From contig JAQUCT010000011.1 in the NCBI GenBank assembly GCA_028686075.1, forward strand, positions 1-38,136: DNA of 38,136 nucleotides, given 5' to 3'. The position numbers and the translations under genes are program-made. The notes beneath the pieces are model-generated. The model ran no database searches. It saw only the letters and a list, made by a program, of their open reading frames with translations, and was not told the origin of the DNA. Below, piece by piece: positions 1-38,136 of the stretch (within the stretch, counting starts at the first letter, position 1; every line of letters begins with the position of its first letter). The stretch is from Bacillota bacterium (GTDB lineage Bacteria; Bacillota; Clostridia; Ch29).

Positions 1-111
1 AAGGTTGCTCCATTGCCCCCATATTATTCAAGCATTACAAAGTATATCCATGAAGCTTCTATTATGTTAAACGGAATCCTAAGAATAAGTGAGGTATTTA
101 GAGATAATTAA
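1..111 (+). other. Possible C-terminal tail of an upstream gene
   Basis: Frame 1 is open from the window edge to a TAA at 109-111, giving a 36-residue tail ending in SEVFRDN. I recognise no domain. It may be the end of a real gene outside the window or chance; the neighbouring SLH relic overlaps its last bases in another frame. Confidence 0.2.
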
Positions 112-233
112 AGATTATAGAGGAAGGCTTGATAGTGGGCAGCGACGATAAGCTAAATCCCCTGGGCAATACCACAAGGGCGGAAGCCGCCGTATTCCTG
201 TACAGGATATATGACAAGTACACCGGCTTCTAG
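108..233 (+). pseudogene. SLH (S-layer homology) domain relic
   Basis: One frame reads IIEEGLIVGSDDKLNPLG, then TRAEAAVFLYRIYDKYTGF and a TAG stop. The G(x)nP...TRAEAA pattern is the hallmark of the C-terminal half of an SLH repeat, which anchors surface proteins to cell-wall polymers. The frame is closed upstream by TAA at 105-107 and there is no start codon, so only the last about 40 codons of a surface-protein gene survive. A frameshift close to the edge of the window could also explain it. A hairpin terminator follows. Confidence 0.6.
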
Positions 234-261
234 ATTATCAGCCGACGTGAGCATTGACTAT

Positions 262-291
262 AAGCCACAAGGTCACCGTACCTTGTGGCTT
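262..291 (+). terminator. Hairpin terminator
   Basis: A perfect 12-bp inverted repeat (AAGCCACAAGGT / ACCTTGTGGCTT) encloses a 6-nt loop. The tail is only mildly T-rich. It separates the SLH relic from the blaI-type promoter and could act in both directions. Confidence 0.6.
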
Positions 292-323
292 ATTCAAATG
301 CGGGAATCCTGTGTTTTTATTCC

Positions 324-378
324 TTGACAATTGGGTCTACAGCCTGTAAACTATATGTGGATTGGTCTATATTATGTA
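324..378 (+). promoter_or_regulatory. Promoter with two BlaI/MecI-type operators
   Basis: TTGACA (324-329), a 17-nt spacer and TAAACT (347-352) form a promoter for the downstream regulator pair. Two related dyads overlap it: TACAgccTGTA at 338-348 and TATAttaTGTA at 368-378. Both sit in a longer TCTAYA-N3-TGTA context. The TACA/TGTA half-sites match what is known for BlaI/MecI operators. Their position between -35 and the ribosome site fits autorepression. Confidence 0.65.
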
Positions 379-398
379 GACTACGAGGAGGAGTATGA

Positions 399-770
399 AT
401 GAAAGGATATAAACTTACCGATACCGAAGCAAAATTTGCAGATATTATTTGGGCTAACGGGCCTATCCCGTCGGGGGATCTGGTAAAGCTGTGCGAGGTG
501 GAGCTGGACTGGAAAAAATCCACTACCTATACCATGCTAAAACGGCTCGAGAACAAAGGGTTCTTTAAAAACAGAAATAGCGTGGTATCGGCCCTGGTAA
601 AAAAGGATGAATTTTATGCCGGGCAAAGCAAACAGTTTGTGGAGGAAACCTTTGACGGTTCGCTGCCCAGATTTTTAGCCGCATTCACAAGAAGTAAAAG
701 GTTAAGCGATAGGGAAATTGATGAGCTGCAAAGGCTGATCGATGAGCACAGGGGGGATAGCAATGGATAA
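399..770 (+). CDS. BlaI/MecI-family winged-helix repressor
   Basis: A 123-aa protein of the Penicillinase_R family (usual length about 120-130). The N-terminal half is the winged helix: LTDTEAKFADIIWANGPIPS, then a recognition-helix region ending KKSTTYTMLKRLENKG, typical of BlaI/MecI/CopY repressors. The C-terminal helices serve dimerisation in the family. The start has GAGGAGGAG five bases upstream. The stop overlaps the start of the M56 peptidase gene, the usual repressor-sensor arrangement. In this family the membrane peptidase cleaves the repressor to relieve repression. It probably represses its own operon through the two dyads upstream. The inducer is unknown, and no beta-lactamase or PBP2a gene is present. 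Confidence 0.85.
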   Translation: MKGYKLTDTEAKFADIIWANGPIPSGDLVKLCEVELDWKKSTTYTMLKRLENKGFFKNRNSVVSALVKKDEFYAGQSKQFVEETFDGSLPRFLAAFTRSKRLSDREIDELQRLIDEHRGDSNG

Positions 771-2820
771 ATTGTTTTTGCAAATTCTGAATATGAGCAT
801 TACTTCTTGTTACGTTATTTTGTTTGTTATGGTAGCCAGGCTGCTGCTTAAAAAAGCACCAAAAGTTTTTGCATATGCGCTTTGGTTTGTGGTACTGTTC
901 AGGCTTATAGTTCCCTTCTCCTTTGAAAGTGTATTTAGCTTGGTACCCGTTAACACACAAACGGTACCCGTTGATATTATGTATTCACAGACACCGCAAA
1001 TACAAAGCGGTATTGCGGTAATAGACAAAGCCGCAAATAATTCCTTGCCTGCACCGGCCATTGGCGCCAGTGTAAACCCTATGCAGCTATGGATTACTTT
1101 GGGCAGGACAATATGGCTGTTTGGTATAGCAGTATTATTTTGTTACAGCCTTTTTACAGCCGTAAAGTTATATCTTAAATTAAAATCTGCAAAACCAATT
1201 TTTGACAATATATATCAAATGGACGGCATTAAAACGCCCTTTATTTTTGGTTTAATAAAGCCTAAGATTTATCTTCCGGCAGGCCTTTCTGAAAGTGAAA
1301 GGGACTATATAATTAAGCACGAACAAATCCATATTAAAAGGTTCGATCATATTATAAAAATATTTGCCTTTTTAGTCGTATGTATTCATTGGTTTAATCC
1401 GCTTGTCTGGGCAGCTTACTTCCTTATGGGCGAGGATATGGAGCTATCCTGTGATGAAAGCGTTATTAAAAAGATGGGCAGTGCGATAAAAAAGGACTAT
1501 TCGACCTCCCTTCTGTCGCTGTCTACGGGCAGACGAATCATAGGCGGTTGTCCCCTTGCCTTTGGCGAGAATAATACAAAGGGACGCATTATTAATATAT
1601 TAAACTACAAAAAGCCGGCTTTTTGGGTTGTTGTTGTGGCAATTGTGGTGATGGTTGCGGTATTCATTGGTCTTATGAGCAATCCTCAAAAAGAACAATT
1701 AACAGTGGAGGATTATGCTAATAAGTTCATTGAGGAAACAATCGCGGCTTACGACACCGGCGATTACTATTTTGAAATTGTTGAGACTAAAATTACAAAG
1801 CTTGAAAAAATAGCATCCTTAGATGGAATGCTTCCATCCACATTAGAGATTTGGAGCCTTGAATATCGCCTGAAGCCTGATGATATTAGCAAGGTTGTGT
1901 TGGCAGGGGGTATGAATGAAATTGACGGTTGGATTACCGAAGAGGCTAGTATGGGAAAGCCGGTGTTGGTTTTTTCCTATGAAGATGCCGTTCCGCAGTA
2001 TTTAGGCACTATCTGGAGTGGTGAAGCAGACTTTTCCACGCCGGCAGGCAAAGAAATAGCACTGCGCATGTTCCTTGAAGGAGAGGGACTTCTGCCCAAA
2101 GAAACCTATAGCGGAAATCATGTTGTAGTGAAATTCCCCTTATCAACGGGAGAAACCTGCCAATTGTTTTTATCCCAGCCGGTTGTTCAAGGAGATTTAG
2201 GAATATGGTGTGTAGAGCGCTGGATGGACGGAAATGGCAATATGTATTATGATACACCGAAGACCGACGGTTTGATCGAAGATTATTATAAGGATTTACA
2301 AGATGAAGTGGATGAGGGACATAAACCATGGCTCATTGATCCGCTGCAGGTCGCTATGGATTATATAAATAACGGCCTGGGACAGTACGTATCTCTTAAT
2401 GAACTTGTTCCTAAGTATTCGGCTTCGGCAGAGGATTTTTTGGAAACGCCGGAAAGCCATTATATAGGGTTTATTTCAGACTTTGAAACCGATGAGTACT
2501 CTAAACCCTCATTTGATTTATACCCGATTGAATGGTTGACCCTTGATGATACAGAAAGGTTAAAGGAGCTTAACATAGACCCTGACGACCTGCCAAATGG
2601 GTTCTATATACACAAACCCCATGACTACCCCATGTTTCATCAAGTAACGGAAAATACTCAATACAACATAATCGATTGGGGTATGGAAATAACCCATAAA
2701 TCCGTAACCTTAGAGGAGTTTCTCGAACACCTTGAGCAATATTCGGACTTTGTGCCACCGTTTAGAATAGTAACAAAGGATGGATATGTACAGAGCATCA
2801 CAGAACAATACATCCCATAG
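763..2820 (+). CDS. BlaR1/MecR1-type M56 membrane metallopeptidase with unknown sensor domain
   Basis: 685 aa from the ATG at 763, which overlaps the blaI-type stop and follows AGGGGGG. An in-frame ATG at 742 is less likely. N-terminal membrane segments lead to the zinc site HEQIH (about residues 186-190) with the downstream acidic motif EDMELSCDE (about 224-232), diagnostic of peptidase family M56. A further membrane helix lies at about 284-306. The remaining roughly 380 residues should be outside the cell. In BlaR1/MecR1 this part is a penicillin-binding domain, but I do not see an STxK then SxN/KTG series here, so the signal may not be a beta-lactam. The protein should cleave the partner repressor when its sensor domain binds ligand. 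Confidence 0.8.
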   Translation: MDKLFLQILNMSITSCYVILFVMVARLLLKKAPKVFAYALWFVVLFRLIVPFSFESVFSLVPVNTQTVPVDIMYSQTPQIQSGIAVIDKAANNSLPAPAIGASVNPMQLWITLGRTIWLFGIAVLFCYSLFTAVKLYLKLKSAKPIFDNIYQMDGIKTPFIFGLIKPKIYLPAGLSESERDYIIKHEQIHIKRFDHIIKIFAFLVVCIHWFNPLVWAAYFLMGEDMELSCDESVIKKMGSAIKKDYSTSLLSLSTGRRIIGGCPLAFGENNTKGRIINILNYKKPAFWVVVVAIVVMVAVFIGLMSNPQKEQLTVEDYANKFIEETIAAYDTGDYYFEIVETKITKLEKIASLDGMLPSTLEIWSLEYRLKPDDISKVVLAGGMNEIDGWITEEASMGKPVLVFSYEDAVPQYLGTIWSGEADFSTPAGKEIALRMFLEGEGLLPKETYSGNHVVVKFPLSTGETCQLFLSQPVVQGDLGIWCVERWMDGNGNMYYDTPKTDGLIEDYYKDLQDEVDEGHKPWLIDPLQVAMDYINNGLGQYVSLNELVPKYSASAEDFLETPESHYIGFISDFETDEYSKPSFDLYPIEWLTLDDTERLKELNIDPDDLPNGFYIHKPHDYPMFHQVTENTQYNIIDWGMEITHKSVTLEEFLEHLEQYSDFVPPFRIVTKDGYVQSITEQYIP

Positions 2821-2898
2821 TATGTCATGGGGACGGGGGTGGTGTCACATAGGTACGCATAGAAACACGTCCAATATTTTACAGCCGGCTAATGCAGT
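2821..2898. repeat. Short GGGGACGG-type repeat fragment
   Basis: Just after the M56 gene stop, 2826-2848 reads TGGGGACGGGGGTGGTGTCAC. It resembles the GGGACGGTT / GTCAC modules found at 3574-3602, 6191-6257, 14227-14251 and 34981-35033. No gene is visible in this stretch. Confidence 0.4.
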
Positions 2899-3264
2899 TT
2901 ACAAGCTGTATCGGGGGCTTTGTTTATCCAGCAACTGTCCAACCTGGATTACGATACACCGATAGTATCGTCCATCCAGTCTGTCCTTTATCCTGTTTAT
3001 GGCGTTTTGCACGTCTATGGCGCCCCGGGACCCATCGGTGCTTACCTTGGCGGACAGGATGGCGGAATACTCGTCCTGTACCGTGCCGCTGTAGGCAAGC
3101 CCTGTCACCATATCTTCTCTTTTTACCGCGACAACCTCCACCGGAACCGGCCTTTCGGCCTGGGCTTCTTCCATCCCCGCTCCTTCACGGGACAGCCCTA
3201 TGCCCGCCGCAAATATTAGAAATATTACTATTGCCGGGTCTGCCCATGCCGCACCTTCCTTTGC
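2899..3264 (-). pseudogene. Decayed RND/ABC efflux periplasmic adaptor (membrane fusion protein)
   Basis: The minus-strand frame opens with a hydrophobic segment (AIVIFLIFAAGIGLS), then PVPVEVVAVKREDMVTGLAY and SGTVQDEYSAILSAKVS. This is the classic N-terminal beta-barrel and hairpin entry of HlyD/AcrA-type adaptors, which normally run to about 350-450 aa. After the AKVS motif the match is lost, and the frame ends about 45 codons later with unrelated residues. The N-terminal Met codon is also missing: the frame opens at 3264 after a stop. The gene is therefore broken at both ends, yet its promoter and operator remain just upstream. Confidence 0.6.
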
Positions 3265-3272
3265 GTTTTAAT

Positions 3273-3330
3273 GTAAGTGCTTACTAACATCACATGGACT
3301 AATATACAATCCTGTGGCTTAGGCTGTCAA
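3273..3330 (-). promoter_or_regulatory. Promoter plus TetR-type operator for the decayed adaptor gene
   Basis: Reading the minus strand, TTGACA (3330-3325), an 18-nt spacer and TATATT (3306-3301) form a good sigma-A-type promoter. Immediately downstream is the dyad GTAAG-CA-CTTAC (3273-3284) inside TTAGTAAGCACTTAC. That form is widespread in front of efflux-pump operons controlled by TetR-family repressors in Firmicutes. No tetR gene is present in the window. Confidence 0.6.
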
Positions 3331-3735
3331 GGGGAAAACTTGTGACAGGGGGTATGCCGGGGGAACGGAGCTGCTGGCACATTTGTTAACATAAAATCCG
3401 ATGTATGCCGGCGGGATGGGGAGTAGAACGGGATTGTCAGGGTCGATAAGGGCGTGCTGGAGAGCTGGGAGCGGGATGGGTACGTTAGTGGTATGCTGAA
3501 AGGCCGGAGGCAGGACGGGCCGAGGATGGGGGACGGGGTTGTTGTCACGCAGGGAAAAGGATTGATACGATCCGTGTCACAAGGAACCGTCCCCTGTCAC
3601 ACAAGGTACCTGCCCCCGTATCTGATGTTAACCGCATAATATGAAAACCGGTTTCAAGGGGTGTTTGAACAAGTATGGAAAAGGGGTTGTACCTCTGATA
3701 AAATAGTTTCTTTTCTTTTGCAGCAAAAAGAGAGA
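3331..3735. other. Intergenic region without a recognisable gene; contains a dispersed repeat
   Basis: About 400 bases of unusually G-rich plus strand carry only short frames with no recognisable protein. At 3574-3602 lies a GTGTCAC...GTCACAC module around the core AAGGAACCGTCCCC, followed by a GGTACC-containing copy. These belong to the dispersed GGGACGGTTC family. The rest may be degraded coding DNA, but I cannot assign it. Confidence 0.4.
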
Positions 3736-3740
3736 AAAAT

Positions 3741-3779
3741 AGCCCGTAACCTTTGCGATTAAAGGATTACAGGGCTTTT
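3741..3779 (-). terminator. Terminator downstream of the transposase relic
   Basis: On the minus strand, AAAGCCCTGTAATCCTTT and AAAGGTTACGGGCT pair around a short loop and are followed by ATTTTT. It lies about 30 bases beyond the transposase stop. Confidence 0.6.
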
Positions 3780-3807
3780 CATTTTGTCAAAAAGTTGTAG
3801 TGTATTT

Positions 3808-5270
3808 TTATTTTTTGGTATCGGCTAAAACTTTTTTAATCTCTCCAAGGCTTCGTATTCTTTTAGAGAAATCAATACCAAATTCTTTCCCAATGTCACT
3901 TAATACATCATCATAATAATCAAAAATATAATAATTCATCTTCAAGTGTGTGCATTCAGACTTTTTCAGGCTTTCAAGCAATTGTGGGATATTGTAACGA
4001 TATTCTATTTTCATTTCCAAGATTCTGGCGATGACAATTGCCACAAAACAAGTGAGAAAATGTGCCTGAATATGGTCTTCTTTTGAAACATATACTGGAC
4101 GTGCTTCCAGGTCGCTTTTCGTAACCCTGAAGGATTCCTCTGTTTTCCACAGCCCTCTGTATATATCGATAATATTATCTGCACTTTCTTCATATTCACT
4201 TGTAACAATTGCATAGTAGCCATCAAGAGCTTCTTCTTCTTTTAATTTTTCTAAATCAAGCACCAGTGCTTTTGAAGTATTTAAAATCTCACCGGTTTCC
4301 TTGTCAAAGTCAATATTCTTAATGTAACCTGCCGCACCGTGGGAAGTAGCCCTCGTATATTTACCGGGGTTAGCGATAAGGTCCTGTGCTTTTGCAATAA
4401 CAGCGGCACGTTCAGCTTTTGCTTTCTTATCATATTTTTCGCTGTAAAATATAACTTGCTTTTCATGCACAGTTTTCACTATCTTTTTGCCAGTCGTAGA
4501 AGTCACCTGAATGGTTCTCGGGTAAAGACGGGATTTTCTTTTGTATTCCTTTCCGAGCCACTCATATCCGGTATCGTTTAGAACCCATTTTTTTAACTCT
4601 TTATTAGCTCCGCGTACCGACAAGCTAAACACATAACCATCTTTGGCAGATAAAGTATACCAGATATTGTCTCCTGTGGTCATTCCTTTGTCTGAAACCA
4701 CCACTACCTTTCCCAGATTATATTCTTTCTTAATGCGTGAAAGATTGGGACGATAGGCAGATAGTCATTAGTGTTACCTGGGAATAACTGATATGTAATT
4801 GGGATACCCTTGTTATCTATGAATAGTCCCATTTGTACAATCGGGTTTGGCTTGTGTTTCTTGGATGGACCTTTCTTTCTGAAACCATCTGTTTTATCTG
4901 TTTCAAAATAGTAGTTGGTTACATCGTAATAAACAAGGCTGCTATCACGTCCGTAACGTTGTTTTATTCTGTCGTTGAGCCATAACTGGAGATTACTGCT
5001 TTGCTTGTTAAGGAAGGATAGGCAGCGATAAACATTGTCAAGGGTATAGTTAGTTTTCTCAAAGTAGCGTTCTTTGCCTTCAAAAGCTTTCTTTTTAGAA
5101 GCAGGTGCAAGCAATCTTGAGAACACAAGCAGCTTCATAATGTTGTTGGTGTTAAAGTCCAGTTTTGTGCTTCCTTGCCGACTGGTAAGGAACTTATTAA
5201 TTTCTAGTTCGTGATAAATGGCACTGATAACGGAATACCCAAAATTTTTGCGGTATGCATAAATTTTGAG
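3808..5270 (-). mobile_element. Truncated, frameshifted IS1634-family (IS4-type DDE) transposase
   Basis: Two minus-strand frames join into one transposase. The upstream part (to about 4704) has FGYSVISAIYHELEINKFL, MKLLVFSRLLAPASKKK, then VYYDVTNYYFET with the first catalytic Asp and FPGNTNDY. The downstream part has VVVSDKGMTTGDN (second Asp) and DIYRGLWKTEESFRVTKSDL (Y-(2)-R-(3)-E-(6)-K signature of IS4-like enzymes). Near 4720-4740 the homologous frame switches by one base, from LPIVPIF to SRIKKEYNLGKVVVVSDKG. Upstream of about 5270 the family's N-terminal roughly 100 residues are absent. The copy is thus broken by a frameshift and a 5' truncation. I could not identify terminal inverted repeats. 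Confidence 0.8.
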
Positions 5271-5282
5271 ATAAAAAAATGC

Positions 5283-5311
5283 TGGACAACGGGGGAAAGG
5301 GATGATATCAT
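5283..5311 (+). promoter_or_regulatory. Promoter of the pyr operon
   Basis: TGGACA (5283-5288), a 17-nt spacer and TATCAT (5306-5311) each differ by one base from consensus. Transcription would start near 5318, just before the PyrR-binding leader. The promoter begins almost directly at the edge of the transposase relic. Confidence 0.6.
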
Positions 5312-5325
5312 AAATTTAATAAGCA

Positions 5326-5433
5326 GTTTCCTTTAAGTTGGTACGGTGATACCGGCAAGGAATGAGATAGGGGACTAATGGATGTCGTTTGTTCGAGAAC
5401 CAGCTCCTTGCCGGTACCGGGGGAGTTTTTTTA
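5326..5433 (+). promoter_or_regulatory. PyrR-responsive transcription attenuator before pyrR
   Basis: The PyrR-binding hairpin is TTCCTTTAAGTTGGTACGG followed by TGATACCGGCAAGGAA (5328-5362). ACCGGCAAGGA (5351-5361) is exactly complementary to TCCTTGCCGGT (5405-5415), which forms the antiterminator. The same downstream segment instead forms a terminator with GGGGGAG followed by seven T (about 5404-5433). With UMP, PyrR stabilises the first hairpin, frees the terminator and stops transcription. The three mutually exclusive helices are directly visible. Confidence 0.85.
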
Positions 5434-5439
5434 TTATAA

Positions 5440-5994
<555 letters not shown>

Positions 5995-6027
5995 CATTCC
6001 CATAGCTAAAGTAATGAGATTTTCGAG

Positions 6028-6187
6028 TAAGTCCTTTAATTTGGTCCGGTGAGGCTAAGAAGGGGGAATTATAATGCCGATTGCAAACCTTTGGTTCTGC
6101 TTTGACGGCGAAAAATTTGGATACGGATAAAGGAGCAGCATAGTGCATGCCTTTGAAAAAAGAGGTGTGGGCTACTGCTCTTTTTGT
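6028..6187 (+). promoter_or_regulatory. Second PyrR attenuator, between pyrR and pyrB
   Basis: AGTCCTTTAATTTGG then TCCGGTGAGGCTAAGAAGG (6029-6062) carries the conserved PyrR-loop bases (TCCGGTGAGGCT) in a CCTT/AAGG stem. Further on, GAGCAGCATAG (6133-6143) pairs with CTACTGCTC (6172-6180) and is followed by TTTTT, a rho-independent terminator. I could not trace the antiterminator pairing as cleanly as in the first attenuator. Confidence 0.75.
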
Positions 6188-6190
6188 TTG

Positions 6191-6257
6191 GTCAAACAAA
6201 GGGACAGGTACCTTGTTTGACGTATGGGGGGAGGAATCCAGAAGAACCGTCCCCCTG
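6191..6257. repeat. Dispersed palindromic repeat inside the pyrB leader
   Basis: GTCAAACAA (6191-6199) and TTGTTTGAC (6213-6221) form perfect 9-bp arms around GGGACAGGTACC. A second module AGAACCGTCCCCCTGG follows at 6243-6258. It belongs to the GGGACGGTTC family, here placed between the attenuator terminator and the pyrB ribosome site. Confidence 0.6.
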
Positions 6258-6282
6258 GTTTTCAAAAAGTGGAGGTGAGTGA

Positions 6283-7203
6283 ATGAGGATAAAAAATCTT
6301 TTGGGGATAAGAGACTTAAGCAATGAGGATATACTGCAGATACTTGATACAGCAGTCCTTATGAAACCCATAATGGAAACAAAGAATAAAAGAACCACCT
6401 ATCTTATGGGAAAGATTTTGGTTACATTGTTTTACGAGAACAGCACCCGCACCAGGGTTTCCTTCGAACTGGCGGCAAAATACCTGGGTGCCACCACCAC
6501 CAATATTTCCTCATCCGCCAGCAGCGTGATGAAGGGAGAGACCCTTATTGATACCGCGAGGACTCTGCAGGCCATGGGGGTTGACATAGTGGTTATGCGG
6601 CACCCGATGACGGCGGCTCATCGTTTGCTGGCCAATCACCTTAACGCCGTCGTGATAAACGCCGGTGACGGGATAAACGAGCATCCAACCCAGGCACTTT
6701 TGGACATGTTTACCATAAGGGAGAAGAAGGGTACACTAAAAGGGCTTAAGGTGGTAATTGCCGGGGATATACTGCACTCAAGGGTGGCCCGCAGCAATAT
6801 ATGGGGCCTTACAAAGCTGGGTGCCCGCGTAGTGCTGGCGGGGCCCGCAACCCTAATACCAAAGGGAATAGAAAAAATGGGGGTTGAGGTTTACCACGAT
6901 ATAAAAAAGGCGGCTGTGGATGCCGATGTAATAATGGGGCTTAGGATACAGCTGGAGCGGCAAAAGAGCGGCTTGTTTCCATCGCTACGGGAATACAATA
7001 TGCTGTTTGGGATAGACGAGTACGTTTTGGAAGCTGCCAGGGAAGACGTGTTAATAATGCATCCCGGGCCTACAAACCGGGGAGTGGAGATGTCAAGCGA
7101 AATAATAGACAGCGATAACTCGGCTATAGAGGAGCAGGTTGCAAACGGGGTGGCGGTAAGGATGGCCATACTGTACATGCTTACAAGGGAGGGAGTCTCC
7201 TGA
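6283..7203 (+). CDS. pyrB: Aspartate carbamoyltransferase catalytic subunit
   Basis: 306 aa, the usual catalytic-chain length. It joins carbamoyl phosphate and aspartate to N-carbamoylaspartate, the first committed step of pyrimidine synthesis. The carbamoyl-phosphate motif STRTR is at 54-58 inside FYENSTRTRVSFELAAKYLG; HPTQALLDMF (about 134-143) and the late HPGPTNRG motif are intact. GGAGG lies upstream of the ATG, and the stop shares one base with pyrC. No pyrI regulatory subunit is present, as is usual in Firmicutes. Confidence 0.97.
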   Translation: MRIKNLLGIRDLSNEDILQILDTAVLMKPIMETKNKRTTYLMGKILVTLFYENSTRTRVSFELAAKYLGATTTNISSSASSVMKGETLIDTARTLQAMGVDIVVMRHPMTAAHRLLANHLNAVVINAGDGINEHPTQALLDMFTIREKKGTLKGLKVVIAGDILHSRVARSNIWGLTKLGARVVLAGPATLIPKGIEKMGVEVYHDIKKAAVDADVIMGLRIQLERQKSGLFPSLREYNMLFGIDEYVLEAAREDVLIMHPGPTNRGVEMSSEIIDSDNSAIEEQVANGVAVRMAILYMLTREGVS

Positions 7204-8474
7204 TGGACAGGATACTGATAAAAGGCGGAAGGTTAATAGACCCGGCAAGCGATACCGATGCCGTGAAGGATATACTGGTTGAGGGCAGCAGGATAGTGCA
7301 GACAGGTAGCGGTTTGAACGCCGGCGATGCCACATTGATAAACGCCGAGGGTATGCTTATTTTTCCGGGCCTTATAGACATGCACGTACATCTCCGAGAA
7401 CCGGGCTTTGAACACAAGGAGACAATAGAAAGCGGTACCGGAAGTGCCGCAGTGGGAGGTTTTACCACCATAGCGTGCATGCCCAATACTAACCCGGTTA
7501 TAGACAGCCCCGCCATGGTGGAGTACATTTACCTTAAGGCGGAGAAGGAAGGCCGTGTGAAGGTTAAACCGATAGCGGCCATAACGAAGGGCCAAAGGGG
7601 CGAGGAACTCTCCCCCATAGGAGAACTGGTCCGGTACGGTGCAGCGGCCTTTTCGGACGACGGGCACCCGGTATCAGGCAGCAACCTTATGAGGCGGGCA
7701 ATGGAGTACGCCTCTATGTGGGACGCCCTTATAATATCCCACTGCGAGGACCTGGAGCTAAGCCGGGACGGGGTTATGAACGAAGGGGATATGTCCACCA
7801 TGCTGGGGATGAGGGGTATCCCGTCGGTGGCGGAGGAGACAATGGTTGCCCGGGAGATAGCTCTTTCACGATATACAGGATGCAGGGTTCATATAGCCCA
7901 TATAAGCACCAAAGCGTCGGTGGAGATGGTAAGACTGGCCAAGGCGGAAGGGGTTAGGATTAGTGCCGAAGCCACGCCCCACCATTTTTCCCTTACCGAC
8001 AGCGCGGTGGATGGGTACAGCTCCATGACCAAGGTTAACCCGCCCTTAAGAAGTGAGGAGGACGTGGAGGAGGTAATAAGAGGTCTTAAAGACGGTACCA
8101 TTGATGCAATAGCAACCGACCACGCTCCCCACCACAGGGACGATAAGGAAGTGGAATACACTGCTGCGGCCTTCGGCATATCCGGCCTTGAGACCGCGGT
8201 GCCGCTGGCGGTAACGCACCTGCTACGGCCGGGCATTCTGACACCGTTGCAGATGGCTGAGCGAATGAGCCTTGCTCCGTCAAAGTTGCTTAAACTGGAC
8301 GCAGGGTATATAGCCGAAGGAGGACCGGCGGATATTACCATAATAGACCCGGAGGCTGAGATAACTGTGGATGCTGCTAAATTTGTTTCAAAGGGAAAGA
8401 ACTCCCCCTTTGACGGAATGAAACTCTGGGGCAGGGTAGTGCATACTATTGTGGAGGGCCGGATGACACGTTAA
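7203..8474 (+). CDS. pyrC: Dihydroorotase, type I
   Basis: 423 aa, matching the long (class I) dihydroorotase of Gram-positive bacteria. It closes N-carbamoylaspartate to dihydroorotate. The zinc motif DMHVHLREP starts at residue 59 (His61, His63), followed by the substrate loop CMPNTNPV, HISTKASVEMVRLA and the late metal Asp in DAIATDHAPHH. The ATG overlaps the pyrB stop. The last codons (ATGACACGT TAA) lie inside a dispersed repeat also found at 32253-32298, so the protein's C-terminus appears to be set by that repeat. Confidence 0.96.
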   Translation: MDRILIKGGRLIDPASDTDAVKDILVEGSRIVQTGSGLNAGDATLINAEGMLIFPGLIDMHVHLREPGFEHKETIESGTGSAAVGGFTTIACMPNTNPVIDSPAMVEYIYLKAEKEGRVKVKPIAAITKGQRGEELSPIGELVRYGAAAFSDDGHPVSGSNLMRRAMEYASMWDALIISHCEDLELSRDGVMNEGDMSTMLGMRGIPSVAEETMVAREIALSRYTGCRVHIAHISTKASVEMVRLAKAEGVRISAEATPHHFSLTDSAVDGYSSMTKVNPPLRSEEDVEEVIRGLKDGTIDAIATDHAPHHRDDKEVEYTAAAFGISGLETAVPLAVTHLLRPGILTPLQMAERMSLAPSKLLKLDAGYIAEGGPADITIIDPEAEITVDAAKFVSKGKNSPFDGMKLWGRVVHTIVEGRMTR

Positions 8475-8506
8475 GGGATATAAAGTTTTAAGTGCGTTAT
8501 ATATAG
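8461..8506 (+). repeat. 46-bp dispersed repeat spanning the pyrC stop
   Basis: By eye it matches 32253-32298 at 39 of 46 positions without gaps (GGATGACACGTTA...CGTTATATATAG). It supplies the pyrC stop codon and ends just before the pyrF ribosome site. Partial inverted copies are seen near 11866-11893 and 13148-13177. Confidence 0.7.
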
Positions 8507-8526
8507 GAAGGAAGGTGGCGGCTTAT

Positions 8527-9438
8527 ATGTTTGCAGACAGACTTATTAAGAGTATAAAAAAGAAGGGTAACCCGTCGGTTATGGGTCTTGACCCGCGGCC
8601 GGGGTTGATACCCCAATTTTTACGGGACAGCTTTGGGGGAGACTTATGCCAGGCAGTGTTTGAGTTTAACAAAGCCCTTATTGATGCTGTGGCGGACCTC
8701 GTTCCGGCGGTAAAGCTACAGATAGCCTTTTATGAAGCCCTGGGGCTTGAAGGACTGAGAGCCTACCATCGGACCGCCCATTATGCAAGGGAAAGGGGCC
8801 TGCTGGTTATTGGTGATGTGAAAAGGGGCGATATATCCTCAACGGCGGAGGCTTACAGGGACGCCCATTTTCACGGGTACTTCCAATGCGATGCAGTAAC
8901 GTTAAATCCGTTCCTAGGATACGACTCGATAGAGCCATTCCTTAAGTCCTGCATCGAGGGAGGCAAAGGAGTGTTCATACTGGTTAAGACGTCAAACCCC
9001 TCATCGGGGGAATTGCAGAACCTAAAGGTGGGGGACGAATATTTATTCCAGTATTTGGGTAGAAAGGTGGCGGACTGGGGAAGAGACCTTATAGGCGAAT
9101 ACGGCTACAGCTCGGTGGGAGCGGTGGTGGGTGCCACCTTCCCCGGCGAACTGGAGGACTTAAGGAATATAATGCCCCATACGCCGCTGCTGGTTCCCGG
9201 CTACGGTGCCCAGGGGGCGGGCGGCACCGCCGTGGCCAACGCCTTTGACGATAACGGGCTGGGGGCGGTTGTGAATTCCTCCCGCGCACTTATGGGCGCA
9301 TACAAATTGGCAGAGAAACCCGAATACATAACAGCCCAGCAGCTAAAAAGATATACCCGTGATGAAGTGCTGAGAATGAGGGATGATATAACCGGTGCAA
9401 TCAAGAATAGGGGCATGGATATCCGGGAAAAATTTTAG
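8527..9438 (+). CDS. pyrF: Orotidine 5'-phosphate decarboxylase, type 2
   Basis: 303 aa from ATG 8527; an in-frame GTG at 8515 sits too close to the GGAAGGAAGG ribosome site. The length and the motif MGLDPRPGLIPQFL fit the long type 2 subfamily rather than the 230-aa type 1 enzyme. The catalytic element is GDVKRGDIS, with Lys near residue 99 and flanking Asp residues. It decarboxylates OMP to UMP, the last step of the pathway. Near the C-terminus, VPGYGAQGAGG and VNSSRALMGAYK are the expected phosphate-binding segments. Confidence 0.95.
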   Translation: MFADRLIKSIKKKGNPSVMGLDPRPGLIPQFLRDSFGGDLCQAVFEFNKALIDAVADLVPAVKLQIAFYEALGLEGLRAYHRTAHYARERGLLVIGDVKRGDISSTAEAYRDAHFHGYFQCDAVTLNPFLGYDSIEPFLKSCIEGGKGVFILVKTSNPSSGELQNLKVGDEYLFQYLGRKVADWGRDLIGEYGYSSVGAVVGATFPGELEDLRNIMPHTPLLVPGYGAQGAGGTAVANAFDDNGLGAVVNSSRALMGAYKLAEKPEYITAQQLKRYTRDEVLRMRDDITGAIKNRGMDIREKF

Positions 9439-9463
9439 GTTCGATGGGGGAGGAGCTAAGCCT

Positions 9464-10243
9464 ATGAAGAAGCCTAACAAGCTGTCGGTGATTGAGAATA
9501 AACCTATAGCAAGGGGTGTCTACAGTTTGAAACTCTATGCACCCGGACTTTATGAAAAGGTGCTGCCGGGGCAGTTTTTCCATATCAGATGCGGTGGGGA
9601 CAAGTTCCCGCTCCTTAGAAGACCCATAAGCCTTTCCTATACCCAAAAGGAGGAAGGTTTTATTGTGTTGGTTTACCGGGTTACGGGCCAGGGCACCGAG
9701 TTTTTGTCCTCCCTCAGGCTGGGGGACCTGCTGGACGTACTGGGACCCTTGGGCAACGGTTTTGAGGTGAAGGCTGACCACCAAAGGGTTGCCCTAGTGG
9801 GCGGCGGCATAGGCATCGCACCCCTGGTGGAGCTGGCCGGAGTATACCGCCAAAGGGCGGCGGTGTTTGCAGGTTTTATGGATGAAACCTTTTTGATGGA
9901 AGAACTGCAGCAAAGGTCGCCGGATGTGAGTATTGCTACCGAGGATGGCAGAACCGGATACAGGGGCTTTGTAACCGACCTTCTTATGCAGCATTTGAAG
10001 GAGCAGAGGCCAAGCATTATATTTGCCTGTGGGCCAAGGCAGATGCTTAAAAGGGTGGCACAGATTGCCGGGGATAATTCGGTAAGCTGCCAGGTGTCGC
10101 TGGAGCAGAGGATGGCCTGCGGTGTAGGGGCCTGCCTTGGCTGCAGCTGTGCAGTAAAAGATAGGGATGGAGCCAGAAAGTATGCAAGGGTGTGCAAGGA
10201 CGGCCCGGTCTTTTGGAGCGAGGAGGTTTGCTGGGATGAGTAA
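9464..10243 (+). CDS. pyrK: Dihydroorotate dehydrogenase electron transfer subunit
   Basis: 259 aa from ATG 9464, preceded by GGAGGAG; an upstream in-frame start would overlap pyrF. It is a ferredoxin-reductase-like protein with the FAD-binding motif RRPISLSY and a nucleotide-binding GGGIGIAPL segment. The C-terminal 2Fe-2S ligands are Cys219, Cys224, Cys227 and Cys244 (CGVGACLGCSC...C). It passes electrons from PyrD to NAD, so the dehydrogenase is the heteromeric type 1B. Its last eight bases overlap pyrD. Confidence 0.95.
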   Translation: MKKPNKLSVIENKPIARGVYSLKLYAPGLYEKVLPGQFFHIRCGGDKFPLLRRPISLSYTQKEEGFIVLVYRVTGQGTEFLSSLRLGDLLDVLGPLGNGFEVKADHQRVALVGGGIGIAPLVELAGVYRQRAAVFAGFMDETFLMEELQQRSPDVSIATEDGRTGYRGFVTDLLMQHLKEQRPSIIFACGPRQMLKRVAQIAGDNSVSCQVSLEQRMACGVGACLGCSCAVKDRDGARKYARVCKDGPVFWSEEVCWDE

Positions 10244-11150
10244 GGTGGACCTAGGCGTTAACATAGCAGGACTGAAGCTTAAAAACCCGGTCATGACCGC
10301 ATCGGGCACCTTTGGGTTCGGCGAGGAGTACGGGGAGTTTTATGACTTAGAAAGGCTGGGTGCGGTGGTGGTAAAGGGGCTTACGCTAAAGCCCCGTGTA
10401 GGTAATCCGCCACCGAGAACGGTGGAGACACCGGCGGGGATGCTTAACAGCGTCGGGCTGCAAAACCCCGGCGTGGACTACTTTCTGGAAAAGGAGCTGC
10501 CGCGTCTTCTGGAAAAGGAGATATGCGTAATCGCAAACATATCCGGCGCGAACGTTGACGAGTACTGCACCATTATGGAAAGGCTTGAGCCCTCAGGCGT
10601 GGCGGCGGTGGAGCTAAACCTTTCCTGTCCCAACGTAAAGGAGGGGGGTATAGCCTTTGGCCTTAATCCGAATTCGGTATATGACGTAACAAGGCGGGTT
10701 AAGGAATGCGGAGATAAGCCGGTTATTGTGAAGCTCTCGCCTAACGTGACCGATATTGTGGAAATCGCCCGGGCAGCCAAAGAGGGGGGAGGGGACGCGG
10801 TGTCCCTTATAAACACCCTTCTGGCTATGGAAATAGATATATGGAGCCGCAAACCCGTGCTGGGAAACGTATACGGCGGTCTGTCAGGGCCGGCGGTTAA
10901 GCCGGTGGCCCTTAGGATGGTGCATCAGGTGGCGGGGGCACTCGATATACCGGTTATTGGTATAGGCGGAATACTTGATTGGCAGGATGCGGTACAGTTT
11001 TTACTTGCGGGCGCAAAGGCGGTGGCGATAGGCACCGCAAATTTTGTAAACCCCCTGGCACCCATTGAGATAATAGAGGGCATAGAAGAGTATGCAAGGC
11101 AGCAGGGCTTTTTAGCGGTGGAGGATATGGTGGGTGCGCTGCAACAATAG
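10236..11150 (+). CDS. pyrD: Dihydroorotate dehydrogenase 1B, catalytic subunit
   Basis: 304 aa from ATG 10236, which overlaps pyrK and follows GAGGAGG. It oxidises dihydroorotate to orotate with FMN. Recognisable elements are KLKNPVMTASGTFGFG at the N-terminus, NLSCPNVKEGG with the class 1B catalytic Cys at about 131, and the FMN-phosphate motif IGIGGILDWQDAVQFLLAGA. Pairing with the adjacent PyrK confirms the NAD-dependent 1B form. Confidence 0.96.
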   Translation: MSKVDLGVNIAGLKLKNPVMTASGTFGFGEEYGEFYDLERLGAVVVKGLTLKPRVGNPPPRTVETPAGMLNSVGLQNPGVDYFLEKELPRLLEKEICVIANISGANVDEYCTIMERLEPSGVAAVELNLSCPNVKEGGIAFGLNPNSVYDVTRRVKECGDKPVIVKLSPNVTDIVEIARAAKEGGGDAVSLINTLLAMEIDIWSRKPVLGNVYGGLSGPAVKPVALRMVHQVAGALDIPVIGIGGILDWQDAVQFLLAGAKAVAIGTANFVNPLAPIEIIEGIEEYARQQGFLAVEDMVGALQQ

Positions 11151-11225
11151 CGAAGGACCTATAAGCTATTGAAGTCATAAGATTCTTCACTATGTTCAAA
11201 ATGACAAGCAAAAAAGCGTAGTTTT
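11151..11225. repeat. Dispersed TTCTTC-type repeat between pyrD and pyrE
   Basis: GCGAAGGACCTATAAG, then AAGATTCTTCACTATGTTC and AAAATGACA, parallel segments at 32170-32250 (CCTTCGCTATCGCTCAGGATGACA; GAAGAATCTTATTGG) and 11880-11922. The spacer has no gene; the pyrE ribosome site AAGGAGGGG starts at 11240. Confidence 0.5.
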
Positions 11226-11252
11226 TCAGAAGTCTCTGATAAGGAGGGGTTT

Positions 11253-11834
11253 TTGTTGGATAATGATTCGGCAATGGATATTTTCACCCGGACCGGAGCG
11301 GTTATGAAGGGGCATTTTTTACTGACTTCCGGGCTGCACAGCGATACCTATATACAGTGCGCCCAGGTGCTTAAGTACCCTGAGTATACGGCACAGCTTG
11401 TCGGGGTTATCGCCGGGGCCTATAGGGATGAAAGAATCGACCTGGTGGTAGGGCCCGCCGTGGGTGGTATACTGGTGGCCTACGAGACTGGGCGGCAATT
11501 GGGTGTGCCCGCTCTGTTCACCGAGCGGGAGGACGGGGTTATGACACTGCGAAGAGGCTTTGACATACCCGTTGGTGCAAGGGTGCTGGTGGTGGAGGAC
11601 GTTATCACCACCGGCGGTTCGGTTATGGAGGTAATAAAGGTGGTAAAGGAGTATGGCGCGGAAGTTTCGGGGGTTGGTCTTCTGGTGGATCGCAGCGGAG
11701 GAAGTATTGGCTTTGGCGTTAAAAAACAGGCTGTGCTTACGTTGGATGTAAGAACCTATTCTCCCGGACAGGACTGCCCGATGTGCCGCCAGGGCACCAA
11801 CGCCATAAGGCCCGGAAGCAGGAGCCTAAAGTGA
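11253..11834 (+). CDS. pyrE: Orotate phosphoribosyltransferase
   Basis: 193 aa from TTG 11253, placed five bases after AAGGAGGGG; TTG 11256 or ATG 11274 are alternatives. It makes OMP from orotate and PRPP. The PRPP motif VVEDVITTGGSV lies at about 113-124. The N-terminal GHFLLTSGLHSDTYIQC and the acidic GPAVGGILVAYE segment are standard for PyrE. It closes the operon; I see no clear terminator directly after it. Confidence 0.95.
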   Translation: MLDNDSAMDIFTRTGAVMKGHFLLTSGLHSDTYIQCAQVLKYPEYTAQLVGVIAGAYRDERIDLVVGPAVGGILVAYETGRQLGVPALFTEREDGVMTLRRGFDIPVGARVLVVEDVITTGGSVMEVIKVVKEYGAEVSGVGLLVDRSGGSIGFGVKKQAVLTLDVRTYSPGQDCPMCRQGTNAIRPGSRSLK

Positions 11835-11859
11835 GTTAGGAAATTTTATATAAATAATA

Positions 11860-11925
11860 CCTTTAAAACTTTATGTTTTCCAGCGTGTCATATTCTTCAG
11901 GCTTCGTTTCTTCAGAATGACATAC
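11860..11925. repeat. Dispersed TTCTTC/TGACA repeat copy
   Basis: AACTTTATGTTTTCCAGCG, TGTCATATTCTTCAGGC, then TTCGTTTCTTCAGAATGACA. The first part is the inverse of the 46-bp unit at 8461 and 32253; the second resembles the GAAGAAGCGAAGCCCGAAGAAT modules at 32140-32210. Confidence 0.5.
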
Positions 11926-11993
11926 AAAGGAAATTATGCTGTTATTTCGTTGTATATAGTTAGCATTAACAACCATCCAGACGAATAAATTTT

Positions 11994-12116
11994 AACGAGG
12001 CGGAAATGTTCCCCATCTCTTAGGTGGCGGGTACAATTTATTACACAGGCTGTGGGTATATTCCCCGCCTCGTTGAAACGCGTAGATGTAAGAAAATTTT
12101 CTACGGATGCGTTATA
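11994..12116 (+). ncRNA. Structured leader of unknown type
   Basis: AACGAGGCGG (about 11994-12003) pairs perfectly with CCGCCTCGTT (about 12064-12073). Inside are CCATC-tctta-GGTGG and CACA-ggc-TGTG hairpins, and an alternative CCCA/TGGG pairing. A second hairpin, CGTAGA/TCTACG flanked by AACG/CGTT, follows at about 12077-12114, just before the ribosome site of the next gene. This looks like a multi-branched 5' leader RNA. I could not match it to a riboswitch class; it might instead be a small inverted-repeat element. Confidence 0.4.
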
Positions 12117-12131
12117 AGGGGTGGTGTTTTT

Positions 12132-13124
12132 ATGAAGACTTTCAAGTATAATAGAAGAAATGTACTAATACTCTTTACGATGGTTGTCATTGCCGCAGCC
12201 CTTGCCTTTGCCTGGCATAGGTACAGGGGCTTGCCGGGAAAAAGCCGCGATGAGGGCAGTATACCCTATCCGATGGTACGCAGCACCGGCAGCGTTTTAA
12301 AGCCGCTGGCCAAAAAGTCCGTCCAAAGCATAGTGGACATAACCTTGGATAATACCGGCTATATAAGGTGGAAGGCATACAGCGGCGAACTGGATGTTCT
12401 CATTGAGGAGGAGAATTTGCTTCCAAGCAGGGGGGACGAGGTGCTGGTTGCGTTGTCACTGCAGCCGCAGGAGGCACTGGTAGCCTGTTACATAAGGGAC
12501 GGCGGGAGGCTTAAGTACATGGGTAAGATACCCAACCTGCTGCCGGTTACCGGTATTTCTGTTTTAAGCAATGCCCACCTGGAAAACAAGCTGCTAGTGG
12601 TAGAACAGGTGCAGGATGAGATGCTGGGAGCCTTCTTTAACGCTCGGTACAGGGATATATTCCTCTGGAAGGATGGACATTTCGACAGGGTGCTGGGTCT
12701 TTTGACCCACTACAACGCGTACTGGAACCGGGCCTGGGACGGTGTAAAGGAGGACGCCAGCTGGCTGTGGCTAAACCAGTCGGCGGAGGTGGACTACTCC
12801 GACAGCGGTGACATTATAAGGGTTAATTACGTGCAGACGCTGCTCCAATCGATTGTTACCGATACCGACAGTATTCCTGAGGCGGAGTACTTTGCGGCAA
12901 GGTATTTCAGGATGGTTAAGGAAGAATACAAATGGGATGGTGACTGGGGCCTTTATATACTGGGGGAATACATTGACAGCCAGACCGGGGAGAGGGTAGC
13001 CCTTTTGGAGGATTACAGGAACAACGTGTCCAGCTTTATTAGGGGCACCGGTTTTGAAATGGTGAAGGTAATGGACAAAAAAGGCGAGATCTCCATAATA
13101 CCCGCCGACCACCTTCAAAAATAG
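12132..13124 (+). CDS. Unknown membrane-anchored protein
   Basis: 330 aa from ATG 12132 with GGGGTGGTG upstream. Residues about 8-28 form one membrane segment after a basic N-terminus (MKTFKYNRRN), so the rest should face outside. The exported part has a repeated-looking beta-rich region (VLVALSLQPQEALVACYIRD; GRLKYMGKIPNLLPVTGISV) and a segment rich in Trp and Tyr (WNRAWDGVKEDASWLWLN). I recognise no family or catalytic motif. It stands alone between the pyr operon and the EamA gene and has a structured leader. Confidence 0.75.
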   Translation: MKTFKYNRRNVLILFTMVVIAAALAFAWHRYRGLPGKSRDEGSIPYPMVRSTGSVLKPLAKKSVQSIVDITLDNTGYIRWKAYSGELDVLIEEENLLPSRGDEVLVALSLQPQEALVACYIRDGGRLKYMGKIPNLLPVTGISVLSNAHLENKLLVVEQVQDEMLGAFFNARYRDIFLWKDGHFDRVLGLLTHYNAYWNRAWDGVKEDASWLWLNQSAEVDYSDSGDIIRVNYVQTLLQSIVTDTDSIPEAEYFAARYFRMVKEEYKWDGDWGLYILGEYIDSQTGERVALLEDYRNNVSSFIRGTGFEMVKVMDKKGEISIIPADHLQK

Positions 13125-13132
13125 GACATGGA

Positions 13133-13180
13133 TAAGGGACGGTTCTTTAGACTTTATAACCCCTAGCGTGTCATCCTGAC
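13133..13180. repeat. GGGACGGTTC core joined to an inverted copy of the 46-bp repeat
   Basis: AAGGGACGGTTCTTTAGAC runs directly into AGACTTTATAACCCCTAGCG and TGTCATCCTGACC. The second part is the inverse of the unit at 8461-8506 and 32253-32298. Both repeat families thus meet here. The rest of the spacer to 13262 holds no gene. Confidence 0.5.
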
Positions 13181-13262
13181 CAGTTGACGGGGGGACAAGG
13201 CATCGAGAGTACTGGGCACAAGCAGATACAAAGGGACGGATTTCTTGTAAAGGGGCGATACT

Positions 13263-14219
13263 ATGAGCACATTAAAAAAGGACAACCCCCGGGATGAGGA
13301 AAAGGAAAGAAGGCTGGGCATCACTCTGGTATTGGCAGGGGGAATCTGCTGGGGCTTTATAGGCATATTCGTGCAGGCCATAGGCCCGGTAATCGACCCC
13401 TTTACATTGTCCATACTGCGACTTGCAACCGCCAGTGCCCTTATGGTGCCGGTTATAATTTACTACGACGGTGCGAGGGCGTTTCTTATTCCCAGGAAAA
13501 ACTTACGTTTCTTTGCCCTGTTTGGCCTGGGTTATTGGACGTTGTACCAGATGAGCTATTTTTCCGCTATACAGATGACTTCTGCAAGCGTTGCGGTGAT
13601 ACTCCTTTATACCGCTCCCTTTTTTATAATTGTGCTGGCAAGAGTCTTCCTGGGGGAGAGGATAACAAAGCGTAAAACCATCGCTGCGGTGCTGGGTGTC
13701 GCCGGGGTATGGGTAATGTTCATGTCCTGGACCACTGGGGCTGCGCCAGGTATGACGCTGGGAGGCATCTTTGGCCTTGCTGCGGGATTCTTCTTTGCCA
13801 CCTATTTCATATACGTAAAAAAGGCACTGGTTTCGTCCAGCCCCTTTATAACAGCATTTTATTCTATGTCCTTCGGGTGCGTATTCCTCATTATAACAAC
13901 TCTTTTGTTCTTTAGGGACAGGATTTATTATCAGCCGGATGCAAGGACTATCCTGTTGATTTTAGGGGTTGCCTTTGTATCCACAACTTTAGGCGGTACT
14001 CTAAATATTATGGGCCTCCAAAGGATGGAAGCCGGGGAAGCGGGTGTACTGGGACTTATCGAACCCATAACAACACTTATTGCAAGCTGGCTAATATTTG
14101 GGGATGTGCTTGGAGGTAGGCAGGTAATAGGAGCACTGCTGGTGCTTACCGGGGCGTACCTTATTTACAGGCAGCCTTCGCCAAGCACCGGTAAGGCGGA
14201 TGAACGATCCGACCGATAA
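13263..14219 (+). CDS. EamA-family (DMT superfamily) transporter
   Basis: 318 aa with about ten hydrophobic segments in two halves, each an EamA domain. The first half starts LGITLVLAGGICWGFIGIFV and contains LRLATASALMVP; the second contains GGIFGLAAGFFFATYFIYVK and ends in GLIEPITTLIASWLIFGD, the usual conserved end of EamA repeats. Such proteins are inner-membrane metabolite exporters. The substrate cannot be told from sequence. It appears to be a single gene with AAAGGGG-type ribosome bases upstream, followed by a palindromic repeat that could terminate transcription. Confidence 0.9.
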   Translation: MSTLKKDNPRDEEKERRLGITLVLAGGICWGFIGIFVQAIGPVIDPFTLSILRLATASALMVPVIIYYDGARAFLIPRKNLRFFALFGLGYWTLYQMSYFSAIQMTSASVAVILLYTAPFFIIVLARVFLGERITKRKTIAAVLGVAGVWVMFMSWTTGAAPGMTLGGIFGLAAGFFFATYFIYVKKALVSSSPFITAFYSMSFGCVFLIITTLLFFRDRIYYQPDARTILLILGVAFVSTTLGGTLNIMGLQRMEAGEAGVLGLIEPITTLIASWLIFGDVLGGRQVIGALLVLTGAYLIYRQPSPSTGKADERSDR

Positions 14220-14226
14220 GCAAAAA

Positions 14227-14251
14227 CGGACAAAGAACCGTACCTTGTCCG
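14227..14251. repeat. Palindromic GAACCGTACC repeat / possible terminator
   Basis: CGGACAA (14227-14233) and TTGTCCG (14245-14251) flank AGAACCGTACC. It has the same core as the copies at 6191 and 34981 but different arm sequences. No T-run follows. Confidence 0.5.
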
Positions 14252-14290
14252 GAAGGGTCATGGCGATAATGTCCAAGTAACAGAGATCAA

Positions 14291-14319
14291 TTGACAACAG
14301 CGCGGAACTGCTATATTAT
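14291..14319 (+). promoter_or_regulatory. Strong promoter of the importer operon
   Basis: TTGACA (14291-14296), a 17-nt spacer and TATTAT (14314-14319) make one of the best sigma-A-type promoters in the window. Transcription should start near 14326, just upstream of the riboswitch-like leader. Confidence 0.75.
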
Positions 14320-14336
14320 ACTGTTTACAAACAAAT

Positions 14337-14495
14337 ATATTGCCTCCGAGTTGTTCGTTTTAAGGCTCTATGCTATGAACGTTCAGCCGATGGGTGGTAA
14401 GGGAAACCGAACTGCCTTCCGCGTTTGAAAAGGAGTGCCAGGCCAATATAAAAATACCGGTACCTCTTCAAAACGGAGGCACCGGTTTTGTGTTT
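14337..14495 (+). promoter_or_regulatory. Riboswitch-like leader with intrinsic terminator
   Basis: ATATTGCC (14337-14344) pairs with GGC-CAATAT (14441-14449, one bulge), and TCC (14345-14347) can pair with GGA (14432-14434), closing a roughly 110-nt domain. Inside are GGCT/AGCC (14363-14366, 14384-14387) and GGTAAGG/CCTTCC pairings and a junction-like GGGAAACCGAACTGCC. Directly after comes a strong terminator, ACCGGTACCTC / GAGGCACCGGT (14456-14486), with a T-rich tail. The promoter-aptamer-terminator-lipoprotein-gene order is that of an OFF-type riboswitch. I could not assign a class: a cobalamin or molybdenum-cofactor aptamer is possible from context only. Confidence 0.6.
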
Positions 14496-14527
14496 CTAAT
14501 AATTATTATTTTAGGGGGAACAGACAA

Positions 14528-15514
14528 ATGAAGAGGTTAGCGTTGCTGCTTATTACAGCGGCCCTTATGTTTAGTTTAATTGCTTGTGCCGGTACCGACC
14601 AACCGGCTTCCGGGGGTCCTTCCGGGGGAGAGGGCCAGCCAGTGGATAAAGATGCTCCGGCCCATCCGGCAGATGATATTGAGAGGGAACCTCTGTACAT
14701 ATTCCTTGACGGCCAAAGCTTGAATGAAGCCGGGTATGCCTATAGCGACATAAAGGAAGTAATGGCCGGTAGGAAGATAGACGGTACGTACTATTACGGT
14801 GCTACCTTGGCCGATATTACCGGTGAGGACCTCTCGGATGTTGAAGGTATCTTTCTTGAAGCGGTGGACGGTTATGTCTCCTACCTAACGGATGTAGACA
14901 GTCTGTACCTTGCCGCCTTTTCCGATAAGAACGATGAGTACCAATCGGTGGTATTGGATGACAGGCACGTATATGGTGGAGCCGCTGCCGGAAGCAGTTT
15001 CAACAAAGGAGTGGTCAATGTCTATCTGGTGTCGACACCCGCTAAGTTTAGCGTTGAAATCCAAAAGAACGGAGAAAAGATAGGGCAGCTTACCATGGAC
15101 GATTTTATGAGAAAAACCCAAGTTGGAGATGACAGGGTTGCCACCGGCATGTTTGACGGTTCCTTCATGTACCAGGGTGGTGCGGCTACCTATGAGGGGC
15201 GTTTTCTTGGCATTGATTACCAGACTATGCTTGCCAAGCTGGAAGGAATGGATATGGACCTGTCCGGCACCATAACAGAAGTAGAATACTACGGCACCAA
15301 CGGGCTTGGAAATGAGGGCAAGAATGGGGAGTATTCAACATCCGAGGGCGATTCAAAGTACTTTGGTTCGGTTGATTTCTTTTGTATGTTCGATGGGATG
15401 ACCTACAACAGTATAACAAGCGACTGTCCCATAGGTCTTACTGCTTTTATAAATGGCACCGGCGGCCGGTGGATGACATATAGTCTATCAGCCATTAATT
15501 TCATAATTGAATAA
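14528..15514 (+). CDS. Lipoprotein of unknown family (possible SUOX-fold-like domain)
   Basis: 328 aa from ATG 14528, preceded by AGGGGG. A signal peptide ends in the lipobox LIAC, with the lipidated Cys near residue 18, followed by a Gly/Pro/Ser-rich linker. The folded part contains YIFLDGQSL, ATLADITGEDLSDVEGIFLE and VDGYVSYL. The last two loosely recall the xxLADLL...v.l.s.DGY pattern of the oxidoreductase molybdopterin-binding (SUOX) fold; this is a weak inference. A second domain has TITEVEYYGTNGL. It is first in the importer operon, so it may deliver or sense the transported ligand. Confidence 0.75.
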   Translation: MKRLALLLITAALMFSLIACAGTDQPASGGPSGGEGQPVDKDAPAHPADDIEREPLYIFLDGQSLNEAGYAYSDIKEVMAGRKIDGTYYYGATLADITGEDLSDVEGIFLEAVDGYVSYLTDVDSLYLAAFSDKNDEYQSVVLDDRHVYGGAAAGSSFNKGVVNVYLVSTPAKFSVEIQKNGEKIGQLTMDDFMRKTQVGDDRVATGMFDGSFMYQGGAATYEGRFLGIDYQTMLAKLEGMDMDLSGTITEVEYYGTNGLGNEGKNGEYSTSEGDSKYFGSVDFFCMFDGMTYNSITSDCPIGLTAFINGTGGRWMTYSLSAINFIIE

Positions 15515-15553
15515 CCACAGGGTGTATTAACAAAGCTTTTGGGAGAGGTGATT

Positions 15554-16699
15554 ATGATTAGGAAAACCACGTCTTTTGTTCTGATTGTACTGATAATTTT
15601 CAATTTTTGCGGCTGCGCTACGGTGTCGCCGGTCGGAGATGTTAAAGACACCAGGGAAATAACAGACCTTTCAGGTAGGAAAGTAGCAGTTCCGGCCAAC
15701 CCATCCCGCATTGCCGCCATGACCGGTCCGTCCTACGAGATGGTGTTTATGCTGGGTGGGCATGACCGGATTGCCATGACAAAAAGTGGGCATACCACAA
15801 ATTATCCGCTGGCACTGCTTACAAATCCCGACCTGGCAAACTACGAGGGGATAGGTGCAAACCCCAGCTCCTCTGTTAATATTGAAGACTACTTAAGCCG
15901 CGAAATCGATCTGGTTATCTATTACAATAACGGTAACGAGTTGAAAAAGTTTGAAGCGGTGGGCATTCCGTCCATTGTACTGACGCTGAACACCGGCCCC
16001 TTTAGTTCGGTGGAGGATGTTATGGCGCAAGACCTGGATGAGTATATAGATAGCTCCACCATAGCGGTTAAGGCACTAGCGGATGTTTTGGGCGGCGAGG
16101 CGGTGGAAGAAGCGGAAAAATGGGGTGAGTACTGCACCGAGAAGATAGAGATGCTTTACCAGCGTACCCACCACCTCACCGATGACCAGCGCAAGACGGT
16201 TTTTTGGGGTAACACCTGGGGTGAAAACATTCTTGCATCATATCCGCTGGATAACCGTTACTATGAAATATGGCTGTGCGGCGGCAAACTGGTGGGACCG
16301 GAGGCCGGTGCCGGAAACTTCCCTGAGGTTACAAAGGAACAGCTTTTTGATTGGGACCCCGATTTAATTCTGGTTGATAATCACGGGAACTATCCGGAAC
16401 TTGTGATAAAGAGCATGTATAAGGAGGGCTCACTGTGGGAGACTTTAAGCGCAGTTAAGAATAAGCAGCTGTACAGAATACCCGCCGGTGTTTTCTTCCT
16501 GGACAAGGGTACCACAACCACTCTTATGCTGCTTTGGCTGGCTGCTATAACCCAACCCGAGCTGTTCGAAGATATCGATATGATTGAGGAAATTAAGTAT
16601 TACTACAAAGAGTTTTATGAATACGATCTGACCGATGAACAGGCCCAGAGGGTGTTGGACGGCTGGTATGAAAGATTGGGGGATGAACCTGACCTATGA
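15554..16699 (+). CDS. ABC importer substrate-binding lipoprotein, FecB/BtuF type
   Basis: 381 aa from ATG 15554 (GGGAGAGG upstream). The signal peptide carries the lipobox FCGC. The mature protein begins ITDLSGRKVAVPANPSRIAA, the standard entry of periplasmic-binding proteins for siderophores, heme, cobalamin and, in the MolA/HI1472 branch, molybdate and tungstate. The two-lobed pattern continues with REIDLVIYYNNGN and WDPDLILVDNHGN. Distinctive features are many Tyr, Trp and Asn in the cleft-like segments (FWGNTWGENILASYPLDNRYY). The permease overlaps it by four bases. The substrate is undetermined; the setting beside molybdenum genes makes an oxyanion or cofactor plausible. Confidence 0.88.
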   Translation: MIRKTTSFVLIVLIIFNFCGCATVSPVGDVKDTREITDLSGRKVAVPANPSRIAAMTGPSYEMVFMLGGHDRIAMTKSGHTTNYPLALLTNPDLANYEGIGANPSSSVNIEDYLSREIDLVIYYNNGNELKKFEAVGIPSIVLTLNTGPFSSVEDVMAQDLDEYIDSSTIAVKALADVLGGEAVEEAEKWGEYCTEKIEMLYQRTHHLTDDQRKTVFWGNTWGENILASYPLDNRYYEIWLCGGKLVGPEAGAGNFPEVTKEQLFDWDPDLILVDNHGNYPELVIKSMYKEGSLWETLSAVKNKQLYRIPAGVFFLDKGTTTTLMLLWLAAITQPELFEDIDMIEEIKYYYKEFYEYDLTDEQAQRVLDGWYERLGDEPDL

Positions 16700-17763
16700 T
16701 GAATACCCCTGCAGAGAGAATACCGGAAGCAGGTATAGAGTATATCGAAAAAAAGCCATCTAAACTCAAATGGGCATTGATGGCAGCTTTCCCGATATTT
16801 CTTTTTACCATATCCCTATTCCTGGGGCGATACTCGGTACCTCCAAACCAGGTAATATGCGTACTGGGACAAAGACTGTTTAGTTTGCCCATTGAAACCT
16901 TTTGGACGGATACAGTTGAAACGGTTGTAATAAGGGTGCGCCTTCCCCGGGCAATAATGGCGGCACTGGTCGGGGCCGGTCTTTCAATGTCGGGGGCTTC
17001 CTTCCAGGGGATGTTCCAGAACCCTTTGGTCAGCCCCTTTATCCTGGGTGTCTCTGCCGGTGCAAGTTTTGGTGCCGCCACCGGATTGATACTGGAGCTT
17101 CCTGCATTAGGAATACAGGCACTGTCATTCCTGTTCGGCTTGCTGGCGGTGGTCATTACCTATTTGACGGCGCATATATACAAGGTGACGCCCATTTTGA
17201 TGCTGGTGCTTTCGGGCATGGTTGTATCAACCTTTTTCCAGGCTATGTTGTCATTAATCAAATTTATAGCCGATGACGAGGAAAAACTGCCTGCCATAAC
17301 CTTCTGGCTGATGGGAAGTCTGGGCAGCGTTAGTCTGAAGGACTTAGGGATCGCGGCGATACCAATTATAGTATCTATTGCCTGTCTTTATATGGTGCGG
17401 TGGAAACTAAACGTACTTTCGATGGGAGAACGGGAATCAAGAGCTTTGGGTGTAAACAACGAGCTGTTTAAAGCAATTATTATTGTCTGTACCACCGTCA
17501 TATCTTCAACCGCCGTTGCCTTTTGCGGAATAATAGGCTGGGTAGGGCAGGTAATACCGCATTTTTGCCGTATGATTGTCGGACCGGACCATAAGGTGCT
17601 TATTCCGGCAACAATGATGGTTGGCGCAGGGTATCTCATAATGATTGATAACCTCTGTAGATTGCTTACCGCAACAGAGATTCCGCTTGGTATCCTAACG
17701 GCGGTTATAGGTGCGCCGGTATTTGCCTATCTGCTGCGTAAGACCAGAGGAGGGTGGAACTGA
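16696..17763 (+). CDS. ABC importer permease, FecCD/BtuC family
   Basis: 355 aa, normal for a FecCD permease, with about ten membrane helices. Family motifs are RVRLPRAIMAALVGAGLSMS, GASFQGMFQNPLVSPFILGV and, near the end, FCGIIGWVGQVIPHFCRMIVG, which includes the conserved G-x-I-x-F-V-G-L-x-x-P-H segment that contacts the ATPase. It overlaps the binding-protein stop (ATGA) and is followed by the ATPase gene with a one-base overlap. It should form a homodimeric type II importer. Confidence 0.93.
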   Translation: MMNTPAERIPEAGIEYIEKKPSKLKWALMAAFPIFLFTISLFLGRYSVPPNQVICVLGQRLFSLPIETFWTDTVETVVIRVRLPRAIMAALVGAGLSMSGASFQGMFQNPLVSPFILGVSAGASFGAATGLILELPALGIQALSFLFGLLAVVITYLTAHIYKVTPILMLVLSGMVVSTFFQAMLSLIKFIADDEEKLPAITFWLMGSLGSVSLKDLGIAAIPIIVSIACLYMVRWKLNVLSMGERESRALGVNNELFKAIIIVCTTVISSTAVAFCGIIGWVGQVIPHFCRMIVGPDHKVLIPATMMVGAGYLIMIDNLCRLLTATEIPLGILTAVIGAPVFAYLLRKTRGGWN

Positions 17764-18551
17764 TGAGCGTAAAGCTGTCCATAAAAGACGCCAGCTTCGG
17801 TTACAACGACAGCCAATCGGTATGGGAGAATATAAACATAGACGTCCGGGAGGGGGAATGCCTGTGCCTTTTAGGACCCAACGGCTGCGGCAAGACTACG
17901 CTGCTAAACTGTATAAACGGAACATACGCCTTAAAGGAGGGTTCCGTTTTTGTTAATAATAAAAACATAAAAGAGATGTCCATAATACAACTGGCACAAA
18001 CCATAGGCATAGTTTTTCAGGAGCACAGCGCACCCTTTCCATACTCATCGCTGGAAGTGGTGCGGATGGGCCGGACGCCTCACCTGGGACTGTTTGAGAC
18101 ACCGTCGGAGGAGGATACAAGGCTGGCATTAAGCATTATGGAGGAGTTAGGCATTGCCCACCTTGCGGGCAAAAGCTATACCCATATTTCCGGTGGCGAG
18201 CGGCAGCTTGTGCTAATTGCCCGCACCCTATGCCAGCAGCCGGAGATTATACTATTTGACGAACCCACCTCGCACCTGGACTTCAAAAACCAGGCCATGG
18301 TGTTGCGTACTATCAAAAACCTTTCTCAAAAAGGAATGACCATTGTTATGACAAGTCATTTTCCAAACCATGTATGGGATATAGGCACCCGGGTCTCAAT
18401 GTTGGGCTTTGGAGGTATGGTGGTTCAAGGTCCTGTGGAAGAGGTGATGACCGAGAAAAACCTTAGCAAGACCTATGGAGTGGAAACTAAAATATACGAT
18501 GCAAAATCGGGTATAGGTCATATACGTTTTTGTGCACCAAATTTAGGATAA
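17763..18551 (+). CDS. ABC importer ATPase, FecE/BtuD type
   Basis: 262 aa from ATG 17763, after GAGGAGGG; an upstream in-frame GTG is less well placed. Walker A GPNGCGKTT is at 38-46, the signature ISGGERQ at 142-148, Walker B IILFDEP at 162-168 and the switch His in MTSHFPNHVWD. The length and order fit the ATPase of iron-chelate, cobalamin or molybdate (MolC) importers. It forms the cytoplasmic motor for the permease just upstream. Confidence 0.94.
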   Translation: MSVKLSIKDASFGYNDSQSVWENINIDVREGECLCLLGPNGCGKTTLLNCINGTYALKEGSVFVNNKNIKEMSIIQLAQTIGIVFQEHSAPFPYSSLEVVRMGRTPHLGLFETPSEEDTRLALSIMEELGIAHLAGKSYTHISGGERQLVLIARTLCQQPEIILFDEPTSHLDFKNQAMVLRTIKNLSQKGMTIVMTSHFPNHVWDIGTRVSMLGFGGMVVQGPVEEVMTEKNLSKTYGVETKIYDAKSGIGHIRFCAPNLG

Positions 18552-18571
18552 AAATAACTGGAGGGATTATT

Positions 18572-19366
18572 ATGAAAAAGTTAGGTTTAGCGTTATTACT
18601 TATTTCCATGATGGTTGTACTGGCCGCCTGCAGCAGCGGCGAAGCACCGCAGGCACCGGAAGAGCCTGCGGGTACAGAACAGAGGGAAGAAGCAGCCGGT
18701 GAGAACGCCGCCGGGGAAAAGGGCAAGGAATCAGCACCTACCTATAAAGAAACAATGGTCCCCTTTGACCAGTTGGTTCCGGCAGGGCGTATTGTTATTC
18801 TTCAAAACACACTAAACTATTCCCGGGAAGGTTTCTACAATGCGGATAACAAGCCGGCTGCAGAGGATATAGAGTATAATGGCGATACCGTGGCCGCCTA
18901 TCCCATTACCTATGCACTGGACTTCCTCACAAAGGGCAGTAACGGTGACCTTATCGTAACAAACAATGACGGCAGAACCCAGACAATCTCCGCCCAGGAC
19001 TTTGCCGGGCTTTATGCGATAATCGACTTTACATCGGATGCGTCCCCGGCGCTTTACAATCCGGAAAGCGGTACCGAAATAACTGACTTCTTGTTTGCCA
19101 CCACGACGGAAGGGGAAGCCATATATTCAGTGGTTAGCGGCTCCATTTATAATGCTGCCGAGGTTATTGCCAATGTGGGCTGGGACACAGGTGCAACCTA
19201 CAGGTATATGGCCACCGATAAATTCTATATTCCGGTAGGTCCGGATGAGAGAGCAACAGGCGAGATAAGAGGGACCCTGTCCGGTGCTGTTAACGGCTCC
19301 TTCCCCGACTTGAAGATAGCCGGCGGAAAAATTAACGATGTGATTTATATAGAGGCTATGGAATAA
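18572..19366 (+). CDS. Second lipoprotein of the importer operon, unknown family
   Basis: 264 aa from ATG 18572 (GGAGGG upstream). The lipobox is LAAC, then a Glu/Ala-rich linker about 45 residues long. The folded part has VPAGRIVILQNTLNYSREGF, DTVAAYPITYALDFLTKGSN and a beta-rich C-terminus (GTLSGAVNGSFPDLKIAGG). It does not look like a periplasmic-binding protein. Its layout (lipobox, acidic linker, domain with ALDFL...DGR.Q.I) is reminiscent of the first lipoprotein of the operon, which might share a fold. Position after the ATPase argues for an accessory role in capture of the imported ligand. Confidence 0.75.
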   Translation: MKKLGLALLLISMMVVLAACSSGEAPQAPEEPAGTEQREEAAGENAAGEKGKESAPTYKETMVPFDQLVPAGRIVILQNTLNYSREGFYNADNKPAAEDIEYNGDTVAAYPITYALDFLTKGSNGDLIVTNNDGRTQTISAQDFAGLYAIIDFTSDASPALYNPESGTEITDFLFATTTEGEAIYSVVSGSIYNAAEVIANVGWDTGATYRYMATDKFYIPVGPDERATGEIRGTLSGAVNGSFPDLKIAGGKINDVIYIEAME

Positions 19367-19404
19367 ACATGGCACTAAACCTAAGAAAACAAGGAGGAAA
19401 GCCC

Positions 19405-20169
19405 ATGATTATGGAAAAAGTACTGGCTGCAGCTAAGCCCTTTCTGGAGGGCAGGACGGTGTCCGACCTGGTTATTGGCCTCTCTTTGATAGGCTGCCAA
19501 CTGGATAATGGCAATATAGGTGTATCCTATGTACTGCGCGAGGAGCTGCCCCATGGCTGTTCGGCCTTTCCCTTTGCAAAGAAAGTGATTGGAAGGCCCG
19601 CATCGGATATTGCAAAGCTAAGCATTTCTACCGATGATTGCCTGCAGCGGTCGGTTGCCGCTTCGGTACTGGCGGCCGCCGCCTGCTCGCAGCAGCTGCC
19701 GGAGGATAATGAGGATAAGCCCTTCGGTATAGAGTTTAGGCCGGAGGATACTGTGTGCATGGTGGGACTTATAAGCCCCCTGGCGGTGCAGATATCTAAA
19801 GAAGTTAAGGAATTTATTGTTTTCGACAAGGGAATGGGCCACTGTAAAAAAGATTTTGAGGTGCATCCCATTGAGAAGCAGCCGGAACTTATACCAACCT
19901 GTGATGTGGTTATTCTAAGCGGCACCACCACAGTAAATGGCAGTATTGACGGCCTGCTGGAGTTGTGTGAAAGGGCCCGTGAGGTAATTATGGTGGGACC
20001 ATCCACCCCGATGTTTCCTGAGGGCTGGCGAGGCAGCCCTATGACGGTGCTGGCCGGTTCATGTTGGGACAGGGAGCACAAGGATGAGCTGTTCAAGTCC
20101 ATTTCCCTCGCCGGCGGCATAAAACAGATCAGTAAATATATGCTCAAGAAAGCGGTAGCAGTAAAGTGA
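19405..20169 (+). CDS. DUF4213/DUF364 (putative heavy-metal chelation) protein
   Basis: 254 aa from ATG 19405, six bases after AAGGAGGAA; an upstream ATG at 19369 lacks such a site. The N-terminal part (VSDLVIGLSLIGCQLDNGNI) matches the DUF4213 enolase-like region and the C-terminal part a Rossmann-like DUF364 domain (VCMVGLISPLAVQISKEVKE, DVVILSGTTTVNGSIDGLLE, VGPSTPMFPE). The family is cytoplasmic and often sits beside FecBCD-type importers; its biochemistry is not established. It closes the operon and is followed by a terminator. It may receive or process the imported metal species. Confidence 0.8.
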   Translation: MIMEKVLAAAKPFLEGRTVSDLVIGLSLIGCQLDNGNIGVSYVLREELPHGCSAFPFAKKVIGRPASDIAKLSISTDDCLQRSVAASVLAAAACSQQLPEDNEDKPFGIEFRPEDTVCMVGLISPLAVQISKEVKEFIVFDKGMGHCKKDFEVHPIEKQPELIPTCDVVILSGTTTVNGSIDGLLELCERAREVIMVGPSTPMFPEGWRGSPMTVLAGSCWDREHKDELFKSISLAGGIKQISKYMLKKAVAVK

Positions 20170-20177
20170 TTGAACAG

Positions 20178-20212
20178 GTGGGACAAGGGATTATTCTTTT
20201 GTCCCACATTAA
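20178..20212 (+). terminator. Terminator of the importer operon
   Basis: GTGGGACAA (20178-20186) and TTGTCCCAC (20199-20207) form a perfect 9-bp stem followed by ATTAATTTTT. It marks a clear end of the 14291 transcript. Confidence 0.85.
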
Positions 20213-20384
20213 TTTTTATAACATCTTTCTTCCGGTCCTATCTATATAGCCCCGTTTACTGTCCATCAAATAACAGTCCCTTATGTATATATTTCACCTA
20301 ACAGGTCAAGGTATTTTGTGGATAATTACTAAAGGTTTAACGGAAGGGATGTGGAAATAAAACGTAAACCAAGGGGTGGAGATT
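20213..20384 (+). promoter_or_regulatory. Upstream region of the ModE-like gene; possible ModE half-sites
   Basis: 172 bases hold CTATCTATATAG (20238-20249) and TATGTATATATT (20282-20293). Both recall the TATAT-containing half-sites of E. coli ModE operators, but spacing and orientation are not convincing. I found no clear -35/-10 pair. GGGGTGGAG precedes the ATG at 20385. Confidence 0.25.
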
Positions 20385-20726
20385 ATGCCGGGGCTGAAGC
20401 TGAAATACAAGATTTGGATTGATAACGGGGGAAAAGCCTTTGGAGACGGGCCCATGGAGATACTTACCCGTATTGAGACAACCGGTTCGCTAAAAAAAGC
20501 AGCGGAGGAAATGGGTATGTCCTATTCCCAGGCGTGGCATCTTATAAAATCCCTGGAAAAGAGGCTGGGGTTCAAACTGCTTGAAAGAAGGGTGGGGGGC
20601 AGAGCCGGGGGGGGCTCTCGGATTACCGAAGATGCCGTGCTTCTTATGGAAAGGTTTGCTGCCTTCAGGGACAGGACGGACAGGATGATGCAGGAATATT
20701 TTGAAGAATACTTCGGGGAGAAGTAG
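20385..20726 (+). CDS. Single-domain ModE-like (LysR-type HTH) regulator
   Basis: 113 aa from ATG 20385. It matches the N-terminal DNA-binding domain of ModE: LKYKIWIDNGGKAFGDGP, then ILTRIETTGSLKKAAEEMGM and SYSQAWHLIKSLEKRLGFKL (winged helix), then GGRAGGGSRIT. The C-terminal MOP domains that bind molybdate in E. coli ModE are absent, so ligand sensing must occur otherwise. Such short ModE homologues usually accompany molybdate or tungstate uptake or Moco genes. Here it follows the importer operon and heads a three-gene unit. Confidence 0.88.
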   Translation: MPGLKLKYKIWIDNGGKAFGDGPMEILTRIETTGSLKKAAEEMGMSYSQAWHLIKSLEKRLGFKLLERRVGGRAGGGSRITEDAVLLMERFAAFRDRTDRMMQEYFEEYFGEK

Positions 20727-20819
20727 AGCGTATAGGGAGAAGCAATTTTTTTTATAATGCGTTATACACGCAAAAGTATAGCGCGAAGGTTGAAAGTGCC
20801 TTATGCAGGGGGGTACAGG

Positions 20820-21356
20820 ATGTCCAACGTTTTTCTTACGGGTGCAATCAATATAGGTAAGAGTACCATTGTCAGCCGGGTGATGGCGGAGTTTCTTCGC
20901 ACAGGCATAAGTACAGCGGGGTTTTATACCCTACCCTATGTAATAGGCGGAGCAGTTAAGGGTTATTACATTCATCCTCTATTTCCTATGGAACTTCTGC
21001 CCCTGCCGGAGAAGAGGATAATAGGAACAATAAAAGGTGACCAATGGGCGGGTGTTACACAGACCTTTGAGAGCATCGGAACAGAAATACTGGAACAAAG
21101 CCTTGCCGGTACTGCGGACCTTGTGATTATGGATGAGCTGGGGTTTTTCGAGGAGAAAGCCTTTGGGTTCCAGGACAGAGTTGTGGAACTGCTGGACAGC
21201 CCAAAAACGGTACTAGGAGTGATAAAACCCTCTAACTTACCTTTTCTAAACGATATCAGGAAAAGGGATGATGTCTGGCTGCTTGAAGTAACCAGAGCGA
21301 ATAGAAGTCATCTTGCCGGAAGGGTGTTGGAGGGCTTAAGGGGGAACGGGATATGA
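20820..21356 (+). CDS. P-loop NTPase, THEP1-like nucleoside-triphosphatase family
   Basis: 178 aa from ATG 20820, within a GGGGGG-rich ribosome region; an in-frame ATG at 20757 has no such site. Walker A is GAINIGKST at residues 8-16, followed by the family motif TAGFYT; Walker B is DLVIMDELGFFE. This fits the NTPase_1 (THEP1) family, about 170-190 aa, whose cellular role is unknown. The stop overlaps the methyltransferase start by four bases, and the ModE-like gene lies upstream, so a role in molybdenum metabolism is a contextual guess. Confidence 0.85.
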   Translation: MSNVFLTGAINIGKSTIVSRVMAEFLRTGISTAGFYTLPYVIGGAVKGYYIHPLFPMELLPLPEKRIIGTIKGDQWAGVTQTFESIGTEILEQSLAGTADLVIMDELGFFEEKAFGFQDRVVELLDSPKTVLGVIKPSNLPFLNDIRKRDDVWLLEVTRANRSHLAGRVLEGLRGNGI

Positions 21357-22090
21357 GGTACCCGTGGAACTCAAAGAGCATTAAATGGTATATGGAAGCC
21401 GAAAAAACAACCTCCTTTTACAAGAGAATAAAGAATATGGTCGGCCCGTGTCTTGACGGAGTCGATTCGGTACTGGACGTAGGCTGCGGTCCCGGGTCGC
21501 TCACCATGGAACTGGTAGGTAGCTATCAGAAGGTGGAGGCTATTGACATATCGGTGCCGGCTGTTTCTGCCCTCAGGGAAAGAGTGGAGGGATTGGGCTT
21601 TACAAATATAGGGCTGAGGAGCCTTTCCTTTGAAGACCTGCCCTACAGGTATGAATATGATGCAGTATTCTTGTGCTATGTTATGGGTCTTGTCCGGGAA
21701 GCATTAATGGAAAAAATACTGCGGCACTCAAGGAGATATGTATTTTTGGTTATTCCTTCCGAAGACATCAAAAACGATTTTAATATAAAGTCTTTAGCGC
21801 AAAGGCTGGATGCTGATGACAGCGAACTAAAACAACCCTGCTATAAGGAAATTGTCCCAGTATTAGACAGGCTGGGGCTAAGCTACAGCGTTCATATATT
21901 TGAAAGCGAGTTCGGGCAGCCCTTTTATGATATGGAGGAGGCGGCAGACTTTTTCAGGCACTATTTTCCAATATTTGCCGAAAAGGAGCAGGAACTAAGC
22001 CAGTGGCTATCCGAAAGCCTGGAATATGTGAGCGGAGGATATTATTTGCCTAACACCCGAAAAAGCGTTCTTATTACCATAGAAAAATGA
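21353..22090 (+). CDS. Class I SAM-dependent methyltransferase
   Basis: 245 aa. Motif I is VLDVGCGPGSL at about residues 40-50, motif II includes the acidic VEAIDIS, and the post-I region reads SLSFEDLPYRYEYDAVFLCY. The N-terminus (YPWNSKSIKWYMEAEKTT) is aromatic-rich. The substrate is unknown. It overlaps the NTPase gene by four bases and ends 47 bases before a terminator, so ModE-like, NTPase and methyltransferase form one transcription unit. Confidence 0.85.
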   Translation: MRYPWNSKSIKWYMEAEKTTSFYKRIKNMVGPCLDGVDSVLDVGCGPGSLTMELVGSYQKVEAIDISVPAVSALRERVEGLGFTNIGLRSLSFEDLPYRYEYDAVFLCYVMGLVREALMEKILRHSRRYVFLVIPSEDIKNDFNIKSLAQRLDADDSELKQPCYKEIVPVLDRLGLSYSVHIFESEFGQPFYDMEEAADFFRHYFPIFAEKEQELSQWLSESLEYVSGGYYLPNTRKSVLITIEK

Positions 22091-22135
22091 ACCCCAGTAA
22101 TTTTTGACGAAACATACAGGAATTTAGAATATTCT

Positions 22136-22165
22136 GCCGGTACTTTTATTTAGTACCGGTTTTTT
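22136..22165 (+). terminator. Terminator after the methyltransferase
   Basis: GCCGGTAC and GTACCGGT flank a 9-nt AT loop and are followed by TTTTT. It separates the ModE-like unit from the decayed xdh region. Confidence 0.85.
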
Positions 22166-22187
22166 ACATAATCGACCAAGGGCTTTT

Positions 22188-22204
22188 TTGTGAATACTTC
22201 ACAA
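22188..22204 (+). promoter_or_regulatory. Palindromic operator, Rex-like or CRP/FNR-like
   Basis: TTGTGAA-TAC-TTCACAA is a perfect 7-bp dyad with a 3-bp centre. Rex operators are TTGTGAA-N4-TTCACAA, one base longer; CRP/FNR sites are TGTGA-N6-TCACA, also one base longer. A further AGTGAA/TTCACT pair lies at 22224-22247. It would have controlled the xdh genes that follow. Confidence 0.45.
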
Positions 22205-22286
22205 AGGAAACTTTAAAGAACTCAGTGAAATAGATAAAAAATTCACTTCTTTGTTTAGCCCTAACAACCGGAAAGGAGGGACATTT

Positions 22287-22505
22287 TTGTTAAATTATTT
22301 CGACTACCAGCACCCCGCCACCCTCGATGAGGCAGTAAAACTGCTTACCCAACCCGGAGCAAAGGCTATGGCGGGAGGAACAGACCTTATAGTGTCCATT
22401 AGAAGCGGCATGCAGGCACCCGGAACAATAGTGGATATAAAAGGTATTAAGGAACTAAAGAGGATGCTGAGAGAGGTTCTAAGCGGCGGGGAGGGAGAAG
22501 TATGA
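22287..22505 (+). pseudogene. Xanthine dehydrogenase-type FAD subunit, collapsed remnant
   Basis: TTG 22287 has a good AAGGAGGG site. The frame reads LLNYFDYQHPATLDEAVKLL, AKAMAGGTDLIVSIRSGMQ and TIVDIKGIKEL. This is the N-terminal FAD-binding region of XdhB/CoxM/NdhF-type proteins (normally about 270-290 aa), including the AGGTDL motif. It then jumps to KRMLREVLSGGEGEV and stops, consistent with loss of about 200 residues by internal deletion and retention of the C-terminal tail. The reading frame is intact but the protein cannot be a working subunit. Confidence 0.75.
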
Positions 22506-22663
22506 AAAAGGAGATATCTGTCAAGGTAAACGGTGAGGTTCGTACAGGCTACAAACCGACTATTGACACCATAGAGGAGGCTGCCATGGGAGGTGAATGG
22601 AAAAAGAACGGTGATATTTGTATTTACACATCTGCCCAGTCACTCTTTGCAGTCAGGAATTGA
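22502..22663 (+). pseudogene. Fusion of Fe-S subunit N-terminus to a molybdenum-subunit fragment
   Basis: The frame starts ATGA-overlapping the previous one. MKKEISVKVNGEVR is the typical start of a 2Fe-2S xanthine dehydrogenase small subunit, but the Cys clusters are missing. After TIDTIEEAA it switches to MGGEWKKNGDICIYTSAQS and LFAVRN, which belongs to the molybdenum-binding large subunit (the STQSPF-type motif), then stops. One deletion seems to have joined the two genes. Confidence 0.65.
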
Positions 22664-22953
22664 TGAGCATATCCTTCAAGATATCCCATTTCAGGATAAA
22701 GGTTGTGGTGCCCTATGTGGGCGGAGGCTTCGGGGGCAAGGCCGGGATTAATCTTGAACCGCTGGTGGCCTGTCTGTCCAAAAAGGCCGGAGGCAGACCG
22801 GTTAAAATTGTTGCGTCCCGTGAAGAGGAGTTTAACACTATACCGTCACGTCAGGGCCTGCCCGCCCTGGACTGGACTTACGGTGCTCACGGGGTGGATA
22901 TTATAGACCTGCCTATAACTCCCGAGAGGATATGGAGAGCTATCAAAAAATGA
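22664..22953 (+). pseudogene. Xanthine dehydrogenase-type molybdenum subunit, collapsed remnant
   Basis: In another frame, KVVVPYVGGGFGGKAGINLE and PLVACLSKKAGGRPVKIVAS, REEEF are the conserved Moco-contacting core of XdhA-type subunits (about 750-800 aa). After TIPSRQGL it jumps to DIIDLPITPERIWRAIKK, the usual extreme C-terminus of these proteins. So the gene has lost several hundred codons internally and is out of frame with its own upstream fragment at 22580-22663. Confidence 0.75.
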
Positions 22954-23059
22954 AAGGGGGGGGGTTTATCGGCTTAACCCAACCTGGAAACAAAGGAGGT
23001 AATCAATCAGGAGGTTGTGTAGTATCTCTGGTACAAAAAATATGAAGGGAGGATTATTT

Positions 23060-24292
23060 ATGGCTAACAGCGAAGTAAATACGAAAATCAAAATGACCGG
23101 ACCCATCAGAGCAAACGACCCGCTGTCGACGCCTCAGCTTCTGGTATTGGGGCTGCAGCACGCCTTCACCATGTTCGGTGCCACCATACTGGTGCCTATA
23201 CTGACGGGGCTAAGCGTCAGTGTTGCGCTGTTTACCGCTGGTATTGGAACACTATGGTTCCATTTTGTGACCAAGGGAAAGGTACCGGTATTCCTCGGTT
23301 CGTCCTTTGCCTTTATTGCGCCGGTGGCAATGGTGGTTGGACAGCAGGGTATCCCGGCTGCCCAGGGGGGTATAATAGTTGCCGGTTTTATATACTGTGT
23401 TATGGCTCTGCTTGTAAAACTACTGGGCAGGGAGTTTATGGACAGGATACTACCGCCGGTGGTAACAGGGCCTGTAATCATGGTAATAGGTCTTAACCTG
23501 GCACCGGTTGCAATAGGCAGTGCCAGTGAAAACTGGATTATTGCCATTATCGTTCTGGCTACAGCAATAATTGTGAATATTTACGTAAAGGGTTTTTTCC
23601 GTCTGATACCGGTAATTATATCTCTCGCAGTGGGTTATGTGGTATCGCTTATGTTCGGCATTGTTGACCTGACACCGGTACAACAGGCCCATTGGTTTGC
23701 TCTTCCCGATTTTACCTGGCCGGTGTTTGATATGGCTGCCATCGGACTTATAGCCCCTGTTGCAGTGGCCACTATGGTGGAACACGTGGGCGACGTACTG
23801 GCGGTCGGAGCTACGGTGGAAGAGGACTTCGTTAAGGACCCAGGTCTGCCCAGGACGCTTATTGGGGATGGTATAGGAACCGCCCTGGCAGGTATATTTG
23901 GTGGTCCTGCCAACACTACCTATTCGGAGAACACCGGAGTTCTGGCCCTAACCAGGGTGTGGAAGCCCGCGGTAATGAGGGTGGCGGCGGTAATGGCTAT
24001 AGGCCTTGCCATGATACAGAAGCTGGGGGGCTTTATTCAGAGTATACCCAATCCCGTTATTGGGGGTATATCCATAGTACTGTTCGGAATGATAGCCAGT
24101 ATAGGTGTCAGGACGGTTGTTGAGAACAGTGTGGACTTCAAGAAAAACAGGAATCTTCTAATAGCGAGCGTAATCCTTGTTATAGGAATAGGTGGAGCTA
24201 TGGTAACCATTTGGGGCAATTTGCAGTTTGGTGGAATGGGGCTTGCGGCAATAATAGGCATAATACTGAACCAGATCTTGCCTCAGGACTAA
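23060..24292 (+). CDS. NCS2 nucleobase permease, uracil (PyrP/UraA) type
   Basis: 410 aa from ATG 23060 (GGGAGG upstream), with about 14 membrane segments. Known UraA substrate residues are preserved in position: Glu241 in EHVGD and Glu290 in TTYSENTGVLALTRV. EHxGD and GGPANTTYxENTGVLALT are typical of Bacillus PyrP; purine carriers of this family usually have Gln-Asn at the second site. It should import uracil with protons. It lies downstream of the dead xdh genes rather than in the pyr operon and has no PyrR leader, so uptake of another oxidised base (xanthine, urate) cannot be excluded. Confidence 0.9.
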   Translation: MANSEVNTKIKMTGPIRANDPLSTPQLLVLGLQHAFTMFGATILVPILTGLSVSVALFTAGIGTLWFHFVTKGKVPVFLGSSFAFIAPVAMVVGQQGIPAAQGGIIVAGFIYCVMALLVKLLGREFMDRILPPVVTGPVIMVIGLNLAPVAIGSASENWIIAIIVLATAIIVNIYVKGFFRLIPVIISLAVGYVVSLMFGIVDLTPVQQAHWFALPDFTWPVFDMAAIGLIAPVAVATMVEHVGDVLAVGATVEEDFVKDPGLPRTLIGDGIGTALAGIFGGPANTTYSENTGVLALTRVWKPAVMRVAAVMAIGLAMIQKLGGFIQSIPNPVIGGISIVLFGMIASIGVRTVVENSVDFKKNRNLLIASVILVIGIGGAMVTIWGNLQFGGMGLAAIIGIILNQILPQD

Positions 24293-24297
24293 TAATT

Positions 24298-24325
24298 AGG
24301 GGAGAGCAATCTCCCCTTTGTTTTT
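24298..24325 (+). terminator. Terminator after the permease
   Basis: AGGGGAG (24298-24304) and CTCCCCT (24311-24317) form a perfect 7-bp stem followed by TTGTTTTT. It separates the permease from the maturation genes. Confidence 0.85.
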
Positions 24326-24361
24326 AGGTAGGCACACTAAAAAGCTGTGGGGTGGCGCAGT

Positions 24362-25126
24362 ATGCTGGAGGAAGCGGTAGGCCTGGGCGCAAAGGATATG
24401 ATAGCACTGGTAGGTGCAGGGGGCAAGACAACCCTGGCCTTTTCCCTAGCTGCGGAATTGTCGCGCAAGGGGCATTCATTACTGGTAACCACCACTACTA
24501 AAATATATTACCCCCGGGAAAGGTTTGTAAGGGTTTATACTGAGGACAAAGGGGAGTTCACTCGGAGTTTTATTAAAAGGGTATTAAAGGAAGGCGTCCC
24601 GGTATTGGGCAAAGGTCTTTTGCCGCAGGGAAAGGTAAAAGGCCTGGAGCCCAACCGGGTGGATGATATTTTTTCGTGGGGACCGATTGAATACATTATT
24701 GTTGAGGCGGACGGTGCGGCAAGAAAACCCATAAAGCTTCCGGCGGAGCATGAGCCGGTAATACCAAAAAAGAGTACCATCGTACTGGGATTTATAGGTA
24801 TGGACGCCATTGGCAGGCCCATGACCGAAGCCAATTTCCACAGGGTTGATATTGCATGCCGTAAACTGGGGTATTATCACGGACAGACCATTGACGAAGA
24901 CATGGCGGTGTCCATTGTACTATGGAGTGAAGGCCTGTTTAAGGGGGTACCGGAGGGGGCTAAAAAGGTACTGGTACTCAATAAGGCCGACGGTGTCAGG
25001 GAAAAAACCAGTGCGAGAAAAATTGCGGCCAGGGTATTGGGAAAAAAGGGAAAGGATGATATAATACCGGATAAAATAATTGTTTCGTCCCTAGTTACCG
25101 GCGGCAGGGTAGAGGTGTTGGTATGA
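24362..25126 (+). CDS. yqeC: Selenium-dependent hydroxylase accessory protein YqeC
   Basis: 254 aa from ATG 24362 (GGGGTGG upstream); a GTG at 24347 is the alternative. It has the P-loop-like IALVGAGGKTTLAFSLAAEL near the N-terminus, VTTTTKIYYP, YIIVEADGAARKPIKLPAEH and PVIPKKSTIVLGFIGMDAIG, the diagnostic pattern of the YqeC family. YqeC proteins occur with selenium-dependent molybdenum hydroxylases (xanthine dehydrogenase and relatives) and are thought to help make the selenium-containing cofactor. It overlaps the next gene by four bases. Confidence 0.9.
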   Translation: MLEEAVGLGAKDMIALVGAGGKTTLAFSLAAELSRKGHSLLVTTTTKIYYPRERFVRVYTEDKGEFTRSFIKRVLKEGVPVLGKGLLPQGKVKGLEPNRVDDIFSWGPIEYIIVEADGAARKPIKLPAEHEPVIPKKSTIVLGFIGMDAIGRPMTEANFHRVDIACRKLGYYHGQTIDEDMAVSIVLWSEGLFKGVPEGAKKVLVLNKADGVREKTSARKIAARVLGKKGKDDIIPDKIIVSSLVTGGRVEVLV

Positions 25127-25683
25127 ACATATATGGAATTATCCTGGCGGCGGGGGAGGCTAAAAGAGCATCGGGTTATAAACTTTCTAGGCCTGTCATG
25201 GGAAAGCCCATGCTTGAATGGGTGGCGGACAGGGCAGCCGGGTCGAATCTAAAGGGAAATATAATGGTAACCGGAAAGGAAAGAGGATTTGCAGATGGAG
25301 TCGCGGCCAAATACCGGATGGACTGTGTTTATAACCCGGATTACAAAATGGGTATGAGTTCTTCTCTAAAAAAGGGTGTGGGCAGTCTGCCGGAAGACGC
25401 CGACGGGTTTGCGGTACTTCTGGGGGATATGCCCTTTATTAGAATTGAGACTATAAACCGTCTTATTGATGAATTTAACAGGAACCCGTCAACTGTGGTA
25501 CCTGCTTTTAAGGGCAGGAGGGGGCATCCTCCCATTTTCCCGGTAACCTTTATAAAGGATATATTAAGACTAACGGGAGATGAGGGCGCAAGAAGTATAA
25601 TAGAGGAGCGCACCGGGGGAGTAACCTATCTCAACACGGAGGACAGAGGGGTTGTAAGGGATATCGATTGTTTTCCGTGGTAA
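25123..25683 (+). CDS. MocA-like molybdenum cofactor nucleotidyltransferase
   Basis: 186 aa. The N-terminal IILAAGEAKRASGYKLSRPV is a variant of the LAAGxSxRMGxxK nucleotide-binding loop, then GKPMLEW; the metal-binding AVLLGDMPFI and PAFKGRRGHPPIF follow. MocA adds CMP to molybdopterin for the xanthine dehydrogenase family. The loop has Ala-Ser in place of the usual Met-Gly, so the exact nucleotide is uncertain. It overlaps yqeC (ATGA). Confidence 0.85.
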   Translation: MNIYGIILAAGEAKRASGYKLSRPVMGKPMLEWVADRAAGSNLKGNIMVTGKERGFADGVAAKYRMDCVYNPDYKMGMSSSLKKGVGSLPEDADGFAVLLGDMPFIRIETINRLIDEFNRNPSTVVPAFKGRRGHPPIFPVTFIKDILRLTGDEGARSIIEERTGGVTYLNTEDRGVVRDIDCFPW

Positions 25684-25715
25684 CCCGAAATAATGCCGTG
25701 GGGGAGGAAACTTAA

Positions 25716-26525
25716 GTGATCATTTACAGCCACATAGTAAAAGCCCAGCAGCAAAAGAGGGACTTTGCAGTGGTTACAATAGTAAAGGCCCAGGGGTCCA
25801 CGCCAAGGGGAGAGGACGCCAAGATGCTTGTATACAGTAACGGAGAAAGACTTGGTACTATTGGAGGCGGAGAACTGGAGGCCAGTGCCGTATGCGATGC
25901 AAGGACGGCGATTGCAAACAACAGGTCGGCCCTTGTTGAGTACAGGTTGGACGACCGGGATGAGGAAGGCTTGGGAATGAAATGCGGAGGGGATGTGCAG
26001 GTCTTTATTGAGGTACACAGGTCCAGGCCAAGGCTTATTATAGCGGGGGCCGGACATGTTGGAAAAGCACTGTGCGATGCGGCTTGTCTGCTTGACTTTG
26101 AAATAGTTGTTATAGACGACAGGGTGGAATGGGCCAACAGGGAGAGGTTTACAGGGGCGGCGGAGGTGCTGGCCTGCGAAAGCATATCCAAAATGCTTAA
26201 GGATATGGAGTTGACGGAGGAAAGCTTTGTAGTTATTGCTACAAGGGGGCATATGCACGATAAGGAAGCACTGGCGGCGGTGCTAGGCAAAAAGGTTAAG
26301 TATATAGGAATGATTGGCAGCTACCAGAAGGTAAAGCAGATATTTACGCAACTGCGGGAAGAAGGTTTTAAAAAGGAAGAACTCGAAAGGGTGTACTCGC
26401 CTGTAGGGCTGGACATAGGCGGGGAAAAGCCCGAGGAGATTGCGATAAGCATATTGGCAGAAATGCAGAAGGTCAGGTATTCGAGGGGCGGGGGTTCCCT
26501 GTCTACCGGAAAGGATCGCCTATGA
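25716..26525 (+). CDS. XdhC/CoxI-family Moco insertion and sulfuration protein
   Basis: 269 aa from GTG 25716, with GGGGGAGG nine bases upstream. The XdhC_CoxI domain has VTIVKAQGSTPRGEDAKMLV and GTIGGGELEA; the C-terminal Rossmann domain has LIIAGAGHVGKALCDAACLL, VIATRGHMHDKEAL, YIGMIGSYQKVK and SPVGLDIGGEKPEEIAISIL. XdhC binds the molybdenum cofactor and promotes its sulfuration and insertion into xanthine dehydrogenase. Here the client enzyme just upstream is a pseudogene, so it must serve another hydroxylase or be a relic still intact. It overlaps yqeB by four bases. Confidence 0.92.
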   Translation: MIIYSHIVKAQQQKRDFAVVTIVKAQGSTPRGEDAKMLVYSNGERLGTIGGGELEASAVCDARTAIANNRSALVEYRLDDRDEEGLGMKCGGDVQVFIEVHRSRPRLIIAGAGHVGKALCDAACLLDFEIVVIDDRVEWANRERFTGAAEVLACESISKMLKDMELTEESFVVIATRGHMHDKEALAAVLGKKVKYIGMIGSYQKVKQIFTQLREEGFKKEELERVYSPVGLDIGGEKPEEIAISILAEMQKVRYSRGGGSLSTGKDRL

Positions 26526-27331
26526 ATACGGGCGGAATAAGGGTATTGGTAAGGGGCGCCGGGGATATGGCCACCGGGATAGGGCATAGGCTTTTTAAAA
26601 GCGGTTTTAGGGTGTTTATGACCGAGATTGAAAGGCCCGCCTGCATAAGGCGCAGGGTTGCGTTCTCGGAGGCGGTATACGAGGGTAGCACTGAGGTGGA
26701 AGGAGTGACCTCCGTATTGGCGCACAGTCCCCGGGAGGCGGAGGAAATGAGCGGCCGGGGGTACATACCTGTACTGATAGACCCCCTGGCCAGGGCGGCA
26801 CAAGCCCTCAAACCGGATGCCGTAGTGGATGTCATAATGGCAAAGAAAAACCTGGGGACCGGCATGGATATGGCACCTGTTGTAATAGGGGTGGGGCCTG
26901 GATTTACGGCCGGCGTCGACTGCCATGCGGTGGTGGAAACCATGAGAGGTCACAACCTGGGAAGGGTTATTTATCAGGGCGAGGCAAGTCGGAATACGGG
27001 TGTCCCGGGCGAGGTGGCCGGTTTTGCCAGGGAAAGGGTTGTATATACTCCTGGGAACGGTATAATAAAGTCCGTTTGCGAAATAGGCACCCGGGTTAAA
27101 GCGGGCCAACTGATAGCCGTGGTGGGAGAAAACCGGATAACAGCACCCATTGATGGAGTAGTTAGGGGGCTGATAAGGGACGGATTTGCCGTTACAAAAG
27201 GAATGAAGATTGGTGATGTGGACCCAAGGGGCATTATAGATAACTGTTATACCATATCCGACAAGGCCAGAGCGGTGGGCGGCGGCGTGCTGGAATCACT
27301 GATGCACTGCTTGAATATTGCTGGCCTGTAG
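26522..27331 (+). CDS. yqeB: Selenium-dependent molybdenum hydroxylase protein YqeB (EF2563 family)
   Basis: 269 aa. The N-terminus VLVRGAGDMATGIGHRLFKS, the middle VDVIMAKKNLGTGMDMAPVV and GVGPGFTAGVDCHAVVET, and HNLGRVIYQGEASRNTGVPG are all diagnostic of the EF2563/YqeB family. A C-terminal biotinyl-like module follows (IGTRVKAGQLIAVVG, ITAPIDGVVRGLI). The family is a marker of selenium as a labile cofactor of molybdenum hydroxylases; the exact step is unknown. It is the last of four linked maturation genes. Confidence 0.92.
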   Translation: MNTGGIRVLVRGAGDMATGIGHRLFKSGFRVFMTEIERPACIRRRVAFSEAVYEGSTEVEGVTSVLAHSPREAEEMSGRGYIPVLIDPLARAAQALKPDAVVDVIMAKKNLGTGMDMAPVVIGVGPGFTAGVDCHAVVETMRGHNLGRVIYQGEASRNTGVPGEVAGFARERVVYTPGNGIIKSVCEIGTRVKAGQLIAVVGENRITAPIDGVVRGLIRDGFAVTKGMKIGDVDPRGIIDNCYTISDKARAVGGGVLESLMHCLNIAGL

Positions 27332-27357
27332 GGTTAACAAGGGGGAGGGGGGTGTCT

Positions 27358-28992
27358 ATGTACAGGGAGAGGGGTATAACCGTAGAGGAAATACTTGAAC
27401 TTGATATACTGGCCGGGGCGAGAGTTATAGCCGGAGCCGACGGCCTTGACCGGGCTGTGTCGGGCGTCAACGTTATGGAGGTGCCCGATATTTTCAACTG
27501 GGTGAAAAAAGGGGAATTTATCCTTACAACTGCCTATTCAATAAGGAACGATTCCGAAGCCCAGGTAAAACTGATTCCCGAGTTTGATAAAAGGGGTCTG
27601 GCCGGTCTGGGAATAAAGACCAAAAGGTATATAGACACTCTGCCGGATAGGATGATAGAAATAGCTAACAAATTGAGATTCCCCATCATTGAGCTGCCGA
27701 TAGACGTGTCATTTACAGACATAATAAATCCTATCCTTGAGAATATAGTCAACAAGCAGACCGCGCTTCTAATTAGAATTGACGACGTTCACCAAAGGCT
27801 TATGAATGTCCTACTGGAAGGAGGAAGCCTGAGGGATATTGCATTTGTGCTCCACAGGCTTGTGGTAAATCCCCTTGTAATTGAGGATATCATATTAAAC
27901 AATATGTATCCGGCCGGGGACAGGGACTTCCTTGATAAGGCGATAGGACATCTGGCCGGCGGTGTCCATAAGAGCGGTACCGACAGGATAGTGGACAGGG
28001 AGATAAAGAGGATAACCCTTCCGATAATATCCGGCAAAAAAGCCCACGGCTATATCCACGTGTGGGAGTGGGGGAAGTTAATCTTTCCTATTGACCAGCG
28101 GGTGCTTGAGGATTCGCTGGCAATTATTGCGCTGGAGATTACCAAGCAGATTGCCGTGCTGGAAGTGGAAAGAAAGTACAAAAACGAGTTTCTGGAGGAC
28201 CTTCTTTCCGGAAATCCCGATATGTACAGTATTGCTCTGGAGAGGGCATCCTTCTTCGGGATGGACCTGGGGAATGATTATGTCGCCATTGTATTAAAGA
28301 TAAACAGTCTAGGGAAATCCTTCAAAAAAACGTTGAACAATAGCTATTATCTGCAGTACTATAAGGCTTCAATAATAAGAAGCATTGAGAGAGTTTTAAG
28401 GGACAAGCGCTATACGTCTATAATAGGTAGCAAAAGCGATCAAATTATTATTCTGGTGGGCGTTGACGGAATGAAGGGCCCGATTTGGATAAACAAAAGC
28501 GTGTCCGATGTCGCAGGCGAGATTTTCCAAAGGGTGAAGGAAGAAATAAACGATAGCAATATAATAATGGCTATAGGCAAATATTTTCCGGGGCATCAAA
28601 ACATATGGAAGAGCTATAATACAGCACTGAAGGGTATAACCCTTGCCAGGTATCTGGATAAAAAAATAATCAATTTTGACGGGCTTGGGGTTTACAGGTT
28701 GCTTTGCAACGAACATATACAGCCGGAACTAGAGTATTTTTTAAACGACAACCTGAAACCGATACTGGAGTACGATAAAGCCCGAAACGGAGAACTGTTA
28801 AAAACTCTTGAAATGTATTTCAAGTATAATGGTAACTTAAAAAAAGTGTCGGAGGCCATGTTCACCCACTACAATACTATTTTGTACCGCATGCAGAAAA
28901 TCCGGGAGCTTACTAAAATGGACCTAAAAGACCCAAACGACAGGTTAAGCCTCCAGGTGGCAATAAGCATAATGCGTATAGACGTCCGGTAA
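27358..28992 (+). CDS. PucR-family transcriptional regulator
   Basis: 544 aa from ATG 27358, seven bases after GGGAGGGG; GTG 27352 is too close to it. The N-terminal PucR domain reads ITVEEILELDILAGARVIAG, GVNVMEVPDIFNWVKKGEFI and LTTAYSI. A GGDEF-like middle follows, and the C-terminus has the HTH_30 unit GNLKKVSEAMFTHYNTILYR. PucR-type regulators control purine and allantoin catabolism. It sits between the hydroxylase maturation genes and the allFGH-like locus and is the likely regulator of one or both. Confidence 0.9.
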   Translation: MYRERGITVEEILELDILAGARVIAGADGLDRAVSGVNVMEVPDIFNWVKKGEFILTTAYSIRNDSEAQVKLIPEFDKRGLAGLGIKTKRYIDTLPDRMIEIANKLRFPIIELPIDVSFTDIINPILENIVNKQTALLIRIDDVHQRLMNVLLEGGSLRDIAFVLHRLVVNPLVIEDIILNNMYPAGDRDFLDKAIGHLAGGVHKSGTDRIVDREIKRITLPIISGKKAHGYIHVWEWGKLIFPIDQRVLEDSLAIIALEITKQIAVLEVERKYKNEFLEDLLSGNPDMYSIALERASFFGMDLGNDYVAIVLKINSLGKSFKKTLNNSYYLQYYKASIIRSIERVLRDKRYTSIIGSKSDQIIILVGVDGMKGPIWINKSVSDVAGEIFQRVKEEINDSNIIMAIGKYFPGHQNIWKSYNTALKGITLARYLDKKIINFDGLGVYRLLCNEHIQPELEYFLNDNLKPILEYDKARNGELLKTLEMYFKYNGNLKKVSEAMFTHYNTILYRMQKIRELTKMDLKDPNDRLSLQVAISIMRIDVR

Positions 28993-29042
28993 CAAAGGAT
29001 TATGTCCTAAAACCTATATAATCTATTAGTATAATAATTGTG

Positions 29043-29072
29043 CCCCCTTATGGATTGAGGGGGTATTATTTA
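29043..29072 (+). terminator. Terminator after the PucR gene
   Basis: CCCCCT (29043-29048) and AGGGGG (29058-29063) form a GC-rich stem followed by TATTATTTATT. The stretch 29073-29179 holds no gene; AAGGTGAT precedes the next start. Confidence 0.7.
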
Positions 29073-29179
29073 TTAATCACATAATGCCACACCAAACTTT
29101 ATAACAGTTTTACAAAGGAATAGAGCAGCATAGAATTGAAAATTTTCGACGGGTAATGAAAGGATAAAGGTGATAATCA

Positions 29180-30100
29180 GTGTTTATTGAGGCAGAGTGG
29201 ATATCCTCGGATTTGACAGCGGTACTTACCGAAAAAGCTGTACAGGGCAGTGTGCATTCCATTTTCAGGGAAGTACTCAATATACGATTGCAGGACAACA
29301 GAATAGTATCAGTTACAGCCAGTGGTATACCCCATTTACCGTCCGCAGTTAAACTGGGGGCAGACGCTCCGGATGACTTCTGTCATATAAGAACAGACAT
29401 TGGGAACGGCGTAACCGTTTCAAAGGGAAGGGTTGATTTTGAAGACGGTTCACTTTGTATAGGAACAAAAAAGGCAAAGGTCTGGGATGCAGGTCTTCAG
29501 TTTGTAAAGCCTTCGGTATCGAAAGAAACATTGACAGCAAATCTGGAGCGGATAAAAACACTGGTTTTAGAACAGGGAAACAGGGACGGACTGTCATCCA
29601 TACTGCATACCTGCAGTTCAAACAGGCTGGTGAGGTTTGTAATGCCCTCCATCGACCGGCTGGCAAAGGCAATAAGACTGCAGAATCGGGACCTTGTTAG
29701 TGAGGCCGCAGTCGGCCTACTGGGGTTCGGGCCGGGGCTTACCCCGTCCGCCGACGATTTTTTATTAGGGATAATGGCGTCTCTGTACTATATAGGCGAC
29801 TATTACGACTTTGATTTGTCTCGCACAGCAGCCATTGCCGGGGCGTTGGTGCGTGACCTGGGGGGCAGAACCACTTTGGTGAGCGAGACAATGCTGAAAA
29901 ACGGGGCACTGGGATACTTTAACCAGCCTTTACGTGCCCTGATGCAGGTGCTGACGTCAAAGGAGGCCGTGAAGGACGAGTGTCTCTCGGTTATAGGTAT
30001 AGGCGGCTGTTCCGGGAGCGACTGCCTTGCCGGGGTTGTGTTCGGTGCAAGGCTTACAGCCGGAATAAACGAGGAAAAGGAGGCAGGGGAATGCCTGTAA
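29180..30100 (+). CDS. allH: DUF2877 protein, AllH (YlbF) homologue
   Basis: 306 aa from GTG 29180 with AAGGTGAT upstream. The DUF2877 family pattern is clear in SEAAVGLLGFGPGLTPSADD and FLLGIMASL, with IGIGGCSGSDCLAGVVFGAR near the C-terminus. In E. coli the homologue (ylbF, renamed allH) is one of three proteins required for oxamate carbamoyltransferase, the step that makes carbamoyl phosphate from oxalurate in anaerobic allantoin breakdown. The stop lies inside the start of the fdrA remnant. The other required subunit genes follow, but fdrA is broken. Confidence 0.85.
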   Translation: MFIEAEWISSDLTAVLTEKAVQGSVHSIFREVLNIRLQDNRIVSVTASGIPHLPSAVKLGADAPDDFCHIRTDIGNGVTVSKGRVDFEDGSLCIGTKKAKVWDAGLQFVKPSVSKETLTANLERIKTLVLEQGNRDGLSSILHTCSSNRLVRFVMPSIDRLAKAIRLQNRDLVSEAAVGLLGFGPGLTPSADDFLLGIMASLYYIGDYYDFDLSRTAAIAGALVRDLGGRTTLVSETMLKNGALGYFNQPLRALMQVLTSKEAVKDECLSVIGIGGCSGSDCLAGVVFGARLTAGINEEKEAGECL

Positions 30101-30671
30101 AGGTTTCGGTAAAGAAGAATTCTTATTATGATTCGGTAACACTTATGCTGATAACAAAGGAAGTCAAAAATACAGAGGGTGTCAGGCAGGTTCTGACAGC
30201 AATGGGGACCGAACTGAACAAAGAATTAGCAAAGGACCTGGGGTTGGTGGACGATAGGCTAAAAGATTTGACGCCCAACGACTTTTTTATCGTCACCGAT
30301 GTAGAAAGAGAGGAGGCCTTTGACGAGGTAACCAAAACGGTGCAACAACTGCTGAACCGTAAAAGGGTTGACGTTTCCGACTACCGGCCGCCGACCCGGA
30401 AACTGCGGTTATTCTTATGGATTTTGTACTGGGATATGGAGCAAATACGGACCCTGCCGGGGAAATGGTGACGTTTATTGAGCAGGCAAGGGAGGCCGCC
30501 CGGGAAAAGGGCAGGTACCTTTGTATAGTAGGCAGCGTCTGCGGCACCGAACAAGACCCTCAGAACCGTACAGAGCAGGAGGCGAGGCTCCGAAAAGCCG
30601 GGGTAATAGTGATGCCCTCCAATGCCCGGGCGGTAAAGCTGGCAGCTGAAATAACAGGCAGATTGGAGTGA
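30091..30671 (+). pseudogene. FdrA (AllF) with large internal deletion and frameshift
   Basis: From ATG 30091 the frame has the FdrA N-terminus: VKVSVKKNSYYDSVTLMLIT, GVRQVLTAMGTELNKELAKD, DFFIVTD. At about 30400 the match jumps, one frame away, to VILMDFVLGYGANTDPAGEM, CIVGSVCGTEQDPQNR and GVIVMPSNARAVKLAAEI. That is the C-terminal part of the succinyl-CoA-synthetase-like region. FdrA is normally about 500-550 aa; roughly 300 codons of the middle, with the CoA-ligase-type active region, are missing. The upstream frame runs on to a stop at 30471. The fragment order is preserved, so this is a deletion, not a rearrangement. Confidence 0.8.
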
Positions 30672-30676
30672 TATGC

Positions 30677-30850
30677 ATGTCAAATATCAATAGGCTCTTC
30701 AAAAACCAATTGAAGGTAATAAATATTGGCCTTGAAGCATTCTATGGCGATTTAAAAAAACAGAAGGTGGAAGTAATCCATGTTGACTGGAGGCCTCCGG
30801 CGATGGGCAACAAAAAGATGGTCTCCCTTCTTAATAGATTAAAATCTTAA
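30677..30850 (+). CDS. Small FdrA/YlbE-associated protein
   Basis: 57 aa from ATG 30677. LFKNQLKVINIGLEAFYGDL and VEVIHVDWRPPAMGNKKMVS form a conserved segment that in other allFGH-type loci occurs as a terminal extension of FdrA or YlbE proteins, here as a separate frame ending LLNRLKS. I recall this motif from the family but cannot verify its exact placement. It lies between the fdrA remnant and allG with short spacers, so it is probably translated. Confidence 0.65.
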   Translation: MSNINRLFKNQLKVINIGLEAFYGDLKKQKVEVIHVDWRPPAMGNKKMVSLLNRLKS

Positions 30851-30864
30851 AGGAGTTGGTTTGA

Positions 30865-32127
30865 ATGGTACAGGAAAGAATTGAGGCTGCCAACAAAGAA
30901 ACGGTAAGAATAATGATGGAAGGTCAGCCTACGCTTATTGGTGTGGGTACGGCGCTGAAGGATATACCCGGCATGACTCCAAAGACTTTGCTTCACGCAG
31001 GCCCTCCCATAACATGGGATAAGATGTCCGGCCCCTTGAAGGGAGCGATAATAGGAGCACTTATATATGAGGGGCTTGCGAAAAACGAGGACAAGGCAGC
31101 GGAGTTGGCGGTGTCCGGCGAGATAGAATTCGCACCCTGTCATCACCATAGTTCCGTAGGACCTATGGCGGGGGTAACAAGCCCTTCCATGCCGGTATGG
31201 ATAATTGAGAACAAGGCTTACGGCAACAGAGCGTACTGTACTCTTAACGAAGGGCTGGGGAAGGTGCTCAGGTACGGGGCTTACAGCAGTGAAGTTATAG
31301 AGATGCTGAGGTGGATGGAAGGGGTCCTCGGCCCGGTGATTGGGGAGACGTTAAGGCTGCACGGCCCTATAGACTTAAAGAGCATGATAGCCCAGGCCCT
31401 TCAAATGGGGGATGAAGGACACAATCGAAACAGGGCCGGGACATCGCTGCTCATCAGGGAATTGGCTCCGTATATGCTGCAAACGAAATTTGATACCGTG
31501 GATAAGATTGACGTATTGAATTTCATAAACAGCAACGATCACTTTTTCCTCAACCTGACCATGCCGGCGTGTAAGGCGACTCTTGACCCGGCCGGCGGAA
31601 TAGAATACAGCACCATTGTAACAACTATGGCAAGAAACGGGACCGAATTCGGGATTAGGGTGAGCGGTTTGGGGGGCAGATGGTTTACAGGACCTTCAGG
31701 AATAGTAAAGGGTTTGCTGTTCCCCGGGTTTACCGATAAAGATGCAAACCCTGATATAGGAGACAGTGTAATAACCGAAACCACGGGAATTGGCGGTTTT
31801 GCAATGGCGGCTGCTCCTGTCATAGTACAGTTCGTGGGTGGCAGTGCTGGCGATGCGCTTAACTTTACCCAGAGGATGTACGAAATAACCGAAGCCGAGA
31901 ATACCGTCTACAGGATTCCGGCCTTAAACTTCAGGGGTACGCCTACCGGTATAGACATAAGGAAGGTGGTTGAAACAGGTATACTGCCCAATATAAATAC
32001 CGGTATTGCTCATAAAGATGCTGGTGTGGGGCAGATAGGTGCCGGTTTGGTGGAGCCTCCGGCCAAGTGCTTTGAGGATGCGCTGGAGGCCTTTGTTGAG
32101 GACCTGGAGATAAAAGGACAGCTGTAG
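30865..32127 (+). CDS. allG: DUF1116 protein, AllG (YlbE) homologue
   Basis: 420 aa from ATG 30865 with AAAGGAG upstream. Characteristic DUF1116 segments are TLIGVGTALKDIPGMTPKTL, HAGPPITWDKMSGPLKGAI, CHHHSSVGPMAGVTSPSMPV and DEGHNRNRAGTSLL. The E. coli homologue (ylbE, renamed allG) is needed with FdrA and YlbF for oxamate carbamoyltransferase. The reading frame is full length and uninterrupted. With FdrA destroyed next door, either another FdrA copy exists elsewhere or this is a not-yet-decayed relic. Confidence 0.88.
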   Translation: MVQERIEAANKETVRIMMEGQPTLIGVGTALKDIPGMTPKTLLHAGPPITWDKMSGPLKGAIIGALIYEGLAKNEDKAAELAVSGEIEFAPCHHHSSVGPMAGVTSPSMPVWIIENKAYGNRAYCTLNEGLGKVLRYGAYSSEVIEMLRWMEGVLGPVIGETLRLHGPIDLKSMIAQALQMGDEGHNRNRAGTSLLIRELAPYMLQTKFDTVDKIDVLNFINSNDHFFLNLTMPACKATLDPAGGIEYSTIVTTMARNGTEFGIRVSGLGGRWFTGPSGIVKGLLFPGFTDKDANPDIGDSVITETTGIGGFAMAAAPVIVQFVGGSAGDALNFTQRMYEITEAENTVYRIPALNFRGTPTGIDIRKVVETGILPNINTGIAHKDAGVGQIGAGLVEPPAKCFEDALEAFVEDLEIKGQL

Positions 32128-32129
32128 GG

Positions 32130-32298
32130 CTAGTTGTTCTGAAGAAGCGAAGCCCGAAGAATCCGACTCTGTCGCTTAAGAGGGCGAAGCCCGAAGAATC
32201 TTATTGGATATAGGTCCTTCGCTATCGCTCAGGATGACAAAATGGTCGCTCAGGATGACACGTTATAAGATGTAAAGTCTTAAGCACGTTATATATAG
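32130..32298. repeat. Composite dispersed repeat between allG and the CoA transferase
   Basis: The spacer contains GAAGAAGCGAAGCCCGAAGAAT twice in similar form (about 32141-32162 and 32183-32202), CCTTCGCTATCGCTCAGGATGACA and a second CGCTCAGGATGACA, then the 46-bp unit at 32253-32298 that is shared with 8461-8506. Nothing else is visible here. Confidence 0.65.
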
Positions 32299-32330
32299 TA
32301 TAAACAATGTCCAAAAGAGGGGAGGATTTT

Positions 32331-33530
32331 ATGGAAAAGGAAAAACCCCTGCAGGATGTGGTGGTACTGGATTTGACCAGGGTGCTTGCCGGTCCTTACT
32401 GTTCCATGATTCTGGCCAATCTGGGAGCAGAGGTTTTAAAGGTTGAGAGACCGGGAATTGGAGATGACTCAAGGAGTTTCGGACCCTATAAAAACGGAGA
32501 GAGCGCGTATTTTGTCAGCATCAACAGGGGTAAAAAGAGTATTGCGATCGACCTTAAGAACGAGGAAGGCAAAAAGCTAATCAGGGAATTTGCAGCTAAG
32601 GCGGACATAGTATTGGAAAACTTCCGGCCCGGCACAATGGAGAAGCTAGGGTTGTCCTACGAGGAACTGTCAAAGGTAAATCCGGGGATAATCTACGGAG
32701 CGGTATCCGGGTTCGGGCATACCGGGCCCTATTCGAGGAAGCCCGCCTATGACGTGATAGCACAGAGCATGAGCGGAATAATGAGCATTACCGGAGAGCC
32801 GGAGGGGGTTCCGGTTAGGATTGGGTCATCGGTCGGGGATATTGTAGGGGGTATGTTCCTGTGTATAGGCGTTGTCTCGGCATTGTATGACCGAGTCAGT
32901 ACCGGTAAAGGCCAGAAGGTGGACGTGGCCATGCTGGACGGACAGATTGCGGTACTGGAGAACGCTATTGCCAGGTATTCGCTGACGGGAGAAATACCCG
33001 GACCCTTAGGTTCAAGGCACCCTTCCATAACGCCCTTCGAGGCTTTTAAATCGAAGGATTCGTGGGTAGTGGTGGCCTGCGGCAACCAGGAAATCTGGGA
33101 ACGGTTCTGCCGGATGGCCAATCGTGAAGACATGCTGCAGGACCCGGATTTTGCGACCAACGACCTGCGCACCGAGAATTACAAAAAGATAAAGCCCATA
33201 ATTGATGGACTGATCGGGCAAAAAACAACCGCCGAATGGCTGGAAATGCTCGAGGCCAATGGCATACCGGCCAGCCCCATCAATACAATTGACAGGGTTG
33301 TAGACGACCCCCATGTTAAAGCAAGGAGAATGATAATGAACGTGCTGCAGCCGGGGATGGGGGAACTGCACGTGGCGGGCAATCCGGTCAAGATGAGCAG
33401 AATGGAGGATGAAAACGTCTCCGGATATGCACCCGGGCTGGGTGAGCATACCGATATGCTTTTAAAGTCGTATCTGGGGTATGACGATGATAGAATCAAG
33501 GTCCTGAGGGACAAAAGAGCAGTATACTAA
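32331..33530 (+). CDS. CaiB/BaiF-family (class III) CoA transferase
   Basis: 399 aa from ATG 32331, six bases after GAGGGGAGG; ATG 32307 is the alternative. Family motifs: VVLDLTRVLAGPYCSMILAN, LGAEVLKVERPG, ENFRPGTMEKLGLSYEEL, YGAVSGFGHTGPYSRKPAYD (its Asp aligns with the catalytic Asp of formyl-CoA transferase) and IASPINTIDRVVDDPHVKAR-type C-terminal sequence (present as IPASPINTIDRVVDDPHVKA). It moves CoA between carboxylic acids. In a ureide or purine locus an oxalate, oxamate or related acid is possible, but no substrate can be read from the sequence. Confidence 0.9.
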   Translation: MEKEKPLQDVVVLDLTRVLAGPYCSMILANLGAEVLKVERPGIGDDSRSFGPYKNGESAYFVSINRGKKSIAIDLKNEEGKKLIREFAAKADIVLENFRPGTMEKLGLSYEELSKVNPGIIYGAVSGFGHTGPYSRKPAYDVIAQSMSGIMSITGEPEGVPVRIGSSVGDIVGGMFLCIGVVSALYDRVSTGKGQKVDVAMLDGQIAVLENAIARYSLTGEIPGPLGSRHPSITPFEAFKSKDSWVVVACGNQEIWERFCRMANREDMLQDPDFATNDLRTENYKKIKPIIDGLIGQKTTAEWLEMLEANGIPASPINTIDRVVDDPHVKARRMIMNVLQPGMGELHVAGNPVKMSRMEDENVSGYAPGLGEHTDMLLKSYLGYDDDRIKVLRDKRAVY

Positions 33531-33551
33531 CAAAATTAAAGGGGATTTACC

Positions 33552-33973
33552 ATGACCAAATGGTTTGAAAGTGTAAAGATGTACGATTTGACTCAGCCTC
33601 TCAGTCACCTGATACCACCATGGGATTTGCCAAATGGTGCCGGGAAATGGAGATAAAGTGGATCGGTGTGGACTGCGGCTCCGCCGACCATCCGATGAAT
33701 ACCAAGATTAAGGACTGGATGCCCAACGAGGCAAAGGAGTGTGACAAATACCTTAAGGATAAATATGGAAAGGGCCTGGATGAGATATTCCCGCCCGACC
33801 ATTACCAGCTTATGCACGTGAAACTGTTCCCCTACGATATAATACACGCGGAAAACCTGGGCGGGGACATAGACAAAATACTAAACAGGAGGATTATTGT
33901 GGGTTGCTTCCCCTGGAGGTTTGTGGGCGGGGAATCCAGCATATGCCGTATCCTTGCCTTCGACAGCGAGTAA
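33552..33973 (+). pseudogene. Cyclase-family (kynurenine-formamidase-like) gene collapsed by internal deletion
   Basis: From ATG 33552 the frame reads WFESVKMYDLTQPLSHLIPP, W, the N-terminus of cyclase-family metallohydrolases (about 250-290 aa), and then runs to a stop at 33656. From about 33620, in another frame, MGFAKWCREMEIKWIGVDCG, SADHPMNT and LMHVKLFPYDIIHAENLGGD restore the C-terminal half. The HxGTHxDxPxH metal motif of the family is missing, so about 120 residues have been deleted and the frame broken. The intact family hydrolyses amide or cyclic bonds; the original substrate is unknown. Confidence 0.75.
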
Positions 33974-33996
33974 GGGCGCACTGACGATAAGACAAC

Positions 33997-34026
33997 AAAG
34001 CGGCTCCTATTAGAGGGGGCCGCTTT
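33997..34026. terminator. Bidirectional terminator
   Basis: AAAGCGGC (33997-34004) and GCCGCTTT (34019-34026) form a perfect stem, with further CTCC/GGGG pairing inside. It lies between converging transcripts (cyclase remnant on plus, ylmH on minus) and has A and T on its two sides, so it can work both ways. Confidence 0.8.
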
Positions 34027-34119
34027 AAATAGCTAAAAGCGCGTACCGCCTTTCCGAAAGCTTTAAAAACTTGCTACTTACGGTGCGGTGCACGCTTGGT
34101 ATTTCCTGCCAGAAGGGTT

Positions 34120-34905
34120 TTATATATATCTTTTGATGACCATTACCGACCTGCCCTTTTTTGTCACCCCGGCAAATTCCCCGACTTTGAACTTGCCCTT
34201 TCCTCCCACCGAAACGATGTCGCCCTGCTGCAGTGCGGTATCCGTACGGATTTCTATTTCCCAGTTTTGCTTAACTTTTTCTCCTTTAATAAGTCCCGCC
34301 GCCTTTGCCCGGCTTAGGCCAAACACCGCCCCGACTACCCCGTCAAGCCTCGGGGAGGCTACGGTGATACGCATTTCGTTGTACTTTGGCTCAATGTGGA
34401 GGTCCTCACCGGCCGCCCTTTGTACTATAAGGCTGCTTCTTCCCGCCCTTTCCAGGTTTGTTTCAAGAAATCCGGCGATGTCCCGGTGTACGGCTGCAAA
34501 GCAAATCCTTTCCCTTACCAGCAGGTCGCCCATCTTTTCCCTCTTTATTCCGAGGCCCAAAAGTGCCCCCAACAAGTCCCTGTGGCTTAAGGTTCTGCTC
34601 CAGCCCCTGCCGGTTATTTTAAGTATTTCTACCGGGAACTCTTCGGGCTCCACACTGTCCCATTCGGGCAGGAATACCGCCATTCGGCGCTCGGCATCCT
34701 CAAACCCGCCGTGGAAGCCCAATTGTACGCTGCTTTGGGACCCTGCCAGTTCGGTTGCTATTTTTGCCTGTAGGGGATGGAGAAAGTCTGTGAAAACCCT
34801 CTGCTGCGTTTTATCGCACCGGTCCAGGCATTCCGCTATCCTGCCTATGAAGATTTTATTCTCGTCTCCCGGGTACCTGCCCAACAAATAATCCTTTACG
34901 CTCAA
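34120..34905 (-). CDS. ylmH: YlmH-type S4-domain RNA-binding protein
   Basis: 261 aa from TTG 34905. The nominal ATG at 34926 is unlikely because AAGGAGGGGG lies inside its first codons and sits correctly for the TTG. The N-terminal half has IGRIAECLDRCDKTQQRVFT and FHGGFEDAERRMAVFLPEW (the YlmH signature); the middle has HRDLLGALLGLGIKREKMGD; the C-terminal S4 domain has LDGVVGAVFGLSRAKAAGLI and LQQGDIVSVGGKGKFKVG. YlmH binds RNA and has been linked to ribosome rescue and cell division. It is usually in the ylm-divIVA cluster; none of those genes is visible here. Confidence 0.93.
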   Translation of the reverse strand: MSVKDYLLGRYPGDENKIFIGRIAECLDRCDKTQQRVFTDFLHPLQAKIATELAGSQSSVQLGFHGGFEDAERRMAVFLPEWDSVEPEEFPVEILKITGRGWSRTLSHRDLLGALLGLGIKREKMGDLLVRERICFAAVHRDIAGFLETNLERAGRSSLIVQRAAGEDLHIEPKYNEMRITVASPRLDGVVGAVFGLSRAKAAGLIKGEKVKQNWEIEIRTDTALQQGDIVSVGGKGKFKVGEFAGVTKKGRSVMVIKRYI

Positions 34906-34926
34906 GCCTTGCCCCCTCCTTCTCAT

Positions 34927-35211
34927 ACATACATGTTAAGCCAGCGGCAAACCCCTGTCAAGGGAACCACAGGAAACCGCAGGGACGGTTCTCCTGGTTT
35001 GCCTTGGCAAACCAAGGGCAAACCAAGGGGACGCCTATGCGCGTGATAACTGCCGTCTTTGCATCGCTTACGGCAGCGGGGATTCTATACCGCCGCTTTT
35101 TATTGAAGGGCGGAAATCAGAATTGTTAGGAGTTTGATATCCCTTGGATTTGAATGAACAGGGTGTATTGTAATAGTTGAAGGCTCCTATTCATCGGAGG
35201 CTTACCTGGCG
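34927..35211. other. Intergenic region with repeat and two competing hairpins
   Basis: 34981-35033 is a GGGACGGTTC repeat with arms GGTTTGCC (34996-35003) and GGCAAACC (35006-35013). Downstream, CTGCCGT/ACGGCAG (35050-35056, 35070-35076) and GCAGCGG/CCGCCGC (35073-35079, 35090-35096, one mismatch) overlap by four bases, so only one can form; the second is followed by a T-run. This is attenuator-like, but no convincing large gene follows on the plus strand. Confidence 0.45.
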
Positions 35212-35280
35212 ATGCAAAAGATTGTGCGAGTTGTATACCCGATAATTGCACTGCTTCTTATGATGGCTGCGATTTATTGA
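35212..35280 (+). CDS. Possible 22-aa hydrophobic mini-protein
   Basis: ATG 35212 opens MQKIVRVVYPIIALLLMMAA-I-Y and stops at 35280. It is basic at the N-terminus and then one membrane helix. A CGGAGG lies 12 bases upstream, a rather long gap. It converges on the histidine kinase gene. It has no Cys and no AgrD-like layout. It may be a real membrane microprotein, the tail of a decayed gene (the frame is open for another 19 codons upstream without a start), or chance. Confidence 0.25.
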   Translation: MQKIVRVVYPIIALLLMMAAIY

Positions 35281-35291
35281 GTAATATAAGG

Positions 35292-36653
35292 TCATACGGA
35301 AGTCTTTATTAAAGGTAACTCTTCCTTATCGTCGGTAAGGGATTCCTGCCGCTTTTTTAAACCAAGGGCTGCAATCGCTTCAAATTCATGGTCGCTATGA
35401 TGCAAACGGAGTTCACCATTATACATCTTTGTGATGTTTTCCACTATCGTAAGGCCGAGGCCGTGCTTTGAAGTGTCCGGCTTGGTAGAGAGAATCCTTT
35501 TGCCCCTTGCAAGCAGAATCTTATTCTGCTTGGAGTTTGTTACCTTTATTATGAGAAAGGCTGCCTTTTCATAACACATGACAGTTATATACGGAAGGAT
35601 TTTTGGGTCGGATATTTTGCCGCATGCTTCCAAAGCGTTATCAATCAGGTTTGAAAGGACGCTGCAAAGGTGCAGGTCGTCTATCCCGGTCTCATTTCCA
35701 AGATGTATAGCAAGCTCCATTTTTATTTTGCTGTCTTTGGCCATGGAATACTTGTTTTGCAAAAGCGCTTCTACAACCGGGTTTTGGCAGAACGGTGTTG
35801 GGGTAGAGCTATCAATACTTATTGCCAGCTCATCAGCGTATTTTTTTGCATTATTAGTATCTCTTTTATCCAAAAGGGTGTATATGGTCTGGAGCTGGTT
35901 CTTTAAGTCGTGCTTATATTCTCTTATGTTCTGATTGTATTCGCTTAGCTGCTTGTAATAGCTTAACTGTATGTTCAAATGCTCCTCAAAAAAGGCCAGT
36001 TTCTCTTTAAGGAGAGATAGGTGGGTCAGCCTCTTCATGGCTATTATCAATCCTGCATCCGCCAGCACACATAATATTACTGAAATAATGAATACGGGAA
36101 TCAGGGCAAGATTACCATAATAAGTTGACGCGAAGAAAAGGATTTGGAGCAGGTAAATCTGGCTTACCGGGAAAAACATGAACAGGGACATTTGATTCTG
36201 GTCAACGCTGTTGGTAGCGAACCTCCAGACATTTAGAATAAGCAGAACAACGATGGCCAGTGTTACGTTGCCTATAATCATACTAGGGATGCTGGGAAAT
36301 ACCAATGAAGCCATATCGGATGGCTGGTACCCATAAAGTGCATTTAGTGTAACGTAGGCAAGGTAGTCCGTAATAATCAACGCGAACAGTATAAGGCAAA
36401 AGGTAAATATTTTCTTTGATATCTTGGAATCGTATAGGATAATGGTGGAACCAAAAAAGAGCAGAGTTTCGAACAGCGAGCCAGCAATCAGACTGTCAAT
36501 CCATCCAATCCGTATAAAGCGTGAGGCAACCCCGATAACCACTAAAAGTACGCCGGAAGCGGTAAACTTTGATTTAAGAATACTGCCAAGGACAAAGGCT
36601 ATTATTACGATATGGATTGAAAACCCCAATAGTTCCAGTACTGCATTATTCAT
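35292..36653 (-). CDS. AgrC/NatK-type (HPK10) sensor histidine kinase
   Basis: 453 aa from ATG 36653, which overlaps the response-regulator stop by eight bases and follows GGGGGGAGC. The first about 210 residues have some six membrane helices. A linker helix leads to the H-box REYKHDLKNQLQTIYTLL (His near 248), unlike the classic HExxxP form and typical of the HPK10 group. The N-box is SNLIDNALEACGK and the G-box KHGLGLTIVENI. Members of this group sense peptides or envelope signals. No agrB or agrD gene is visible. Confidence 0.9.
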   Translation of the reverse strand: MNNAVLELLGFSIHIVIIAFVLGSILKSKFTASGVLLVVIGVASRFIRIGWIDSLIAGSLFETLLFFGSTIILYDSKISKKIFTFCLILFALIITDYLAYVTLNALYGYQPSDMASLVFPSIPSMIIGNVTLAIVVLLILNVWRFATNSVDQNQMSLFMFFPVSQIYLLQILFFASTYYGNLALIPVFIISVILCVLADAGLIIAMKRLTHLSLLKEKLAFFEEHLNIQLSYYKQLSEYNQNIREYKHDLKNQLQTIYTLLDKRDTNNAKKYADELAISIDSSTPTPFCQNPVVEALLQNKYSMAKDSKIKMELAIHLGNETGIDDLHLCSVLSNLIDNALEACGKISDPKILPYITVMCYEKAAFLIIKVTNSKQNKILLARGKRILSTKPDTSKHGLGLTIVENITKMYNGELRLHHSDHEFEAIAALGLKKRQESLTDDKEELPLIKTSV

Positions 36654-37353
36654 AAGCTCCCCCCAAATAGTCGATAAACCTTGCCTTTGAATAATCAGAC
36701 CTTGACTTGCTGATAGGTACTTCGGCTTTGGATTCAAGGATAAATCTATTCTTGCTTAGTGTAACTATCTTGTCCATATTGACAGCGAAGCTTTTGTGGC
36801 AGATGAGAAATCGGTCATCAAGCAGTTTTACAAATTCATCAATTTTTGAGTACTTAGTATACACAATATCCTTTGTGTATATTTTTATTTGCCTTAAAGC
36901 CGCTTCTATGTAATCTATATCATTCAGATTTATTGCATACACGTCGTTTTTATTGGTTAGTGTTATGTATTTCTCTCTGCTTTCTATTGATTTTTTTACT
37001 GCTTTTTGAATTGCCCTGCGAAACTTATGGGTATCGATGGGTTTTGCCAGGAAGGAAATGTGATCGATGCTGTATACATCTTCAAAATATTCGATATATG
37101 CAGATACAAAAATGATTTGGACGTTCGAGTTTAAACTTTTTATTATTTTGGATAAATCTATCCCATTGACACTATCCAGTTCAATGTCGCAAATAATTAT
37201 ATCAGCCCGGTGCAAATTCTTTTCAAAGTAATCCAAAAGGTCATCCCCGCTGCCAAAGGGAAAAATCCTGGCGTTATCAACACTTGCGAGAGTTAACTGA
37301 CGGATGTATTCCAAGTGGGCTCCGTTGTCATCACAAATAAGTATGTTTATCAT
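36646..37353 (-). CDS. LytTR-family response regulator (AgrA-like)
   Basis: 235 aa from ATG 37353, five bases after AAAGGCAGGA. The receiver domain has MINILICDDNG, the phosphoacceptor Asp near residue 56 (IIICDIELDSVNGIDL), Ser in IIFVSAYIEY and Lys in FLAKPID. The LytTR DNA-binding domain follows (YIEAALRQIKIYTKD, FLICHKSFAVNMDKI, VPISKSRSDYSKARF). It is the partner of the kinase encoded just downstream in the same transcript. Candidate binding sites are direct repeats in the divergent intergenic region. Confidence 0.93.
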   Translation of the reverse strand: MINILICDDNGAHLEYIRQLTLASVDNARIFPFGSGDDLLDYFEKNLHRADIIICDIELDSVNGIDLSKIIKSLNSNVQIIFVSAYIEYFEDVYSIDHISFLAKPIDTHKFRRAIQKAVKKSIESREKYITLTNKNDVYAINLNDIDYIEAALRQIKIYTKDIVYTKYSKIDEFVKLLDDRFLICHKSFAVNMDKIVTLSKNRFILESKAEVPISKSRSDYSKARFIDYLGGAYE

Positions 37354-37439
37354 GATAATCCTGCCTTTCATACACATTGATGGAATACTAAATAAATTTT
37401 ACCATATTTGCTGTAGAAAATACAGTGTTTTTGTTAATT

Positions 37440-37488
37440 ATTACATTTTCGACACTATTTATTACATAGCGACAATTAGTTCCATAAT
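37440..37488 (+). promoter_or_regulatory. 21-bp-spaced direct repeats in the divergent promoter region
   Basis: ATTACAT-TTTCGACA (37440-37454) and ATTACAT-AGCGACA (37461-37474) repeat with a period of 21 bp, two DNA turns. LytTR regulators such as AgrA bind pairs of short direct repeats with about this period. CATAAT at 37483-37488 could be the -10 of the plus-strand gene, with no good -35, as expected for an activated promoter. Confidence 0.5.
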
Positions 37489-37553
37489 AATACGTTATTA
37501 TAAATTAAACAGTTTAAGGAGGTAGTGATATAAACAAAAGGGGGGTATCAGAA

Positions 37554-38136
37554 TTGCACAACAGAAGAATTACGGTATTGATTATTATTATATTAACAGT
37601 GATACTCAGCGGAGCTAATTTCACGCTTAGCCAGGGAGGAACACAAGAAACCGAGACAAAGAAAGAGAAAGTAATAATGCTGAATAATAATCAATTGGAT
37701 TTGGAGTATAAACATGTTTTTAATGAAAACGGAATTCTTATTCCTCTGTTCCCCGTATTTGAAGAATTAGGTGCCGTGGCCTTTTATAATGAGGATACGA
37801 ATTCAATTATTTGCCTGACGGGAGACGGTGATTACATTAAGCATCGGGTAGGAACAGATTTAATAGAGATAAACGGCCAAAAAACCTATATCGAATCATC
37901 CTCAATAATTGAAAACAAACAAATCCTAATACCTACAGGTTTTATTTCAAAGGCATTTCCCAAATACGCTTTGCATTTCGAAAAAGATCATGGAGTCAAT
38001 ATATTCAGGCCGGTGCATTATAATGAACACTCCCAAATAGCTGAAGAAATCCTGGAGTACAGCATTCAGCTGTATTTTATCCCGGAGCTTTATGCCGATT
38101 ACCTGGATTACAGGGCTAATAATCAGGATGTGTCTG
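37554..38136 (+). CDS. Copper amine oxidase N-terminal-domain protein, truncated by window end
   Basis: The frame is open from TTG 37554 (AAAGGGGGG seven bases upstream) to the edge, at least 194 codons. A signal peptide (ITVLIIIILTVILSGANFTL) precedes a Lys/Glu-rich spacer and then the domain: NENGILIPLFPVFEELGAVA, NSIICLTGDGDYIKHRVG, YIESSSIIENKQILIPTGFI and SKAFPKYALHFEKD. This is the PF07833-type repeat, common in secreted or surface proteins of Clostridia. It is divergent from the AgrA/AgrC pair and shares its regulatory region, so it may be their target. Confidence 0.75.
   Translation, partial: MHNRRITVLIIIILTVILSGANFTLSQGGTQETETKKEKVIMLNNNQLDLEYKHVFNENGILIPLFPVFEELGAVAFYNEDTNSIICLTGDGDYIKHRVGTDLIEINGQKTYIESSSIIENKQILIPTGFISKAFPKYALHFEKDHGVNIFRPVHYNEHSQIAEEILEYSIQLYFIPELYADYLDYRANNQDVS

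Follow-up and report, generated by a model that had tools for sequence, protein, structure and literature searches.

A P3-less Moco/Tuco riboswitch that probably switches off transcription of a MolBC-A-type importer operon for molybdate or tungstate

The Moco RNA motif (RF01055) combines the stems P1, P2 with a receptor, P4 with a GAAA loop and P5 around a conserved junction, and is found with terminator-type expression platforms in a molybdenum/tungsten transport gene context. A further stem, P3, is optional: about two thirds of the founding RNAs have it, and it is missing in 58 of the 176 Moco RNAs described (Regulski et al. 2008, PMC2408646). RNAs without P3 were nearly confined to organisms that have Tuco genes and have been proposed as sensors of the tungsten cofactor, a correlative rule (PMC2408646). 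On the transport side, MolBC-A (HI1470-HI1472) imports molybdate with low affinity, and its MolA component binds tungstate as well (PMC4031551); DUF364 proteins have been linked with genes for metal transport and perhaps with pterin chemistry (PMC2954201).

Here we describe a leader in a 38,136-nt contig stretch of a Bacillota bacterium (the window, analysed as a whole) that shares all of the above features of the motif except P3. It is very probably a P3-less RF01055 riboswitch by which the cofactor turns off transcription of a MolBC-A-type importer operon for molybdate or tungstate. We derived by computation the family membership and covariation of the RNA, the promoter and terminator, the complementarity and the type of the importer.

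Identity of the leader RNA

A sequence-only reading had placed a riboswitch-like attenuator of unidentified class at this locus, named a Moco-type RNA as one possibility and asked for a covariance-model search against Rfam. In that search, RF01055 was the sole Rfam 15 match at its gathering threshold (36 bits) in the whole window, at 14332-14452 (60.8 bits; E 2.3e-12, computed over the whole window; model positions 1-135 of 135). The class is thus a known one, and the Moco-type guess was right. The elements of the aptamer are:

14332-14452, + strand: aptamer of the Moco/Tuco riboswitch RF01055, P3-less form (cmscan, full model)
14337-14347, + strand: P1 5' strand AUAUUGCCUCC, with the core GCCUCC at 14342-14347 (RF01055 alignment; partner 14432-14449)
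14350-14387, + strand: P2 with a tetraloop-receptor-like UAAGG...UAUG segment (RF01055 alignment; covariation in 9 of 11 pairs)
14392-14417, + strand: P4, capped by a GAAA tetraloop at 14403-14406 (RF01055 alignment; pairing in 93% of cells, changes on both sides in 7 of 11 pairs)
14418-14428, + strand: P5 (UC/GA in the window RNA, CC/GG in most relatives)
14432-14449, + strand: P1 3' strand, GGAGUGC core plus CAAUAU base (RF01055 alignment)

The multistem junction of the family (CUCCGAG ... GCCGAU.GGG ... GCCU.CC ... GGAAAGGAG) is present, the window RNA having GAAAAGGAG, as are the GNRA tetraloop on P4 and the receptor feature of P2. P3 is absent, its 15 positions being deleted in the RF01055 alignment; this marks a known variant of the family and does not exclude membership. 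The window RNA also differs from the motif in alignment column 64, which is one base short, and in having UC/GA rather than CC/GG in P5. Judged by sequence and structure alignment, the leader RNA is a Moco/Tuco riboswitch of the P3-less form, that is, a member of a known family and not a new kind of riboswitch. A new class, or a riboswitch for a metal ion or oxyanion, has next to no probability: the sequence-only reading had matched the leader to none of the TPP, FMN, SAM, lysine and purine aptamers, and what identifies an RF01055 RNA is its junction, not one long motif, but the full-length match, with the junction, the GAAA loop and P1, P2, P4 and P5 all present, rules such candidates out. 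No second Rfam family exceeded its threshold, and other riboswitch classes stayed below theirs in a permissive search as well.

RF01055 matches above threshold numbered six in the source genome and 29 across six genomes of its family. Adding the RNA found at a distant orthologous operon (L032) gave a 30-sequence alignment with 17 invariant columns, in which every RNA lacks P3. With the structure taken from the Rfam alignment, 82% of the cells were paired, versus 69% in shuffles and 36-51% when partners were slid. Both sides had changed in 23 of the 33 pairs, and in 155 cells as against 62 in shuffles, so that the covariation on which the earlier reading had made its proposal depend was found. 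A family-specific covariance model (R1), which has the window RNA among its own sequences, scores that RNA at 82.1 bits.

The gene context is that of RF01055: the window RNA precedes a MolBC-A-like importer and its relatives precede molybdenum or tungsten genes. Behind the family RNAs lie genes for tup/mod-type transporters (TupA-like, ModA/WtpA-like), for MoaA and MoeA, for NuoE-like, ModE-like and xanthine-dehydrogenase-type proteins, and for aldehyde ferredoxin oxidoreductases (AOR) of the tungsten type. The nearest solved relative of the TupA-like protein is a tungstate-binding protein.

Five RNAs (L024, L025, L026, L027 and L028), matching RF01055 at 39-50 bits, differ from the other 25 relatives in having GUAA/GCAA-type loops instead of GAAA, no P2 receptor, and GCAAAGGAG in place of GGAAAGGAG. 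By these sequence features they are a coherent receptor-less subtype; AOR (tungsten-enzyme) genes lie behind four of them, and a PAS-like regulator ORF behind L028. Four GCAA Moco RNAs without the receptor were noted in the founding study (Regulski et al. 2008, PMC2408646).

Leader layout and predicted switching

Three further elements complete the leader:

14291-14319, + strand: sigma-70-type promoter TTGACA-17-TATTAT, 11 of 12 consensus positions matched
14424-14473, + strand: predicted antiterminator hairpin, P1 3' side plus terminator 5' arm (from the ligand-free minimum-energy fold and the duplex)
14456-14495, + strand: intrinsic terminator, stem 14456-14486 and T-rich tail 14487-14495 (hairpin -15.7 kcal/mol)

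The near-consensus promoter and the strong terminator right after the closing stem, both seen in the earlier reading, were thus recovered. Two promoter-like sites occur in the leader region against a shuffled mean of 0.4 and, from the promoter position, transcription is predicted to start just before the aptamer, upstream of 14332. The proposed closing stem of ATATTGCC (14337-14344) with GGCCAATAT (14441-14449) does belong to the base of P1; its register, however, is that of the RF01055 family: AUAUU (14337-14341) pairs with AAUAU (14445-14449), followed by GC/GC, and atop this base the conserved CUCC (14344-14347) pairs with GGAG (14432-14435). Directly 3' of the terminator hairpin lies TTTGTGTTT. 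The importer operon begins downstream at 14528, and the succession of promoter, RF01055 aptamer, terminator and operon supports the view of a ligand-controlled attenuator ahead of the importer. The 164-nt leader is more stable than its dinucleotide shuffles (z -2.6).

In the ligand-free minimum-energy fold of the full leader, P1 and the terminator are both broken (-52.5 kcal/mol, versus -47.3 kcal/mol for aptamer plus terminator, energies that leave out ligand, tertiary contacts and kinetics). The P1 3' side (14424-14442) pairs there with the 5' arm of the terminator, in a duplex of -11.6 kcal/mol that 2% of shuffled arms equal, and the P1 5' strand pairs with the terminator 3' arm. When the leader is folded at slightly shorter lengths, a near-equal fold lacks this second pairing, which makes the pairing of the P1 3' side the firmer prediction. 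Since both sides of P1 can pair with terminator arms, a ligand-stabilised P1 should free the terminator, as in an OFF switch, and a ligand stabilising P1 by several kcal/mol would favour termination.

We infer ligand binding and the OFF direction as follows. The molybdenum or tungsten cofactor would bind the emerging aptamer and hold P1 together; the terminator would then form and the importer would not be made. Without ligand, P1 would open: its 3' side would take up the 5' arm of the terminator, and the terminator's 3' arm CGGAGGCA (14474-14481) would pair with the P1 5' strand UGCCUCCG (14341-14348). With both alternative pairings formed, transcription would continue into the importer operon. 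Such OFF logic is of the usual kind and would fit an uptake operon. The Moco RNA of the E. coli moaABCDE operon belongs to the same aptamer family, likewise uses P1 as the regulatory switch and is predicted to mediate repression by the cofactor; P3 is present there and the ribosome-binding site is sequestered within P1, whereas the window RNA uses a transcription terminator.

Several relatives keep the terminator in their ligand-free lowest-energy folds, so that a default-off state is conceivable, and with it an ON switch in which the ligand-stabilised Moco aptamer prevents termination. We consider this improbable for the window leader, as its free fold is antiterminated, P1 formation frees the terminator arms, and the end product is expected to repress an uptake operon, in line with the proposal made for the moa RNA of E. 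coli (PMC2408646). The complementarity between P1 and terminator that would underlie the OFF switch is clearly above shuffles in only some of 25 leaders (L003, L004, L015, L016 and L017) and weak or absent in the others; in the distant orthologue L032, folding found no such antiterminator.

The importer operon and its relatives

The genes behind the leader are:

14528-15511, + strand: lipoprotein of no known family, first operon gene (no Pfam or NCBIfam match; orthologues 84, 68 and 54% identical)
15554-16696, + strand: substrate-binding protein, Peripla_BP_2, MolA-like (Pfam E 4e-12; PDB 4ovk E 1e-26; MolA HI_1472, 3psa, E 5e-15)
16696-17760, + strand: FecCD-type permease, nearest solved relative HI1471 (MolB) (2nq2 E 4e-72, next 9e-44)
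17754-18548, + strand: ABC ATPase (Pfam ABC_tran)
18575-19363, + strand: second lipoprotein of no known family (no Pfam or NCBIfam match)
19405-20166, + strand: DUF4213/DUF364 protein, putative metal chelation (Pfam E 2e-34; 3npg, 3l5o)
20382-20723, + strand: protein with a ModE-type DNA-binding domain, after the importer genes (TIGR00637 E 1e-18, below the curated cut-off)

The permease has MolB as its best solved match and the binding protein matches MolA, although 4ovk, a periplasmic binding protein listed without a substrate, outscores MolA HI_1472. The importer is thus nearest to Haemophilus MolB/MolA, and its predicted substrate is molybdate or tungstate. Like MolBC-A, it is a type II importer of the FecCD type; unlike MolBC-A, it is accompanied by two family-less lipoproteins and a DUF364 protein. 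The riboswitch assigns a ligand class to what would otherwise be a generic importer operon of the 'iron-siderophore' type whose lipoproteins lack annotation.

At least four genomes conserve the two lipoproteins along with the importer. Their AlphaFold models are of low confidence (pLDDT 43.5 and 41.7), and profile comparison gave no sound link to the Oxidored_molyb lipoproteins of a second MolB-type operon (42% probability at best, across a C-terminal stretch).

In that second operon, also in the source genome, the MolB-like permease is 52% identical to that of the window, and another RF01055 RNA stands 3.7 kb ahead of it; the lipoproteins of this operon carry the Oxidored_molyb domain and an FmdE-like gene is present. 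The arrangement, RNA included, recurs in another genus. The distant metagenome-assembled genome with the orthologous operon L032 carries an RF01055 leader too. The leader thus recurs at two MolB-type operons but is not universal. In the relative L031, no RF01055 was found within 1.5 kb upstream of the operon; in a sister species (G002:C166, L050), whose operon proteins are 84-90% identical to those of the window, none was found in the 135 nt (1-135) between the contig end and the first gene. The expectation of a conserved leader upstream of orthologous operons therefore held for L032, and the RNA stands at paralogous MolB-like operons as well, but it failed for L031 and the sister species. These two cases indicate that the switch is not fixed to the window-type operon, and the sister species points to gain, loss or movement of the leader inside a single genus.

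The RF01055-led loci L045 (G000:C7:46400-52782) and L046 each hold an FMN_bind lipoprotein, Oxidored_molyb lipoproteins, DUF364, an FmdE-like gene, a MolB-like permease and an ATPase, with a MolA-like binding protein in addition in L046. This gene set looks like a conserved molybdenum/tungsten uptake module.

A recurrent set of MolB, DUF364 and lipoprotein genes is thereby tied to molybdenum/tungsten cofactor homeostasis. The repeated coupling of BtuC-type MolB-like permeases with cofactor riboswitches, DUF364 proteins and lipoproteins, and the molybdopterin-binding sulfite-oxidase-type domain in the lipoproteins of the second MolB-type operon, allow speculation that what the importer takes up is not the bare oxyanion but pterin- or chelator-bound molybdenum or tungsten, or else the cofactor itself; we regard this as unlikely.

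Metal of the cofactor and neighbouring genes

The metal of the cofactor, too, we infer. The same riboswitch and mechanism might respond specifically to the tungsten cofactor (Tuco), with the operon serving tungsten supply. P3 is absent from the window RNA and all its relatives, P3-less RNAs are almost confined to organisms with Tuco genes (PMC2408646), and the source genome holds a TupA-like gene and several AOR genes. However, the P3-less RNAs of the family precede both tungsten-type (TupA, AOR) and molybdenum-type (ModA/WtpA-like, xanthine-dehydrogenase-type) genes, and the P3 rule is itself only correlative. Tuco specificity is consequently a tentative reading, plausible though somewhat doubtful. 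As far as gene contexts tell, P3 absence does not separate molybdenum from tungsten genes in the family examined: either its RNAs all respond to Tuco, or to either cofactor, or the two cofactors are not told apart by P3. A family in which all Moco RNAs lack P3 and yet precede genes of both types is a useful test of the P3/Tuco rule.

Farther downstream in the window, on the strand of the operon, 24347-27331 (YqeC, MocA-like, XdhC and YqeB) is a selenium-dependent molybdenum hydroxylase maturation cluster. At 22618-22953, a fragment of 111 aa that contains a molybdopterin cofactor-binding domain (MoCoBD_1) is probably a remnant of a xanthine-dehydrogenase-type gene. AllH and AllG, subunits of oxamate carbamoyltransferase, are encoded at 29180-32127, and their position beside the molybdenum hydroxylase maturation genes suggests purine/allantoin breakdown.
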